Assembly (NCBI GenBank): GCA_020621405.1
Contig: JAHRYN010000001.1
Location: 124,001 to 188,000 of the forward strand
DNA from: Betaproteobacteria bacterium
GTDB lineage: Bacteria > Pseudomonadota > Gammaproteobacteria > Burkholderiales > Rhodocyclaceae
Direction: 5' to 3'
Length of the DNA stretch: 64,000 bases
This document shows, piece by piece, positions 1 through 64,000 of this stretch. The stretch's first letter is position 1, and each line of letters begins with the position of its first letter. Under the pieces are notes generated by a model. It saw only the letters and a list, made by a program, of their open reading frames with translations, was not told the DNA's origin and did no database searches. A program made the translations under genes and the position numbers.

Positions 1-93
1 GTGAATCGGGCATTCGGGAAGCGAGCATGGGACGTATACTTGTTGTGTTTTGGCCTGCGCCTCGTCCGGCGCGGCCGGCTTTCCGGACATTAC

Positions 94-1317
94 ATGCAGA
101 ACGAACATTCACGGGCGCTGCCCGTCACCCCGCATCTTGCCTCGCTCCAGCCCTACCCGTTCGAACGGCTCCGGGCACTGACCGCCGGTGTCACCGGCCC
201 GGCATCGCTGCCGCTGGTCAGGTTGTCCATCGGCGAACCGCAGCACGCGACACCACAGCTGATCAAGGACGCGCTGACCGGCGCACTCGACGGCCTGTCG
301 GTCTACCCGACCACCGCCGGACTCGACGCGCTGCGCGAGTGTATCGCGAGCTGGCTGATGCGCCGATACGGCCTGCCGGCCGTCAGCGCCGCGACGCAGG
401 TGCTGCCGGTCAATGGCTCGCGCGAGGCGCTGTTCTCGTTTGCCCAGTGCGTGATCGACGCCAGCCGTCCGGACGCGAAGGTGCTGTCGCCCAACCCCTT
501 CTATCAGATCTATGAAGGCGCGGCGCTGCTGGCCGGTGCCCGCATCGGCTTTTACAATCAGCTTCCGGACGACGGCTTCGCCTGCAATTTCGACCGCATT
601 CCGGACACCGAGTGGGCCGGCGTGCAGCTGGTCTATGTCTGCTCGCCGGCCAATCCCTGCGGCAAGGTGATGACGCTGGACGAATGGCGCTCGCTGTTCG
701 AACTGGCCGACCGCCACGGTTTCGTCATCGCCTCGGACGAGTGCTATTCGGAAATCTTCTTCGACGAGGCGGCACCGCCGCTCGGTGGTCTGGAGGCGGC
801 GCACCGGCTCGGTCGCACCGGTTTCGAGCGGCTGATCGTGTTTTCCAGCCTGTCCAAGCGCTCGAACGTGCCGGGTCTGCGCAGCGGCTTTGTCGCCGGC
901 GATGCGCGGCTGATCAAGAATTTCCTGCTCTACCGGACCTACCACGGCAGCGCGATGGGGCTTGCGGTGCAGGCGGCGAGCGTTGCGGCTTGGAACGACG
1001 AGTCGCATGTGCGCGACAACCGCGACCAGTACCGCGCGAAATTCGCCGCGGTGCAGCCCCTGATTGCATCGGTGCTGGACGCACCGATGCCCGACGCCAG
1101 CTTCTACCTGTGGGCCCGCACGCCGATCGACGATGCCGAGTTCGCCCGGCGGCTGCTGGCTGAATATAATGTTGCGGTCCTGCCGGGCAGCTTTCTTGCC
1201 CGCAGCGCCCACGGCGTCAATCCGGGGGCCGGCTTCATCCGCATCGCACTGGTGGCCGGCGCCGACGAGTGCCTGCAGGCTGCCGAACGCATCGTGCGCT
1301 TCTGCCGTGCCCTGTAG
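94..1317 (+). CDS. dapC: Succinyldiaminopimelate transaminase
   Basis: Class I/II PLP aminotransferase of about 407 residues, the usual size for DapC. It transfers an amino group to N-succinyl-2-amino-6-ketopimelate in the succinylase branch of lysine and meso-diaminopimelate synthesis. The fold-type I signature is visible: SPANPCGK, the DECYSE stretch, and [11 protein letters not shown], whose lysine should bind PLP. The frame stays open to the window edge, but the methionine at 94 ([10 protein letters not shown]) gives the normal family N-terminus, so I chose it over the GTG at position 1. dapD follows after 59 bases, and dapE lies two genes further, which supports DapC over other aminotransferases. 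Specificity rests on family resemblance and context. Confidence 0.88.
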
Positions 1318-1376
1318 GGCCCGGCATATCATTCCATTCCAGTTCAAGTATCCGACCATCCTTACGGGGCTCCGCC

Positions 1377-2195
1377 ATGCAGGCTGCACAGCAAATCATT
1401 GAAACCGCATTTGAAAACCGCACCCAGTACTCGCCGGCGAACGCGCCGGCCGAGCTGCGCGAAGCGGTCGACTTCGTTCTTTCTCAACTGGACAGCGGCG
1501 CGCTGCGCGTCGCCGAACGCATCGACGGCGACTGGGTGACCCACCAGTGGATCAAGAAGGCGGTGCTGCTGTCCTTCCGCCTGCAGGACAACTCGGTACT
1601 CGATGGCGCCGAGACGCGCTATTACGACAAGGTGCCGATGAAGTTCGCCGGCTATGACGACGCTGCCTTCCGCGACGGAGGCTTCCGCGTCGTGCCGCCG
1701 GCCTCGGTACGCCGCGGTGCCTTCATAGCGAAAAACGTGGTGCTGATGCCGTCCTACGTCAATATCGGCGCCTACGTGGGCGAAGGCACGATGGTCGATA
1801 CCTGGGCCACGGTCGGTTCGTGCGCGCAGATCGGCAAGAACGTGCACCTGTCGGGCGGCGTCGGCATCGGTGGCGTGCTCGAGCCGGTACAGGCCAACCC
1901 GACCATCATCGGCGACAACTGCTTCATCGGCGCCCGCTCCGAGGTGGTCGAAGGCGTCATCGTCGAGGACAACTGCGTCATTTCGATGGGCGTGTATATC
2001 GGTCAGAGCACCAAGATCTATGACCGCGCGACCGGCGAGGTGATGTACGGCCGCGTGCCGGAAGGCTCGGTCGTGGTCAGCGGCAACCTGCCGTCGGCCG
2101 ATGGCAAGTACAGCCTCTACTGCGCGGTCATCGTGAAGCGGGTCGACGCGCAGACGCGCGCCAAGACCAGCATCAACGAACTGCTGCGCGCCTGA
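1377..2195 (+). CDS. dapD: Tetrahydrodipicolinate N-succinyltransferase
   Basis: Acyltransferase of 272 residues that succinylates tetrahydrodipicolinate with succinyl-CoA, the step before DapC. The N-terminal helical part (residues 1-100) is followed by hexapeptide repeats of a left-handed beta-helix from about residue 105 to 235 (for example [20 protein letters not shown] and [17 protein letters not shown]). The C-terminal end [19 protein letters not shown] is typical of DapD. The start at 1377 is the family start; the open frame extends further upstream but overlaps dapC. Length matches the family (about 273). Neighbours dapC and dapE make the pathway assignment firm. Confidence 0.95.
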
Positions 2196-2228
2196 ATCCA
2201 CTGAAATGCTGCCGGTCGGAGGCGAGCG

Positions 2229-3410
2229 ATGATCCTAGACAAGCTGTTCCAGGTGATGGCGGACAAGAACGCCTCCGACATCTTCATATCGGCCGGTGCG
2301 CCGATCGCGATCAAGATCCAGGGCACGACAGTGCCGATCAACCAACGCGTGATGGATCCGGAAACGATCCAGCGCATGGCGTACGAAATGCTCACGCCGG
2401 AGCAGCAGGAGAAGTTCGAAACCACGCGCGAGCTGAACCTGTCGTTCGGCCGGCGTGACCTGGGCAACTTCCGGGTCAACATGTTCTGGCAGCGGGGCAG
2501 CATCGCGCTGGTGGTGCGCTACATCCTCGGCGACATCCCGCCGCTCGACACGCTCGGGCTGCCGCCGGTGCTGTCCGACCTCATCATGGAAAAGCGCGGG
2601 CTGATTCTGGTGGTCGGTTCGACCGGCTCCGGCAAGTCGACCACGATGGCGGCGATGATCGACCACCGCAACCAGCACAAGTCGGGACACATCCTGACGG
2701 TGGAAGATCCGATCGAATACCTGTTCAAGCACAAGAAGTCGATCGTCAATCAGCGCGAACTCGGCATGGACACCGAAACCTGGGCCTCGGCGCTGAAGAA
2801 TGCGATGCGCCAGGCGCCCGACTGCATCCTGATCGGTGAAATCCGCGATCTGGAAACCATGCAGGCCGCGCTCGCCTACGCCCAGACCGGCCACCTGTGC
2901 ATGGCCACGCTGCACGCCAACAATGCGCATCATGCATTGAACCGGATCATGAATTTCTTCCCGCTGGAAAGCCGCCAGCTGCTGTTCCTCGATCTGTCGG
3001 TCACGCTGAAGGCGGTCATTTCGCAGCGACTGGTGCGCAAGCCGGACGGCCGGCGCATGCCGGCGGTCGAAATCCTGCTCAATACGCGGCACATTTCGGA
3101 GCTGATCGAGCGCGGCGAGATCAACAGCGTCAAGGAAGCGATGGAACGCAGCATGGCGCCCGGTTCCCAGACCTTCGAGCAGGACCTGTTCCGCCTGTAC
3201 CGCGAGGGCGAGATCACGCTCGACGAGGCGCTGGGCAATTCCGATTCGCCGACCAATCTGTCCTGGCTGATCAACAATTCGCAGTTCGGCGTCACCGAGA
3301 CGCCGAAGCCGGACGAACAGGATGCGCCGACCATCGACATGGAAAGCACGGTACCGGGCGGTGCGTCGTTCGCGGAGTTCTCGCTCAATCTCGATGACGG
3401 CAACCGCTGA
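2229..3410 (+). CDS. pilU: Type IV pilus retraction ATPase PilU
   Basis: Cytoplasmic hexameric secretion-type ATPase of 393 residues that assists PilT in type IV pilus retraction. Visible motifs are Walker [10 protein letters not shown] near residue 135, the Asp box [12 protein letters not shown], and the His box [14 protein letters not shown]. The C-terminal tail after residue 340 is acidic and is longer than in PilT, as in PilU. A GGAGG Shine-Dalgarno at 2218-2222 sits six bases before the ATG. No pilT is in this window. The gene lies between dapD and dapE, and dapE begins within or just after its 3' end, so it is probably co-transcribed with lysine genes. The PilU rather than PilT call rests on the N-terminus ([17 protein letters not shown]) and the tail. 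Confidence 0.88.
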
Positions 3411-3432
3411 GCGCGCTTCCGCTGCCGACGGG

Positions 3433-4578
3433 ATGTCCGGAACGACGATGGAACTGGCGCGGCAGCTGATCGCTGCGCGCTCGGTCACACCGGCCGACGC
3501 CGGCTGTCTCGACATCATCGGCGCGCGCCTGGCGGCCATCGGCTTCCGGCTGGAACGCATGGACAGCGGCAGCGTATCCAACCTGTGGGCGCGCCGCGGC
3601 ACGGCCGACCCGCTGTTCTGCTTCGCCGGTCACACCGACGTGGTGCCCACCGGCCCGCTCGAGCAGTGGCACTCCGACCCGTTCGAGGCCGTCGTCAGGG
3701 ACGGCTTCATGTATGGCCGCGGCGCGGCAGACATGAAATCCTCGCTCGCCGCATTCGTCACCGCGACCGAACGCTTCGTCGCCCGCTGCCCGCAGCACGC
3801 CGGTTCGATCGCCTTCCTGCTGACGTCGGACGAGGAAGGGGACGCGACAGACGGCACGGTCCGCGTGGTGGAAGGTCTGGCGCAGCGCGGCGAGCGCATC
3901 GACTGGTGCGTGATCGGTGAGCCGACCTCGGTCGCGCGGCTGGGCGACACCATCAAGAACGGCCGGCGCGGCTCGCTGTCAGGGCGCCTGACGGTCCACG
4001 GCGTGCAGGGGCACATCGCCTACCCGCATCTGGCGCGCAATCCGGTTCATGAATTCGCGCCGGCACTGGCCGAACTGGCAGCCACTCAGTGGGATGACGG
4101 CAACGACCATTTCCCGCCGACCAGCTGGCAGGTGTCGAACATCCGCGCCGGCACCGGTGCGGGCAATGTCATCCCGGGCACGCTGGACGTCTGGTTCAAC
4201 TTCCGCTTCTCGACCGCCAGCACACCCGATTCGCTGAAGGCGCGGCTGGCCGCGGTACTGCGGCGGCACAACATCGAACACGACATCGCATGGACGCTGG
4301 GTGGCAGACCTTTCCTGACGCCGCCCGGGCCGCTGGTCGATGCGGCGGTTGCGGCCATCCGGGACGTGACCGGGGTCGACGCCGCACTGTCAACCTCGGG
4401 CGGCACTTCGGACGGGCGCTTCATCGCCGACATCTGCGACCAGGTGGTCGAGATCGGCCCGTGCAACGCCTCCATACACAAACTGAACGAATGCGTGGCA
4501 GTCGGTGACATCGAACCGCTGTCGCACATCCATGAAAACCTGTTGGACCGAATGCTCGGTCACGGAGCCCTACAATGA
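3433..4578 (+). CDS. dapE: Succinyl-diaminopimelate desuccinylase
   Basis: M20-family dizinc hydrolase of about 381 residues that releases L,L-diaminopimelate from N-succinyl-diaminopimelate. Zinc and catalytic motifs include [32 protein letters not shown] and the C-terminal [12 protein letters not shown] and [13 protein letters not shown]. Start choice is uncertain: ATG at 3394 would overlap pilU by 17 bases, while ATG at 3433 gives the family-like [20 protein letters not shown]. Neither has a strong Shine-Dalgarno. The stop overlaps the prmB start (ATGA), so the two genes are translationally coupled. Confidence 0.92.
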
Positions 4579-5468
4579 CTGCCACCGCCCCCGAAGAACT
4601 GATGTCCGTACGCGACTGGCTGCGCTACACGGTGAGCCGCATGCGCGGCGCCAACGTTGCATTCGGCCAGGGCTTCGTCGAAGCCTACGATGAAGCCGCC
4701 TACCTCGTGCTGCACACGCTGCATCTGCCGCTCGACCGGCTGGAACCCTTTCTCGATGCTGTGCTGACCGCCGATGAATGCGCTCAGCTGGCACAGGTGG
4801 TCGAACGCCGTGTCACCGGCCGCGAGCCGGCTGCCTACATCACCGGCGAGGCCTGGCTCGGACCGCTGCGTTTCCGCGTCGATCCGCGCGTCATCATCCC
4901 GCGCTCGCACATCTTCGAACTGATGCAGGACGGCTTCGAACCCTGGCTCGACGACATGGGCACGCCGGCCAGCGTCCTCGATCTGTGCACCGGTTCGGGT
5001 TGCCTCGCCATCGCGGCCGCACACTATTTCCCGGATGCGAAGGTCGACGCGGTCGACCTGTCGGGCGATGCACTGAAGGTCGCCCAACTGAACATCGCCG
5101 ACCATGGCGTCCGCGACCGGGTCGAAGTGCTGCACGGCGATCTGTTCGAACCGCTCGCCGGGCGCCGCTACGACCTCATCCTGTCCAACCCGCCCTATGT
5201 GACCGACGCGGCGATGGCAGCGCTGCCGGAAGAATTCCGCCGCGAACCCGAAATGGCGCTGGGTGCCGGCCATGACGGCATGGACATCGTGCGCCGCATC
5301 GTTGCCGAAGCGGGACGCCATCTGAATCCGGGCGGTCTGCTGCTGGTCGAGGTCGGCCGCAATCAGGTCGAAACCGAAGCGGCGCTGCCCGACCTGCCGC
5401 TGGTGTGGCTCGATACCGAATCCGCCAGCGCGCCGGTATTCCTGCTGCGGGCCGAAGACCTGACCTGA
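4575..5468 (+). CDS. prmB: Ribosomal protein L3 glutamine methyltransferase PrmB
   Basis: S-adenosylmethionine-dependent N5-glutamine methyltransferase of 297 residues, acting on the conserved glutamine of ribosomal protein L3. The SAM motif [20 protein letters not shown] (about residue 136) and the catalytic [12 protein letters not shown] (about residue 203) are clear. The N-terminal helical domain ([16 protein letters not shown]) and the [10 protein letters not shown] stretch favour PrmB over the release-factor enzyme PrmC. It overlaps dapE by four bases, and its TGA overlaps the next ATG by one base (TGATG), so it also appears coupled to the sensor kinase gene downstream. Confidence 0.92.
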
Positions 5469-8365
5469 TGTCCGGCATGGACGCCCGGCCCGCCGGTAAC
5501 CTGCGCCATCCGCTGACCACGCAGTTCCTCCTGCGGGTACTGGTATTCGGTGGCCTGGTGCTGCTGCTGTCGTTCGGACTGGCCAGCCTGCTGTCGCTGG
5601 GCGATCCGCGTGTGCTGCACGCGAGCCTGGCGAACGACATAGCGCATCCGCTGGCTGCCGGGGACCTCGCCGAGATACAGCGGCGCCTGTCGCAAATGCA
5701 GGCCGAAGGCCGCATTTCCGACGCAACGGTCAGCGATGCCCGCGGCGAGGTGATCGCCCGCATCGGAACCGCGGTGACCGACGGCCAGCGGATGCGTATC
5801 GATGGCCCGGTGACATTCGAACATGCGGCAGTCGGCGCGCTGTCCCTGGGCGTCCTGCCGCCGGATCGGCCGTCGACGCTGCTGCCGGCACTGCTGATCA
5901 TCGCCTGCTGCCTGCTTTTGATGCGGGGCATGCGCTTGCGCGAGGAACGGCTGCTGGCTCTGCAGGCCGATCGGCTGGAACAGGGACTGCAGGCGCTGTC
6001 GCAGCGTCGCATGGCCGACATAGTCCGTTTGGAGCCGGCGCATCCGCTGAGTGGCCTCGCGGAAGCGCTCGCCGCCACCTCGTCCGCGCTGGCCGGGGAA
6101 AGATCGGCGCTGGAGGAACGACTGCAGCGTTTGCTGAGGATCATCGATGCACATGACGAAGCCGGCTGGGAATGGCCGCTGGACAGCAGGCAGATCTGGT
6201 ACAGCACTCGTTTCCCGACCTTGCTTGGCTATCCCGACGACGACTCCTTCCGGCAGCAGTTCAACTGGTCGGCAGCGACGCACCCGGACGATGCAGCCAT
6301 CGTCCGTCGGACCCGCGAACGGCTGCTGGCAGGGGAAATCGAACGCAGCGACGACCAGATCAGGCTGCGTGTCCGGGATGGCACCTATCGCTGGTTCCGC
6401 CTGCGTGCCTGCGCCGACACCCGGGCCGAAGACGGAGTGCAAAGGCTGTCCGGCACACTGGAAGACGTGACGCGCGAACGCATGACGCTGGATGCGCTGC
6501 GCGAGAGCGAAGCCCGGCTGTTCCATGCGGTGCGCGGCTCCTTCGACGGAGCCTGGGACTGGGACATCGTTGCCGGCCGCTACTTCCTGTCGCCACGCCT
6601 GAGCGAGCTGCTCGGTCTGCCGCAATCCATGCAGCCGCAGACGCATGAACAGCTGCTCGAACGCGTGCATCCGGACGACCTGCCGCACCTCGAACATGCG
6701 ATCGACGAACATTTCCTGCGACGCGAATCATTCGACATCGAATACCGCATGCGGCACGAGGACGGCCACTATCTGTGGGTGCGCGACCGTGGCCTGGCGA
6801 CGCGGGGCAGCAACGGCAAGGTATTGCGGTTTTCCGGCTCGATCACGGACATCACCGAACGCAAGCTCGCGGAACACGAGGTAGTCAAGCTGGCGGCTGA
6901 CAAACAGGCGCTGCTGGACGACGTTCCGGTGGCCATCGTCTATGTGCGGGACGGTGTCATCGCCGACTGCAACCGGCGCTGCGAGGAAATCTTCGGACAC
7001 GGGCAGGACGACCTGATCGGTCGCACCGTCGGTGTGTTCTTTCCGGTGCAGTCGGATCTGCCCGATCTGCCCGATCTGCTCGACGGCGCGACACGCAGCG
7101 CACCGCAGCCATACGCCAACGAATCGGTGCTGCAGCGGCACGATGGCGCCTTGCTGCATGCCTATGTGTCCGTGCGGCTGGCGGAACAGGACACGCGTGA
7201 ATCCATCTGGATCTTTTCCGACGATACGGCACGGCGCAAGGCCCTCGATTCCGCCCGGCGCGAGGAGCACTTTTCCGCGGCGCTGGTGCACAGCATGCCG
7301 GGTGCCTTTTTCCTGCTCGATTCGCGCGGGGTACTGCGACGCTGGAACGAAAACCTGCAAGGCACGACCGGCCGGTCGGCTAAAGAGTTGGAGGGCATGC
7401 GGGCACTTGATCTGTTCCAGCCCGAGTGCCACGACTTGCTGCGCCGTCAGGCGCGGCGCGCACTGACCCACCATGACGCCACCTTCGAGGCCGACCTTCT
7501 GGATGTTGCTGGTGCAGGCCGGACGCACGCCTTCAGCCTGTACCGCATCGACCTCGACGGATCGCCGTACATCCTCGGCACCGGTCTGGACATCCGCGCC
7601 CGGAAGGAGGCAGAACGTGGCGTGCTCGCACTGAACCAGCAGCTGGAGGCGCGGGTCCGGGAGCGCACGGCCGAACTGCTGACCGCGATGCGCGAACTGG
7701 AAAGCTTCAGTTATTCGGTATCGCATGACCTCGCAGCGCCGCTGCGCGGCATCGACGGCTTTTCCCGCATGATCGAGGAAGACTATGCGGAACTGCTGGA
7801 CGATCGCGGGCGCGACCATATCCGGCGCATCCGGGCGGCAACCCAGCGCATGCACAGGCTGATCGACGACCTGCTCGGGCTGGCACGCATCACGCGCAAC
7901 GAAATGAACCGGCAGAGCGTCGACATCAGCCAGATGGCCGATGACATTTCGTCCGAGCTGCGCCGTGCGGAGCCCGACAGACAGGCAGAATTCCTCATTC
8001 AGCCCTCGATGCGCGTGTATGCTGATGCGAACCTGCTACGGATCGCGATCGACAACCTTCTTCGCAACGCGTGGAAGTTCACCGGCCGGAATGCGGCGGC
8101 GCGCATCGAAGTCGGTTGCTTGCCGCGTGGTCGCGAGCTCGTGTATTTTGTGAAGGACGACGGCGCCGGATTCGACATGCGCTACGCATCAAAGCTTTTC
8201 GGCCCCTTCCAGAGACTGCACTCGGCCGGTGAATTTTCCGGCAGCGGAATCGGACTGGCCATCGTGCATCGCGTCGTGCTCAGGCATGGCGGACGCATCT
8301 GGGCAGAAGCCGAAGTGGAACGCGGCGCGTGTTTCTATTTCACCCTTGCACCCGTTTCTCATTGA
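5468..8365 (+). CDS. Membrane-bound multi-PAS sensor histidine kinase
   Basis: Large hybrid-free sensor kinase of about 965 residues. Two membrane helices (about residues 21-44 and 138-155) flank a periplasmic segment of roughly 90 residues. Four PAS-like regions follow, at about 225-330, 345-460, 465-590 and 600-705; the first two have the PAS_3 pattern (WFRLRA, YLWVRDRG). The HisKA domain carries the phosphoacceptor in SYSVSHDLAAPLRG (His753). The ATPase domain has an N box (NLLRNAWKF), DDGAGFD and GSGIGLA. This kinase core resembles those of phytochrome-type kinases, but no GAF/PHY or bilin region is present. The Rcp1-like regulator at 8393 is the likely partner. The signal sensed is unknown. 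An in-frame 9-base triplication lies at 7055-7081. Confidence 0.88.
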   Translation: MSGMDARPAGNLRHPLTTQFLLRVLVFGGLVLLLSFGLASLLSLGDPRVLHASLANDIAHPLAAGDLAEIQRRLSQMQAEGRISDATVSDARGEVIARIGTAVTDGQRMRIDGPVTFEHAAVGALSLGVLPPDRPSTLLPALLIIACCLLLMRGMRLREERLLALQADRLEQGLQALSQRRMADIVRLEPAHPLSGLAEALAATSSALAGERSALEERLQRLLRIIDAHDEAGWEWPLDSRQIWYSTRFPTLLGYPDDDSFRQQFNWSAATHPDDAAIVRRTRERLLAGEIERSDDQIRLRVRDGTYRWFRLRACADTRAEDGVQRLSGTLEDVTRERMTLDALRESEARLFHAVRGSFDGAWDWDIVAGRYFLSPRLSELLGLPQSMQPQTHEQLLERVHPDDLPHLEHAIDEHFLRRESFDIEYRMRHEDGHYLWVRDRGLATRGSNGKVLRFSGSITDITERKLAEHEVVKLAADKQALLDDVPVAIVYVRDGVIADCNRRCEEIFGHGQDDLIGRTVGVFFPVQSDLPDLPDLLDGATRSAPQPYANESVLQRHDGALLHAYVSVRLAEQDTRESIWIFSDDTARRKALDSARREEHFSAALVHSMPGAFFLLDSRGVLRRWNENLQGTTGRSAKELEGMRALDLFQPECHDLLRRQARRALTHHDATFEADLLDVAGAGRTHAFSLYRIDLDGSPYILGTGLDIRARKEAERGVLALNQQLEARVRERTAELLTAMRELESFSYSVSHDLAAPLRGIDGFSRMIEEDYAELLDDRGRDHIRRIRAATQRMHRLIDDLLGLARITRNEMNRQSVDISQMADDISSELRRAEPDRQAEFLIQPSMRVYADANLLRIAIDNLLRNAWKFTGRNAAARIEVGCLPRGRELVYFVKDDGAGFDMRYASKLFGPFQRLHSAGEFSGSGIGLAIVHRVVLRHGGRIWAEAEVERGACFYFTLAPVSH

Positions 8366-8392
8366 AACGCGTGACCGGAACAGGCTGTTTTT

Positions 8393-8842
8393 ATGGCAAG
8401 CGAACGCCCGATACTGCTGGTTGAAGACAATCCCGACGACGAGGCGCTTACGTTGCGCGCGTTTCACAAGAACCGCATCGCCAACGAAGTGGTTGTTGCG
8501 CGCGACGGCGTGGAAGCCTTGGATTACCTGTTCGGCACCGGAAACCACGCGGGCCGCGACCTGTCGGTATCTCCCGCGGTGGTGCTGCTCGACCTGAAGC
8601 TGCCCCGGGTGGACGGTCTGGAGGTGTTGCGCCGGGTACGCGCGGATGCCCGCACCAATCTGCTGCCGGTGGTCATCCTGACCACCTCGCGCGAGCAGCA
8701 GGACATCTACGAGGCCTATCAGCTGGGTGCCAACAGCTACATTCGCAAGCCGGTCGACTTCGAGAAATTCATCTACGCGGTGGGTCAGCTCGGCCTGTAC
8801 TGGCTGGTGCTCAACGAGCCGGTCTCTCCGCCCGGAACCTGA
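8393..8842 (+). CDS. Single-domain response regulator (CheY/Rcp1-like)
   Basis: Receiver-only protein of 149 residues. The acidic pocket is ILLVEDNPDDEAL, the phosphoacceptor is Asp67 in VVLLDLKLPRVDG, the switch Thr/Ser is in ILTTSREQQD, and Lys119 is in NSYIRKPVDF. The NPDD and EALDYLFGTG pattern is that of Rcp1-type regulators that pair with phytochrome-like kinases. There is no output domain, so it acts by protein contact or phosphotransfer. It starts 27 bases after the sensor kinase stop, making a two-gene signalling unit. No effector is identifiable nearby. Confidence 0.9.
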   Translation: MASERPILLVEDNPDDEALTLRAFHKNRIANEVVVARDGVEALDYLFGTGNHAGRDLSVSPAVVLLDLKLPRVDGLEVLRRVRADARTNLLPVVILTTSREQQDIYEAYQLGANSYIRKPVDFEKFIYAVGQLGLYWLVLNEPVSPPGT

Positions 8843-8870
8843 CGCCGGCAGCGTGCGCCAGCCGCTGGTG

Positions 8871-10514
8871 TCACACCTGGTTCCGGCGCTGTCGCGCGAT
8901 CTGGCGCGACAGCGAGATCAGCGGCAGCAGTCCGACCGCGACGATGGCCAGTGCCGCGGTGGACGCTTCGTGCAGACGTTCGTCGCTGGCCAGCGTGTAG
9001 GTCTGGGTCGCCAGCGTATCGAAGTTGAACGGTCGCATCACCAGCGTTGCCGGCAACTCCTTCATCACATCGACGAATACCAGCAGCGCGGCAGTCAGCA
9101 GGCTGCCCCTGAGCATCGGCCAGTGCACCCGGCGCAGGGTCGCGCCGGCTCCCAGGCCGAGACTGCGCGCGGCTTCGTCCATGCTGGGCGTGATGCGGGC
9201 GAGTCCGGCGTCCACCGACTGCAGTGACACCGTCAGGAAGCGCGCCAGATAGGCGTAGATCAGCGCTGCGATACCACCGGTCAGCAGCAGGCCCGGATTG
9301 CTGCCGGTCCATTGCATCCACAGCCCCGACAGCACGTGATCCAGCCGCGTGACCGGGATCAGCACGCCGACCGCGATGACCGCGCCCGGTACCGCATACC
9401 CCAGTCCGACCACCGTACGTGCCGCCGTTACCAGCGGTGACCGGCTGCTGCGCGCCGCGTACGCCAGCAGGAGCGCGAGCATCACGGCGCACACGCTGGC
9501 CGAGGCAGCCAGCGTGAAGCTGTTGGCTGCCAGCCGCAGGAAGCGTTCGCCGAACTGGGCGTCGCCTTCGACAAACGCCCAGTTCAGCAATACGGCCCCG
9601 GGCAGCACGAAGCCGGTCACCAGCGGCAGCAGGCACAGCGCGGTCACCAGCCAGCCGCACCATCCGGGAAGGACCATCCGGCGGGCGCTGGCGCCGGCGC
9701 GACCGCCGTCATGAAAGCGCGCCGCGCCGCGCGTCAGGCGTTCCAGCAGCAGCAGCGATGCAACGAAACCGAGCAGCAGCGCCGCGAGCTGGGCGGCTGC
9801 CACCCGGTCGCCGAGCGAGAACCAGGCGCGATAGATACCGGTGGTGAAGGTCTGTACGCCGAAATAACTCACAGCCCCGTAATCGGCGAGCGTTTCCATC
9901 AGTGCCAGCGACACGCCGGCAACGATGGCCGGTCGCGCCAGTGGCAGCGATACCCGGAAGAAGGCAGCCCACGGCCCCTGCCCCAGCATGCGTGCCGCTT
10001 CGGTCAGACCGGCGGCGCGCTCGATCAGCGACTGTCGCGTCAGCAGATAGACATAGGGATAGAGCACCGCGACGAACATGCAGGCAGCGCCGCCGGTGCT
10101 GCGCACGTCCGGAAACCAGTAGTCGCCGCGCTCCCAGCCGAACGCTTCGCGCAGTGCGGTCTGCACCGGGCCGACGAACTGCAGCAGGTCGGTGTAGGTA
10201 TAGGCCATCACGTAGGCGGGCGTAGCCAGCGGCAGCACCAGCGCCCAGTCCAGCATGCGCCGCCCCGGAAATTCCAGCATGACGGTCGCCCAGGCTGCCG
10301 ACACGCCGATCGCCGTGGTACCCAGCCCGACCCACAGGCAGAGCCAGAGCGTGCTGGCGATGTAGTCGGGCAGAACGGTTGCCGCCAGATGCGACCAGGT
10401 GTCGCCGGTACCGCTCTGGAACAGGTTGAACAGCACCGATGCGACCGGTGCGGCAACCAGTGCAGCCAGAACGAGCGCGATCAGCGAAAGGGGCGTAAGG
10501 CGGTTCGGGAACAA
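8871..10514 (-). CDS. fbpB: Iron(III)-type ABC transporter permease (FbpB/AfuB family)
   Basis: Inner-membrane permease of 547 residues made of two fused BPD_transp_1 halves, each with about six helices, as in FbpB/SfuB/AfuB ferric iron permeases. The EAA-type coupling loops are visible in the first half (ARMLGQGPWAAFFRVSLPLA) and the second (DEAARSLGLGAGATLRRVHW). The matching ATPase gene is divergent, 159 bases away. No periplasmic binding protein is encoded near it, so the substrate (ferric iron, or possibly another small solute such as thiamine or a phosphonate) is inferred from family only. It converges on the response regulator gene with a 28-base gap. Confidence 0.82.
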   Translation of the reverse strand: MFPNRLTPLSLIALVLAALVAAPVASVLFNLFQSGTGDTWSHLAATVLPDYIASTLWLCLWVGLGTTAIGVSAAWATVMLEFPGRRMLDWALVLPLATPAYVMAYTYTDLLQFVGPVQTALREAFGWERGDYWFPDVRSTGGAACMFVAVLYPYVYLLTRQSLIERAAGLTEAARMLGQGPWAAFFRVSLPLARPAIVAGVSLALMETLADYGAVSYFGVQTFTTGIYRAWFSLGDRVAAAQLAALLLGFVASLLLLERLTRGAARFHDGGRAGASARRMVLPGWCGWLVTALCLLPLVTGFVLPGAVLLNWAFVEGDAQFGERFLRLAANSFTLAASASVCAVMLALLLAYAARSSRSPLVTAARTVVGLGYAVPGAVIAVGVLIPVTRLDHVLSGLWMQWTGSNPGLLLTGGIAALIYAYLARFLTVSLQSVDAGLARITPSMDEAARSLGLGAGATLRRVHWPMLRGSLLTAALLVFVDVMKELPATLVMRPFNFDTLATQTYTLASDERLHEASTAALAIVAVGLLPLISLSRQIARQRRNQV

Positions 10515-10600
10515 GAGTGGAGCGACCGGCTGTCCGGTCGGACGAGTGGGAACAGTGCGGACGAAGGGCCATGGTCCCTGCGCCGGCAGCGGGACGGCGC

Positions 10601-10608
10601 ATTATAAT
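10601..10608. promoter_or_regulatory. Palindromic -10 element between divergent ABC genes
   Basis: ATTATAAT is its own reverse complement, so a perfect TATAAT hexamer can be read on either strand in an otherwise GC-rich spacer. On the minus strand an ATGACC hexamer lies 16 bases upstream, giving a plausible sigma-70 promoter for the permease gene. On the plus strand I see no acceptable -35. No Fur-box-like repeat is evident. Confidence 0.4.
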
Positions 10609-10673
10609 TGACTGCCGTCATAGGTCATGATGTGCCGGCCGATTCGGCTGTCCCTGCTCATACACATCGACCC

Positions 10674-11759
10674 ATGTCCCAGCTTCTGCTCGAATCCGTC
10701 CGTATCGCTTACGGCAGCACACAGGTCGTGCGCGATCTCGGCCTGGTGCTGGAAAGCGGCCGGATCGGCTGCCTGCTCGGCCCCTCCGGATGCGGCAAGA
10801 CCACGGTATTGCGCGCCATCGCGGGCTTCGAGCGGCTCGGTGCCGGACGCATCGAACTCAACGGCAAGGTGGTGTCATCGGTGCGCGAGCATTGTGCACC
10901 GGAGCGACGCCGGGTCGGCATGGTGTTCCAGGACTTCGCGCTGTTTCCCCACCTGAGCGTGGCCGACAACGTCGGCTTCGGCCTGACCACCGGATCGCGT
11001 GCCGCGCGCCGCGAGCGGGCTGCGGAAATGCTCGCCGTCGTGGGGCTGTCGGATCACGGCAACAGGTTTCCGCACCAGCTTTCCGGCGGACAGCAGCAGC
11101 GCGTGGCACTCGCCAGGGCGCTGGCGCCGGACCCCGAACTGCTGCTGCTGGACGAGCCCTTCTCCAGTCTGGACGTGGAATTGCGTTCCCGGCTCGCCGG
11201 CGAGTTGCGCGACATCCTGAAATCGCGCGGCATTACCGCCATGCTGGTGACGCACGACCAGCAGGAAGCGTTCACGATCGCCGACGAGATAGGCGTCATG
11301 CAGGGAGGCGACCTGCTGCAGTGGGACAGCGCATACAACCTCTACCATCGGCCGGCCAGCCGTTTCGTCGCCGATTTCGTCGGCCAGGGCGTATTCCTGC
11401 CTGGCCGGCTGCGCGGCAGCAACGAGGTCGAACTTGAACTGGGCGTGCTGCGCACTGCACAGCCCGTCATCGGCGACGATGCCGGTGTGTCGTCCGCCGA
11501 CAATCAGCAGGTCGACGTGCTGCTGCGGCCGGACGACGTGGTACACGACGATACGGCCGCGCTGCGTGCCGAGGTGACGGGCAAAGCCTTCCGCGGCGCC
11601 GAATTCCTGTACACGCTGAAGCTGGCGTCGGGTCACCGCGTACTGTCGCTGGTACCGTCGCATCACAACCACGCCATCGGCGAGCGGATCGGCATCCGTC
11701 TCGACGCCGATCACGTGATCGCCTTCAGGCATCTGCAGCCTGCCGCCACGCCGGCATGA
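10674..11759 (+). CDS. fbpC: Iron(III)-type ABC transporter ATPase (FbpC family)
   Basis: ABC ATPase of 361 residues. Walker A is GPSGCGKTT, the Q loop is [12 protein letters not shown], the signature is [15 protein letters not shown], Walker B is [12 protein letters not shown], and the switch histidine is in VTHDQQE. Residues 240-355 form the C-terminal regulatory TOBE-like part found in FbpC/PotA-type subunits. The start [14 protein letters not shown] at 10674 is preferred over an upstream in-frame ATG at 10608, which would start inside the promoter region. It should energise the permease encoded divergently at 8871-10514. Its stop overlaps the aat start by four bases. Confidence 0.87.
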
Positions 11760-12463
11760 TTCCCTGGCTGGACATTGACACGCCGTTTCCGTCGGTCGAG
11801 CAGGCGTTGCGCGAGCCGGACGGCCTGCTGGCCGCGGGATTCGACCTGTCGCCGGCACGGATACTCGACGCCTACCGGCACGGCATCTTCCCCTGGTTTT
11901 CGGAAGGACAGCCGGTGCTGTGGTGGAGCCCCGATCCGCGCATGGTGCTGCTGCCCGCCGACGTGCACATCACCCGCTCGATGGCCAAGGTACTGCGCAA
12001 CCGCCCCTACGAGGTGCGCTGCGACACCGCGTTCGAAACGGTGATGCGCGCCTGCGCCGAACCGCGTGACGGTGTGGCCGGAACCTGGATCAGCGAAGAC
12101 ATGATTTCCGCCTATTGCGCACTGCACGCGCAGGGCTACGCGCACAGCGTCGAAACCTGGGTGGACGGCCAACTGGCCGGCGGGCTCTACGGCATGGCCA
12201 TCGGCCGCATCTTCTACGGTGAATCCATGTTTTCCCGCGTGCGTGACGGGTCGAAGATTGCGCTGATCCATCTGGCACGCTATCTTGAATCGCAGGGTTT
12301 TGCGCTGATCGATTGCCAGATGAACACGTCTCACCTCGGCAGCATGGGCGGCCATGAAATTCCCCGGCGCGAGTTCTGCCGTATCGTGTCGGCCGGCAAC
12401 CGCTCGGGCATGCCGCCCGGACGCTGGCCAGCGGACTGCATTCCGCCATTTTTCAGACACTGA
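11756..12463 (+). CDS. aat: Leucyl/phenylalanyl-tRNA-protein transferase
   Basis: Cytoplasmic enzyme of 235 residues that adds Leu or Phe from tRNA to proteins with N-terminal Lys or Arg, marking them for ClpS/ClpAP. The family block near the N-terminus is obvious ([36 protein letters not shown]), as are [36 protein letters not shown] and the C-terminal [11 protein letters not shown]. It overlaps the preceding ATPase gene (ATGA) and is followed after 14 bases by the second N-degron transferase, bpt. Confidence 0.95.
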
Positions 12464-12477
12464 ACACCCCGGACGCG

Positions 12478-13236
12478 ATGGCGCTACTCAAGGACATTCC
12501 CTTCACCTCACTGCAGTTCTATGCGACGGCGCCCTATTCCTGTTCCTACCTGCAGGGCCGTACCGCGCGTTCGCAGGTCGCCACGCCGTCGAACCTGATC
12601 GATGCCCGTCTGTACAGTGACCTGGTGCGCACCGGATTCCGGCGCAGCGGCGTATTCACCTATCGCCCCTACTGCGACGCCTGCCGCGCCTGCACGCCGG
12701 TACGGGTGCGCATCGACGAATTCGCGACCACGCGCAGTCAGCGCCGTGCCGAATACCGGCACGCCAACCTGCGGGCACGCGAAGTGTCGCTGACCTTCCG
12801 CGACGAACACTACGATCTGTACCAGCGCTATCAGTCGAGCAGGCACAGCGGTGGCGGCATGGACCAGGATTCGCGCGAGCAGTATTCGCACTTCCTGCTG
12901 CAGAGCCACGTGGACACCCGGCTGATCGAATTCCGCGAGGACGACGAGGAGACCGGCCCGCTGCGCATGGTGAGCATTGTCGATGTGCTCGACGACGGCC
13001 TGTCGTCGGTGTACACCTACTTCGATCCCGACATAGCGGGTGCCAGCTTCGGCACCTTCAACATCCTGTGGCAGATCGGCATGGCACGCTCGCTAGGCAA
13101 GAGCTACCTCTATCTCGGCTACTGGATACGGGACAGCCAGAAAATGACCTACAAGGCGCGCTTCCGCCCGCTCGAAGGCCGGGTCGACGGCAGCTGGCGG
13201 GTGCTCAACGACGCCATGCTGGGCCTGGACAAATAG
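12478..13236 (+). CDS. bpt: Bpt-type aminoacyl-tRNA-protein transferase
   Basis: Enzyme of 252 residues of the ATE/Bpt family. In Vibrio, Bpt transfers leucine to N-terminal Asp or Glu, widening the N-end rule. The N-terminal cysteine-rich pattern [13 protein letters not shown] (about residue 62) and the C-terminal GNAT-like part ([25 protein letters not shown]) are both typical. Older annotation calls such genes arginyl-tRNA-protein transferase. It lies directly after aat, which is a common arrangement. Confidence 0.93.
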
Positions 13237-13309
13237 CGACGCCCTCCCGAACCGCCAAACAAGAGCCCATCCTGCCGCCTTCCGCGGCACGCAAAACCGG
13301 ACCGTTCTC

Positions 13310-14326
13310 ATGCTTTACCCTCTGCTGCGCCCGTTGTTCTTTTCGTTCGATGCCGAACGCGCCCATGACCTGACGCTCGGCCTGCTTGCCCGTGCCGGCC
13401 ACTTGCTGCCGGCCCAGCGCATCGCGCCGGATCCGGTCAGCTGCATGGGTCTGACCTTCCCCAATCCGGTCGGCCTGGCGGCCGGTCTGGACAAAAATGG
13501 CGCGGCGATCGACGGCCTCGCCCGGCTGGGATTCGGCTTCATCGAGATCGGCACCATTACGCCGCGCCCGCAGCCGGGCAATCCGAAACCGCGGATGTTC
13601 CGGCTGCCGCAGGCACAGGCCGTCATCAACCGCATGGGCTTCAACAATCTCGGACTCGACGTGCTGATCGAAAACGTCAGGCGTTCGAGCTTCGTGCGCG
13701 ACGGCGGCATTCTCGGCATCAATATCGGCAAGAACGCCGATACGCCGATCGAGCATGCGGTCGACGACTACCTGATCGGCCTGCGCGGTGCCCATCCGTT
13801 CGCCAGCTACATCACGGTCAACATTTCCAGCCCGAATACCAAGAATCTGCGCCAGTTGCAGGGCGCCGACGAACTGGACGCGCTGCTCGGCGCGCTCGAC
13901 GCCGAGCGCCAGAGGCTGGACGCCGCCGCCGGACGGCGGGTGCCGCTGGCCGTGAAGATCGCGCCGGATCTGGACAACACGCAGATCGACGCCATCGCCG
14001 ACGCGGCGGTACGGCACCACCTCGATGCGCTGATCGCAACCAACACCACGCTGTCGCGTACCGGTGTCGAAAATCTGCCGTACGGTGGCGAGGCCGGTGG
14101 TCTGTCCGGTGCACCGGTCTACGAAAAATCGACCGCCGTTCTGCGCGCACTGTCGCAGCGTCTGGCTGGACGGGTGGCGCTGATCGGTGTCGGCGGCATC
14201 ACCGAAGGCCGCCACGCCCGCGCCAAGATCGACGCCGGCGCACAGCTGGTGCAGCTGTACAGCGGCATGGTCTATCGCGGTCCTGCGCTCGTCGCCGAAG
14301 CGGCCGCCGCCCTGCGCGCTGCATGA
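13310..14326 (+). CDS. pyrD: Dihydroorotate dehydrogenase (quinone), class 2
   Basis: FMN-dependent, membrane-associated enzyme of 338 residues that oxidises dihydroorotate to orotate and passes electrons to quinone. The N-terminal amphipathic helix region ([20 protein letters not shown]) marks class 2. Core motifs include [52 protein letters not shown] and IGVGGI. Length matches E. coli PyrD (336). The stop overlaps the MATE gene start by four bases. Confidence 0.95.
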
Positions 14327-15708
14327 CCGCGCCCGGCCGCGGCAGCAGCGTGCGCGGCATCCTTGCGCTGTCGGCGCCCATCCTGGTGTCGCAGCTCGCC
14401 GGCATGGGCACCAGCGTGGCCGACACGCTGATCGCAGGACGCTACGCCACCGCCGATCTGGCCGCAGTCGCGGTCGGCGGCGGCATGTTCCTGTCGGTGA
14501 TGATGGCGCTGATCGGCATCCTGTACGCCACGGCGCCCATCGTCGCCCACCATGTGGGTGCCGGACGGACCGGCGCCATCGTGCCGGCGTTCCAGCAGGC
14601 GATCTGGATGGCGCTGTTCCTGTCCGTTCCCGGCATGCTGATACTGGCTCTGCCCGATCCCATCCTGGCGCTGGCCCGGCTCGACCCGGTGGTCGAGCAG
14701 AAGGCGCGCGACTATCTGCTGACGCTGGCTTGCGCGGTACCCGGCGCGCTGATGTTCCGCGTCTTCCAGGCATTGATGAATGGCATGGGCCAGCCACGGC
14801 CGGTCATGATCATCATGCTGTTCTGTCTGGGCATGCACATACCGCTGGCCTGGGCATTGACCAACGGTGTGCTGACCCCGCCACTCGGTGCGCTCGGCTG
14901 CGGGCTGTCGACGCTGCTGGTGAACTGGCTGTCGGTGGTCTGTGCCGTCGTCTACATGACGCGCCTGCCCCGGATGCGCGCGCTGCGGCCGTTCGGAAAC
15001 TGGCAGGCACCGCGCGCACAGGCACAGCGCGAGTTGCTGCGTCTGGGCGGACCGATGGGCGTGTCGAACTTCGTCGAAATCACCAGCTTCACGCTGATCG
15101 CGCTGTTCATCGCCCGTCTCGGTGCCGACGCGGTGGCCGGACATCGTGTCATCGCGAACCTGAACGGGCTCTGTTTCATGCTGCCGCTGGCGCTCGGCAG
15201 CGGCACCGTGGTGATGGTCGGACAGGCGGCGGGCGCGCACGACTGGGTCCGGGCGCGCCGCAGCGCCCTGACCGGCGTGGCGATGTCCGGACTGTTTGCA
15301 CTGTGCCTCACGCTTGCGCTGTGGCTGGGTCAGGACGCGCTGCTCGCCATTTTCAGCGAGGATGCGGCCGTGCTTGCGGTTGCCCGCGGCCTGATGCCCT
15401 ACGCGGTGCTGTTCGTCGTGGTCGACGCACTGCACACGCTCGCAGCCTTCGCGCTGCGCGGCTACAAGGTAACCGTTGCTCCCATGGTGATACACGCGTT
15501 CTGCTTCTGGGGCGTCGGGCTGAGTTCGGGCTATCTGCTCGCATTCGACGGGCTTCCCGGTACCCCGTTTTCGCTGATCAGCGCACCCATGGGTGCTGCC
15601 GGCTTCTGGTTGTGCACATTGCTGGCGACACTTCTGGCGGGAATGATGGTCGGCACCGTACTGCTGACCGTGCTGCGCAACCGGGCCGGCACAAGCAGTG
15701 CCAATTGA
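14323..15708 (+). CDS. MATE-family multidrug efflux protein (NorM-like)
   Basis: Integral membrane exporter of 461 residues with about twelve predicted helices in two similar halves. The first helix block ([20 protein letters not shown] then [19 protein letters not shown]) is characteristic of NorM-type MATE transporters, which expel cationic drugs in exchange for Na+ or H+. The second half repeats the pattern at [14 protein letters not shown]. It is translationally coupled to pyrD, which probably reflects compaction more than function. Substrate unknown. Confidence 0.88.
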
Positions 15709-15816
15709 AGTAAAGTCCGCGGCTGCCCCGTCCGGACCGCCGGACCGGACCCGTCCGGACACTTTCGCCGGACAACGGTCCCGGGGCATGCGTCCGGGCA
15801 CCCGTATCCGCAGCTG

Positions 15817-16560
15817 ATGAAGCCAACATCCGTACTCTGCCCGCCCTACATCGAGTATTTCCGGGACTTTTCCAGATTCCGTTCCTGGCTCTGGGCGTCT
15901 GCGCTCGCCGCTTCGATGCTGATCCATGGTCTGGTCCTGTGGCAGACCTCGCGCTATGTGCCGCGTCTGCCGCGGGAGGAAGTCAGGGTCGATGTGCGGA
16001 TGATCGAACTGCCGCCGCCGGTCAGACTGGTCGAACCGCCGCCGCCCCCTCCTCCGCCGAAACCCGTACCGCAACCGCCGAAGGAAGTGCAGCGCCAGGC
16101 ACCCTTGCCTGTTCTGGCGGCCCCGCCGGCTCCGGCTGCACCGTCGAAACCGGTGGTTGCAGTGCAGCCGCCTCCGGCACCGCTGCCGCCGATCGACACG
16201 CCTCCGCCGGTACCGGCAGTACTTCCGGCCCCGCCCGCTCCACCTGCAGTCACGCCGCCGGCGGAGGACGTGGACGCGCTGATCGACGGCTACGGCCGTG
16301 AAGTGTCACGTGCGTTCGATGCGGCCAAAACGTATCCCAGGGTCGCGCAGATGCGCAATATCGAGGGGCAGCTGATGATGCGCTTCGACTTCGCCAACGG
16401 TACGCTGAGCGACGTCAGCGTGGTGGAAAGCAGCGGCCAGAAGGTGCTGGACGACGCCGCGCTGGCCGCGGCGCGCAAGCTGAAGCTGCCGCCGCCGGGC
16501 GGATCGCTGGCGCGGCGCAGCTTCTATTTCACGATGCCGGTGGTGTACCGGCTGAAGTGA
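15817..16560 (+). CDS. tonB: TonB-like energy transducer
   Basis: Protein of 247 residues with a short cytoplasmic lead, one membrane helix (about residues 28-46, ALAASMLIHGLVLW), a long proline-rich spacer (about 66-150, including a run of eight prolines) and a C-terminal TonB domain. That domain shows KTYPRVAQMRNIEG and VVESSGQKVLDDAALAAAR. TonB proteins carry proton-motive energy from ExbB/ExbD to outer-membrane receptors. No exbB, exbD or TonB-dependent receptor is present nearby, so it either shares motors encoded elsewhere or serves a distant receptor. The 108-base upstream spacer contains repeated TCCGGAC inverted motifs without a T tract. Confidence 0.85.
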   Translation: MKPTSVLCPPYIEYFRDFSRFRSWLWASALAASMLIHGLVLWQTSRYVPRLPREEVRVDVRMIELPPPVRLVEPPPPPPPPKPVPQPPKEVQRQAPLPVLAAPPAPAAPSKPVVAVQPPPAPLPPIDTPPPVPAVLPAPPAPPAVTPPAEDVDALIDGYGREVSRAFDAAKTYPRVAQMRNIEGQLMMRFDFANGTLSDVSVVESSGQKVLDDAALAAARKLKLPPPGGSLARRSFYFTMPVVYRLK

Positions 16561-16579
16561 GGACGCGCGAGCGGTCCGC

Positions 16580-17587
16580 TCAGACCTTGTAGTAATCGCG
16601 GTACCAGCGGACGAAGCGGCTGACACCCTCGCCGATCGGCATCGCCGGCGCGAAGCCGGTCCAGGCAGTCAGTTCGGACACGTCGGCATAGGTCGCCGGC
16701 ACGTCGCCCGGCTGCATCGGCAGCAGATTCTTTTCCGCCGTGATGCCCAGCGCGTTCTCGATCGCACTGATGAAATCCATCAGCAGCACCGGTCCCTGAT
16801 TGCCGATGTTGAACACCCGGTAGGGCGCGCGCGAGTGCCCGGGGTGCGGCGACTGCGCGTCGAAGGCGGCGTCGGGTTCGGCCGCGCGGTCCAGCGTACG
16901 GATGACGCCTTCGACGATATCGTCGACATAAGTGAAGTCGCGCTGCATCTGTCCGTGATTGAACACGTCGATCGGACGACCTTCGATCATCGCCTTGGTG
17001 AACAGGAACAGCGCCATGTCCGGCCGGCCCCACGGTCCATAGACCGTGAAGAAGCGCAGGCCGGTGGTCGGCAAGCCGTACAGATGGCTGTATGTATGCG
17101 CCATCAGCTCGTTGGCCTTCTTGGTCGCCGCGTAGATGCTGACCGGATGGTCCACGCTGTCGGCTTCCGAGAACGGCATCTTCTCGTTGCCGCCATACAC
17201 GCTGGAACTGCTGGCATAGACCAGGTGGGCGACCTTCGAATGGCGGCAGCCTTCGAGTATGTTCATGAAGCCGACAATGTTGGCGTCGATGTAGGCGTTC
17301 GGGTTCTGCAGCGAGTAGCGCACGCCGGCCTGCGCGGCCAGATGCACCACGCGGTCGAAACGCTCGGCAGCGAACAGCGCAGCCATGCCGTCACGGTCCT
17401 CGACGCCCATCTTCACGAAGCGGAAGCCGGCCAGCGGCGTCAGCCGCGCCAGACGGGCTTCCTTCAGACGAACGTCGTAGTAATTGTTCAGATTGTCCAG
17501 GCCGACCACTTCGTCGCCGCGCTCAAGCAGGCGCAGCGCCACGTGCATGCCGATGAATCCGGCGGCGCCGGTAAGCAGTACTTTCAT
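16580..17587 (-). CDS. UDP-glucuronate 4-epimerase family protein
   Basis: Extended short-chain dehydrogenase of 335 residues. The Rossmann motif is [20 protein letters not shown], and the catalytic Tyr/Lys pair is in [30 protein letters not shown] and [19 protein letters not shown] are characteristic of the LspL/Cap1J group that converts UDP-glucuronate to UDP-galacturonate. The gene starts 10 bases after the UDP-glucose dehydrogenase stop, so the two form a pathway: UDP-glucose to UDP-glucuronate to UDP-galacturonate for surface polysaccharide. A GalE role is less likely given this pairing. No glycosyltransferases lie nearby. Confidence 0.86.
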
Positions 17588-17597
17588 CTGGCGGACC

Positions 17598-18920
17598 TCA
17601 GCGACGGCCGATGGCCGAATAGTCGATGCCGAAGCTGCGCGGCACCTCGGGTTCGTACAGATTGCGTCCGTCGAACACCACCGGCTGCTTCAGTGCGCCC
17701 TTGATGCGCTCGAAGTCCGGGCTGCGGAATTCCTTCCACTCGGTCACGATCACCAGCGCGTCCGCGCCTTCGAGCGCGTCCATAGGCTTCTCTGCATAGG
17801 CCAGCCGCGGCTCGTCGCCGAAGATGCGCCGGGTTTCCGCCATCGCCACCGGGTCGTACGCGGTCACCGTCGCACCCCGACGGAACAGCTCGCCGATGAT
17901 CACCCGGCTCGGCGCCTCGCGCATGTCGTCCGTGTTCGGCTTGAACGCCAGGCCCCACAGCGCGAAGCGCCGGCCCGACAGGTCTTCGCCGAAGCGCGCC
18001 ACGATCTTGTCGACCAGCACCATCTTCTGGGCGTCATTGGCGTCTTCCACCGCCTGCAGCACTTTCAGGTCCTGCCCGGCGTCGTGTGCGGTGCGGATCA
18101 GCGCCTTCACGTCCTTCGGGAAGCAGCTGCCGCCGTAGCCGCAGCCGGCGTACAGGAAGTGGTAGCCGATGCGCGGGTCCGAACCGATGCCCTGGCGCAC
18201 CATCTCGATGTCCGCACCCATGCGGTCAGCCAGCAGCGCCAGCTCGTTCATGAAGCTGATGCGCGTGGCCAGCATCGCGTTGGCCGCGTACTTGGTCAGT
18301 TCCGCGCTGCGCAGGTCCATCACCACCAGCTTGTCGCGATTGCGCTGGAACGGCGCGTACAGTGCGCGCATCAGGTGGATCGCCCGTTCGTCGTCGGCAC
18401 CGACGACGATGCGGTCCGGCCGCATGAAGTCCTCGACCGCCGCGCCTTCCTTCAGGAACTCGGGGTTGGACACCACGGCGAATTCCAGCGCGTTGCCGCG
18501 CTTGGCCAGTTCGTCGGCGATCGCCGCCTTGACCTTGTCGGCCGTGCCCACCGGCACCGTGCTCTTGTCCACCACCACCTTGTAGTCGGTCATCAGCCGG
18601 CCGATGTTGCGCGCGGCCGCCAGCACGTACTGCAGGTCGGCCGAGCCGTCCTCGTCCGGCGGCGTGCCCACCGCGATGAACTGGATGGTGCCGAAGCGCA
18701 CCGCCTCGGCCACGTCGGTCGTGAAGTGCAGCCGCCCGGCCTCGACGTTGCGCGCCACCACTGCGTCCAGACCCGGCTCGTGGATCGGGATGCCACCTTC
18801 CTTCAGGATCCGGATCTTCTCCGGATCGAGGTCCAGGCACAGCACGTCGTTGCCCATCTCGGCCATGCAGGCCCCGGAAACCAGTCCTACGTAGCCGGTG
18901 CCGATTACGGTGATTTTCAT
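17598..18920 (-). CDS. ugd: UDP-glucose 6-dehydrogenase
   Basis: Enzyme of 440 residues that oxidises UDP-glucose twice to UDP-glucuronate with NAD. The N-terminal Rossmann motif [17 protein letters not shown], the conserved [10 protein letters not shown], the catalytic cysteine in [13 protein letters not shown] and the C-terminal [15 protein letters not shown] are all present. It is the first gene of a two-gene operon with the epimerase that would use its product. This supplies uronic acid precursors for exopolysaccharide or LPS, which fits the PEP-CTERM gene at the far end of the window. Confidence 0.95.
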
Positions 18921-18959
18921 TCAGCGGTATCCGAACAAGTTTGAAAAATCGTGGGCAGC

Positions 18960-20090
18960 TCAGTCGCCATCGAGCACTGCCAGCAGCGCCTGCAGGCTGG
19001 CCGCGCCGAAGCGCTTGCTGCGTGCGGCCGACCAGCCGAACAGTCCGTCCGGCAGATTGGCGTTGTCCTTGAAGGGCATCTCCAGCGTCAGCGACAGGCA
19101 GCCGAAGCGGTGGAACACCCATTTCGACGCGAGGGTCAGCAGTTCGTCGGTGAATTGATCTGGTGAATAGCCCTCGGTCGTCTGGAAGTCCGGGCTGGCT
19201 GCGCGCAGTGCGGTGCAGAACGCCTGCTCCTGCTGCCGTTGCGCGTCCGAAAAACCCGGCACCATGCCGTTTCCGTCGATAAAGACGTACGGTAGTGTTT
19301 CGTCGCCGTGAATGTCGAGGAAAACGTCCACACCGAGCGCCAACATCTGCGCCTGCACCAGCGCGATTTCCGGACTGTCGGTCATGTCGGGTTCGAGCCA
19401 GGCCCGATTCAGATTGATGCCGCGGGCGTTGGTGCGCAGATTGCCGCGCACCGAACCGTCCGGATTCATGTTCGGCACGACATGGAAGCAGGCCTGTTCG
19501 AGCAGTCGGCGCGACACCGGGTCGGATGTGTCGTACAGCCGCTCGAGCAGGCCCTCGATGAAGAACTCCGCCATCGTCTCGCCCGGATGCTGGCGCGCGA
19601 TGAGCCACACCTTGCGTTTGCCGGGTGCGGCCCGCCCTATCGTGATCAGGTTCAGGTCGCGTCCGTCCGGCGTCGCCCCCAGATCGCTGACCGTGGCCAC
19701 CGGCGAGGCATCAGCGCTACCCAGCAGATCAAGATGGCGTTCCCACGGAAACGGTTCGAAATAAGCGAAATAGACGCTGTCGTATTCCGGCGTCAGCCGG
19801 AATACGTAGCGCCGGCCGTCGAACTGGCCGGCCTGCAGACGGAACCAGTTGCGCCGGTCGTACGATGCCACGACGCGATACCCGTCCCAGCCGCCGGGAT
19901 AGGCCGACTCACCGGCATTGTCGAAACTGAGCGTGCAGGCCTGTCCGCGTGCGCCCTGAAGGCGGAAATGGAACCACTGCCGGAAGTCGGCGGCATTGTC
20001 GGCACGCAGATTGAGCCGGATGTCCGACGGGTCCGTGCAGTCCAGTACTTCTATGGCCCCGCTGTCGAACTGACTGCTGATACGGATCAA
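18960..20090 (-). CDS. M14-family zinc carboxypeptidase (cytosolic carboxypeptidase-like)
   Basis: Protein of 376 residues with an N-terminal beta-rich domain (about 1-125) and a C-terminal M14 peptidase domain. The zinc site is visible as RQHPGETMAEFF (HxxE, about residue 165) with the second histidine in DIHGDETLPY; the catalytic glutamate is probably in LTLEMPFKD. This two-domain layout resembles the cytosolic carboxypeptidase (CCP/AGBL) subfamily, whose eukaryotic members remove C-terminal glutamates. No signal peptide is seen, so it should be cytoplasmic. The bacterial substrate is unknown. Confidence 0.83.
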   Translation of the reverse strand: MIRISSQFDSGAIEVLDCTDPSDIRLNLRADNAADFRQWFHFRLQGARGQACTLSFDNAGESAYPGGWDGYRVVASYDRRNWFRLQAGQFDGRRYVFRLTPEYDSVYFAYFEPFPWERHLDLLGSADASPVATVSDLGATPDGRDLNLITIGRAAPGKRKVWLIARQHPGETMAEFFIEGLLERLYDTSDPVSRRLLEQACFHVVPNMNPDGSVRGNLRTNARGINLNRAWLEPDMTDSPEIALVQAQMLALGVDVFLDIHGDETLPYVFIDGNGMVPGFSDAQRQQEQAFCTALRAASPDFQTTEGYSPDQFTDELLTLASKWVFHRFGCLSLTLEMPFKDNANLPDGLFGWSAARSKRFGAASLQALLAVLDGD

Positions 20091-20181
20091 GAGCGCTCTC
20101 CGGAATGAACTGCGCCGGAGTATATCGGCCGGCTCCCCGGCCCGGCTTGGTAGAATCCGCGCTCAGACACCGGACCCGAAT

Positions 20182-21354
20182 ATGAAACGCACCCGTTTTG
20201 CCCGCCGTGGCGGCCTCACTCAGGACGCCGCCCTGCTCACCCGGCTGGCGACCGGACTGGCCGAATCGGCCAGCCGCATCGAAGACCAGTACTGGGAATC
20301 GCGGCTGACCGATCAGGTCGGCCGTCTGCTGGCGGACCGCAACGAGGACGCCCTGAATGCCGCGCTCGATCATCTGTGGCGCGAAGATGCACCCGCTTAC
20401 GACGAGCTGGCCGATTTCATCGAAGCCGGCGTCGAATGCAGTACGGCCAGCCAGGCCGGACGCGAATGGGACACCGTGCTGTTCGCCGCCCCGCTGCTCG
20501 CCTGGTCGCGCTTCACGATACCGGCCGGTCCGATTCCGGCACCGCTGCTGGCCACCCTCAAGGTGCACCTGAGCGCACACGCGTTCGCTGCGAACGTCAG
20601 GCTGGCCGTCGCCGACTATCTGTTCAGCCCCGACCAGCTGCCGCGCAGCTATGTCGAGACGCACGACCTGGCAGACGAACTGGGCAAGGCTGCGCAGGCC
20701 GGCAAGGACGTGAAGCTCGAGACCGGTGCGATGGCTCCGACCACCAGCTTCCTGTCCGACACCCGCTACCTGATCGGCATCGCAATGGCGCCGCGTGGCC
20801 AGGCGATGTTCCGCTGGCAGGAAGACGACGGCTCGCGCGAACATGTGGCGAAGCAGTGGCAGGTCCAGGGCGGTGCCGCGCTCGGCACGCTGATGCAGGG
20901 CTGCGCCTTCGAGCTGCTGTCGCCCAACGCCTTCCATTCCGCCTGCCGTGACGCGGACCGCGCATCGCGCGCCTATTCGCTGCGCGCCTCGGTGTCCTTT
21001 CTGGAAGCAACGCTGAACGTCAAACCGAGCGGCCTGCGCGCCATCATCGCGCCCTTCCACGACAAGGAACTCGAGGAGTACCGGGTCGGCTTCGCCACGA
21101 CAGACTCCGGCGACATCGTGCATGGCGTCGTCTGGGCGCTGCTTGGCGCCGAGGATGAGGAAAGCGACGTGGCCGGCGAGATCGAGGGCATCCTGCGCGA
21201 ATGCGGCGTCACCGACATCCTGATGCTCGACCACCGGATGCCGATGGAGTACTGCGACGACTGCGGTGCACCGATGTATCCCGATCCGGACGGCCAGCCG
21301 GTGCATGCCGAACTGCCGGAAAACACCGATCAGCCGCCCGCGCATCTGCACTGA
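20182..21354 (+). CDS. DUF2863-like conserved protein
   Basis: Cytoplasmic protein of 390 residues that I recognise as similar to the betaproteobacterial DUF2863 group. It has no known function. There is no signal peptide or membrane segment. The C-terminus contains a CxxC pair in EYCDDCGAPMYPD that could bind a metal or be redox-active. The 91-base divergent spacer from the M14 gene holds the promoters, and prfC follows after 54 bases. A GC-rich hairpin (21361-21381) lies in that 54-base gap but lacks a T tract. Confidence 0.65.
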   Translation: MKRTRFARRGGLTQDAALLTRLATGLAESASRIEDQYWESRLTDQVGRLLADRNEDALNAALDHLWREDAPAYDELADFIEAGVECSTASQAGREWDTVLFAAPLLAWSRFTIPAGPIPAPLLATLKVHLSAHAFAANVRLAVADYLFSPDQLPRSYVETHDLADELGKAAQAGKDVKLETGAMAPTTSFLSDTRYLIGIAMAPRGQAMFRWQEDDGSREHVAKQWQVQGGAALGTLMQGCAFELLSPNAFHSACRDADRASRAYSLRASVSFLEATLNVKPSGLRAIIAPFHDKELEEYRVGFATTDSGDIVHGVVWALLGAEDEESDVAGEIEGILRECGVTDILMLDHRMPMEYCDDCGAPMYPDPDGQPVHAELPENTDQPPAHLH

Positions 21355-21408
21355 ACACGACGGCCGCCGCAGCGTGGCGGCCGCCCCAAACCTCCAGCCG
21401 TACAGACC

Positions 21409-23010
21409 ATGTCGCTCGAAAAAGAAGTCGCCCGCCGGCGCACCTTTGCCATCATTTCCCACCCTGACGCGGGCAAGACCACGCTGACCGAAAAGCTGCT
21501 GCTGTTCGCGGGCGCGATCCAGATCGCCGGCAGCGTCAAGGCGCGCAAGGCGGCACGCCACGCCACCTCTGACTGGATGGAGATCGAAAAGCAGCGCGGC
21601 ATTTCGGTCGCCTCGTCGGTGATGCAGATGGAGTACCGCGACTGCGTGGTCAACCTGCTCGACACGCCGGGCCACAAGGACTTCTCCGAAGACACCTACC
21701 GCGTGCTGACCGCGGTCGACGCCGCGCTGATGGTGATCGACGCCGCCAACGGTGTCGAGGCGCAGACCTTGCGCCTGCTCGAGGTCTGCCGCGCGCGCAA
21801 CACGCCCATCATCACCTTCATCAACAAGATGGACCGCGAAGTACGCGCGCCGCTCGACCTGATCGACGAACTCGAACGTACGCTGGGCATGGACGTCGCG
21901 CCCTTCACCTGGCCGCTCGGCATGGGCAAGGAATTCGCCGGTGTCTATGAAATGCAGGCCGACCGCATGCGCGTGTTCCGCGCCGGCGAAGACCGCATTT
22001 CCGGCGACGAGGAAACGCTGCAGGGTCTCGACAACCCGGAGATCGCGAAGCGCTATCCGATGCAGCTCGACACGGCGCGCAACGAGATCGAACTGGTGCG
22101 CGACGCCGCCCCGCCGTTCGATGAAGCCGATTTCCTGGCCGGACGGCAGACGCCGGTGTTCTTCGGCTCGGCGATCAACAACTTCGGCGTCAAGGAGGTG
22201 CTGGACGCGCTGGTCGAGCTGGCTCCGCCACCGGGCGCCCGTCCGGCCATACAGCGCCGGGTCGAACCGAACGAAGCGAAGTTCTCCGGTGTGGTGTTCA
22301 AGATACAGGCCAACATGGACCCGTCGCATCGCGACCGTGTCGCCTTCGTGCGCGTCTGTTCCGGCCACTTCGAACGCGGCATGAAGCTGAAGGTGAGCCG
22401 CAACGGCAAGGACATCCGGCCGAACAACGTGGTGACCTTCCTGTCGCAGCGGCGCGAACTGCTGGAAGAAGCCTACGCCGGCGACATCATCGGCATTCCG
22501 AACCACGGCACGTTGCAGCTGGGCGATACCTTGACCGAGGGCGAAACGCTGCAATTCACCGGACTGCCCTTCTTCGCCCCCGAACTTTTCCAGGGTGTTG
22601 AAGTCAGGGATCCATTGAGAACCAAGCAGTTAAGAGCAGGTCTTGAGCAATTGGGTGAAGAAGGTGCCATCCAGGTTTTCCGGCCCTTGGCCGGCGGCAC
22701 GCTGCTGCTGGGCGCGGTCGGACAGCTGCAGTTCGAGGTGGTGATCCACCGGCTGAAGGCCGAGTACGGCGTCGAAGCAAGACTTGAAGGCACGCGTTAC
22801 TGCATGGCGCGCTGGGTGACCTGCGACGACGAACGCGAACTGAAGCGTTTCATCGACGCCAACGCGCACCGCATCGCCTACGACGCAGTCAATGCGCCGG
22901 CCTTCCTGGCGACGATGAACGCCGAACTGAAGGTGGCGCAGGAAAAGTGGGAAAAGATCCGTTTCCACGCCATGCGAGAACATGCCGGACTGATGTTCGC
23001 CAGTCACTGA
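21409..23010 (+). CDS. prfC: Peptide chain release factor 3
   Basis: Translational GTPase of 533 residues that recycles RF1 and RF2 from the ribosome after termination. G motifs: SHPDAGKTT (G1), DTPGHKDFSED (G3), NKMDRE (G4). The region EKQRGISVASSV is switch I-like. Domains II and III follow, ending near HAMREHAGLMFASH. One patch (22585-22692, residues about 393-428) uses codons that are rare in this window (TTA, AGA, AGG, CTT, TTG, CCA), although the protein there matches family expectation; see the finding. Length is normal (E. coli 529). Confidence 0.96.
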   Translation: MSLEKEVARRRTFAIISHPDAGKTTLTEKLLLFAGAIQIAGSVKARKAARHATSDWMEIEKQRGISVASSVMQMEYRDCVVNLLDTPGHKDFSEDTYRVLTAVDAALMVIDAANGVEAQTLRLLEVCRARNTPIITFINKMDREVRAPLDLIDELERTLGMDVAPFTWPLGMGKEFAGVYEMQADRMRVFRAGEDRISGDEETLQGLDNPEIAKRYPMQLDTARNEIELVRDAAPPFDEADFLAGRQTPVFFGSAINNFGVKEVLDALVELAPPPGARPAIQRRVEPNEAKFSGVVFKIQANMDPSHRDRVAFVRVCSGHFERGMKLKVSRNGKDIRPNNVVTFLSQRRELLEEAYAGDIIGIPNHGTLQLGDTLTEGETLQFTGLPFFAPELFQGVEVRDPLRTKQLRAGLEQLGEEGAIQVFRPLAGGTLLLGAVGQLQFEVVIHRLKAEYGVEARLEGTRYCMARWVTCDDERELKRFIDANAHRIAYDAVNAPAFLATMNAELKVAQEKWEKIRFHAMREHAGLMFASH

Positions 23011-23031
23011 AGCGGTCCGGGAGGCCGCGGT

Positions 23032-23385
23032 TCAGGGGCGTACCGGCAGGACGCCACCGCCGACGTATATCTGCGTCAGCGTGCCGTCGGCACCGGCCGC
23101 GAAGCTGACGGTCGCATTCGCCGGAATGTCGGCAATCGTATTGCCCTTGCGCATCCGGCCCTGTCCGTCGGCGATGAAGATCACCGTGCGGGCGTTGGCC
23201 CGGTAGCGCTTGCCACCTATCGTCACGGCGCCGGTCGCGGTATCGATGTTGCCGACTGCACCCCGCTGTTCGTACAGCGAAGGATTGGCCAGCGGGCTCA
23301 GCGGCTCGGCGGCATGAACCGCAGCGATTACGGTACAACTGAGCAGCATCTGCCCAAGCAGAAGAACACCGGTTCGTTTCATCAT
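23032..23385 (-). CDS. Small secreted protein at the end of the minor pilin operon (PilY2-like position)
   Basis: Protein of 117 residues with an N-terminal signal peptide, probable cleavage after VHA (about residue 25). The mature part is beta-rich (GNIDTATGAVTIGGKRYR, TVIFIADGQG, LTQIYVGGG) and has no cysteines. It starts with ATG overlapping the upstream pilY1 stop by one base (TGATG), so its translation is coupled to PilY1. In Pseudomonas aeruginosa the small gene pilY2 also follows pilY1. I infer an analogous accessory role here from position, size and export, but I cannot establish homology by eye. Confidence 0.6.
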   Translation of the reverse strand: MMKRTGVLLLGQMLLSCTVIAAVHAAEPLSPLANPSLYEQRGAVGNIDTATGAVTIGGKRYRANARTVIFIADGQGRMRKGNTIADIPANATVSFAAGADGTLTQIYVGGGVLPVRP

Positions 23386-26300
23386 CAGTCTCCCAGTATC
23401 TCTTTCCACGACGCACGTCCGGACCTCACGCCATCGGATATCTGGCGCGTCTCGACCGTGCCGTCGGAACCGCCGACCACCTGCTCCTTGCCGATCTGCA
23501 GCGGGCTGCCCGGCAGGCTGTCCGTACTGTATCCGCTGCCGACCACGCGGCGGGTCGAGCCGTCCGCACCGGTCATGCCGACCTGATCGCTTGCATTGAC
23601 GACACCATCGCGGTTGTAGTCGAAGATATCGCTGTCCTGACGCCCGCCGGTAAAGGGATTGACACCGAGCACCCATCCGTTGCCGCCCGGTTCGCACGGG
23701 TTGTTGTTCGGAATCAGGGTGCTGACAAATAGCGTGGTCGTGCCAAGCACCGGCCTTGCGACGATGCGCTCGCCCTCGGCACCGAATTCGGTTGAGGTCA
23801 GATCGAGGTACCAGCCCTTCTTGCCCGTCATGCTGGCCCCGCCAGTCACGTCGCCCGGCTTGGAAATGATGCGGTACCGGTCGCCCTCGTCAGTCGAGCC
23901 CTCCTCCAGGATGACGCGCTGCGCCAGATCGCTGCGACTTGCGATCTGGGTGCTGTTGTCGATCAGGCCGTACCAGCTCTGGGTTTCCACGATGGGCAGA
24001 TCCGAGGTCGCGAGGTAGCGTCCGGTACCGAAGAAAACCCAGAGTTTCCGGTCGGCCGGATTGAAGCCCAGACTCACGCCTCCGGTAATCGGCTGCACTT
24101 GCGCACTGGCGTTGCGCGGCGTGAAAAACGGCTGTGGCGCGGCCGTCGTACCGAATGCCACCTGCCACTGCGAAGCCGTACTGCTTCTCAGATCGAATTT
24201 CCACACATTACCCAGAAGGTCGCCCGCGTAGAAGTAATCCATGTCGCCGTCGCGATCGACATCGACACCCTCCGCCGGGGTAAGACCGTTCGGCGTCGAG
24301 CTCGATCCGGCCAGCGTGTCCACGCGCTGCAGCAACGCACCGTTCGAAATGCTGAATGCCAGCAGAACGGCATGCGCGTTGGTGCTGTTGTAGCCATTTC
24401 CGGCCACCACCGCCCAGCTGCCGTCGTTCAGGTGCGCAATGACTGGCGGGCCGGCGGTCAGTCCCAGGTCGCTGTGCGTGACCTCCCACAGCACCTTGCT
24501 GGCCGAAAAGCTGTCCGGATTGGTGATGTCCAGCGCGTAGATTGTCTTGCCGCCGCGCCCCTGGGTGCCGACGAGCACGGTATGCCAAGCGCCGCCGAAA
24601 TAGACGTCGCCGATCACCACCGTTCCGTCATTGATGAACTTGTGGGTGTAGTCGCCCGCGGACAGCGTCTTGGCTGCTGCCAGCGCGCCATTCGGAATGT
24701 AGGCGAAGCGCTCGGCGCCGGTGCGCGCATCAAAGGCATGCAGCATGCCGTCGTTGGCGGCCAAGTACACCATTTCGCGGCGGCTCGCGACTGCGCTGCG
24801 GTGCGTCTGGTAGGTGCTGGCCCCGGTCCAGGCAAAGCGTTCGTAACGCAGGTCGATGGCAGCCCCGAGATAGACCGGTGCCGAATTGACGATGTCGCCC
24901 AGTACCGACGTCCGGCTGCGATAGGCGCCACCGTTGCGTGCCTCGCCGGTGGTCACGCCGCGCAGGTAGTCGAGCACGGCAGAGCTGCCGAGGGTCGTCT
25001 GCTGGGCACTGGTCAGACTGGCCCACTGGAAGGTGACGCCGGCCGTACCGGACCACGTGTATATGGACCGGCTGCCCGGCAGCGGAATGTGTTCGGACGC
25101 CTTCCACGTCGGGGTGCTTGCTATCGTGCCGTCGGTAGCGACCTGGCTCGCCCACACATCGCCAGTCCAGTCCCCGGCGATGAAGCGTGTCTGGAACAGC
25201 AGCGTGTTGCTGGTCAGTGTCGTGCTGCTTGCCGCCACGCTGCCACCCGACGCCACCCGCTCGCCGATGTTGCTGAGCAATGCCGACAGTCCTTCGGTGA
25301 ACTGGGTCGGATTGGCTGCGTTGACGAAGGCGCCGCGTCCGTTGACCGTCGCATGCCACAGGTCGTCGAGCTTTTCCGGCGAACCGAGCGTCGGGTTGGG
25401 CCAGCTCTTGGTCCCGGCCGTCAGTGCAGCCAGGTCGGTATCCGGATTCAGTGTACCGCTGACCCCCATCGACAGGCCGAAGGTGACCATGTGCTGCCAG
25501 TTGGCGGCGTCCTTTGCACTGGTCGGGACGTTGTCGTCGATATCGGTACGCAGGTCGCGTTTGTAGTAATACATCGCGACGTCGGCCAGCGTGTTGCTCC
25601 ACGAATCCTTGTACGGCAAGGCCTGCGAGCCGTCGGCATTGTTGTCGGAGGGCAGCGAGTAGGAATCGTTCCAGTAGCCATCAGTGGTCAGGATGGTGAA
25701 GGCCTGGCGACAGCTCGACATGGTCGTGTCATTGATCGTTGTCGTCGTCGTGGTGGTCGTGCCACCACTATTGCCCTTCCCTTTTCCCTTCCCCTTCTTG
25801 TTGGAAGTCGTCGTCGTGGTTGTCGTGGTCGTGGTCGCGCTTCCGTCATTCAGCCACGGGTTGCTGGTACCGGTCTGCGTCTCGAAATATTTCCCGGCCC
25901 AGGCAAGCGCAGTGCGCAGCGGCGTGCCATTGGTGTCGATCGGCGTCAGCAGCAGCTTGTCGAACCAGGTCGAACGATTGGTGCTGCTGAAGTTGCCGGT
26001 CGTCGGGATCAGGAATTCACCGGCCGCGTTGATGGTCCGGAAACCGACCCGGTAATTCTCGCCCAGCTGTCCGAACGCGATGGACGCGCCGGCCCTGGCC
26101 ATCAGTACGCGGCTGCGGTAGTAGGTGAACCAGTTGGCGAAATTCTGCGTTTCCTCGGCGACCGTGCGGTTACTGCCATTCGGCCAGCTGAAGCTGGTGA
26201 TCTCGGCTTCCGCCGCGGTGATCGGATCGCGTTTGAAGGCCTGGGTGCCGCGGATCTGGTACTTGACGTAGTTGGCCGAGTCCACATGGGAGCCGGAGCC

Positions 26301-26888
26301 CTTGTAGATGTAGAAGGTGATCGGCTGAAAGGTCTTGCTGCACGGCGAGGACGAACAGGCCGATGTCGCGGAGTCCTGGTTCGTGCTGGTGGTGTTGGTG
26401 ATCCACGAAGCCGATTGGGACTTGGACGCGGTCAGGTTCAACGTGCCGCGCGTCGTGTCTGCCGGATTGTAGGGGGCAGCGGTCGGCGAGGCATTGCCGA
26501 ATGACGCGCCTGAACTGCGTATCCAGGGGACGTAGGTCGTCTGCGGGTTGTAGAACACGCCGTTGTTGGTGGGCGAACGGCTGAAGAAGTTGTGGATGTT
26601 GTTGTCGTCGAAGGTCGGAACCTGCGACGAGTACATCGATGCACCGTAGAGCGAGGACGGCGGCGGGAACAGGTAGTACGAATAGTGCAGATTCTCGTCC
26701 GGCATCACTTCCCACTGCATCGAGCCCGAGTCGTCGAGCAGGAACATGATGTCCGGCGCCACCGCGTTGCCGACGATCAGCGGTGTATCGGAAATGTCGA
26801 CGGCGGCGTGGGCTGCCGCATGTGGCAACAGCGCCGCAAGCAGCGCACGGGTCAGGAATTGCAACAACGCTCTGGACATGTTTTTCAT
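23385..26888 (-). CDS. pilY1: Type IV pilus tip adhesin PilY1 (first paralogue)
   Basis: Exported protein of 1167 residues. The signal peptide ends near residue 27 (AAAHA). A von Willebrand A-like N-terminal half carries a MIDAS motif DDSGS at residues 52-56. The C-terminal half is the PilY1 beta-propeller, with a calcium loop DVDRDGDMD near residue 875 and an extra EF-hand/dockerin-like loop DYNRDGVVNASD near residue 1088. It ends in GRASWKEILGD, as in the second paralogue. Residues encoded by about 25738-25845 are a Thr-rich and Lys-Gly repeat insertion. PilY1 caps the pilus with minor pilins and mediates adhesion and mechanosensing. The start at 26888 overlaps pilX by four bases. Confidence 0.92.
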   Translation of the reverse strand: MKNMSRALLQFLTRALLAALLPHAAAHAAVDISDTPLIVGNAVAPDIMFLLDDSGSMQWEVMPDENLHYSYYLFPPPSSLYGASMYSSQVPTFDDNNIHNFFSRSPTNNGVFYNPQTTYVPWIRSSGASFGNASPTAAPYNPADTTRGTLNLTASKSQSASWITNTTSTNQDSATSACSSSPCSKTFQPITFYIYKGSGSHVDSANYVKYQIRGTQAFKRDPITAAEAEITSFSWPNGSNRTVAEETQNFANWFTYYRSRVLMARAGASIAFGQLGENYRVGFRTINAAGEFLIPTTGNFSSTNRSTWFDKLLLTPIDTNGTPLRTALAWAGKYFETQTGTSNPWLNDGSATTTTTTTTTTSNKKGKGKGKGNSGGTTTTTTTTINDTTMSSCRQAFTILTTDGYWNDSYSLPSDNNADGSQALPYKDSWSNTLADVAMYYYKRDLRTDIDDNVPTSAKDAANWQHMVTFGLSMGVSGTLNPDTDLAALTAGTKSWPNPTLGSPEKLDDLWHATVNGRGAFVNAANPTQFTEGLSALLSNIGERVASGGSVAASSTTLTSNTLLFQTRFIAGDWTGDVWASQVATDGTIASTPTWKASEHIPLPGSRSIYTWSGTAGVTFQWASLTSAQQTTLGSSAVLDYLRGVTTGEARNGGAYRSRTSVLGDIVNSAPVYLGAAIDLRYERFAWTGASTYQTHRSAVASRREMVYLAANDGMLHAFDARTGAERFAYIPNGALAAAKTLSAGDYTHKFINDGTVVIGDVYFGGAWHTVLVGTQGRGGKTIYALDITNPDSFSASKVLWEVTHSDLGLTAGPPVIAHLNDGSWAVVAGNGYNSTNAHAVLLAFSISNGALLQRVDTLAGSSSTPNGLTPAEGVDVDRDGDMDYFYAGDLLGNVWKFDLRSSTASQWQVAFGTTAAPQPFFTPRNASAQVQPITGGVSLGFNPADRKLWVFFGTGRYLATSDLPIVETQSWYGLIDNSTQIASRSDLAQRVILEEGSTDEGDRYRIISKPGDVTGGASMTGKKGWYLDLTSTEFGAEGERIVARPVLGTTTLFVSTLIPNNNPCEPGGNGWVLGVNPFTGGRQDSDIFDYNRDGVVNASDQVGMTGADGSTRRVVGSGYSTDSLPGSPLQIGKEQVVGGSDGTVETRQISDGVRSGRASWKEILGD
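25738..25845 (-). repeat. Low-complexity Thr and Lys-Gly codon repeat inside pilY1
   Basis: On the coding strand, two runs of eight or more threonine codons (ACN triplets) flank a KGKGKGKG segment encoded by alternating AAG/AAA and GGN codons. All units are multiples of three, so unit gain or loss would keep the frame. The second PilY1 paralogue lacks this insertion at the equivalent point, just before CRQ(A/S)FTI. Confidence 0.85.
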
Positions 26889-27424
26889 GGGCGGTAGGTC
26901 GTTTGCAGTACGACAGCGGGGCGACCGGTGACCGGTGCGCTGCGTGCGGTGATGCGGTAACGCGGTTTCAGGCAATCGGGAGAAATGGTGGTCACGGTGT
27001 CGCAGTCAGGCGTCGACGGCCACGTGCCCATGTCCTCGATGATGTATTGCGGTGCGCCTGCTGCCTTGGCACGCGTGTCGGCGTCCGCCGCCTCCCACCA
27101 GGTGCTGGCAGTGGCCCAGACCACAGCACTGTCTTCCCAGCGGTTGTGGTACCCCGATGTGGCCGGCGCCGGCTTGCCGTACAGGCCGTTGATCGTGCCG
27201 TCGAACGGCCCCGCGGTGCCGCCGGCAAGCAGCGTCTCGGCCTCGCGCAGCGACGATTCGGCGGCCTGGAAGGCGATCGCCCGGTCATACAGATTCGCGC
27301 TCATGCGTTCCTGCATGCTGCTGCCGCGCATGCTGGCCAGGCCCAGCAGCGTGATGGCGAGCAGCAGCATCAGTGCGATGACCAGGGTTACGCCGCGCTG
27401 CCGGTGAATGGCGTGTCCGGTCAT
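26885..27424 (-). CDS. pilX: Minor pilin PilX (first set)
   Basis: Prepilin-like protein of 179 residues. The leader ends in RQRG and is followed by the hydrophobic helix VTLVIALMLLLAITLLGLAS. As usual for PilX and GspK-type pilins, the glutamate at mature position 5 is absent. The conserved block SMQERMSANLYDRAIAFQAA follows, as in PilX of other species. It probably sits at the pilus tip with PilV, PilW and PilY1 and primes assembly. It overlaps pilW and pilY1 by four bases each. A second PilX at 33776-34345 is clearly related through the helix and this block. Confidence 0.88.
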   Translation of the reverse strand: MTGHAIHRQRGVTLVIALMLLLAITLLGLASMRGSSMQERMSANLYDRAIAFQAAESSLREAETLLAGGTAGPFDGTINGLYGKPAPATSGYHNRWEDSAVVWATASTWWEAADADTRAKAAGAPQYIIEDMGTWPSTPDCDTVTTISPDCLKPRYRITARSAPVTGRPAVVLQTTYRP

Positions 27425-28416
27425 GACATCCGGTTCCTCAGGGTCACGACATGGGTCATCGTCCGGCGCAGCCGGTCAGTGGCCGTGGACGGCTTGTCCG
27501 GCTCGTCGATGACGAGCCGCAGCCGCACACCCACCACCGTCGTCCAGTCGGTCACGGCGCTGGCAGCAACGTAGGCGGTCGCGCCGTCGATCAGATAGTC
27601 GATCTGCAGATCGACGACGCCATCGATCACCTCCTCGGTCACCAGCGACAGCGTGCCCGAGTCGTTCTGCGGCGTGACGCGGTAAAGCGAACGCGAGGTC
27701 GTCGTCGTGCGGCCGTTGTTGCCGACGTACCAGGCCAGCGACTCGAGCCGCATCACCACGGCGTTGGCCTCGTAGCGATAGGTCTGGCCGGTTGTCGTGC
27801 AGTCCGGCGGATTGGCAAAACCCAGGCCGCGCGAACAGTTGCCCGGTGTGCCCGAATTGGCGTGCGTGATCGTGGTGCTGCCGGCGGCGGTGATCTGGAA
27901 CAGGCTGGCCTGGCTGAAGTTGCAGGCAATCGCCAGATCGCCGGCGGCAAGCGAACGGTTGGCCGGACTGAGCGTGATCGTCTGGGTACTCGTGTCGTGC
28001 GACGCGACCGTGTTCGGCTGGCTGCCGCTGCGCATGATGTGCAGCGCCGCCGTGCCGCTGACGCGCTGTCCGGCCGCCGTGCCGAACGGCGCGCCGGCAA
28101 AGGCGTCGGTGCCGGCATAGCCGCGGATGCCGCCGTTCCACTGCGTCCACCAGAGCGAGGACGGATTGTTCAGGACATTGACGAACTGCTGCACGCCACC
28201 GCAGGAATTCAGACCTGCCTCGCGGATGTCGCGCGCCAGCAGTTCGAATCCGGTACGGGCGGCTTCCTGCACGCGGGACAGGCCTTCGGTGGTGCTGTAG
28301 GTCTGACGGTTGGACAGCACCAGACCGGTCGCGGTGGCCGTGATGAACAGACCGATCGCCAGCGCGATCATCAGTTCGATCAGCGTGCGTCCTGTCTGGC
28401 GGGCGGGGCGGCTCAC
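27421..28416 (-). CDS. pilW: Minor pilin PilW (first set)
   Basis: Prepilin of 331 residues, the largest minor pilin, as expected for PilW. The cleavage region is RQTG followed by RTLIELMIALAIGLFITA, so Glu5 is present but the first mature residue is arginine rather than the usual phenylalanine. The conserved PilW stretch SNRQTYSTTEGLSRVQEAAR follows. The globular part contains several cysteines (NSCGG, IACNFS, GNCSRG, PDCTT) that could form disulfides. It overlaps pilX by four bases and pilV by four. Confidence 0.87.
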   Translation of the reverse strand: MSRPARQTGRTLIELMIALAIGLFITATATGLVLSNRQTYSTTEGLSRVQEAARTGFELLARDIREAGLNSCGGVQQFVNVLNNPSSLWWTQWNGGIRGYAGTDAFAGAPFGTAAGQRVSGTAALHIMRSGSQPNTVASHDTSTQTITLSPANRSLAAGDLAIACNFSQASLFQITAAGSTTITHANSGTPGNCSRGLGFANPPDCTTTGQTYRYEANAVVMRLESLAWYVGNNGRTTTTSRSLYRVTPQNDSGTLSLVTEEVIDGVVDLQIDYLIDGATAYVAASAVTDWTTVVGVRLRLVIDEPDKPSTATDRLRRTMTHVVTLRNRMS

Positions 28417-28862
28417 AGGCGTGCCTCGATGCGGAAAACCTGACTGGCCGAGCCACCGCTGACGCGGCTGTCGTCCCAGCGCACGCTGACCACGCAGGTG
28501 CTGGTCGCACCGGCCGTACAGCTGACGCCACCACAGGCCGAAGCACCCATGCTCGACTGCAGGTCGGTCAGCCAGGCCGCCAGCTGCACACTGGGAAAGG
28601 CCGTGCCGCCGGGCGCCGTGCAGCTGCCGGTCGCCAGCGACAGGTTGTAGCTGCCGGCGCGGGCGGCCGTCGCGTCCGCACGCAGCCGGTCGATCATCGT
28701 GTAGGCGCCGAGTACTGCCGCACTGCGTTCATAGGAACTTTCATTGGCTTTCAGGGAGGCCATCTGCAGCCCCGCCATGCCGAGCAAACCGATGGACAGC
28801 ACGAACAGCGCGACCGCGACTTCGATCAGCGATGCACCTGCCTGGTGAGAAATCGTCGTCAT
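28413..28862 (-). CDS. pilV: Minor pilin PilV (first set)
   Basis: Prepilin of 149 residues using the ATG at 28862. The leader MTTISHQAG precedes ASLIEVAVALFVLSIGLLG with Glu5. The PilV pattern GLQMASLKANESSYERSAAV follows. C-terminal cysteines (GACGGVSCTAG, STCVVSVRWDD) are shared with the second PilV. The start overlaps the fimT stop by one base (TGATG). An in-frame start eight codons upstream would lengthen the leader and is less likely. Confidence 0.88.
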   Translation of the reverse strand: MTTISHQAGASLIEVAVALFVLSIGLLGMAGLQMASLKANESSYERSAAVLGAYTMIDRLRADATAARAGSYNLSLATGSCTAPGGTAFPSVQLAAWLTDLQSSMGASACGGVSCTAGATSTCVVSVRWDDSRVSGGSASQVFRIEARL

Positions 28863-29488
28863 CAGCTGTCTGCCGGCGCGGCGCACGAACTGGAGGTGCT
28901 GCGCGACACACCGATCCGGCTGCCGCTGCCGAGACGCACATCACGGGCGTTCAGCGTGATGGTGCTGGAGACTTCACACAGACGCAGGGTGGCCGATTGC
29001 AACAGCGTCTGGCCGGGCGCACGGGCCAGACCGTCCGGGCGATAGACCACGCGGTTTCCGGCAGTGCCCAGCGCGCTGCTGGCGATCGCCCGGAAGCTGC
29101 TGCTGCCACGTACGACATGCGTATTCAGCAGGATCTCATTCGGATTGGTGGTGGCGTTCGGATTGTAGGTGCCGCTGCCATCGGCATCGAGAAACACCAT
29201 CCAGCCGGCCCAGCTGCCGCTGGAAGTCTGGATGCAACCATCGGCGGCACTGACCTGATCATTCGTCACGGACGCACGACAGAGCACGCCGCGCGTATTG
29301 CCGCGGATCGCTTCCATGCGTGCCGTATTCATGCTGGCGATGAACTCGTTGGCCTCGGTCGCGAGCCGGTTCATCATGACGAAGCTCTGAAAGGAGGGAA
29401 CGGCGAACGCCGTCACGATCGCCAGAATGGAGATCGTGATCAGCAGTTCGAGCAGGGTGAAACCCGCATTTTTCGGGCCAGCGAACAT
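28862..29488 (-). CDS. fimT: Minor pilin FimT/GspH-like (first set)
   Basis: Prepilin of about 208 residues with the GspH/FimT globular domain. The leader MFAGPKNAG is followed by FTLLELLITISILAIVTAFA with Glu5. The C-terminal half shows NRVVYRPDGLARAPG, typical of GspH/FimT proteins. The ATG at 29488 gives a normal leader; a GTG at 29527 in the same frame is an alternative, and neither has a clear Shine-Dalgarno. Minor pilins of this class start pilus assembly and, in some species, bind DNA during transformation. Confidence 0.85.
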   Translation of the reverse strand: MFAGPKNAGFTLLELLITISILAIVTAFAVPSFQSFVMMNRLATEANEFIASMNTARMEAIRGNTRGVLCRASVTNDQVSAADGCIQTSSGSWAGWMVFLDADGSGTYNPNATTNPNEILLNTHVVRGSSSFRAIASSALGTAGNRVVYRPDGLARAPGQTLLQSATLRLCEVSSTITLNARDVRLGSGSRIGVSRSTSSSCAAPADS

Positions 29489-29631
29489 CCGGCAAAGTGT
29501 TGAGGGTGATCCGGTCTTTACGGCCACCAGCCATCAAGCTTGAGTGCCCCCTTGGAAAGCAGGTGCAAACATCTGTATCACCGCACCAGCCATCGCCGGC
29601 AGGTATTTTGGCATCGAGCCCGAAAGCCGGA

Positions 29632-30075
29632 TCAGCGCCAGCAGACGGCCGCTTTCGAGGCGCAGCCCGTACCGGAACCAGTCGCCGCCTTGGCACCGGT
29701 CTGGTCGAGCGACAGCGAGCAGCCGCATTTGCTGTCGTTGCTCTGTTGCACCGTGAGCGGTGTCGCGCTGACCGTATAGGTGCGTGCAGCGAGGTCGGCC
29801 AGCCCGAACTGATAGCTGGTAGCCAGGTCCGTGCGGCACTGCTGCGCCGTCGGCAGCGTCGCACCGACATAGGTCAGATTGGTCGTGTAGTAGCGTTCGA
29901 GCAGCTGCGCCTGCTCGGACAGGCAGGCCGCAGCCGTCGCACGGCGGCTGTCGATGACGTACTGCCGATAGTTGGGAAGAGCGACCGCCGCCAATATGCC
30001 GACGATGGCCACGACGATCATCAGCTCGATCAGCGTGAAGCCCGATTGTTCCTGCCTGCTGTGCTTGGAGTCCAC
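29632..30075 (-). CDS. pilE: Minor pilin PilE
   Basis: Prepilin of 147 residues with a textbook N-terminus: leader ending SRQEQSG, then [20 protein letters not shown] and LPNYRQYV. It starts with GTG, preceded by GGTGAG about five bases upstream. The C-terminus has paired cysteines ([21 protein letters not shown]). It lies 16 bases after the second pilY1 and about 145 bases before fimT, between the two minor pilin sets. In P. aeruginosa pilE also follows pilY1. A role as major pilin is less likely given this context. Confidence 0.85.
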
Positions 30076-30091
30076 GTTCGCTCACCCGGTG

Positions 30092-33000
30092 TCAGTCGTT
30101 GATCAGTTCGCGCCAGGACATCCGGCCGAAACGGTCCGGAAGATTCAGGCGCTCGCGCAGGATACCGAGATCCGAGGTATTGACCAGCACATCCGTACTG
30201 CCTGCAGTCGTCCCGGAACTCCCGGTCGTACTGCCGGAGCCGCCGCCGGTCCCCGTATCGCCACCGGTATTGTCGCTTCCCGAGCCGGAAGACCCCGACG
30301 ACACGTTGGGATCGCTGCGCACCAGGATCGGGCTTGACGGAATCGACGTCAGGCCGATGCCGCTGACGTTGTAGCGGGTCGTCGTATTGTCAGGATTGGT
30401 GACGGCAATCGTTTCACGGTTCAGGAACACGTTGGTGGTCAGCCGTCCGCCGGTGAAGGGATCGATGCTCATCAGCCAGCCGTTGCCGCCCGGGCTGCAC
30501 GGATCGTCCTCAGGCACGGCCGTGGTCGCGAACAGTGCGGTACTGAAGACTTGGGTTCCGTAGAACATCCGTTCGCCATGCGCAGTCCCGGAAGGCGGCA
30601 CCAGATCCAGATACCACCCTTTCTTGATATACGTACCGTGGGCGTCGGTCATCGCCGCGCCACCCGTCGTGTCGCCGGGCGCCGAAATGACGCGGGCGCG
30701 GTTCGGATTGACGTTGGTCGTGCCGGTCAGGAAGGTGTCTGTCTCGAACAGGACCACGCGCTGGGCAAGGTTGGAGCGCCCGGAAACCGGCGATGTCGTG
30801 GCACCGGTCGCATAGTTGTCGTACAGGCCGTACCAGGTTTGCACCGACGTATCCGCCCGGTCGGTTTCGGTCAGGAAGCGGCCGGTACCGAAACTGATCC
30901 AGCGCACGCCGTCGGCCGGGTTCAGCAGCACCTCGACGTTCGACGTGATCGGCTGCGGATTGCCCGAAGCGTCCTTGGCGCGATACAGCGGCAGCGGCGC
31001 GGACGCGGTACCAAACGCCACCTTCCATTCACTCGGCGTCGCGGAACTGAGATCGAATCGCCACAGATTGCCGCGCAGATCACCAGCGTAGGCGAAGTCC
31101 GCGTTGCCGTCGCCGTCATCATCCCAGGGCGTGACGTCCGCCAGACCATTGCTCAGACACGGCGTTTCCCCGGTCGGGCAGTCGCCGGTATCGATCTTGC
31201 GGATCAGTTCGCCGGTGACGGCATCGATCACGAACAGGACGGCATGGTACTGGTCGCTGTTGTAGCCATTGCCCAGCAGCACGGCCCAGCGGCCATTGTT
31301 CATGCGGGCGAATACCGGCTTGCCGATGAACTTGCCAAAGTCGGAATCTGTGAACTCCCACAGCACCTTGCTGGTACCGAAGTTTGCCGGATCGGTCACG
31401 TCGAGCGCATAGACCTGACGGCCGCCGCGGCCCTGCGATCCAACCAGAACTGTCTTCCACGAACCGGTACCGCCGGAGACGCTCTGGAATACGTCACCGA
31501 CGCGCAGTGAACCATCGACGATGAAACGATGCGTGTAGGTCGTGGATGCCAGGTCCCTCATCGACGAGAGCGCCGCGGACGGTACGTAGGCGAACTGTTC
31601 TGCACCGGTGGCCGCGTTGAACGCGTGCATCATGCCGTCGTTTGCGCCGACATACAGCATCTCGGCCCGCGACGCATTGTCGCTGCGGAAGGTCTGATAG
31701 GTTGATGCACCGTCCCAGGCGAAGCGTTCATACGAAAAATTGTCGGGGGCACCGATGAACACCGGCGACGAGTCGACGATATCGCCGAGCAACGAAAGGC
31801 GATTGCGGAAATTGCCGCCCTCGTCCACCTCGCCACTGCGGACGCCTCGCAGATAGTCGAGGATGTTGCTGTCGTTGTTGAGCGCGGTCTTCTGGGCGGA
31901 ACTCAGGTTGTCCCAGAGAAAACTGATGCCGGTCGTGCCGTTGCGCGTGAAGATGTTGCGGCTGGCCGCGGCAGGGATGTGTTCAGAGGCCTTCCACAGA
32001 GGCGTGGTTGACAGGCCTGTGGTGCCCACCGAGTAGGCCCACACGTCGCCGGTCCATATCGCGCTGGTGAATCGGGCCTGAAACACCTTGCTGCCTTCGC
32101 GCAGCTCGGACGACGACACGCCGAGGTTCGAGGCCGAGGCCGTACGCTGCACGATGGAATCGAGCGCGCCCTTCAACCCGGCCGCAAACTCCTCCGAATT
32201 GGTTGCGCTGACGAACTTGCCGCGGCCATTCACCGTCGCATGCCACATGTCGTCCAGTTTGGCGCTGTCCGCAGTACTCGGACTGGGGTCCGGCCACACT
32301 CTCGTACCGGCCTTGAGCGCCGGCAGATCCGTCTCGGGATTGAGCGTTCCCTGCAGACCGAACGACACCCCGAAAGACACCATGTGCTGCCAGTCCGCCG
32401 GATCTTCGTCAGTGATCGGCACCTTGTTGGAGATATCGGTGCGCATGTCGTCCTTGTAATAGAACATTGCGATATCTGCCAGCGTCCATGAGTAAGTGTC
32501 GGCATAGGGGGCGCCCTTGGTGCCGTCGGCGTTGCCGATATTGCCATTGACGCTTTTCACTCCGGGCACCGTGTTTCCCCGGGAGTCGGTCGTATTGTCC
32601 AGCGAGTCGTTGTAGTAGCCATCGGTCGTCATGATCGTGAAGCTCTGACGACAGCCGAGGAAATGGCCTTGTTCGTCTGCCGGGCCCCATGGATCCTGTG
32701 AGCCAGTGGTCGTCCGGTAGTACTCGCCAGCCCTGGCAAGCGCGGTGCGAAGCGGTGTGGAATTGCCGGCTTGCGTTCCGAGCAGGCGGGTGAACCAGTC
32801 GCTCCGGTTGGTACTCGAAAACGTGCCTGAAACCGGAATTTCGAGCTGCGTCACGCCGGCAACGGTCGGGTTCAACGGATGGTAGCCAACACGGTAGTTG
32901 TCGCCCAAAGTCGAAAAAGCCGCGGTCACGCCACTTTTTGCCGCATTGAAACGGGTACGGCTGTAGGTGTACCAGTTGGCGAAATTCTGCTTTTCCTGGT

Positions 33001-33754
33001 CTATCGTTCGCGTGATCCCGCCGGAAAAGGAAAAACTGCTCAGGGCGGTTACCGTGCCGTCACTCAGATCTTTCCTGTCGGCGACACTGCCACGGATCTG
33101 ATACCGGTAATAGCTCGACTTTTCGTACTGCGATCCGGTGCCTTTGTAGACGTAGTAAGTGATCGGCCAGAATGACTGCGGGCAGGTCGTCGTATTCCGG
33201 CCTCGCGAGTCAAGACAGCTGACGGCCACCTTGGGTACAGCGGTAGTGCTGAAGGAAAACGTGGTGCCGGTCGTGGTGATCCATTTGGCGGATACGGTCT
33301 GCTGCGCAGTCAGGTCGCCACCACTCGTCTGCTCGGGCGTCGATTTGGCATTGGTCGGCGACGAATTCGCGTACTGCGTTCCGTCGGCATTGGTCCATCG
33401 CCGGTAGGTGACGCTCGGGTTGTAATACACCCGGTTCAACTGCGCGCTGCGCATCGCCACATTGAGGATGTTGGTGTCGCTGTAATCCGGGAGGGTGGTC
33501 GAACCGCTCGACATGATGATGGAATTCTGAAAACTCCACGTGTCATTGAAGGCATCCGGCAGGCTTTCATAGAGCATCGATCCCGAGTTGTCGAGAATGA
33601 AGATCACGTTCGGTGCCGCCGTGACATTCAGGATCAGCGGATTGTCCGAAATCGACGTCGCCGCGTGCGCCGGGGTGATCACCATCCACAGCGAAAGCAG
33701 CACAGCCAGGCTGCGGCAGGCTCTACTCCGGGCGGAAAAGCGGATTGGGTTCAT
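30092..33754 (-). CDS. pilY1: Type IV pilus tip adhesin PilY1 (second paralogue)
   Basis: Exported protein of 1220 residues with a signal peptide ending near residue 31 (TPAHA). The N-terminal von Willebrand A-like domain has the MIDAS motif DNSGS at residues 55-59. The C-terminal propeller holds a calcium loop DDDGDGNAD near residue 877, at nearly the same place as in the other paralogue. Shared blocks include GSQGRGGRQVYALDVT and GNGYNS. A Gly/Ser/Thr-rich linker near the C-terminus precedes the final GRMSWRELIND. A GGAG Shine-Dalgarno lies eight bases before the ATG. It replaces neither the sequence nor the insertions of the first PilY1, so the two tips may bind different targets. Confidence 0.92.
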   Translation of the reverse strand: MNPIRFSARSRACRSLAVLLSLWMVITPAHAATSISDNPLILNVTAAPNVIFILDNSGSMLYESLPDAFNDTWSFQNSIIMSSGSTTLPDYSDTNILNVAMRSAQLNRVYYNPSVTYRRWTNADGTQYANSSPTNAKSTPEQTSGGDLTAQQTVSAKWITTTGTTFSFSTTAVPKVAVSCLDSRGRNTTTCPQSFWPITYYVYKGTGSQYEKSSYYRYQIRGSVADRKDLSDGTVTALSSFSFSGGITRTIDQEKQNFANWYTYSRTRFNAAKSGVTAAFSTLGDNYRVGYHPLNPTVAGVTQLEIPVSGTFSSTNRSDWFTRLLGTQAGNSTPLRTALARAGEYYRTTTGSQDPWGPADEQGHFLGCRQSFTIMTTDGYYNDSLDNTTDSRGNTVPGVKSVNGNIGNADGTKGAPYADTYSWTLADIAMFYYKDDMRTDISNKVPITDEDPADWQHMVSFGVSFGLQGTLNPETDLPALKAGTRVWPDPSPSTADSAKLDDMWHATVNGRGKFVSATNSEEFAAGLKGALDSIVQRTASASNLGVSSSELREGSKVFQARFTSAIWTGDVWAYSVGTTGLSTTPLWKASEHIPAAASRNIFTRNGTTGISFLWDNLSSAQKTALNNDSNILDYLRGVRSGEVDEGGNFRNRLSLLGDIVDSSPVFIGAPDNFSYERFAWDGASTYQTFRSDNASRAEMLYVGANDGMMHAFNAATGAEQFAYVPSAALSSMRDLASTTYTHRFIVDGSLRVGDVFQSVSGGTGSWKTVLVGSQGRGGRQVYALDVTDPANFGTSKVLWEFTDSDFGKFIGKPVFARMNNGRWAVLLGNGYNSDQYHAVLFVIDAVTGELIRKIDTGDCPTGETPCLSNGLADVTPWDDDGDGNADFAYAGDLRGNLWRFDLSSATPSEWKVAFGTASAPLPLYRAKDASGNPQPITSNVEVLLNPADGVRWISFGTGRFLTETDRADTSVQTWYGLYDNYATGATTSPVSGRSNLAQRVVLFETDTFLTGTTNVNPNRARVISAPGDTTGGAAMTDAHGTYIKKGWYLDLVPPSGTAHGERMFYGTQVFSTALFATTAVPEDDPCSPGGNGWLMSIDPFTGGRLTTNVFLNRETIAVTNPDNTTTRYNVSGIGLTSIPSSPILVRSDPNVSSGSSGSGSDNTGGDTGTGGGSGSTTGSSGTTAGSTDVLVNTSDLGILRERLNLPDRFGRMSWRELIND

Positions 33755-33775
33755 GTCTGGAACTCCGAAGTCTTT

Positions 33776-34345
33776 CTAGGGACGGTAAGTGGTCTGCAGG
33801 GCGACGGCCGGCTTGCCATCCGTCGGCGGCATGCGCGCAGTGATCCGGTAACGCGGCCCCTTGCACGACGTGCTGCCACGGCGGCCACAGCCGGTGCCAT
33901 CCTCGAAATCACCCATGTATTCGATGATGTATTCGGGTCGTGCGTTGCTGCCGCCCAGCTTGGCTTTCATGTCGGAATCGACCGTACCCCACCAGGTCGA
34001 GGCCGGTGCCCATACCGTGGCGCTGTCGTCCCAGCGTTCGATGAAGGTGCTGGTCGAGTCATGGACCGTGCAGCGGCTGCCGCTGTAGGTGGCCGGGCAG
34101 TAGAGGCCGGTCTGCGTACCCATGGCCAGCAGGGTCGAGATCGTGATGCCCGACTCCGCTTCGCGCAGCGCCGACTCGACCGCCTGGAAGGCCAGGCTGC
34201 GGTCATACAGGTTGGCCCCCATCTTTTCCTGCATGCTGGTGCTGCGGATGCTGGCCAGTCCCAGCAAGGTCATCACGATGAGCATCACCAGCGCAACCAG
34301 CAGTGTGGCTCCGCGCTGTTTCAGGAGGTATGCAGGCTGGCTCAT
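33776..34345 (-). CDS. pilX: Minor pilin PilX (second set)
   Basis: Prepilin-like protein of 189 residues: leader LLKQRG, then ATLLVALVMLIVMTLLGLAS without Glu5, then STSMQEKMGANLYDRSLAFQ. It is clearly paralogous to the PilX at 26885-27424. The globular part has cysteines (GLYCPATYSGSRCTVHD, GTGCGRRGSTSCKG) that the first copy has only in part. Its start overlaps the pilW stop by one base. pilY1 follows after 21 bases. Confidence 0.87.
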   Translation of the reverse strand: MSQPAYLLKQRGATLLVALVMLIVMTLLGLASIRSTSMQEKMGANLYDRSLAFQAVESALREAESGITISTLLAMGTQTGLYCPATYSGSRCTVHDSTSTFIERWDDSATVWAPASTWWGTVDSDMKAKLGGSNARPEYIIEYMGDFEDGTGCGRRGSTSCKGPRYRITARMPPTDGKPAVALQTTYRP

Positions 34346-35403
34346 CAGGACACCCGGTTTCTCAGATTCACGACGTGGGTCAGGGTCCGGCTGAGCCTGG
34401 CGCCTGAACTGGCGGTCGAGGTTCCGGCATCCGGCGCGTCTATCGTCAGCGTGATCTCTGCGCCGGTCACCTGACTCCAGTCAGTCACGCTGCCCGCGGC
34501 AACGTAAGCACCGCTCACCATGTAGCGGATCTGCATGTCGCGGACACCTTCGACGATTTCCTCCACCACCGGCTGCGCGCTTCCGGTAGATGTCCTCTCG
34601 ATGCCGACCCGATAGAGCGACGTCGGACTGTTCGTATTGCCCGACCTGCCGTTGTAGCCGATATACCAGGCCGCAGCTTCCAGTCGCATCAGCTGCGCAC
34701 CGGGCGGGAAAACCTTGCGCGACCCGATTCCACCGTCGCACACCAGCGGTGTGCGAAAGGCAAGACCGCTGGAACAGTTGCCTGGCGTCTTGCCCCCCAC
34801 GACATCATGCTCGATCGCATGCGTGGTGGTGTCGACACCACTGACCTGGAAGATGCTGGTGTCTTCGAAATCGCAGACGAGCACCAGGTCGCCGGCGGCG
34901 ATGCTGTGCGATTGTTCGACGACCAGCCCGTGCGCCGGCACAGTCAGGCCGTCAAGATCAGCCGCGGCAGCGGATGCGTTGTGCGTGCGCACGACGAGGG
35001 CCGAGGTTCCTGCATGCATCACTTCGACCAGATCCGTACCCGACACGCGCTGCATCGCACCGGTACCTATCGTCGCCGCCAGCGACGCCGTCGCGTTGTC
35101 GAAACCGCGGATCCCGCCCGTCCAGTCCGACCACCAGTTGGTCGTCGGACTGGCCAGCAGATTGAGTACGCGCCGGCCGCCGTTGCAGGCATTGACGCCC
35201 GATGCGCGGAGATCACGCGACATGATCTCGAACGCCACCCGGGTGGATTCCTGTATGCGGGAAAGCGCTTCGGTGGAACGGTAGGCCTGCCGATTGCTGA
35301 TGACCATGGCGATCGCGCCGACCGAAATGATCAGGCCTATCGCCAGCGTGATCAGTACCTCGACCAGCGACACGCCGCGCTGCGCATGTTGTTGCGTCTT
35401 CAT
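34345..35403 (-). CDS. pilW: Minor pilin PilW (second set)
   Basis: Prepilin of 352 residues using the ATG at 35403. The leader MKTQQHAQRG is followed by VSLVEVLITLAIGLIISVGA with Glu5. The SNRQAYRSTEALSRIQESTR block matches PilW of the first set. Cysteines recur at similar places (NACNGG, LVCDFED, GNCSSG). The longer frame upstream overlaps pilV and has no prepilin leader, so it was rejected. The start overlaps the pilV stop by four bases. Confidence 0.87.
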   Translation of the reverse strand: MKTQQHAQRGVSLVEVLITLAIGLIISVGAIAMVISNRQAYRSTEALSRIQESTRVAFEIMSRDLRASGVNACNGGRRVLNLLASPTTNWWSDWTGGIRGFDNATASLAATIGTGAMQRVSGTDLVEVMHAGTSALVVRTHNASAAAADLDGLTVPAHGLVVEQSHSIAAGDLVLVCDFEDTSIFQVSGVDTTTHAIEHDVVGGKTPGNCSSGLAFRTPLVCDGGIGSRKVFPPGAQLMRLEAAAWYIGYNGRSGNTNSPTSLYRVGIERTSTGSAQPVVEEIVEGVRDMQIRYMVSGAYVAAGSVTDWSQVTGAEITLTIDAPDAGTSTASSGARLSRTLTHVVNLRNRVS

Positions 35404-35864
35404 ATGCGGACATCCACTTGGAAGGTGTGCTGCGTCGAACCCGACTGCACTCGGCTGTCGTCCCAGCGCACGGTGATCGTGCATGCGACCGGCGTTCCGC
35501 TGCAGCTGATGGCGCCGCATGCATCTGTACCCAGACTCTGCGAAAGTTCGCCGAGCCAGCCGCGGATATCCGTCGACACCGTATCGCTGCCTGTCGGCGA
35601 AGCGCACCCGGACGACGGGAAATCACGGTTGTAGCTGCCGGCGCGCGCGGCGTCATGGTTGCTTCGCATGCGGTCGGCAATCGACGACGTGGCGATCACC
35701 GCCGCATTGCGCTCGAACGCGCTCTGGTTCGCCTTCATCGCCATCGTCTGCATGCCGGCAATGCCGAGCATGCCGAAAGCGAGCACGAACAGCGCAACCA
35801 TCACCTCGATCAGAGAAACTCCCGACTCCGCACGCATCAATGGCATTTCATTCATCCGCCTCAT
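35400..35864 (-). CDS. pilV: Minor pilin PilV (second set)
   Basis: Prepilin of about 154 residues. The leader MRRMNEMPLMRAESG precedes VSLIEVMVALFVLAFGMLG with Glu5, then AGMQTMAMKANQSAFERNAA. The ATG at 35864 overlaps the fimT stop by four bases and gives a 15-residue leader; ATGs at 35855, 35846 and 35837 are shorter options. C-terminal cysteines (DACGAISCSG, ACTITVRWDD) correspond to those in the first PilV. Confidence 0.86.
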   Translation of the reverse strand: MRRMNEMPLMRAESGVSLIEVMVALFVLAFGMLGIAGMQTMAMKANQSAFERNAAVIATSSIADRMRSNHDAARAGSYNRDFPSSGCASPTGSDTVSTDIRGWLGELSQSLGTDACGAISCSGTPVACTITVRWDDSRVQSGSTQHTFQVDVRI

Positions 35865-36472
35865 GATCCATTCCCGCAACTGGCATCGGTTGCCCGCGAC
35901 ACCGACATCCGGCTGCCCGAAGCCAGCGCCACCACCCGCACGTTCTCGCCAGTGATGGCGCCACTGTTGTCGCACACCCTGATCTGCGCCGCCTGAAGCG
36001 CCAGCGAGCCGGCGCCGCGCGCCATGCCGTCCGGCCGGAACACGATGCGGTTGCCCGCCGTGGCCAGGGTACTGTCGGACACGACACGGATAGAACTGCC
36101 GCTGATCGCCTGCACGCGCACGACCCGTTCGGTTCCGTTCAGGTCGCCACTGGAATCGTCATCAACGAACACGCCCCAGGCCTGCCACGGGTTGCTGTCG
36201 GCTGTGGTCACGCAGGCAGTTCCGGCAGAAAAGGTCACCGCGCCGTCGCTGGCTGCCGCCCGGCACAGCACTACCCGCCGCTGAATCCTGACCGACTCCG
36301 AACGTGCCAGATTCAGCCCCGCCAGCAATTCGTTCGATTCGGCGGTGAGCCGGTTCGACGCGATGAAGGCCTGGAATGCCGGAAAGGCGACCGCCGACAG
36401 GATTGCCATGATCAGCACCACGATCATCATCTCGATGAGCGTGAAGCCGGCGGTGGATGGGCGTTGGATCAT
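35861..36472 (-). CDS. fimT: Minor pilin FimT/GspH-like (second set), first gene of the pilin operon
   Basis: Prepilin of 203 residues: leader MIQRPSTAG followed by FTLIEMMIVVLIMAILSAVA. The GspH/FimT region contains LAGLNLARSESVRIQRRVVL and NRIVFRPDGMARGAG. It is the most upstream gene of the minus-strand run that ends at 23032, so the operon promoter should lie in 36473-36688. That spacer holds a CRP/Vfr-like palindrome. No good Shine-Dalgarno is visible before the ATG. Confidence 0.86.
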   Translation of the reverse strand: MIQRPSTAGFTLIEMMIVVLIMAILSAVAFPAFQAFIASNRLTAESNELLAGLNLARSESVRIQRRVVLCRAAASDGAVTFSAGTACVTTADSNPWQAWGVFVDDDSSGDLNGTERVVRVQAISGSSIRVVSDSTLATAGNRIVFRPDGMARGAGSLALQAAQIRVCDNSGAITGENVRVVALASGSRMSVSRATDASCGNGS

Positions 36473-36593
36473 GTCTGTGGTCGACGGTGAATGGAGTTCT
36501 GAGTTGAACTTACGACATACCGGCCAGCCGGCGCGAGCGGTCGATGACGAACGGCAGGAAGCGCCGCACGAACGGCGCGGCACCGGCGTTTGA

Positions 36594-36609
36594 CGTGAAA
36601 TACGTCACG
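36594..36609. promoter_or_regulatory. CRP/Vfr-like palindromic operator
   Basis: CGTGAAATACGTCACG contains GTGA-N6-TCAC, the core of the CRP/Vfr consensus TGTGAN6TCACA, and is embedded in a longer inverted repeat TGACGT-N5-ACGTCA (36591-36607). It sits between the divergent pilin operon (start 36472) and the DUF3422-like gene (start 36689). Vfr controls type IV pili in Pseudomonas; applying that here is inference. Confidence 0.45.
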
Positions 36610-36688
36610 CGTCCGCTCCACCTCCCCTGATCCGCGTCCGGTGCTGCACAATCCCCATTTCGACCAGACGTTGCTGGAGCCCGCCCAC

Positions 36689-38014
36689 ATGCCCGTTCAC
36701 GACAATCCGGCGCGTCCCCTGAAGTCGCTGTCCGAACACCCGCTGCGCTACAAGCTCAACAACGAGGTCCATGCGCGGCCGCCGGTGTCGCTGGCGCATC
36801 CGCAGCGCGTGTCCTATCTGGCGCTGATGCACGAGGGTACAACCGAATCGGAGGAGCTGCAGCATCTGCGGTCGCTGGCCGACGCCTTCGCCACGCCGCT
36901 GCCCGAAGCCGATGGCGGCCATCTGCAGCTCGACGTCGGCGCCTTCCGCCTGAAGTGGGAACGGCACAACGAATTTTCGAGCTACACATTCTTCTGCTCG
37001 CCGCGGCCGGACGAAGTCGATGCACGCAACGGCGCATTGCCCCGGGTGCCTGCGGGATGGATGGACGGCCTGCCGGGATCGGTCATGGTATCCACCCACA
37101 TCGAGCTGCAATCGACTGCCGAACTTGCGCCCAAGACGGTCATGGATTCGCTGGTGTCGGACGGCCGTCAGGGCGTCGCCTCGCAGGTGGCCGACGGTGC
37201 GGCCTGGGTATTCACGGATTTCATGCTGACCGACGGCTGGTCACGCTACCTGGTGCTCGATGAACGGCTGACGCAGCGCCAGGCCGGCCGCACGGTGCAG
37301 CGCCTGCTGGAAATCGAGACCTACCGCGTCATGGCCCTGCTCGCCTTTCCGGTGGCAAAGGACGTCGGCCGCCTGCTCGGGCGCGCCGAGGGCGAGCTGG
37401 CCGACCTGATGGACGGCATGGGCAACGCGGCAACACCGGAAGACGAGCGCAGCGTGCTGTCTCACCTGACCCGGCTCGCAGCCGAAATCGAGCGCTCGGT
37501 CGCGCGCACCACCTTCCGCTTCGGCGCCGCCCGCGCCTACTACCAGCTGGTGCATAGCCGCATCGCCGAACTGCGCGAGCAGCGTGTCGGCAGCTTCCCG
37601 ACCATAGGCGAATTCATGGACCGCCGGCTGACGCCCGCGATCAGCACCTGTGAAGCCATCTCCCGCCGGCAGGAGGAACTGTCCGGCCGCGTCGCCCGCA
37701 ACTCGCAGCTGCTGCGCACGCGCGTCGACATCGAACTGGAGCGGCAGAACCAGGAGCTGCTGGTACAGATGAACCGGCGCGCTCGCCTGCAGCTGCGCCT
37801 GCAGGAGACGGTCGAGGGCCTGTCCATCGTCGCGATCACCTACTACGCGTCGCAGCTGGTGCAATACCTCGCCAAGGGCATGAAGGACCTGCTTCCGGTC
37901 AGCCCCGAGACCATCACGGCCATCTCGATCCCCCTGATCGCCGGACTCGCGGCGCTCGGCCTGCGGCGCATGCGGCACAAACTGGCTGCGGAAGAAGGCG
38001 CGCACGGGCCATGA
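36689..38014 (+). CDS. DUF3422-like membrane-anchored protein
   Basis: Protein of 441 residues that I recognise as similar to DUF3422, found in proteobacteria and without known function. The N-terminal motif LNNEVHARPPVSLAHPQRVS is characteristic. A middle helical section rich in Glu and Arg (about 230-370) suggests coiled coil. Two hydrophobic stretches near the C-terminus (SIVAITYYASQLVQYLAKGM and ITAISIPLIAGLAALGL) look like membrane helices. A GGAG lies nine bases before the ATG at 36689; a GTG at 36641 is a poorer start. Its stop overlaps the GNAT gene start by four bases. Confidence 0.72.
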   Translation: MPVHDNPARPLKSLSEHPLRYKLNNEVHARPPVSLAHPQRVSYLALMHEGTTESEELQHLRSLADAFATPLPEADGGHLQLDVGAFRLKWERHNEFSSYTFFCSPRPDEVDARNGALPRVPAGWMDGLPGSVMVSTHIELQSTAELAPKTVMDSLVSDGRQGVASQVADGAAWVFTDFMLTDGWSRYLVLDERLTQRQAGRTVQRLLEIETYRVMALLAFPVAKDVGRLLGRAEGELADLMDGMGNAATPEDERSVLSHLTRLAAEIERSVARTTFRFGAARAYYQLVHSRIAELREQRVGSFPTIGEFMDRRLTPAISTCEAISRRQEELSGRVARNSQLLRTRVDIELERQNQELLVQMNRRARLQLRLQETVEGLSIVAITYYASQLVQYLAKGMKDLLPVSPETITAISIPLIAGLAALGLRRMRHKLAAEEGAHGP

Positions 38015-38460
38015 CGCCGATCCGGCTGGCGGTCGAGGGCGACATCTCGCAGCTGTGCGGGTTGCTGGCCGAGCTGTTCGCGCAGGAAGCCGAATTCAGC
38101 CCCGACGCCGCCGTACAGGCGCGCGGGCTCCGGGCCATCATCGCCTCAGCCGACACGGGCTCGATCCTGGTCGCCGAAGAACACGGTCGCATCATCGGCA
38201 TGGTCAGCCTGCTCTATCTGACCAGCACCGCGCTGGGCAGCCGCGTCGCACTGCTGGAGGACATGGTGGTGGTGGCCGGTCACCGCGGCGTCGGTCACGG
38301 CGACCGCCTGCTCGATGCCGCGATCGATCACGCGCGCGCCGTCGGTTGCCGACGCGTCACCCTGCTGACCGATGGCGGAAACGCCGATGCCCAGCGCTTC
38401 TACATGCGGCACGGCTTTGCGCGATCGGGCATGTTGCCGATGCGGCTGCTGCTCGATTGA
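38011..38460 (+). CDS. GNAT-family N-acetyltransferase
   Basis: Acetyltransferase of 149 residues with a standard GNAT core: strand LLEDMVVVAGHRGVGHGDRL containing the acetyl-CoA pyrophosphate loop (about residue 88-100), and the C-terminal ADAQRFYMRHGFARSG. The substrate cannot be told. It is translationally coupled to the DUF3422-like gene upstream, suggesting shared expression. A 129-base spacer separates it from the ECF sigma gene. Confidence 0.8.
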   Translation: MTPIRLAVEGDISQLCGLLAELFAQEAEFSPDAAVQARGLRAIIASADTGSILVAEEHGRIIGMVSLLYLTSTALGSRVALLEDMVVVAGHRGVGHGDRLLDAAIDHARAVGCRRVTLLTDGGNADAQRFYMRHGFARSGMLPMRLLLD

Positions 38461-38589
38461 GCGGCAATGCATCCGGCGCGCCCTTGTCCGCGTAGTGCGT
38501 CTGAAAGCGTGTCCGGGAGATGTCACGGTGCGGCAGATCACGCCGGACCGGATGCTACCGCGCGCCCTCTCACAACCACCTTCTCTCCG

Positions 38590-39210
38590 ATGAATCAGAC
38601 GTCCTCCGATAGCGCAGCGAGCGTATCCGCCCGGCAGGAGGAGGCTTTGTTGCGCGGATTCATTGCCGGCATGGGCGCCGGCGACGAGTCCGCTCTGGGA
38701 GGGCTGTACGATGCAACGGTACGCCGTGTCTTCGGGCTGGCGCTGCGCATCACGTGCAATCCTCAGATGGCCGAAGAGGTGGCCGAAGAGGTTTTCTGGC
38801 AGGCCTGGCGGCAGGCGCTGCGCTTCGATGCAACGAGAGGCAATGCCATGGCCTGGCTGCTGACCATGACCCGCAGCCGCGCGCTCGACGCACTGCGCCG
38901 CACCGACGATGCCGACCTGCATCCGGAACCGGAAACCCTGATGCAGCTGGAAGCGGCCTGCGAGGGCGACCCGCAGAACCTGCTCGACGCCCTGCAGCGC
39001 AATCAGGCGCTCCACGCGGCGCTGGAAACGCTCGATGCCTTGCCGCGGCAATTGCTGTCACTGGCCTTCTTCCGCGGACTGACGCACGAAGAAATCGCGT
39101 CGCAGTCGGCCTTGCCGCTGGGTACCGTCAAATCCCACATCCGGCGCGCGCTGCAGGCACTGGGCACCGCACTGCCACCGGACATGGGCACGCTGGACAT
39201 GCAGTCATGA
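38590..39210 (+). CDS. ECF-type RNA polymerase sigma factor
   Basis: Sigma factor of about 206 residues with region 2 (about 20-95, including VRRVFGLALRITCNPQMAEE and FWQAWRQALRFDATRGNAMA) and region 4 (about 140-195, with LPRQLLSLAFFRGLTHEEIA and LPLGTVKSHIRRALQAL as the helix-turn-helix). Region 3 is missing, as in ECF factors. It resembles the RpoE group paired with ChrR-type cupin anti-sigma factors. The next gene, overlapping by four bases (ATGA), encodes a cupin protein. No clear ECF autoregulatory promoter is seen in 38461-38589. Confidence 0.9.
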   Translation: MNQTSSDSAASVSARQEEALLRGFIAGMGAGDESALGGLYDATVRRVFGLALRITCNPQMAEEVAEEVFWQAWRQALRFDATRGNAMAWLLTMTRSRALDALRRTDDADLHPEPETLMQLEAACEGDPQNLLDALQRNQALHAALETLDALPRQLLSLAFFRGLTHEEIASQSALPLGTVKSHIRRALQALGTALPPDMGTLDMQS

Positions 39211-40052
39211 GCCATTCCACACCTCCCGACGACGACGCATCCATGGTGACGCTGCAGCAACTGCTGGCCGAAGCGCTGAAACCGGTCGATTTCGACAGCG
39301 CCCGCAGCGACGCATTGCGCTCGCGCCTGCTGGCGCGCGCCCGTACCAGCCTGATTGCACGCGCCCGCCACACCATCGTCCGCCGTGACGACGATCGGTG
39401 GGCACGCGTGGTCGACGGCGTACGCGTGAAACTGCTGAACGAAGACACGGGCACGCGTTCGGTGCTGGTCGAATTCGATGCGGGCTCGGCGCTGCCGATG
39501 CACCGGCACCACGAACACGAGCAATGCCTCGTGCTGCGCGGCGATCTGCAGATGGACGACCTCGACATCCGCGCCGGCGATTATCACGAAGCGCCGGCGG
39601 GCAGCCGGCACGGCCGGGTCAGTTCAACCGGAGGTGCGCTGATCTACCTGCGCGGCGTCTCGCTGGGCGACACAAGGAGCGTCGTGCGTGACATGCTGAC
39701 CGCCTGGCTGCCCGGCCGTGGCGGCATGCCGCGCACGATACGCGCCGGCGAAGGCGCATGGTCGGACATGGCACCGGGCGTGCAGCTGAAGCGCCTGTTC
39801 GAAGGCAACACCGAAAACTCCATGCTGCTGCGCCTTCAACCCGGCGCGCGTATTGCGCCCGATCAGGGTGGCTTTCCGGGTGAATGCCTGCTGATCGAAG
39901 GAGAAGCCTTCGTTGGCGACACCCTGCTGCGTGCCGGAGAATATGACTGCGCGTCCGACGAGGCGGACGCCTGCGAACTGAGCAGCGACATCGGCGCCCT
40001 GTTCTACCTGCACAGCCGGCGCACGTGCCTTCCTTTTGCGCCCTCGTCTTGA
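39207..40052 (+). CDS. Double-cupin protein, probable ChrR-like partner of the ECF sigma factor
   Basis: Protein of 281 residues: an N-terminal helical segment of about 65 residues, a first cupin (about 75-155) with MHRHHEHEQCLVLRG and GSRHG giving an HxH, Glu, His metal site, and a second cupin (about 185-275) lacking those ligands. ChrR proteins combine a zinc anti-sigma domain (HxxxCxxC) with such a cupin and release RpoE under singlet oxygen. Here the N-terminal segment contains no HxxxCxxC motif, so sigma binding, if any, must use another surface. Assignment as anti-sigma rests on the four-base overlap with the sigma gene and on the cupin. Confidence 0.68.
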   Translation: MSHSTPPDDDASMVTLQQLLAEALKPVDFDSARSDALRSRLLARARTSLIARARHTIVRRDDDRWARVVDGVRVKLLNEDTGTRSVLVEFDAGSALPMHRHHEHEQCLVLRGDLQMDDLDIRAGDYHEAPAGSRHGRVSSTGGALIYLRGVSLGDTRSVVRDMLTAWLPGRGGMPRTIRAGEGAWSDMAPGVQLKRLFEGNTENSMLLRLQPGARIAPDQGGFPGECLLIEGEAFVGDTLLRAGEYDCASDEADACELSSDIGALFYLHSRRTCLPFAPSS

Positions 40053-40084
40053 CGGACGCGGGCGGTTTCGATTAGCTTTCGGCA

Positions 40085-40210
40085 CGAAGGGGAGTAGCTC
40101 CGCGCTGCATGTCGTCAATACGAAGCTTCGGCTTCCGGCATGCAGGCAGTGCGTGGTTCGGCCATGCACCGTGAGCCAGACCTTTGCCGTGCGCGGCAAG
40201 GGATGCTCCG
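40085..40210 (+). ncRNA. yybP-ykoY manganese riboswitch
   Basis: The leader carries both conserved loops of the yybP-ykoY class: AAGGGGAGTAGC at 40088-40099 and GAGCCAGACCTTTGCC at 40173-40188, the latter closing on GGCAAGG at 40196-40202. GTCAATACG is present at 40112-40120, and a variable hairpin lies between. This class binds Mn2+ and controls Mn exporters and TerC/Alx proteins, and the gene directly downstream is terC. Helix boundaries are estimated by eye. Confidence 0.88.
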
Positions 40211-40219
40211 TCTGATCGG

Positions 40220-40260
40220 AAAGGCCTTGTGTGCGTGCGGACACAAGGCCTTTTTCTTTG
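40220..40260 (+). terminator. Intrinsic terminator, expression platform of the riboswitch
   Basis: A perfect 13-base stem (40220-40232 with 40241-40253) with an 8-base loop runs into TTTTTCTTT. It lies 20 bases before the terC ATG, so it should stop transcription unless the upstream manganese-bound aptamer prevents its folding. Confidence 0.82.
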
Positions 40261-40280
40261 ATCCGGTGGAGCGTGACGAA

Positions 40281-41237
40281 ATGGAATCAGTGGCAACAGG
40301 GTGGATGTGGGCCGCCTTCGCGGCGGTCGTGCTGATGATGCTGTTCATCGACCTGTATGTGGTCGGCGGTGGACGACGGCACGCGGTGAGCTTTCGCGAG
40401 GCGGCGACCTGGTCGGTGGTGTGGGTCGGCGTATCGATGTCTTTCGCGGCCGGCCTCTGGTGGGTGCTCGACGGACAGATCGGCCGCGAGCTCGCCAACG
40501 AACGGACGCTCGAGTTCGTGACCGGCTATCTGATCGAGAAATCGCTGGCGGTCGACAACATATTCGTCTGGCTGATGCTGTTCGGCTACTTCGCCATTCC
40601 GGCCGAACTGCAGAAGCGCGTGCTGATCTACGGCGTGATTGGCGCCATCGTGCTGCGCACGATCATGATCTTCGCCGGCGCCTGGCTGATCGAGCAGTTC
40701 CACTGGGTGCTCTACCTGTTCGGTGCCTTCCTGCTCGTCACCGGCGTCCGGATGGCCTGGTTCGCCGGACATTCGCCCGATCTGGAGAAAAACCCGGTGC
40801 TGCGCTGGATACGGTCGCACATCAAGGTCACGACACAGCTCGAAGGCGAGCGCTTCTTCGTGCTGCGCAACGGCGTGCGCCATGCCACCCCGCTCCTTCT
40901 CGTGCTGGTGCTGGTGGAATTGAGCGACGTCGTGTTCGCGGTGGATTCGATCCCGGCCATCTTCGCCATCACGACCGATCCGTTCATCGTGCTGACGTCC
41001 AATGTGTTTGCCATCCTCGGCCTGCGTGCGATGTACTTTCTGCTCGCCGGCATGGCCGACCGCTTCCCGCTGCTGAAATACGGCCTTGCCGCGGTACTGG
41101 TGTTCATCGGCGCCAAGATGATGCTGATGGACCTGTTCAAGATACCGGTGTGGCTGTCGCTGCTGGTGGTGGCGACACTGATCGGCGGTTCGGTGTGGCT
41201 GTCGCTGCGCCGGACGGCGCGCGGGACGGTGCGCTGA
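40281..41237 (+). CDS. terC: TerC/Alx-family membrane protein, probable manganese exporter
   Basis: Integral membrane protein of 318 residues with about eight to nine helices. The two TerC acidic motifs are visible: [12 protein letters not shown] (about residue 85) and [14 protein letters not shown] (about residue 215). The ATG at 40281 is preceded by GGTGGAG; an upstream in-frame ATG at 40140 lies inside the riboswitch and is rejected. Alx/TerC proteins relate to manganese homeostasis, and the riboswitch supports that. The gene is monocistronic here and converges on radA. Confidence 0.88.
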
Positions 41238-41261
41238 AAATGCGGCTGCGCGGGCCGGGCG

Positions 41262-42623
41262 TCACTCCAGCTCGCGCAGCGTCGCGAACGCCTCTTCGAC
41301 GCGCTCGACCGGAATGACGGTCAGACCGTCGATCTTCTGTTTGGGTGCATTGGCCTTCGGGATCAGCGCATGCGTGAAGCCGAGCTTGGCCGCCTCGCGC
41401 AGCCGTTCCTGGCCGCGCGGCGCCGGGCGGATCTCGCCGGCCAGACCGACTTCGCCGAAGGCAACCAGTTTCTGCGGCAGCGGCCGGTTCTTCAGCGACG
41501 ACACGATGGCCAGCAGCACCGGCAGATCACCTGCCGGCTCGCCGATCTTGACGCCGCCGACCGCATTGACGAACACATCCTGATCGGCGCACACCACGCC
41601 GGCATGGCGATGCAGCACCGCCAGCAACATGGCCAGCCGCGCGCCATCGAGGCCGACCGTGAGCCGGCGCGGATTGCCGTGCGCGCTGTCGACCAGTGCC
41701 TGGATTTCCACCAGCAGCGGCCGCGTGCCTTCCTGCGTCACCATCACGCAGGAGCCGGACACCGGCTGCGCGTGCTGCGACAGGAACATCGCCGACGGGT
41801 TGGACACGCCGCGCAGGCCGCGCTCGGTCATCGCGAACACACCCAGCTCATTGACCGCGCCATAGCGGTTCTTGAAGGCGCGGATCAGCCGGAAGCTTGA
41901 GCTGGTCTCGCCTTCGAAATAGAGCACGGTGTCGACGATGTGCTCGAGCACGCGCGGTCCCGCCAACGTGCCCTCCTTGGTCACGTGACCGACCAGTATC
42001 AGGCTGTGCCCGGCCTGCTTGGCCGCGCGGGTCAACTGGGCCGCGCATTCGCGTACCTGGGCGACCGAACCCGGCGCTGACGTCAGCTGTTCGGAATAGA
42101 CGGTCTGTATCGAATCGACCACCACCACGCGCGGCCGGGTGTCCGACAGCACCGCGCCGATCTTCTCGAGATTGATTTCCGCCAGCAGCTGCAGTCCGGA
42201 CGGATCGAGCGCCAGACGCTGTGCACGCAGCGCGACCTGCTCGCCGGATTCCTCGCCGGTGATGTACAGCGTGCTGACCCGGGACGCGAGCTGCGCCAGC
42301 GCCTGCAGCAGCAGCGTCGACTTGCCTATGCCCGGATCGCCACCGATCAGCACCACGCCGCCGGGCACCAGGCCGCCGCCGAGCACGCGGTCGAATTCAT
42401 CCAGCCCTGTGGGCAGCCGCGGTTCCTCGCGCGGCCGGATGTCGGCCAGCGTCTGCACCGTGGCCGTGCCGGCGAGCGAAGCGAAACGGTGCGCACCACT
42501 GCCCTGCTCCGCCACTGTTTCGACCAGCGTGTTCCACGCGTTGCAGCCCGGGCACTGACCGGCCCACTTCGGACTGGTCGCGCCGCATTCGTTGCAGCTG
42601 TACTGGCTTTTTGTCTTGGCCAT
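41262..42623 (-). CDS. radA: DNA repair protein RadA
   Basis: RecA-like branch migration ATPase of 453 residues. It has the N-terminal four-cysteine zinc finger (CNECG and CPGCNAW), Walker A GGDPGIGKSTLLLQ, the RadA-specific FKNRYGAVNELGVF, and a C-terminal Lon-protease-like domain. It processes recombination intermediates with RecA. Length matches the family. It is six bases downstream of alr, so the two are likely co-transcribed. Confidence 0.95.
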   Translation of the reverse strand: MAKTKSQYSCNECGATSPKWAGQCPGCNAWNTLVETVAEQGSGAHRFASLAGTATVQTLADIRPREEPRLPTGLDEFDRVLGGGLVPGGVVLIGGDPGIGKSTLLLQALAQLASRVSTLYITGEESGEQVALRAQRLALDPSGLQLLAEINLEKIGAVLSDTRPRVVVVDSIQTVYSEQLTSAPGSVAQVRECAAQLTRAAKQAGHSLILVGHVTKEGTLAGPRVLEHIVDTVLYFEGETSSSFRLIRAFKNRYGAVNELGVFAMTERGLRGVSNPSAMFLSQHAQPVSGSCVMVTQEGTRPLLVEIQALVDSAHGNPRRLTVGLDGARLAMLLAVLHRHAGVVCADQDVFVNAVGGVKIGEPAGDLPVLLAIVSSLKNRPLPQKLVAFGEVGLAGEIRPAPRGQERLREAAKLGFTHALIPKANAPKQKIDGLTVIPVERVEEAFATLRELE

Positions 42624-42629
42624 TCCGGG

Positions 42630-43772
42630 TCAGCCAGTCAGTGCGGAAACATCCGCATTGCCCACCTCGACCGCCGGCACGCGCAGCGCCAGCGCACACA
42701 GCAGCTCGTAATTGACGGTGCCTGCGGCGGCAGCGACGTCGTCCAGCGAGACGTGCTCGCCCCACAGTTCGACCACGCTGCCCAGAGCGGCAGCCGGTAT
42801 GTCGGTGAGGTCGACCGAAATCATGTCCATCGACACCCGGCCGACCAGCCGGCTGCGCACGCCATCGACCGCAACCGGCGTGCCGTTGGGCGCATGACGT
42901 GGATAGCCGTCGGCATAGCCACAAGCGACCGTACCGATGCGCATCGCGCGCTCGGCAGTGAAGATGCCGCCGTAGCCGATGCGTTCGCCCGGCTGCAGGT
43001 GCTGCACCGCAATCACCTTGGCCTCGAAACGCATGACCGGCTTGAGTCCGATCTGCTCAGCACTCGCGTAGGCGGTGGCGGGACTGGCGCCGTACAGCAG
43101 GATGCCCGGACGCACCCAATCGGCGTGCGTCTGAGGGAAACGCAGCAGTGCGGCCGAATTGGCCATGGTCAGCGGCCCGTCGAAGCCTTCGGTCAGCGGC
43201 CGGAAGCGGGCAAGCTGCGTTTCGACGCCGCGCTCGCCGTCGGCGTCGGCAAAATGCGTCATCAGCCCGATCACGCCGGCATGCGGCCAGGCGCGCAGGC
43301 GTGCCAGCGCCGCCATGGCCTGCGCCGGCGGAATGCCCAGCCGGTTCATGCCGCTGTTGATCTTCAGGAACAGCGGCACCCTGGTTCCGGCCGGCAGGCT
43401 GACTGACGCCAGCCAGTCGAGTTGTTCGAAAGTGTGTACGACGACAGTGAGCTGGCGCGCCGCGATTTCCGGTAGATCCTTCGGGCTGAAGAAACCTTCG
43501 AGCAGCAGTATGGGCTGCGTGATGCCGGCTTCGCGCAGGCGCACCGCGTCCTCCAGATCCAACAGCGCGAAGCCGTCGGCCAGCCCGGCCAGCCCGCGCG
43601 CGATGCGCGTGATGCCGTGACCGTAGGCATTGGCCTTAATGACGGCCCACATCCTGGCGCCGCCGGCCAGCTCGCGGGTACGCAGGTAATTGTGGCGCAG
43701 CGCGTCGAAATCGATGCGGGCGTGGATCGGACGGAACAGCGGGAAGGATTCGGTGTACGGAGGGCGCGACAT
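42630..43772 (-). CDS. alr: Alanine racemase
   Basis: PLP enzyme of 380 residues that makes D-alanine for peptidoglycan. The PLP lysine is in VIKANAYGHGITR (about residue 45). RLGIPPAQAMAALARL, GYGGIFTAERAMRIGTVACG and YADGYPRHAPNGTPV (with the second catalytic tyrosine region) are all as in Alr/DadX. RadA follows after six bases, an arrangement common in related bacteria. No dadA is nearby, so the biosynthetic Alr is favoured over the catabolic DadX. Confidence 0.92.
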   Translation of the reverse strand: MSRPPYTESFPLFRPIHARIDFDALRHNYLRTRELAGGARMWAVIKANAYGHGITRIARGLAGLADGFALLDLEDAVRLREAGITQPILLLEGFFSPKDLPEIAARQLTVVVHTFEQLDWLASVSLPAGTRVPLFLKINSGMNRLGIPPAQAMAALARLRAWPHAGVIGLMTHFADADGERGVETQLARFRPLTEGFDGPLTMANSAALLRFPQTHADWVRPGILLYGASPATAYASAEQIGLKPVMRFEAKVIAVQHLQPGERIGYGGIFTAERAMRIGTVACGYADGYPRHAPNGTPVAVDGVRSRLVGRVSMDMISVDLTDIPAAALGSVVELWGEHVSLDDVAAAAGTVNYELLCALALRVPAVEVGNADVSALTG

Positions 43773-43828
43773 GAAGACTGGAAGGTGGGGCCTGACGTTC
43801 GACCCCGGATTGTAGAACGTGAAGCGCG

Positions 43829-44728
43829 CTAGCGTGGCCCGGACAGTCGTGTCACCGCAAACTCGCCGAACTTCCGCGCCATATAGGTGCGGAAGCGCTC
43901 GGACGGAAAGAGCAGCGCCATGTGACGGATCAGCCGCGGCCGCAGCGGTATCGCCACCAGCAGACCGAGACTGGTCTCGTGACGGATCGCAGCGCGCGAC
44001 AGGATGGAATAGGCCAGACCGCGTTCGAGCACGCCCTTGACCGACGACAGGCGGTCGAGCTCGAACGCCAGCGGCAGCTTGGCCGGATCAACGCCGCCAC
44101 GCGAAAGATAGTTGTCGAGCAGAGCCCGCACGCTGCCGGCATCGCGTCCGGCACACGGATGCAGCAGCAGGTGCTCGGGCGTCACCTCCGGCAGCCGGGC
44201 AAGCGGAAAATCGGGCGAACACACGACCACCAGCTCGTCCTCGGCACACGGTTCGACCATCACCTGGGCGCCACCGCGCCCCAGACCTTCGACGATGCCG
44301 ATGTCGAGCACCCGCTGGTCGACCATGTCCTCGATCACGTCCGGATTGTCTACGGTAAGTCGCGGCACCACGTTCGGGTGGGCAATCCGGAATTCGGCCA
44401 GCACCGGTGGTAGGTGGTACTCGGCCACGGTCGGTGTCGCGCCGATCAGCAGGTGGCCGCGCAGATTGGTTGCCATGGCCTGAAGTTCGTTCTCCAGACT
44501 GGCGAACAGATCAAGGATGCGGTCAGCGTAATCCTTGACCCGCAGGCCTTCCTGCGTCAGCGACACCCGGCCGTGTGCGCGTTCGAACAGTCGTGTTCCG
44601 AAGTGTTCTTCCAGCTGCTTGATCTGGAACGTGACCGCCGGCTGAGTCATCTGCAGAAGTTCTGCTGCACGCGTGAACGACATCTGGCTTGCCGCCGCGT
44701 GAAACACTTCAAGCCTTCTATCGGGCAT
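43829..44728 (-). CDS. LysR-family transcriptional regulator
   Basis: Regulator of 299 residues. The N-terminal winged helix (1-62, FTRAAELLQMTQPAVTFQIK) is followed by a periplasmic-binding-protein-like effector domain. The AGAGGAAAAA Shine-Dalgarno supports the ATG at 44728; the frame stays open far upstream but that part overlaps lplT on the other strand and is not coding. It is divergent from lplT with a 234-base spacer, so it may control lplT or itself. The effector cannot be deduced. Confidence 0.87.
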   Translation of the reverse strand: MPDRRLEVFHAAASQMSFTRAAELLQMTQPAVTFQIKQLEEHFGTRLFERAHGRVSLTQEGLRVKDYADRILDLFASLENELQAMATNLRGHLLIGATPTVAEYHLPPVLAEFRIAHPNVVPRLTVDNPDVIEDMVDQRVLDIGIVEGLGRGGAQVMVEPCAEDELVVVCSPDFPLARLPEVTPEHLLLHPCAGRDAGSVRALLDNYLSRGGVDPAKLPLAFELDRLSSVKGVLERGLAYSILSRAAIRHETSLGLLVAIPLRPRLIRHMALLFPSERFRTYMARKFGEFAVTRLSGPR

Positions 44729-44962
44729 TTTTTCCTCTGTATAAGTGACACCTGCCCTCGTGTTTATAGACCATGTCGGGCTTGAGCGGTGAACGAAAAC
44801 ACAGGGTATCGCGGCTTGCGTGGCGCAATCGAAAACTTTCCTGCATCCTGCAAAAAGCATTGTTGCCGCTGTCCGGACCGTCACGGGGACGTCCCGACGT
44901 TCGTGGTATAAAGGCGCACTTTTTGCGCAAGGCCGGCAGGCTGTTCCGGCCCAGATCGCCCG

Positions 44963-46228
44963 ATGCCTTTCGGCTTCTACATCATCATGGCCGCGCAGTT
45001 CTTCTCTGCGCTGGCCGACAATGCACTGCTGGTCGTAGCCATCTTCGTGCTCAAGGACGCCCACGCGCCCGGCTGGCAAATTCCCCTGCTCAAGCTGTTC
45101 TTCACCATTTCCTATGTGGTGCTGGCCGCCTTCGTCGGCGCTTTCGCCGATTCGATGGCGAAGCGGCGGGTGATGCTGATCAGCAACACGATCAAGGTGG
45201 TCGGCTGCGCCATGATGTTCCATGCCGTCCACCCGCTGGCTGCCTACGCCGTCGTCGGTCTGGGCGCCGCCGCCTACTCGCCGGCCAAGTACGGCATCCT
45301 GACCGAATACCTGCCGCACCGCCTGCTGGTCGTCGCCAATGGCTGGATCGAGGGACTGACCGTCGGCGCCATCATCCTCGGCGTATTGATGGGCGGCCTG
45401 CTGATCGACCCCAATCTGAGCGAGCGGCTGCTGGCGCTGGATCTTCCCCTGATCGACACCGGACTCGACACTACGGTGGAAATCAGTCTGGCCATCGTCG
45501 GCGGGCTGTACGTGCTGGCGGCGCTGTTCAACCTGTTCATCCCCGATACCGGCGTCAAGCTCAAGCCCCTGCACGGCAGCGCCAGTGCGCTGCTGGCCGA
45601 TTTCACGCACAGCTACAAGGCACTGTGGCGCGACAAGCTGGGCCAGATCTCGCTCGCCGTGACCACGCTTTTCTGGGGTGCCGGCGCAACGCTGCAGTTC
45701 ATCGTGATCGACTGGGCGGACCGGGCCCTGGGCATGGGGCTGTCGCAGGCATCGAAGCTGCAGGGCGTGGTCGCGGTCGGCATCGCCATCGGCGCCATCA
45801 TGGCGGCACGGCGCATCACGCTGAAAGGATCGGTGCGCGTCATCCCGCTGGGGATTGCGATGGGTCTGCTGGTGCCGCTGATGATCCTGGTCACCAGCCT
45901 GTGGACGGCCGTTCCAGTCCTGATCCTGATCGGCGCCTGCGCGGGGTTTTTCGTGGTGCCGATGAATGCCCTGCTGCAGCATCGTGGGCACCTGCTGATG
46001 GGTGCCGGACATTCGATCGCGGTACAGAACTTCAACGAAAACCTGTCAATACTGGTGATGACCGGCCTGTACGCCGCACTGCTGGCCGGCGGCCTGTCCG
46101 TTTACACGGTGATGGTCGTATTCGGCCTGTTTGTCGCCGCCACCATGTTCATGGTCGGCAAGTGGCATCAGGCCAACCAGCGCCGGCGCGACGACGTGGC
46201 GCTGCTCGACGACGGTTTCGGTCACTGA
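44963..46228 (+). CDS. lplT: Lysophospholipid transporter LplT
   Basis: Major facilitator protein of 421 residues with twelve predicted helices. The LplT-type N-terminus (FFSALADNALLVVAIFVLKD) and GAAAYSPAKYGILTEYLP are characteristic. LplT flips lysophosphatidylethanolamine into the inner leaflet for reacylation by Aas. No aas gene is adjacent or fused here. The upstream spacer has a TATAAA at 44907-44912 but no matching -35, so I do not call a promoter. Confidence 0.88.
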   Translation: MPFGFYIIMAAQFFSALADNALLVVAIFVLKDAHAPGWQIPLLKLFFTISYVVLAAFVGAFADSMAKRRVMLISNTIKVVGCAMMFHAVHPLAAYAVVGLGAAAYSPAKYGILTEYLPHRLLVVANGWIEGLTVGAIILGVLMGGLLIDPNLSERLLALDLPLIDTGLDTTVEISLAIVGGLYVLAALFNLFIPDTGVKLKPLHGSASALLADFTHSYKALWRDKLGQISLAVTTLFWGAGATLQFIVIDWADRALGMGLSQASKLQGVVAVGIAIGAIMAARRITLKGSVRVIPLGIAMGLLVPLMILVTSLWTAVPVLILIGACAGFFVVPMNALLQHRGHLLMGAGHSIAVQNFNENLSILVMTGLYAALLAGGLSVYTVMVVFGLFVAATMFMVGKWHQANQRRRDDVALLDDGFGH

Positions 46229-46243
46229 GCAAGCCGCCGGGTT

Positions 46244-46795
46244 TCAGCCACGCGGCACCCAGGCACCGTCGTCGCGCCGGCAGGCCGCGCCTTTCGATAT
46301 CACGCTGCGCCCCGCCGCCTCGCCGCGCAAGGCAAAGCTGCGGCAGAGCCGTCCGGTCGCCTTGCCCGGCGTCAGTGTGTAATTGACGCCATCCGATCGC
46401 CAGCGGACCGTGCGACCGTTCGCGCCCAGTTCGAGCGTGTGCCCGATGCAGGCGCGGTCGGCTTCGTCCAGATCGCGGCGGACGCTGGCATTGATCAGTG
46501 CAGCTTTCGTCGAACCGAGCACGATGGCAACCGGTCGCGCGTCGCTTCCATCCCCTGCCGTTTCAAGCGCAGCGCTGATCGCCGCGCGATTGCACACGCC
46601 CGCCCGCACCCCGTAATCATCCGGCCAGATCGCACCGTTCGGGCCGGTATGAGTGGCGGCATGATCGGTTTCGGTCTTCGCCAGCCCGTCCCTGGCAACG
46701 GCGCTGGCCGATGCGTCGGTCAGCGCAGACAGGACGGATACGGACAGACCGAGCGCCAGCAGGCACCTAGCGGAAATGCGCACGGATGGCTCCAT
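46244..46795 (-). CDS. Secreted surface-antigen-like protein
   Basis: Protein of 183 residues with a signal peptide (cleavage near SASA, about residue 31). The C-terminal 70 residues (GHTLELGANGRTVRWRSDG, YTLTPGKATGRLCRSF, ISKGAACRRDDGAWVP) resemble the C-terminal domain of RT0821/Lpp0805-type surface antigens, including the two cysteines. The N-terminal half contains no glycine zipper, unlike many relatives. It is probably periplasmic or outer-membrane associated. It is transcribed convergently with lplT, and its function is unknown. Confidence 0.62.
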   Translation of the reverse strand: MEPSVRISARCLLALGLSVSVLSALTDASASAVARDGLAKTETDHAATHTGPNGAIWPDDYGVRAGVCNRAAISAALETAGDGSDARPVAIVLGSTKAALINASVRRDLDEADRACIGHTLELGANGRTVRWRSDGVNYTLTPGKATGRLCRSFALRGEAAGRSVISKGAACRRDDGAWVPRG

Positions 46796-46839
46796 GAATT
46801 AAATCGCGCGATCCTAGCATCGGCGCCGACCGCGCGCTG

Positions 46840-47589
46840 TCAGCCCAGACTGGCACGCGCAAAGCACAGATCTTCCCAGGCCTTCGCCTTATCGTGCGGA
46901 TTGCGCAGCAGGTAAGCCGGATGGTAGGTCACCACGACCGGAATGCCGCCGTGATCGAGCAGGCGCCCGCGCACCGCATTGATCTTCACTTCGCCGCCCA
47001 GCAGCGTCTGCGCAGCAGGCCGGCCGAGCGCGACGATGATGCGCGGCTGGATGAGCTCGATCTGGCGCTCCAGATAGGGCTGGCAGGTGGCGATTTCATC
47101 CGCTTCCGGCGTACGGTTGCCCGGCGGACGGCATTTGACCGCATTGGCTATGTATACATTGCGGCCGCGGGCCAGTCCGATCGCGGCCAGCATGGCGTCC
47201 AGCAGCTTGCCTGCCTGACCGACGAAAGGTTCACCGCGCTGATCCTCCTCGGCGCCCGGACCTTCCCCCACGAACAGCCAGTCCGCCTGACGGTCGCCCA
47301 CGCCCGGCACCGCCTTGTTGCGCCGTTCATGCAGCCGACAGGCGCGGCATTCGCGGATCGCCGATTCGAGCGTATCCCAGTCCAGACCGGCGGCGACAAC
47401 GGCCCCGGCAGCAGACGACGGGACAGGCACGGCTAGCGTCGGCCTCACGCGCTCCTGCTGCTGCTCCGGTTGCGGTGCGGAGACCGGCGCCGGTGCCTCG
47501 ACATCCGTCCTTTCGGCGGCAGGCGAGCTGCGCAGGCGCCACACGGGAGCCAGCCCCATTTCGCGAAGAATGGCGGCTCGGCGGTTCAT
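46840..47589 (-). CDS. Family 4 uracil-DNA glycosylase (iron-sulfur type)
   Basis: Protein of 249 residues. The first 85 residues are a low-complexity Pro/Ala/Gln extension; the catalytic domain starts near ECRACRLHERRNKAVPG. Family 4 motifs include FVGEGPGAEEDQRGEPFVG and YITNAVKC-like YIANAVKCRPPGNRTP, ending in VVTYHPAYLLRNP. Four cysteines (CRAC, VKC, ATC) fit the [4Fe-4S] site. It removes uracil from DNA. The ATG at 47589 overlaps the rimI stop by four bases (ATGA), so tsaB, rimI and this gene form one operon. Confidence 0.9.
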   Translation of the reverse strand: MNRRAAILREMGLAPVWRLRSSPAAERTDVEAPAPVSAPQPEQQQERVRPTLAVPVPSSAAGAVVAAGLDWDTLESAIRECRACRLHERRNKAVPGVGDRQADWLFVGEGPGAEEDQRGEPFVGQAGKLLDAMLAAIGLARGRNVYIANAVKCRPPGNRTPEADEIATCQPYLERQIELIQPRIIVALGRPAAQTLLGGEVKINAVRGRLLDHGGIPVVVTYHPAYLLRNPHDKAKAWEDLCFARASLG

Positions 47590-48086
47590 CGCGCCCACCA
47601 TCCGTCGAGTTCCGCACTCATCACGATGGCATCCTCGCGACCATCGGCTGCCGGGTAGTAGCCAGGGCGCCGTCCGATCGGACTGAAACCGGCGCGGTCA
47701 TACATCGCCCTTGCCGCCACATTGGATGGTCGCACCTCCAGAAACATGCGTTCGGCACCGTAGCCCCTGGCCTCGTGCACCAGATGGTCGAGCATGCAGC
47801 GCCCCAGTCCGTGGCGCTGCCGACCGCGGACGACACTTATATTGAGCAGATGCGCCTCATCCAGCACGCACATCATGACCGCATAGGCGGCCAGCGCCCC
47901 GTCCTGCCAGAGCACGCGACAGCAGTATCCCGCGGCCAGCGAGTCGGCGAAATTCAGGCGTGACCACGGGAAATCGTAGAGCGTGCCCTCGACGTCAGCC
48001 ACTTCGTCGAGATGTTCGTCGCGCATCGGTGCAAACGACAGCTTCGGACTGTCGTCCCTTGCCGGCCAAGCCTGCGCCCGCATCAT
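47586..48086 (-). CDS. rimI: Ribosomal protein S18 alanine N-acetyltransferase RimI
   Basis: GNAT acetyltransferase of 166 residues. The core VVRGRQRHGLGRCMLDHLV (acetyl-CoA loop) and FLEVRPSNVAARAMYDRAGF are typical of RimI, which acetylates the N-terminus of ribosomal protein S18. The tsaB-rimI neighbourhood strengthens the assignment. The ATG at 48086 overlaps the tsaB stop by four bases. Confidence 0.88.
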   Translation of the reverse strand: MMRAQAWPARDDSPKLSFAPMRDEHLDEVADVEGTLYDFPWSRLNFADSLAAGYCCRVLWQDGALAAYAVMMCVLDEAHLLNISVVRGRQRHGLGRCMLDHLVHEARGYGAERMFLEVRPSNVAARAMYDRAGFSPIGRRPGYYPAADGREDAIVMSAELDGWWAR

Positions 48087-48778
48087 GCCCGGCCACCGGC
48101 CATCAGACGTTCCGCCGTGGTCCGGGCAACCTTGTCGCGCACATAGAGCGGCGCAGCCAGCGCCGGATCCATCGCCTTGCCGGCCTTCATCGCCTGCACG
48201 CCCAACCGCGCAATAGCTCGTGCATGGGCGGAAAGCCCGGCATCGAGCGACGCCAGTCCGTCAACCCAGGGCAGCGTCCGGACTGATTCCAGCGCAAAAC
48301 CACTGCCGCAGCCATGCCAGGCAGCTCGATCGCCGGCGGGTCCGGCGAGCTGCGCGGGCGCCCCGACATTGACCGGAGAACAGGCACGAACGTCCTCGCC
48401 TGCAACTTCGTAGGTCGCGCTGTAGACCTCGCTCATGCGCGCATCGACACAGCAGAAACGAAAGCCGTCACCGGCCGCCAATGCCAGTGCTTCGAGCGTG
48501 GGAACCGCCACGACAGGCAGACCGGCGCCGATTGCCAGCCCCTGTGCCACGGACACGGCAAGACGCAGGCCGGTAAAGCTGCCCGGACCAACGCTGAAGG
48601 CGATGCCATCGAGCCGGCCAAGCGCAAGCCCGGTCTCGGCCAGAAGTTCGCCTATCCAGGGCAGCACGAAACGCGCGTGCGTGCCCGGCGTTCCTCCTTC
48701 GCGGAACACGGTTTCGCCACCCGTCAACAGGGCCACCGACGCAGTTTCGGCGGAGGTTTCAAGCGCAAGCAGATTCAT
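48083..48778 (-). CDS. tsaB: tRNA threonylcarbamoyladenosine synthesis protein TsaB
   Basis: Protein of 231 residues of the ASKHA fold. It starts with the family motif LLALETSAETASVAL, followed by GTHARFVLPWIGELLAE and FSVGPGSFTGLRLAVSVAQG. TsaB scaffolds TsaD and TsaE to make t6A at position 37 of ANN-decoding tRNAs. It is the first gene of the tsaB-rimI-uracil glycosylase operon and is divergent from the TPR response regulator. Confidence 0.94.
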   Translation of the reverse strand: MNLLALETSAETASVALLTGGETVFREGGTPGTHARFVLPWIGELLAETGLALGRLDGIAFSVGPGSFTGLRLAVSVAQGLAIGAGLPVVAVPTLEALALAAGDGFRFCCVDARMSEVYSATYEVAGEDVRACSPVNVGAPAQLAGPAGDRAAWHGCGSGFALESVRTLPWVDGLASLDAGLSAHARAIARLGVQAMKAGKAMDPALAAPLYVRDKVARTTAERLMAGGRA

Positions 48779-48947
48779 GCATCTCGGAAATTCGTCGCAA
48801 GCCGGGATTGTAGGGGCTCACGGCCGGCAATTCGAGGTCCGTGTCGGTCGGGACAAGCTTTCCCCCGGTCGTCACGCTTCAAGTTCATGCATGCCGTTGC
48901 CGTTAGAACGTTCTATATTTCATATTCTTGAACCGCGCGCCGACCGA

Positions 48948-50519
48948 ATGTTCCTGCCGACCGAAGTACTGGACAAGATGCGCGTGGTCATTGCGGACGC
49001 CAATCAGGTGGTCCGCACCTGGGTGCGTACACAGCTGTCGCAGGCCGGCGTCAAGTACGTGACGATAGCCGGCAACTCGACCGAGTTGCTGCGCCAGTGC
49101 TCGGTCACGACGCCGGACGTGGTGCTGTGCGACTACAACTTCGGTGAAAAGCACGACGGCCTGCGCACGCTGGAAGAACTGCGCCTGAACAACATCCTCC
49201 CGCTGTCGTCGGTCTTCATGATCGTGACCGGCGACCGCGTCCGCAAGCGGGTCGTGTCGGCTGCCGAATTCGCGCCGGACGACTATCTGCTCAAGCCCTT
49301 CACCTCGGGACAGCTGGGCGAGCGCCTGGTGCGCGCAGTCGAGAAGAAGCATGCGCTGAAGGCGATCTACGAACAGATGGCGGCGCGCAATCTCGAACGC
49401 GTCATCAGCGAATGCGACAAGACGCTGGCGCGCACGCCGCGCTACTCGATGGACGCCCTGCGCATCCGTGCCGAAGCGCTGATCGCACTCGGCCGTGTCG
49501 ATGAGGCAGCCGAGATATACAAGGCCATCATGGCCAACAACACCGTGCCATGGGCACGCATCGGCTATGCGATGGTGCTGCGCGAGCGCGGCTTCGCGCA
49601 GGAGGCGGCCGAACAGGCCGCACAGCTCAGCGAGGAATTCCCAGATTTCATGGGCGTCTATGACTTTCTGGGCGAACTGCACGAGCGCAACGGCGAACTC
49701 ACCCAGGCGCTGACCTACTACGAACGTGCCGATGCGATCGCACCCGACAACCTCCGCCGCATGCGCTACATCGGCGAACTTTGCCTGGAATCCGGCGACG
49801 CCGAACGCGCCGCTTCGGTCATGCGGAAAGTGATAGCCCGCACCGAAGGCAGTTCGCTGGCATGCGCGGACGATCATCTGACGCTGATCAAGAGTCTGGT
49901 CGGCCTGCCAGAAACCGACGCCGAAGTGGTCCAGCGCATGAACGAGATGCGCACCATGCTCGGCGAAGGGGAACGTGCGACGGTCATTTCAGACATTGTC
50001 GAAGCCAGGCGCTGCAGCCAGCGCGGCGACGACGAAGGTGCCCGCCGAGCGGTCGACAGTGCGCTCGAGGCTCACGGCAGGCTGCGCACGCCGGACGCGC
50101 TGGCGACCAGCGAGCTGGCGGATGCCTGCTTTCGCGTCGACAAGCAGGATGCGGCCGACAAGCTGCTCGCCCAGCTGGGCGACACACCGGGCGCCGTCCC
50201 GAACCGGCTGAAGCGCCAGCAGAAGCAGTCTGCACGGGAGCGTGCACAGGCGGCCGCTGCGATGCTCGAAGCGGAAGTCGCGCAGGGGCCGGATCTGGAA
50301 CACATCGGCGCCGAGCTCGAACGGCTGACCGTGCTGATCAAGCGGCTGGATCCTCGCTGGGACGACACGCTGGCGCAGGAGGCACGCGACATCCTGATCG
50401 ACGTATTCACGTTGGCGCCGCGCGAACGCCGGGTCATCGACGCCCACATCCACTACAACCGGGTGGCGCAGAAGCACGGTTTCGACCGGCACAAGCCGAC
50501 CGCACGCGCCGCCACCTGA
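48948..50519 (+). CDS. Response regulator with TPR-like C-terminal region
   Basis: Protein of about 523 residues. The receiver domain (10-130) has VVIADANQ, the phosphoacceptor Asp62 in VVLCDYNFG, Thr in FMIVTGD and Lys116 in DDYLLKPFTSGQ. Residues 130-330 look like tetratricopeptide repeats (MDALRIRAEALIALGRVDEA, YDFLGELHERNGELTQALTY), followed by a further helical part to the end. No DNA-binding or enzymatic output is visible, so it probably acts as a phosphorylation-controlled scaffold. The start is uncertain: 48891, 48948 and 48978 are all possible. No kinase is adjacent. Confidence 0.82.
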   Translation: MFLPTEVLDKMRVVIADANQVVRTWVRTQLSQAGVKYVTIAGNSTELLRQCSVTTPDVVLCDYNFGEKHDGLRTLEELRLNNILPLSSVFMIVTGDRVRKRVVSAAEFAPDDYLLKPFTSGQLGERLVRAVEKKHALKAIYEQMAARNLERVISECDKTLARTPRYSMDALRIRAEALIALGRVDEAAEIYKAIMANNTVPWARIGYAMVLRERGFAQEAAEQAAQLSEEFPDFMGVYDFLGELHERNGELTQALTYYERADAIAPDNLRRMRYIGELCLESGDAERAASVMRKVIARTEGSSLACADDHLTLIKSLVGLPETDAEVVQRMNEMRTMLGEGERATVISDIVEARRCSQRGDDEGARRAVDSALEAHGRLRTPDALATSELADACFRVDKQDAADKLLAQLGDTPGAVPNRLKRQQKQSARERAQAAAAMLEAEVAQGPDLEHIGAELERLTVLIKRLDPRWDDTLAQEARDILIDVFTLAPRERRVIDAHIHYNRVAQKHGFDRHKPTARAAT

Positions 50520-50631
50520 ACGCCTCGGACTTTCAGCAGGCCGTTTGACGTCAGCAAGGTCATCGCTGCCAGTGGCGCGCAACTGTCGAGGAAAATGAGG
50601 ATGCGCCGCCTGTCAATGAAACAGGGGCCAC

Positions 50632-50659
50632 AAAAGAAAACCTGCCATGAGAGGCAGGT
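50632..50659 (-). terminator. Intrinsic terminator for the small secreted gene at 50738
   Basis: On the minus strand ACCTGCC (50659-50653) pairs with GGCAGGT (50646-50640) around a six-base loop and is followed by TTTCTTTT. It lies about 80 bases past the stop of the minus-strand gene. The plus strand has no T run, so it does not serve the TPR regulator. Confidence 0.75.
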
Positions 50660-50737
50660 CAGTCAGCCACGGGCCGATGACCCGCAACGGAAACGGACGG
50701 GCGCACTGCGGGAATTTCCCGAACAGCGAATGGCCGG

Positions 50738-51073
50738 TCAGGGTTCCGGCGCATCGCGATACAGCTCCTTGGCGGCATCGCGGATGTCGCGCCGGAGCTG
50801 GCGTCGCTCTTCCGGTGTCAGTCCCGGGCCACGCTGATCGCCATAACCGAGACGTCGCGCCGACGGTGCATCGCCATCGATGCGGCGCATCGGCGGCATG
50901 GCGCCACCGGCGGGAATCACACGCTCCATGCGCTGCGGCTCGACGAAACTGCTCCGTCCTCCCGGATCTCCGGCAGCCGCCTGCACGTGTGCCGAAGCAA
51001 CGAACGCTGCGCCCATGCAGGAGCAGAGGATGGACCGACGCAAACGCATGGTTGTCAGGTCTGCACACTTCAT
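50738..51073 (-). CDS. Small secreted protein of unknown function
   Basis: Protein of 111 residues with an N-terminal signal sequence (SILCSCMGAAFVASAHVQA, cleavage near residue 33). The mature part is rich in Arg, Pro and Gly. It ends in an acidic-basic helix (LTPEERRQLRRDIRDAAKEL), a pattern seen in other small periplasmic betaproteobacterial proteins. AGGAG lies nine bases before the ATG at 51073; an internal ATG at 51049 would shorten the signal peptide. It is 24 bases after the next small secreted gene, so the pair is probably an operon. Confidence 0.65.
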   Translation of the reverse strand: MKCADLTTMRLRRSILCSCMGAAFVASAHVQAAAGDPGGRSSFVEPQRMERVIPAGGAMPPMRRIDGDAPSARRLGYGDQRGPGLTPEERRQLRRDIRDAAKELYRDAPEP

Positions 51074-51097
51074 CCGCTTCGACTCCTCACGATCCGC

Positions 51098-51409
51098 TCA
51101 CTGTTCGATTGTCCGGCCATCCGCCGCGCTGGCAACCCGCTCGCCCGTGCCGACCGGATTGTAAAGGTAGAGGCTGGAGCGGTGTAGTGCGTACTGCCAC
51201 GCCAGATGGTCTGCCACCGCCCGCTCCGCGACATGACATCCACGATCATCCGTCTCGCCCTTGCCGGACGGCGCCGCGGTCGGCCCGCACTGCACCGTGT
51301 CAAGCTGCTGTACCGCTGGTGCGGCAATCGCCGATCTGGCATTCGCCGGCACCGCGACGAATGCAATACTGCAAAGGCACGCAGCCACTCCCGTTCTCAA
51401 CCTGATCAC
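51098..51409 (-). CDS. Small secreted protein of unknown function
   Basis: Protein of about 103 residues with a signal peptide (VAACLCSIAFVAVPANA). The start is probably GTG at 51409, seven bases after AGGGGA; a GTG at 51430 would put this Shine-Dalgarno inside the gene. The mature part has two cysteines (TVQCGP, RGCHVAE) that could form a disulfide. I recognise no family. It is divergent from the OmpR-type regulator, with a 183-base spacer shared by both promoters. Confidence 0.55.
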   Translation of the reverse strand: MIRLRTGVAACLCSIAFVAVPANARSAIAAPAVQQLDTVQCGPTAAPSGKGETDDRGCHVAERAVADHLAWQYALHRSSLYLYNPVGTGERVASAADGRTIEQ

Positions 51410-51592
51410 GACATTTCCCCTGAGGCGCACAGGCGCCAGTGTTCCATGTTTTTGACGATCATGGCGACAGGCTGTAAAGCGGATGTGAGTGCCCTGTCAG
51501 GCTTTGTAAGCGCTGGTAACTGCACGCCTGGCGCGTTACATCCGCTCACTGCGTGATTGAACTGGCAGGAGCCACTCGGGTAGCATCCGGAC

Positions 51593-52321
51593 ATGGAAGA
51601 AAAAAAACGCAAGGTCCTCATCGTCGATGACGACGCCCGGCTCCGTGCCCTGCTCGAGCGTTATCTCGGCGAGCAGGGATTTTCGGTCAAGGCCGTGGCA
51701 GACAGCGCCCAGATGGACCGGGCGCTGGCACGCGAACTTTATGATCTGATGGTGCTCGACCTGATGCTGCCGGGCGAGGACGGTCTGGCGATCTGCCGGC
51801 GCCTGCGTGCGCAGGAGAACACCATTCCGGTGGTCATGCTGACCGCCAAGGGCGATGAAGTCGACCGCATCGTCGGACTCGAAATGGGCGCCGACGACTA
51901 CCTGCCCAAACCTTTCAACCCGCGCGAGCTGGTGGCCCGGATCAACGCCGTGCTGCGCCGACAGGCCCCGAAGCCGCCGCCGGGCGCACCGGCACTCGAC
52001 GAACGCGTCGTGCGTTTCGGTCAGGTCGAGGTAAACCTCGCGGCCCGCACGCTGACACGCGACGGACAGGAACAGGTGCTGACGACCGGCGAATTCTCGC
52101 TGCTGAAGGTGCTGCTGGAATCGCCGCGCGTGCCGCTGTCGCGCGACAAGCTGATGGAACTGGCGCGCGGCCGCGAATACGACGCCTTCGACCGCTCGAT
52201 CGATGTGCAGATGTCGCGCCTGCGCAAGCTGGTCGAGGATGATCCGGCCAAGCCGCGCTACCTGCAGACGGTGTGGGGCTTCGGCTACGTATTCGTTCCC
52301 GACGGCACGCGGCATGGCTGA
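51593..52321 (+). CDS. ompR: OmpR-family response regulator
   Basis: Regulator of 242 residues with a receiver (KVLIVDDDARLRALLERYL, Asp56 in LMVLDLMLPGEDG, Lys106 in DDYLPKPFNPREL) and a C-terminal winged helix (FSLLKVLLESPRVPLSRDKL, SIDVQMSRLRKLVEDDP, VWGFGYVFVP). The sequence is close to OmpR itself. Its kinase gene follows after 24 bases. The upstream region has a TTGACG at 51452-51457 with only a weak -10, so no promoter is called. Target genes are not evident; the divergent small secreted genes are candidates. Confidence 0.9.
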   Translation: MEEKKRKVLIVDDDARLRALLERYLGEQGFSVKAVADSAQMDRALARELYDLMVLDLMLPGEDGLAICRRLRAQENTIPVVMLTAKGDEVDRIVGLEMGADDYLPKPFNPRELVARINAVLRRQAPKPPPGAPALDERVVRFGQVEVNLAARTLTRDGQEQVLTTGEFSLLKVLLESPRVPLSRDKLMELARGREYDAFDRSIDVQMSRLRKLVEDDPAKPRYLQTVWGFGYVFVPDGTRHG

Positions 52322-52345
52322 CGGTCCGGCCGGACGCCCGTCGAC

Positions 52346-53779
52346 GTGGTGAGGCGGCCGCGCCGCCGCGGCAGCTTCTATCGCTGGACCGGCCAGACCA
52401 TAGGCGTTCCGCTGCGCCGCTTCCCGCTGCTGCCGCGTTCGCTGCTGGCACGGACCTTTCTGCTGCTGGCCGCGCTGCTGACCGCCTCCGTGCTCGCCTG
52501 GTCAGGCATCTACGCCTGGCTCGAGCAGGTACCGCGGGCGCAGCAGGCGGCGCAGATCATCATCAGCGTCATCAACCTCACACGTGCGTCGCTGGTCAGT
52601 GCCGACCCGCAGCGACGCCTCGAACTGCTGACCGAGCTGTCGATGCGCGAAGGCCTGCGCATCTATCCGGACGGCGATATTCCGAGCTTCGAGCCGATAG
52701 AGGGTGATCGCACGCTCGTGCCGATCGAACAGGAACTGCGCAAGCGGCTCGATCCGCGTACCCGCATCGTCGTGTCCAAGGGACTGCAGAGCGGCCTGTT
52801 CGTCAGTTTCAGCATCGCCGACAACGAGGGCGTGGACGACTACTGGCTGATGCTGCCGCGCAACCGCATCGAGCGGCCGCTGGCGCTAGAACTGATCGGC
52901 TGGGGTACGGCAGCGCTGCTGCTGGCGCTTGGCGGCGCCTATCTGATCGTGCGCCGGGTGACACTGCCGCTGTCGGCGATGAAACGCGCGGCGCGCGCCA
53001 TCGGCCGCGGCGAGCGCCCTGCCCCGTTGCCCGAACGCGGTGCCGAGGAACTGGCCGAAGTGGCGCACGCCTTCAACCAGATGGCCGACGACCTGGCGCG
53101 CATCGAGGACGAACGTGCGCTCATCCTGGCCGGCATTTCGCACGACCTGCGCACGCCATTGACCCGGCTGCGCCTGGACATGGAAATGGCCGGACTCGAT
53201 CCGGCGACGGTGCGCGGCATGAGTGCCGACATCGACGACATGGACAAGATCATCGGCCAGTTCCTCGATTTCGCGCGCATCACGACCGGCGAAGACCCGA
53301 TCACCGGCGATCTCGCGAGTCTGGTTCTGGAAGCGGCCCAGTCCTACACCCGACACGGCTTTCCGGTCAGCGCGACACGCATAGAGCCGGTGCCGGCCAT
53401 GCGCTTCCGGCCGCTGGCGATACGCCGCTGCATCAACAACCTGGTCGACAATGCCCTGCGCCATGCCGGCGAGGACAAGCCGGTGGAACTGTCCTGCGTG
53501 CTGGTCGGCCACGAAGCGCGCATCGACATCAGCGACCGCGGGCCGGGCATTCCGCCGGAACAGATAGACCGCCTGAAACGGCCGTTCACCCGTCTGGACA
53601 ACTCGCGCGCCGGCCAGAGCGGTGCCGGTCTCGGGCTGGCCATCGTCGAACGCACGCTGCGCGCGCACGGCGGCCGTTTCGACCTGGTCGCGCGCGAGGG
53701 TGGCGGCCTCACGGCGAGGCTGTGGCTGCCGACCCGTCCGGGCGTCATCACTCCGAAGGACAAGCCGGCGCCTCAGTGA
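52346..53779 (+). CDS. envZ: EnvZ-like sensor histidine kinase
   Basis: Kinase of 477 residues starting at GTG. Two membrane helices (about 33-55 and 180-205) flank a periplasmic domain. A HAMP segment (VTLPLSAMKRAARAIGRGER) leads to the phosphoacceptor His266 in GISHDLRTPLTRLRLDMEMA, which closely matches EnvZ. The ATPase domain has NLVDNALRHAG, ISDRGPGIP and GAGLGLAIV. It should phosphorylate the OmpR-type regulator encoded upstream. The sensed signal may differ from the osmotic one. Confidence 0.9.
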   Translation: MVRRPRRRGSFYRWTGQTIGVPLRRFPLLPRSLLARTFLLLAALLTASVLAWSGIYAWLEQVPRAQQAAQIIISVINLTRASLVSADPQRRLELLTELSMREGLRIYPDGDIPSFEPIEGDRTLVPIEQELRKRLDPRTRIVVSKGLQSGLFVSFSIADNEGVDDYWLMLPRNRIERPLALELIGWGTAALLLALGGAYLIVRRVTLPLSAMKRAARAIGRGERPAPLPERGAEELAEVAHAFNQMADDLARIEDERALILAGISHDLRTPLTRLRLDMEMAGLDPATVRGMSADIDDMDKIIGQFLDFARITTGEDPITGDLASLVLEAAQSYTRHGFPVSATRIEPVPAMRFRPLAIRRCINNLVDNALRHAGEDKPVELSCVLVGHEARIDISDRGPGIPPEQIDRLKRPFTRLDNSRAGQSGAGLGLAIVERTLRAHGGRFDLVAREGGGLTARLWLPTRPGVITPKDKPAPQ

Positions 53780-53786
53780 CGGTGCC

Positions 53787-54575
53787 TCAGTGCACCGTGC
53801 TGTCTTCCGCCGCCGCGGTTTCGGCCGGAGCCGCTTCGGGTGCCGGATCGGCCGCACCGCGCGTCGCCGTGCGGTCGAGCAGCACACGCAGATGGCCGAG
53901 CGACAGCAGTTGCGCGTACACCAGTCCGAGCCAGCCACGGCGGAACAGATCGACCGCCGCCGCCGCCGACAGCGCCTGCAGCTTCGCCTCATCGATCACC
54001 CACAGACCGTCGAGGCGGAATTTGCGGCCGTCGTTCAGCTCGGCCATCGCGCTCATTTCATTGAGCAGGCCGAGCTGTTCGACCTCGCGGCAGAACTCGG
54101 CCGTGCGCTGCGCCTCATTCTGGTAGCCCTGCACGAAAGCCAGCGCATTCTTCAGGAACGCCGTCTCGGCGCCCGCCTCGTCGAACAGGCGCTCACCCTC
54201 TTCCGTATTGAAGCCGGGAAACTGCTCGTCCATGCAGACCAGCAGCTTGTCCGGTGCGTTGTTGTCCTGCACCGCGACGAAGGGATAGCGACGGACGAAG
54301 GCTGGCACATAGCGTGCGTCCCATTTGCCGTCGGCATCCAGATAGAGGTTTTCCGCGTCACGCAGGCCGAGCAGCGCCACCGGCACCAAACCGCCGGGCA
54401 GCCGGGCGAACACGATGGGGTACTCGCGCGCCACGTCGCCGAACTCCACCAGCGCCAGCGGCACGCAGTTGGTGCTGGCGGCAAAGCGCAGGTTGTCCTG
54501 CGGTTTCAAGCGCAGATCGCGGTGCGTGTCACGGTTCAGCACGACCACACTGTCGTAGAAAAGCAGCGTTTTCAT
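53787..54575 (-). CDS. SapC-family protein
   Basis: Protein of 262 residues of the SapC family (named from the Campylobacter S-layer locus, function unsettled). Typical features are the early FAASTNCVPLALVEFGDVAR, YPIVFARLPGGLVPVALLGL, WDARYVPAFVRRYPFVAV and LFDEAGAETAFLKNALAFVQ. An Ala/Pro/Glu-rich tail of about 25 residues ends the protein. AAGGA lies five bases before the ATG. It converges on envZ with an eight-base gap and is divergent from the haemoglobin gene. Confidence 0.78.
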   Translation of the reverse strand: MKTLLFYDSVVVLNRDTHRDLRLKPQDNLRFAASTNCVPLALVEFGDVAREYPIVFARLPGGLVPVALLGLRDAENLYLDADGKWDARYVPAFVRRYPFVAVQDNNAPDKLLVCMDEQFPGFNTEEGERLFDEAGAETAFLKNALAFVQGYQNEAQRTAEFCREVEQLGLLNEMSAMAELNDGRKFRLDGLWVIDEAKLQALSAAAAVDLFRRGWLGLVYAQLLSLGHLRVLLDRTATRGAADPAPEAAPAETAAAEDSTVH

Positions 54576-54719
54576 TGGAATCCTTCGGGTGGATGGGCAA
54601 CGGCGAGGCGGATTCTATGCCGTCCGCGATGACGGTCCCGCGAAAAACGCCCGCGCCGCGCCCAAAGTCTGCGCCGCATCGCGATATAAAATCACGGATC
54701 ACCGAAACGTATCGACACC

Positions 54720-55112
54720 ATGAACCAGACCGCCACGACCTTCTATGACCACATCGGTGGCGAGCCGACCGTACGCAAGCTGGTCGACCGCTTCTACGAA
54801 CTGATGGACACGCTGCCGGAGGCCTACGGTGTCCGCAAGCTGCACCCGGCCGACCTGTCAGGTTCGGCCCAGAAGCTGTTCATGTATCTGTCCGGCTGGC
54901 TGGGTGGCCCGCAGCTGTTCGTGCAGGCCTACGGGCACCCGCGTCTGCGTGCCCGGCACCTGCCATTCGAGATCGGCGAGGCGGAGCGCGACCAGTGGCT
55001 GATGTGCATGCGCCAGGCGATACACGAGGTGTTGCCGGCCGATGAAGCCAATGAGCAGCTGTGGAAGGCGCTGGAAGATCTGGCCGACCACATGCGCAAC
55101 ATGGCTGGCTGA
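54720..55112 (+). CDS. Group II truncated haemoglobin
   Basis: Globin of 130 residues. Features of group II (trHbO) are YDHIGGEPTVRKLVDRFYEL, YLSGWLGGPQLFVQAYGHPR, the proximal histidine in RARHLPFEIGEAERDQWL, and a tryptophan at the G8-type position. It binds haem and O2 and may handle oxygen or NO stress. A TATAAA lies at 54685-54690, 30 bases upstream, as a possible -10, but without a good -35. Confidence 0.93.
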   Translation: MNQTATTFYDHIGGEPTVRKLVDRFYELMDTLPEAYGVRKLHPADLSGSAQKLFMYLSGWLGGPQLFVQAYGHPRLRARHLPFEIGEAERDQWLMCMRQAIHEVLPADEANEQLWKALEDLADHMRNMAG

Positions 55113-55127
55113 ATTTCGCGCCAGGCC

Positions 55128-56249
55128 CTAGTCCAGGTCCCGCGTGACGGAGCGCAGCCGCAGCCGGCGCGCGTGTGCGTGACGCGCATGCAGCCGTGGA
55201 TCGGAGGCGACGATGCTGACCGTCTCGCCGATCACCATCACCACGCCGAGCACCGGCAGCACCAGCAGCAGGCCGGCCACGCCGGCCACCGCGCCGCCGA
55301 CGAAGATCATCAGCACGGTGATCAGCGGATGCATCTTCAGGCTGCGCCCTATCGTCAGCGGCATGAACACGAAGTCGTCGAGCAGGCGCACCAGCACGAA
55401 CAGGCCGACCGAGGCGTAGGCGATCGACGGCGAACCGGGAAAATCGGTGGCCGCGACCATGACCACCAGCGCGCAGCCGAGGATGGAGCCCACGTATGGC
55501 ACCCAGGCCAGCACGGCGGTAATCAGCCCCAGCAGCAGCGGTGAGGACAGGCCGATCAACCACAGCCCGGCCGCCAGACACAGCGCGTCGAGCACCGTAA
55601 GCTTGATCAGGCCCTGGAAGTAGGCGCGGGTGGTTCGATCCACTTCGTATAGCAGGTAGAGCGTGCGCTCGAAGTAGGCATTCGGCACGGCGCGCGCCAG
55701 GAAGCGCTGGAAGCGGCGCCCGTCGCGCAGGAAGAAGTAGGCAAGAAAAGGCGCCAGCATGACCGACGGCAGCCAGGCAGCGACCGACATCACCAGCGCC
55801 GGCAGCCGATCCTGCGCAAAACCCGCACCGGCAGCGGCGATGTGCGATGACACCGCATCCGCCACCCGAGCGTCGCGCATGAAGCGCGACTGCGCTTCCA
55901 GCGCGCGCAGCGTCTGGTCCAGCAGCGACAGTCCGCCCTGCAGATAGCGCAGGCCGGTTTCCTGTGCACTGACCGCGTGCGCCGCGAACCATGGCAGCAT
56001 CAGCGCACAGCACACCGCAAGCAGCAGCGCGAAGACGCCGACCGTGATGTTGGCCGCCGCTTCCTGCGAAAAACCGGCGAAGATCAGTCGCTGCATCGGC
56101 GGATACAGGAAGTAGTAGGCGATCAGGCCGAACAGGAAGGGCAGCACCAGCCACAGCATCTGCTGGAAGATGCAGAGCGTGACCGCGGTGACCAGCAGGA
56201 TGCCGCACCAGGCCAGCGGACCGGCGCCCGACGGCTGCAGCCGTCTCAC
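55128..56249 (-). CDS. AI-2E family membrane transporter
   Basis: Integral membrane protein of about 373 residues with seven to eight helices, including FLAYFFLRDGRRFQRFL, LITAVLAWVPYVGSILG, FVLVRLLDDFVFMPLTIG and HPLITVLMIFVGGAVAGVAG. These are the hallmarks of the AI-2E/PerM family (autoinducer export or Na+/H+ antiport in studied cases). I prefer the GTG at 56249, eight bases after TGAGG and ten after the upstream stop. An ATG at 56291 would overlap the cyclic-nucleotide gene by 32 bases. Substrate unknown. Confidence 0.85.
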   Translation of the reverse strand: MRRLQPSGAGPLAWCGILLVTAVTLCIFQQMLWLVLPFLFGLIAYYFLYPPMQRLIFAGFSQEAAANITVGVFALLLAVCCALMLPWFAAHAVSAQETGLRYLQGGLSLLDQTLRALEAQSRFMRDARVADAVSSHIAAAGAGFAQDRLPALVMSVAAWLPSVMLAPFLAYFFLRDGRRFQRFLARAVPNAYFERTLYLLYEVDRTTRAYFQGLIKLTVLDALCLAAGLWLIGLSSPLLLGLITAVLAWVPYVGSILGCALVVMVAATDFPGSPSIAYASVGLFVLVRLLDDFVFMPLTIGRSLKMHPLITVLMIFVGGAVAGVAGLLLVLPVLGVVMVIGETVSIVASDPRLHARHAHARRLRLRSVTRDLD

Positions 56250-56259
56250 TGGTGCGGCC

Positions 56260-56748
56260 TCACAGATGGCCCGCCTGACGCACGCCGGCATTGGCCTGGC
56301 GCAGCCGGCCGCCCAGATGGCGCGCCAGTGCCAGAGCGATCTTCGAAGCGATCTTCGGGTGGGTTTCCAGCAGGCTCATGAAGTCGGCACGGAAGAACAC
56401 CACCAGCAGACAGTCCGAATGAGCTCGCGCCTGCGCCGCCCGCGGCGCCTGATCGAGCAGCGCCAGTTCGCCGAACACCTCGCCCGGTCCCAGCAAGGCC
56501 AGTCGGGTCTGGCGTTCGCCGTCGGCCTGCAGGATTTCCACCTCGCCGGAGACGATCGCGTAGATCGCCTCGCCGTCGTCCCCCTCGTCGAACACGACTT
56601 CGCCGGCCAGGTAGCGGCGCTCGTGACGCAGCGCCTGAACCACCGCCAGTTCGCGCGCGTTCAGCGAGGAAAAAAGCCGGATCTGGCGCAGCGGATGCAG
56701 CACATCGTTTGCGGCGTTGCGGCCAAACAGACGCACCTCGGTCTCCAT
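56260..56748 (-). CDS. Cyclic-nucleotide-binding domain protein
   Basis: Protein of 162 residues consisting of one cNMP-binding domain (about 25-140): AIYAIVSGEVEIL and LGPGEVFGELALLDQAPRAA, the phosphate-binding cassette with GELALLD and the adjoining arginine. There is no helix-turn-helix, so it is not a Crp-type regulator. METEVRLFGR at 56748 is chosen over an ATG 17 codons upstream. It is co-transcribed with the AI-2E-type transporter and might gate or regulate it. Confidence 0.8.
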   Translation of the reverse strand: METEVRLFGRNAANDVLHPLRQIRLFSSLNARELAVVQALRHERRYLAGEVVFDEGDDGEAIYAIVSGEVEILQADGERQTRLALLGPGEVFGELALLDQAPRAAQARAHSDCLLVVFFRADFMSLLETHPKIASKIALALARHLGGRLRQANAGVRQAGHL

Positions 56749-56884
56749 TCTCGACGGGTGGGAACGCGTCGGAGCATACCGGCTTTTTGCATGCGCCAAA
56801 GGTCTGTTGATATTGGCGCGCCGGAAACGGAATTCAACCTATCCTTGCCGGTCTGACGCACGCCGACAACAAGAACGACGACCC

Positions 56885-58510
56885 ATGACATCACGAATCC
56901 TGCGCTGGATCGATCTGAACATACTGGCTCTCGGACGCGAAATGCGCGTCTCCTACCTGCCGCCGCTGATGGTCTACATGGCAGCTGGCATTCAGGGGCT
57001 GACCGGCATCGTCGGCACCTTCTTCGTCAAGGACTACCTCGGGCTGTCGGCGGAATTCCTGGCCGCGCTCGGCTTCTGGGTAGGCATTCCGTGGGCGCTC
57101 AAGATTCCGCTCGGTCATCTGGTCGATCTGCTGTGGCGCTACAAGAGTCTGCTGATCTACCTCGGTGCCGGCATCATCGCCGCCAGCCTGCTCATCATGG
57201 CCGGGCTGATCGCCGAACGCGACGCAATGGCGGCCGTGCTGCCGGTCAATACATGGTTCGTTCTCAGCGCGCTGTTGAGTCCGGTCGGCTATGTGCTGCA
57301 GGATGCGGTAGCCGACGCGATGACGGTCGAGGCGGTGCCGCACGTGGACGACGACGGCTCGCCGGTGCCGGCCGAACAGATCCGGCTGATGCACACGACC
57401 ATGCAGACCCTGGGCCGGGTCGCCATCATCGGCGGCAGCGTGCTGGTGGCGCTGATCAACCTGTACGTGTTCTCCGGCACCGAATCGCTGCCGGAAGCAC
57501 AGAAGGCGCTGATCTACCGCAACGTCTATCTGGCGGCGCTGGCGATTCCCGCGGTGTCGGTCGCCGGCGTGGCCTTCGCCGCGTGGCTCAGGCGTGGCCG
57601 GATCAGAGCCCTGATGGCGCGTGGCACATCGCGGGCCGAGGCCGTCGAACTGCTGCGCGACAGCGACGGCAACACCGAACCCAACTGGTGGATACTCGGC
57701 GGCAGCCTGGTGTTCGTCGTGTTCACGCTGACCATGGGCCTGTCCGACTTCAAATGGGCGCAGGAAGTCATCTTCCTGGGCTCGTTCGCCATCATCGCCT
57801 TCCTGATGGCGAAACTGACACGGGAACTGGAGCCTGCGGCGCGCAGCACGCTGATCGGCACCGCGCTGGTCATCTTCATGTTCCGGGCGACGCCCTCGCC
57901 CGGGCCCGGCGTGTCCTGGTGGACCATAGACGTGCTTGGCTTCGACCAGGCCTTCTTTTCCGTGCTGTCACTGATCGGCAGCGCGCTGACGCTGGCCGGC
58001 ATGTTCATGTTCCGTCGCTTCATGGCCGAGCGTTCGATCCTGTATGTCGTCGGCTTCCTTACCGCGACCAGCTTCGTGCTGTCGATGCCGACGCTGGGCA
58101 TGAGCATGGGCTTGCACGAATGGACGTCGAAGATGACCGGCGGCGTGGTCGATGCGCGCTTCATCGCGCTGGTCGACACCGCACTCGAATCGCCACTGGG
58201 CCAGATTTCGATGATTCCGATGCTGGCCTGGATCGCCAATTCGGCGCCGTCCCACCTGAAAGCGACCTTCTTCGCGGTGATGGCGTCCTTCACCAATCTC
58301 GCGCTGTCGGCCAGCCAGCTGGGTACCAAATACCTGAATCAGATCTACGTTCTGGCGCGTGAGGTGAAGGACCCGGCAACCGGCGCGGTGCTCAGTGCCG
58401 CCCGCTACGACGACCTGACTGCGCTGCTGGTGACCGTCGTCGTCATCGGCATCGCGATGCCGGTCGGCGCCATTCTGATCGCGCGTGCGCTGCATCTGCG
58501 CAGCGCCTGA
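56885..58510 (+). CDS. BT1-type (folate/biopterin transporter family) MFS protein
   Basis: Membrane protein of 541 residues with about twelve helices. The N-terminal section (FVKDYLGLSAEFLAALGFWV, PWALKIPLGHLVDLLWRYKS) and LSPVGYVLQDAVADAMTVEA resemble the BT1 group of the major facilitator superfamily. A long polar stretch (about residues 165-190) and an extended central loop are present. Transport of pteridines is a family guess and could be wrong. It is divergent from the cyclic-nucleotide gene and converges on the M20 hydrolase. Confidence 0.7.
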   Translation: MTSRILRWIDLNILALGREMRVSYLPPLMVYMAAGIQGLTGIVGTFFVKDYLGLSAEFLAALGFWVGIPWALKIPLGHLVDLLWRYKSLLIYLGAGIIAASLLIMAGLIAERDAMAAVLPVNTWFVLSALLSPVGYVLQDAVADAMTVEAVPHVDDDGSPVPAEQIRLMHTTMQTLGRVAIIGGSVLVALINLYVFSGTESLPEAQKALIYRNVYLAALAIPAVSVAGVAFAAWLRRGRIRALMARGTSRAEAVELLRDSDGNTEPNWWILGGSLVFVVFTLTMGLSDFKWAQEVIFLGSFAIIAFLMAKLTRELEPAARSTLIGTALVIFMFRATPSPGPGVSWWTIDVLGFDQAFFSVLSLIGSALTLAGMFMFRRFMAERSILYVVGFLTATSFVLSMPTLGMSMGLHEWTSKMTGGVVDARFIALVDTALESPLGQISMIPMLAWIANSAPSHLKATFFAVMASFTNLALSASQLGTKYLNQIYVLAREVKDPATGAVLSAARYDDLTALLVTVVVIGIAMPVGAILIARALHLRSA

Positions 58511-58522
58511 ACGGTCGGTGGC

Positions 58523-59746
58523 TCAGTCGCGCGCCAGGTAACGCTCGACCAGCCGCGTCCAGTACGCGACGCCAAGCGGGATGATGTCATCGTTGAAGTC
58601 GTAGCGCGGGTTGTGCAGCATGCAGCCGCCACCCTCCTCGTGGCCCGGCTGCAGCGCGGCTCCTGGTCCGCCGCCGTTGCCAAGCCAGACGTAGCAGCCC
58701 GGACGCTGCTCCAGCATGTAGGCGAAATCCTCGGCCCCCATGCTGGGCGGGTAGCTGGTGTGCACCGCGCCCTCGCCCATCAGCTCCCGTCCGACTCCGG
58801 CGCAGAAATCAGCTTCGACCGACGTGTTCACGGTCGGCGGGTAGCCGCGCCGGTAGCTGACCTCTGCCGTGACGTCATGTGCGGCAGCAATGCCGAACGC
58901 GATGCGGCGGATGCCGGCTTCCAGCTGATCGCGCACGTCCGGCGAAAACGCCCGCGCCGTACCGCGCAGCGTCGCCGTCTGCGGGATGACGTTGTAGGCC
59001 TCGCCAGCATTGAACTGGGTGATGCTGACCACGCCGCAGTCCACCGGCGACAGGTTGCGCGACACGATGGACTGCAGCGCCTGCACGATGGCCGCACCGG
59101 CCAGCACCGGGTCGGCGCCCAGATGCGGCATCGCGGCGTGGGCGCCGCGCCCCTCGATGACGATTTCGATTTCGTCGCTGCACGCCATCGCCGGCCCGTC
59201 GTGCACCGCCATCTGTCCGACCGGCAACCCCGGCCAGTTGTGCAGGCCGAATACCGCCTGCATCGGAAAACGCTCGAACAGCCCGTCGGCGATCATCGCC
59301 GGCGCACCGCCGCGCCCCTCCTCGGCCGGCTGGAAGATGAAATACACCGTGCCGTCGAAACCGCGCGTCGCGGCCAGATATTCGGCTGCCGCCAGCAGCA
59401 TCGTGGTGTGGCCGTCATGACCGCAGCCGTGCATGCGGCCGGCGTGCGTCGAACGGTGGGCAAAGGTGTTCTGCTCGGTCATCGGCAGCGCGTCCATGTC
59501 GGCGCGCAGGCCGATGGCCACCGGCCCCGTTCCGGCGCGCAGCATGCCGACCACGCCGGTGCGCCCGATTCCCTCATGCACCTCGAGACCGGCTTCGCGC
59601 AGCGCGCGTGCGACCAGCTCTGCCGTGCGAGCCTCCTCGAACGCCAGTTCCGGATGCGCATGCAGATCGCGCCGCATGCCCGTCCAGCGTTCGGCCGGCC
59701 CGGCCAGCGCCTCGACCAGCGGATGTGTGTCGGACGACGTGCTCAT
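58523..59746 (-). CDS. M20D amidohydrolase (hippurate hydrolase-like)
   Basis: Metal-dependent amidohydrolase of 407 residues. Motifs are RRDLHAHPELAFEE, LRADMDALPMTEQN, GCGHDGHTTMLLAAAEYLA, FQPAEEGRGGAPAMI and GRGAHAAMPHLGADP, typical of HipO and IAA-amino acid hydrolases. The substrate is an N-acylated amino acid, but which one cannot be told. The start at 59746 overlaps the MEKHLA gene stop by four bases; a longer frame upstream is not used. Confidence 0.9.
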   Translation of the reverse strand: MSTSSDTHPLVEALAGPAERWTGMRRDLHAHPELAFEEARTAELVARALREAGLEVHEGIGRTGVVGMLRAGTGPVAIGLRADMDALPMTEQNTFAHRSTHAGRMHGCGHDGHTTMLLAAAEYLAATRGFDGTVYFIFQPAEEGRGGAPAMIADGLFERFPMQAVFGLHNWPGLPVGQMAVHDGPAMACSDEIEIVIEGRGAHAAMPHLGADPVLAGAAIVQALQSIVSRNLSPVDCGVVSITQFNAGEAYNVIPQTATLRGTARAFSPDVRDQLEAGIRRIAFGIAAAHDVTAEVSYRRGYPPTVNTSVEADFCAGVGRELMGEGAVHTSYPPSMGAEDFAYMLEQRPGCYVWLGNGGGPGAALQPGHEEGGGCMLHNPRYDFNDDIIPLGVAYWTRLVERYLARD

Positions 59747-60189
59747 TGCAGTTCCTCGATATCGGAAAACATCGCTGCCTGCCCGCGCAGCACGCCCTGC
59801 GCATCGATCACGTTCCACACCGTGGCGCGGCTGATGCGGAACAGCGTGCCGTCGCGACGCACACGGATGCCGCTGTAGTCAGCGATGAAGCCCTGCCGGG
59901 TGACCAGTTCGAGCAACCGCGTACGCTCGTCGCGCTCCGGTGCACGCGCCGACAGCCGCGACGGCAGCGCGATGAATTCGGCCCAGGCATAGCCGAACAG
60001 CTGCTGGGCGAACACATTGGCGTAATTGAACACCGGGTCGTCCTCGATGCCGTGCGACACCAGCGCGAATGGCGCGTTGTACAGCGTGGTGGCGTCGGAC
60101 GGCAGGCGCTGGCCGGTGACGCGCGCGAAGCTGTCGGCCAGCAGGGCGGAATGTTCGCGCAGGAAGGCGGGATCGGGCATGGCGGTCAT
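59743..60189 (-). CDS. MEKHLA-domain (PAS-like) protein
   Basis: Protein of about 148 residues. The MEKHLA/PAS-type features are ALVSHGIEDDPVFNYANVFA, QQLFGYAWAEFIALPSRLSA and the C-terminal WNVIDAQGVLRGQAAMF. MEKHLA domains occur alone in many bacteria and in plant HD-ZIP III factors, with unknown ligand. The ATG at 60189 is preferred over upstream in-frame starts. It is the first gene of a two-gene operon with the amidohydrolase. Confidence 0.8.
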   Translation of the reverse strand: MTAMPDPAFLREHSALLADSFARVTGQRLPSDATTLYNAPFALVSHGIEDDPVFNYANVFAQQLFGYAWAEFIALPSRLSARAPERDERTRLLELVTRQGFIADYSGIRVRRDGTLFRISRATVWNVIDAQGVLRGQAAMFSDIEELQ

Positions 60190-60384
60190 CGCTCGAATGT
60201 AGCCGCCCAAAGATACCACCCGTCGATGTCCGGACGCTCATTGTCCAGCCATCGACAGGACCACCGCAGGCTCATGGCCATTCCGCGTCGGGCGCGCCGA
60301 TCGGCGACACATGCGATCAAGGCCGGTGGTCACCCGGCGCCACCGACGGGCTGGCGGCAGTCCCGATCACGAAAATCGCGGCAC

Positions 60385-60427
60385 AAACGAAAAGGGCCGG
60401 CCCTCGCACAAAGGCGAAGACCGGCCC
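60385..60427 (-). terminator. Intrinsic terminator of the PEP-CTERM gene
   Basis: On the minus strand GGGCCGGTCTTCGC pairs with GCGAGGGCCGGCCC around a six-base loop (CTTTGT), with two G-T pairs, and is followed by TTTTCGTTT. It begins 15 bases after the PEP-CTERM stop codon. Confidence 0.85.
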
Positions 60428-60441
60428 GTCGGCGATCCGTT

Positions 60442-61071
60442 TCAGCGCCGACGCTGACGCCGTACGACAGCACTCAGACCGGCAAGACCCAGCGCGAACA
60501 TGAGCGCTTCGGTCGGCTCGGGCACGGCGGTGATCTGCGTCACGAAGTAGGCATGACCGTTGTAGCCCTGAGACCAGTCAGCGTAGTACGGCCAGATGGC
60601 CTCGGCCGTGCCGGAAATGCCCGGCCTGGGGTTCCATATCTGCAGCGACTGATTCGTGCCCAGACTGACGGGCGTCGCGCTCGCCGATGCGAAACTCGAT
60701 TCGCTGACCGTCCAGTGGGTCGTGTCGGTGGACAGCGAGGTCGTCCCGTTCGAGAACTGGAATCCACTGCCGGTGATCTGGAAATCGCCGATGAACATCG
60801 CCGGACCGCTGTATACGTTCTGCGCATCGATCAGCAGATACACGCTCTGTCCCGGCGCCAGTGCAACGCCGCTGAAAGACTCGGTCGCGCCCCATCCCGA
60901 CTGCTTGTTCCACACCAGCTCGCCTGCCGATGCAGTGAGATCCGATGACAGATACACCTGCAGATAATCGTCGGCGGTGAAGCTGCCGGACAGCGTTGCG
61001 GCCTGAGCCACTGCACCGCTGCATCCCAGCAAACCGGCCGCCAACCAGCCGATCACATGGTTTTTTTTCAT
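60442..61071 (-). CDS. PEP-CTERM sorting domain protein
   Basis: Exported protein of 209 residues. The signal peptide ends near AQA (residue 24). The C-terminus is VPEPTEALMFALGLAGLSAV followed by VRRQRRR: a PEP motif, a membrane helix and a basic cluster, the signal for exosortase. The mature part is Ser/Thr/Gly-rich and has no cysteine. GGGAG lies seven bases before the ATG. Such proteins are associated with exopolysaccharide and floc formation. No exosortase gene is in this window. The gene has a sigma-54 promoter and its own terminator, so it is monocistronic. Confidence 0.9.
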   Translation of the reverse strand: MKKNHVIGWLAAGLLGCSGAVAQAATLSGSFTADDYLQVYLSSDLTASAGELVWNKQSGWGATESFSGVALAPGQSVYLLIDAQNVYSGPAMFIGDFQITGSGFQFSNGTTSLSTDTTHWTVSESSFASASATPVSLGTNQSLQIWNPRPGISGTAEAIWPYYADWSQGYNGHAYFVTQITAVPEPTEALMFALGLAGLSAVVRRQRRR

Positions 61072-61223
61072 TGCTTTACTCCCTTGTTCGGATTTGCTCA
61101 GTAGCGCGAACCTCATGACCGGACAACACGGCCACGTTGCTTTCGACACATGAGGCAGAGACTGCGGTGTGATCGCTAACGATGTCACATCGGATTGCGC
61201 CCCATATCGTGCCGCCAGCTTTA

Positions 61224-61239
61224 AGCAATCGGTGAGCCA
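61224..61239 (-). promoter_or_regulatory. Sigma-54 (-24/-12) promoter of the PEP-CTERM gene
   Basis: The minus strand reads TGGCTCACCGATTGCT. It matches the consensus TGGCACGN4TTGCW at all defined positions except two, with the invariant GG and GC at correct spacing. Transcription would start near 61213, leaving a leader of about 140 bases. PEP-CTERM genes in relatives such as Zoogloea are known to depend on RpoN and the PrsK/PrsR system. Confidence 0.78.
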
Positions 61240-61257
61240 ACCTTGATGAAAGACATT

Positions 61258-61270
61258 TAATCAATTGATT
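61258..61270 (-). promoter_or_regulatory. IHF-like site upstream of the sigma-54 promoter
   Basis: The minus strand AATCAATTGATTA matches WATCAANNNNTTR exactly, within an AT-rich island of a GC-rich genome. Its centre is about -51 from the predicted start, where IHF bends DNA at sigma-54 promoters. Confidence 0.6.
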
Positions 61271-61299
61271 TAAAACGACTTATTTAATTTTAAAATCGG

Positions 61300-61314
61300 C
61301 GGCACCGCGTGCCG
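61300..61314. promoter_or_regulatory. Inverted repeat, candidate activator site
   Basis: CGGCACCGCGTGCCG is a 6-3-6 perfect inverted repeat centred about -94 from the predicted sigma-54 start, a usual distance for an enhancer-binding protein such as PrsR. Identity of the binder is inference. Confidence 0.35.
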
Positions 61315-61439
61315 AAAGTCGTAGTGTAAAAATTGCCGACGAAAGGCGTTCTTCCGGAACCGGCGCCTGGATACCGACCCTGCGGAGGTAAGGGACATTG
61401 CCCGCACCGTGACGGCTGCTGTCGGCTAACCTGTATCGC

Positions 61440-62288
61440 ATGAGCACCCTCTACGGCGTCGATTTCACCTCTGCCCCGTCACCGCGCAAACCGATCACCG
61501 TCGCGCGCGGACGCGTGGCTGACGACGGTGCAGTACTTCTGGAACGGCTCGAACGCCTGCCGTCCTGGGCGGATTTCGAAGCCTTTCTGACCCGGCCCGG
61601 CCCCTGGCTTGGCGGTTTCGATTTTCCGTTCGGCTTGCCGCGCGAATCGGTGATGGAGCATGGCTGGCCACTCGACTGGGCAGGCATGGTGCGGGCGGTC
61701 GCGCAGCTGTCGCGGGCGGAATTCAAGGCGCTGGCCGATGCCGAGCGTCTGCACCGCCCCGTCGGCAGCAAATACACTCATCGCGTGACCGACCGGCCTG
61801 CCGGTTCACACAGCCCGATGAAATTCGTCAATCCACCGGTCGCCTGGATGTTCCAGGAAGGCGCCCGCCGCCTGCTCGACGCCGGCGTCCATGTGCCCGG
61901 ATTGCACGGCGGCGACGGCACGCGCGTGGCACTGGAAGCCTATCCCGGCTGGCTGGCGCGCAACATCGTGCCGGCGTCGTACAAGAGCGAATCGGCGGCG
62001 GGCCAGACCCGTGCCCGTCTATCCAACCGGATGCTGATCGTCGAGGCGCTGCTGCGTGGCACCCATCCGCTGGGCGTAGCCTTGCGCAGCCCGGACCGGG
62101 CGCTGCAGGATGCGATGATCGAGGATGGCACCGGCGATACACTCGACTGCGTGCTGTGCTTGGTGCAGGCCGCCTGGGCCTGGACGAGACGGGACGCAGG
62201 CTACGGCCTGCCGCTGAACATCGACCCGGTCGAGGGCTGGGTACTTGGCGTACCGCCGGCCGGTATCAAGGACGGCCGCCGACACTGA
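61440..62288 (+). CDS. DUF429-family protein
   Basis: Protein of 282 residues. The DUF429 hallmarks are the N-terminal YGVDFTSAPSPRKP, GGFDFPFGLPRE, ALEAYPGWLAR and the C-terminal EDGTGDTLDCVLCLVQAAWA. The family has an RNase H-like fold with conserved acidic residues, but its activity is not established. No Shine-Dalgarno is visible before the ATG. It converges on the NhaR-type gene with a one-base gap and no terminator. Confidence 0.75.
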   Translation: MSTLYGVDFTSAPSPRKPITVARGRVADDGAVLLERLERLPSWADFEAFLTRPGPWLGGFDFPFGLPRESVMEHGWPLDWAGMVRAVAQLSRAEFKALADAERLHRPVGSKYTHRVTDRPAGSHSPMKFVNPPVAWMFQEGARRLLDAGVHVPGLHGGDGTRVALEAYPGWLARNIVPASYKSESAAGQTRARLSNRMLIVEALLRGTHPLGVALRSPDRALQDAMIEDGTGDTLDCVLCLVQAAWAWTRRDAGYGLPLNIDPVEGWVLGVPPAGIKDGRRH

Positions 62289-62289
62289 T

Positions 62290-63159
62290 TCAGCCGCCGA
62301 GCACCTTCTGCACCAGCGGATGCTGCACGCGCCGCTCTGCCGAAATCGCGAAGAAATGCTCGACCACATCGCCGCAGCGCCCCAGACGCCTGAGCGAGCG
62401 GTGCAGCGTCAGATCGTCGTGTGACCAGTCGGTGGCGGGAAATGCGCCCAGCCCGCTCTCGCCGAAGGTCACCAGCAGGGCACTGTCCTCGAATTCGCCG
62501 ACGACGCGCGGACGCAGACCCTCGCGGTCGAACCAGTCCTCGATGCGCGCCCGCACGGCCGACTGTATGGTCGGCAGCAGTAGCGGCATGTCCGCCAGAC
62601 ACTCCGGAAAAGGCTTTGCCAGGGCATCGACGAGCGCAGCCGGTGCGTACCACGACAGTGCCGCCTCGCCCACCGGATGGCTGTAGACCTTCAGGCTGGG
62701 ATTGACCGGCGCCGGACGGTCGGCCAGCACGACGTCCAGTCGGTGCAATGCCAGATCACCCAGCAGATCGTCGAACTCGCCCTCGAAACACAGCAGGTGC
62801 AGACCCGGCGTACCGGTCACCGGCTGCAGCAGATGACGCACGACCGGCTTGGGCAGGCCGTCCGATATGCCCACCGACAGGCGGACTTCCTGCGCCGAGG
62901 CAGCTTCGCGCACCGCAAGCGGCAACTGCTCGCCGAGCTGGAAGATCTGTTCGGCGTAGCGCACCGCCACAGCACCGGCCGCCGTCAGTTCGACGCTGCG
63001 GCCGGACGGCTTGAACAGCGCGTGCCCCATGGAACGCTCCAGTTCGCGGATCTGCGTGCTGACCGTCTGTACCGCCATGTCGAGGCGCTCCGCAGCACGG
63101 GCGATCCCGCCTTCCTTGGTGGCCACCCAGAAGTAATAGAGGTGCCGGTAATTCAGCAT
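62290..63159 (-). CDS. nhaR: NhaR-type LysR transcriptional activator
   Basis: LysR regulator of 289 residues. The N-terminus NYRHLYYFWVATKEGGIARA and the wing region MAVQTVSTQIRELERSMGHA are close to NhaR, the activator of Na+/H+ antiporter nhaA in E. coli, where it also controls biofilm polysaccharide. No nhaA lies in the window. It is divergent from the HPF-like gene over 107 bases. Confidence 0.83.
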   Translation of the reverse strand: MLNYRHLYYFWVATKEGGIARAAERLDMAVQTVSTQIRELERSMGHALFKPSGRSVELTAAGAVAVRYAEQIFQLGEQLPLAVREAASAQEVRLSVGISDGLPKPVVRHLLQPVTGTPGLHLLCFEGEFDDLLGDLALHRLDVVLADRPAPVNPSLKVYSHPVGEAALSWYAPAALVDALAKPFPECLADMPLLLPTIQSAVRARIEDWFDREGLRPRVVGEFEDSALLVTFGESGLGAFPATDWSHDDLTLHRSLRRLGRCGDVVEHFFAISAERRVQHPLVQKVLGG

Positions 63160-63266
63160 CGCGCCCTTGACTTCGTAAAAACAGAAATAAAACTACCACA
63201 AACATCCATTTTTTAGAATTCCGCACACCGTTAGAGTGAGGCCTCGATCCACTGAGGGAGAGGCCC
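63160..63266. promoter_or_regulatory. AT-rich divergent promoter region of nhaR and the HPF-like gene
   Basis: This 107-base spacer is richer in A and T than its surroundings. A TAGAAT hexamer at 63214-63219 is a possible -10 for the HPF-like gene, without a good -35, which may point to a stress sigma factor. The Shine-Dalgarno GGGAG lies near 63256-63260. Confidence 0.35.
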
Positions 63267-63602
63267 ATGCAAGTCATCGTCGAGTCGCGCCACGCGGAAG
63301 GCGAAGCCATCCGCAGCATGGCCGAGAACAGGCTGCGTTTCGTGCTGCGCCGGCTCGCCTGGCGCATTCCCAGAGCCCGGCTCAGTTTGATGGACACCAA
63401 CGGCCCGCGCGGAGGCGTGGACAAGAAGGTACTGGTTGAACTGCGACTGGACGGATTGCAGCCGGTCGTGGCCAGCGCCACTTCGGCTGACTGGCGCAGC
63501 GCGATGGATACCGCCATCGACCGCGCCGCCCAGGCCTTGCTGCGCACCTGCCGGCGCGCCCGGGAAGCGACTTCGATGCCACGTCCTGATTTTCAGACGT
63601 AA
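63267..63602 (+). CDS. HPF/RaiA-like ribosome-associated protein
   Basis: Basic protein of 111 residues with the beta-alpha-beta pattern of the HPF/YfiA family: MQVIVESRHAEGEAIRSMAE, RLRFVLRRLAWRIPRARLSL, then KVLVELRLDGLQPVVASATS and a C-terminal helix (DWRSAMDTAIDRAAQALLRT). HPF-family proteins bind the 30S subunit and promote hibernation. Homology is plausible rather than certain, and a role in general stress is inferred. The Bax-inhibitor-1 family gene follows after 32 bases. Confidence 0.7.
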   Translation: MQVIVESRHAEGEAIRSMAENRLRFVLRRLAWRIPRARLSLMDTNGPRGGVDKKVLVELRLDGLQPVVASATSADWRSAMDTAIDRAAQALLRTCRRAREATSMPRPDFQT

Positions 63603-63634
63603 GCAATTTCAACATCACAAGGAGGCAATGAACA

Positions 63635-64000
63635 TGGATACCCGCTACACCCGCAGCACCGCGCTTGAACATGTACCGGTCCGCACCGAACTGGCCGACG
63701 CACCACGTCGGGTGCTGCGCAACACCTACATGCTGCTGGGCCTCAATCTCGGCTTCAGCGGCGTCATCGCAGCGCTTGCCGTCACCATGGCGTGGCCGGC
63801 ACCGGGTGTGCTGCTGACGCTGGCCGGCTATTTCGGCCTGCTGTTCGCGGTCACCCGCTTTCGCGACAGCTCGACCGGCGTCCTGCTGACCTTCGCGCTG
63901 ACCGGCTTCATGGGCTACACGCTCGGCCCGCTGCTCGGTTCGGTGCTGAAGCTGCCGGGCGGCAGCCAGATCGTGATGCTGGCACTCGGCGCCACCGGCG
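63635..64000 (+). CDS. Bax inhibitor-1/YccA family membrane protein (5' part)
   Basis: The window ends inside this gene after 122 codons. It starts MDTRYTRSTALEHV at the second of two ATGs (63629 and 63635); AGGAGG at 63621-63626 is eight bases from the second and two from the first. At least three hydrophobic helices are visible (TYMLLGLNLGFSGVIAALAV, PGVLLTLAGYFGLLFAV, TGVLLTFALTGFMGYTLGPL). The pattern is that of the YccA/BI-1 family, whose E. coli member modulates FtsH. The 3' end is missing only because of the window edge. Confidence 0.8.

Follow-up and report, generated by a model that had tools for sequence, protein, structure and literature searches.

The upstream region of a PEP-CTERM protein gene in this stretch of DNA is best read as a sigma-54-dependent promoter that PrsR activates and that serves a PEP-CTERM operon of one gene, a reading drawn from sequence to which we give a probability of roughly 0.87. 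The window, by which we mean the whole 64-kb stretch that was analysed, comprises bases 124001-188000 of contig 12 in a 3.8-Mb genome. Toward the gene, the upstream elements follow each other in the order CGTCGGCAATTTTTACA (61341-61325), a 6-3-6 inverted repeat (61314-61300), AATCAATTGATTA (61270-61258), and TGGCTCACCGATTGCT (61239-61224). An earlier note on this DNA had named the promoter, the IHF site, the repeat, and the terminator, all of which were found again at or close to where it placed them; its list lacked the box ending in TTTACA (motif 1), which is decisive for the regulon assignment. The features of the locus, in window positions, are as follows.

61325-61341, minus strand: predicted PrsR box (motif 1), CGTCGGCAATTTTTACA, fitting the published 17-nt motif ending in TTTACA and kept in 8/8 related genes
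61300-61314, no strand assigned: 6-3-6 inverted repeat CGGCAC-GCG-GTGCCG, not a conserved PrsR target
61258-61270, minus strand: IHF site, AATCAATTGATTA, an exact WATCAAN4TTR with its centre 26 nt before the GG
61224-61239, minus strand: sigma-54 -24/-12 promoter, TGGCTCACCGATTGCT, with the -24/-12 kept in 8/8 related genes and RpoN encoded in the genome
61213, minus strand: predicted transcription start, placed from position alone with the C of the GC taken as -12, in agreement with the earlier note
60442-61071, minus strand: PEP-CTERM protein gene, 209 aa, ATG at 61071, with a signal-peptide-like start and a GGGAG ribosome-site-like stretch at 61083-61079
60451-60525, minus strand: PEP-CTERM sorting segment VPEP...VVRRQRRR, with a TIGR02595 match and a predicted C-terminal helix (residues 186-208)
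60394-60427, minus strand: intrinsic terminator with a 14-pair stem, a 6-nt loop, and a TTTTCG tail
61440-62288, plus strand: divergent ORF of 282 aa, with no family match above a cut-off

The 209-aa protein, whose start codon (ATG 61071) was picked with a simple score, matched the PEP-CTERM family TIGR02595 at 19.2 bits (cut-off 16), scored below the cut-off of PF07589 (16.5 and 20.7 bits, respectively), and showed a weak likeness to PepA (NF033554, 24.4 bits; cut-off 80). Structure prediction returned a moderate model (mean pLDDT 64.9) with a beta-rich body and a C-terminal helix. Taken together, the TIGR02595 match, the 368 nt of intergenic DNA between this gene and the divergent ORF at 61440, and the downstream terminator describe a PEP-CTERM gene that forms a single-gene operon behind a large intergenic region. 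Its earlier description as a lone PEP-CTERM gene holds for the operon but not for the genome, in which 50 PEP-CTERM matches lie above the family cut-off. A gene for a MEKHLA-domain protein adjoins on the minus strand (window 59743-60219), and such a gene also stands beside the PEP-CTERM gene in 3/7 congener loci (1.5-kb flanks).

Promoters of this class are already known, and the window promoter is, by its predicted elements, a sound member. In the text of Haft et al. 2006 (PMC1569441), motif 1 is a 17-nt sequence ending in TTTACA and motif 2 is the sigma-54 motif of PEP-CTERM genes; the pair stands before 99/167 proteobacterial PEP-CTERM genes with a mean spacer of 62.8 nt (S.D. 10.6, range 32-92), and motif 1 was linked to PrsR by phylogenetic profile. 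Judged from that text, logo figure aside, the box at 61325-61341 fits motif 1 and the 6-3-6 repeat does not. Its pattern GTCGN6TTTACA (61340-61325) has a single match in the 64-kb window (0.01 expected), and the box stands 85 nt from the T and 86 nt from the GG of the -24/-12, inside the published range. The predicted motif-1 box is thus the likely PrsR target here. The -24/-12 by itself proves nothing, since TGGCN7TTGCW matched twice in the window with 1.02 matches expected, and at least two matches occurred in 28/100 shuffles. The locus shares with the published class the 17-nt TTTACA motif, the 32-92 nt spacer, the -24/-12, the single-gene operon, the large intergenic region, and PrsR/PrsK, and departs from the published mean spacer with its 86 nt to the GG and its exact IHF site.

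We further searched the source genome for the regulators. PrsR was recovered by profile search at 722 bits (cut-off 502.6), PrsK (651 bits) adjoins it at C2:297 kb, and RpoN was found at 451 bits (TIGR02395; cut-off 277), together with genes for both IHF subunits, alpha and beta, and two exosortase matches above cut-off. A Zoogloea study reportedly tied the PrsK/PrsR two-component system and RpoN to PEP-CTERM and to floc formation. The layout also recurs before other PEP-CTERM genes. A first composite search (TTTACA-N40-70-TGGCN8TGC) returned four places, all upstream of a PEP-CTERM match. A weight matrix for the box and the -24/-12, trained on 30 promoters, all outside the genus, ranked the upstream regions of 14 of the 54 PEP-CTERM matches (E up to 10) above the best of its controls (424 shuffled, 54 reversed, and 54 reverse-complement regions), with the window's gene in fifth place; the remaining 40 regions did not exceed the controls. 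Box and -24/-12 thus precede 13 other PEP-CTERM matches in addition to the window's gene. Box-to-GG distances in these 14 promoters were 52, 53, 54, 54, 63, 63, 64, 64, 64, 82, 83, 85, 86, and 86 nt. With PrsR, PrsK, and RpoN encoded in the genome and a motif-1 box and -24/-12 before the gene, its proposed membership of the PrsK/PrsR-RpoN regulon is well supported at the level of predicted sites.

Relatives of the 209-aa protein were present in 9/61 genomes, source included: 7/12 congeners hold one (63-67% identity), as does a single genome of a different family within the order (36% identity), where its frame contains one stop. All eight related genes keep a YGTCG box and the -24/-12, with TTTACA in seven and CTTACA in one, at box-to-GG distances of 63, 63, 63, 66, 75, 88, 88, and 88 nt. 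None of these eight promoters carries an exact IHF match. With one mismatch allowed (at least 8/9), an IHF-like site is present in 6/8: three have it 14 nt ahead of the GG, where such sites are most frequent, and three closely alike promoters have it at 40 nt; the best IHF scores of the other two are 7 and 6 of 9. Three more distant named relatives (two Roseateles and one Methylotenera MAG; 52-58% identity on the matched stretch, 50-54% in alignment) had no upstream pair scoring above controls. Gene family and promoter are therefore not bound to each other, and to judge from these upstream sequences the promoter resembles a module that can be gained and lost. One of the three (L245) has a weak TTGACA with a -24/-12-like match, and a distant-relative gene appears to follow closely on another open frame.

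The distance between box and promoter is quantised across relatives. The pattern GTCGN6TTTACA-N30-90-GGCN8TGC gave 142 matches in 34/61 genomes, versus 7 for the reversed pattern, and the box-to-GG distance was 52-55, 61-66, 72-78, or 82-88 nt in 128 of them; the other 14 lay at 42-47 nt (ten at 46 nt, and four at 42, 43, 43, and 47 nt). A stretch of the form GTCGGG.AGCTTTACAGC...GCGGCC.GCAGAATGC, found in ten congeners (e.g., L256, G001:C1:3463915-3463990), mimics the promoter pattern. The ten 46-nt matches are this one conserved-looking stretch, of which the inspected copy lies in open frames; they were dropped before the statistics on fetched promoters and are still counted in the distance histogram and in the first periodicity test. 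Their removal left 132 matches, of which 127 were read first and five were added for the period test; four of the 132, at 42-47 nt, fall outside the 50-90 nt tested, and same-length intervals at least 60% identical were removed to give non-redundant sets of 97 (IHF test) and 102 (period test). The 102 promoters within 50-90 nt showed a spacing period of about 10.9 bp (best 10.95; R = 0.77, 0/2000 uniform draws), with R = 0.81 for the 56 promoters with a PEP-CTERM tail downstream and R = 0.77 for the 71 outside the genus. The limits of the four classes were chosen with the histogram in view; they play no part in the periodicity test.

In the source genome, eight TTTACA/-24/-12 pairs were found, five of which stand before PEP-CTERM or HPr-rel-A genes at 82-86 nt to the GG; in the remaining three, near which no PEP-CTERM match lies, the distances of 71, 91, and 98 nt miss the four classes, 71 by very little. 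Across relatives, a PEP-CTERM tail follows within about 1.5 kb downstream in 78/132 matches, a rough share because the pattern is simple, the stretches are short, and some matches lie in open frames and are possibly false. Outside the genus, the tail followed 1/15 matches in the 72-78 nt class versus 26/39 in the 61-66 nt class; the spacing may vary with the type of target, or else the stretches may be too short.

The exact IHF consensus that had been described about 25 bases upstream of the promoter is present, centred 26 nt before the GG and between the box and the -24/-12. It is the only match in the window, with 0.26 expected and one in 21/100 shuffles. Among the 97 non-redundant intervals from relatives (the set of 102 was not used for this test), an IHF-like site (at least 8/9 of WATCAAN4TTR) lay between the box and the -24 in 56, compared with a mean of 9.9 and a maximum of 18 in 200 rounds of dinucleotide shuffling, and exact sites numbered 13, against 0.5 in shuffles. 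A control region just downstream of the promoter, somewhat less A+T-rich than the box-to-GG intervals (50% vs 56%), held an IHF-like site in 3/97 (6.2 in its own shuffles). In one orientation the sites gather 14-15 or 24-26 nt ahead of the GG, in the other 26-28 or 36-38 nt ahead of it, with others scattered; in the 82-88 nt spacing class, 5/7 sites on the strand of the window site are centred 24-26 nt before the GG, the window's included. As 41/97 intervals lack a site of 8/9, some of these promoters may do without IHF. The predicted IHF site is supported as a common element of PrsR-type promoters, and the comparison with relatives suggests that a bending site for IHF is frequent among them, together with whole-helix-turn spacings.

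Under the reading of a PrsR-activated promoter, PrsK would phosphorylate PrsR, which would bind the 17-nt box at 61325-61341, while IHF would bend the DNA at 61258-61270. The resulting loop would carry the AAA+ domain of PrsR onto the sigma-54 RNA polymerase waiting at 61224-61239, and transcription would begin near 61213 and stop at the terminator at 60394. With 86 nt from box to GG, the promoter falls into one of the four distance classes, which differ by about a turn of the helix from one to the next; this would hold PrsR and the polymerase in a fixed rotational relation across the bent segment. An activator site, an IHF bend, and a -24/-12 are also the layout of IHF-assisted NtrC/NifA-type sigma-54 promoters. 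The present promoters share it; what sets them apart is a quantised spacing across the many promoters of a single regulon, with one 17-nt box counted per promoter.

The 6-3-6 inverted repeat had been put forward in the earlier note as the PrsR target, about 40 bases beyond the IHF site. The repeat does lie upstream of that site, at 29 nt rather than about 40, and at a plausible distance upstream of the -24/-12; its exact string occurs once in the window (0.01 expected, for a string picked after being seen). Inverted repeats of this kind are not rare, because a scan for perfect ones (arms 6, loop 0-7) found three in this upstream region and five in total in the eight related ones. The same arms, CGGCAC/GTGCCG, recur 13 nt past the box of a second PrsR-type promoter in the genome (C5:221240-221272). 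As a PrsR site, however, the repeat is missing from 8/8 related promoters and is hence not conserved; the exact pattern TTTACA-N4-34-GGCACN3GTGCC gave four matches in 3 of the 61 genomes searched, and the 12 congeners gave none; open frames at least 240 nt long contain 6 of the 8 exact copies in the 3.8-Mb genome; and the published box differs from it, with a fitting one at 61325-61341. We therefore rejected the repeat as the PrsR box, a role that seems very improbable. Less improbable, though still unlikely, is that it serves as a species-specific extra operator superimposed on the PrsR promoter, through which a second regulator would control either this promoter or the divergent gene at 61440. 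Both copies outside open frames sit in PrsR-type promoters among the 14 high-scoring ones, 10 nt after TTTACA in the window and 13 nt after it at C5:221240, and these are the two places in the source genome where the exact repeat adjoins TTTACA; with eight copies in 3.8 Mb, two such placements are improbable by chance (below 0.01 by a rough hand estimate). This proposal has to contend with the lack of conservation in the relatives examined, box-to-GG distances that differ between the two promoters (86 and 64 nt), and the lack of a candidate regulator.

A different enhancer-binding protein might instead drive the sigma-54-dependent promoter. The PrsR model has 17 matches in the genome at E below 2e-76 over the sigma-54-activator core, PrsR included, and another activator could therefore act here; yet the box fits the motif tied to PrsR by phylogenetic profile in the text of PMC1569441, and the genome holds one PrsR above cut-off, which leaves this alternative improbable. 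Equally hard to credit as the repeat serving as the PrsR box is a sigma-70 promoter reading the gene, with the layout being a chance collection of motifs. Sigma-70-like matches at 9/12 do number two in the scanned region, against 0.3 expected, and one of them is on the minus strand (61315-61287), but the composite score of the box and -24/-12 exceeds those of all shuffled, reversed, and reverse-complement controls, and both elements are conserved in 8/8 related genes. The reading as a PrsR-activated, sigma-54-dependent promoter thus accounts best for the region.

PEP-CTERM proteins have been reported as necessary for floc formation in activated-sludge bacteria, and published systems offer points of comparison. 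The pepA gene of Aquincola tertiaricarbonis RN12 is RpoN1-dependent with a mapped -24/-12 start (PMC9850573). It shares with the window locus a sigma-54 promoter, a predicted upstream enhancer, a PEP-CTERM gene followed by a terminator, and genomic prsK/prsR; the start is mapped there and predicted here, and pepA is followed by prsT, whereas the window gene stands alone. In the same report, prsK or prsK-prsR on a plasmid failed to restore flocs in the mutant studied. In Desulfovibrio vulgaris, a distant bacterium, prediction had likewise assigned a regulator, DVUA0057, to PEP-CTERM genes; in vitro it bound near such genes and enriched its five predicted PEP-CTERM targets, and no binding motif was validated in that study (PMC3333781). 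How PrsR finds and fires its promoters is left open by the cited literature, as far as its text goes. The text of PMC1569441 contains no mention of IHF and no statement on helical or periodic spacing, and neither an IHF site nor discrete spacing for PrsR-type promoters was found in the titles, abstract starts, and passages of the open-licence papers searched. A phased layout common to relatives, often with an IHF site, is apparently unreported.

More broadly, it appears moderately probable that PrsR promoters throughout the regulon share a looping design of three parts (box, IHF bend, and -24/-12) that is phased to the helix, with only four usual distances (about 53, 64, 75, and 85 nt) and with IHF sites whose position shifts along with the distance, and that the regulon extends past PEP-CTERM genes to take in an operon encoding a short exported protein of twin-arginine-like type and the HPr-rel-A system. 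The corrected PrsR target, together with the proposed helical-phase rule and IHF bend, may provide a sharper filter for true regulon members.

Two further box/-24/-12 matches in the source genome deserve mention. One, at C5:222985-223077 with a distance of 63 nt, lies before an ORF of 316 aa whose start resembles a signal peptide and in which the search pattern recognised no PEP-CTERM tail. The other, at C4:355808-355922 (L124), stands before an operon without a PEP-CTERM gene, whose first protein (219-253 aa across loci of this type) has an RRR...G-rich twin-arginine-like start and, for the source copy searched, no NCBIfam match. In the source genome, the next proteins are a PqqD-like one, which at 34.7 bits narrowly misses the TIGR04353 cut-off of 35, and an HprK-related kinase A, whose 157 aa within the stretch score 176.8 bits with TIGR04352 (cut-off 200). 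Promoter and operon of this type were also found in two congeners (L207 and L228) and in two other genera (L176 and L232), with weaker instances at L138 and L153. The first protein is alike in five genomes, while those of L138 and L153 resemble each other over 25 residues only.
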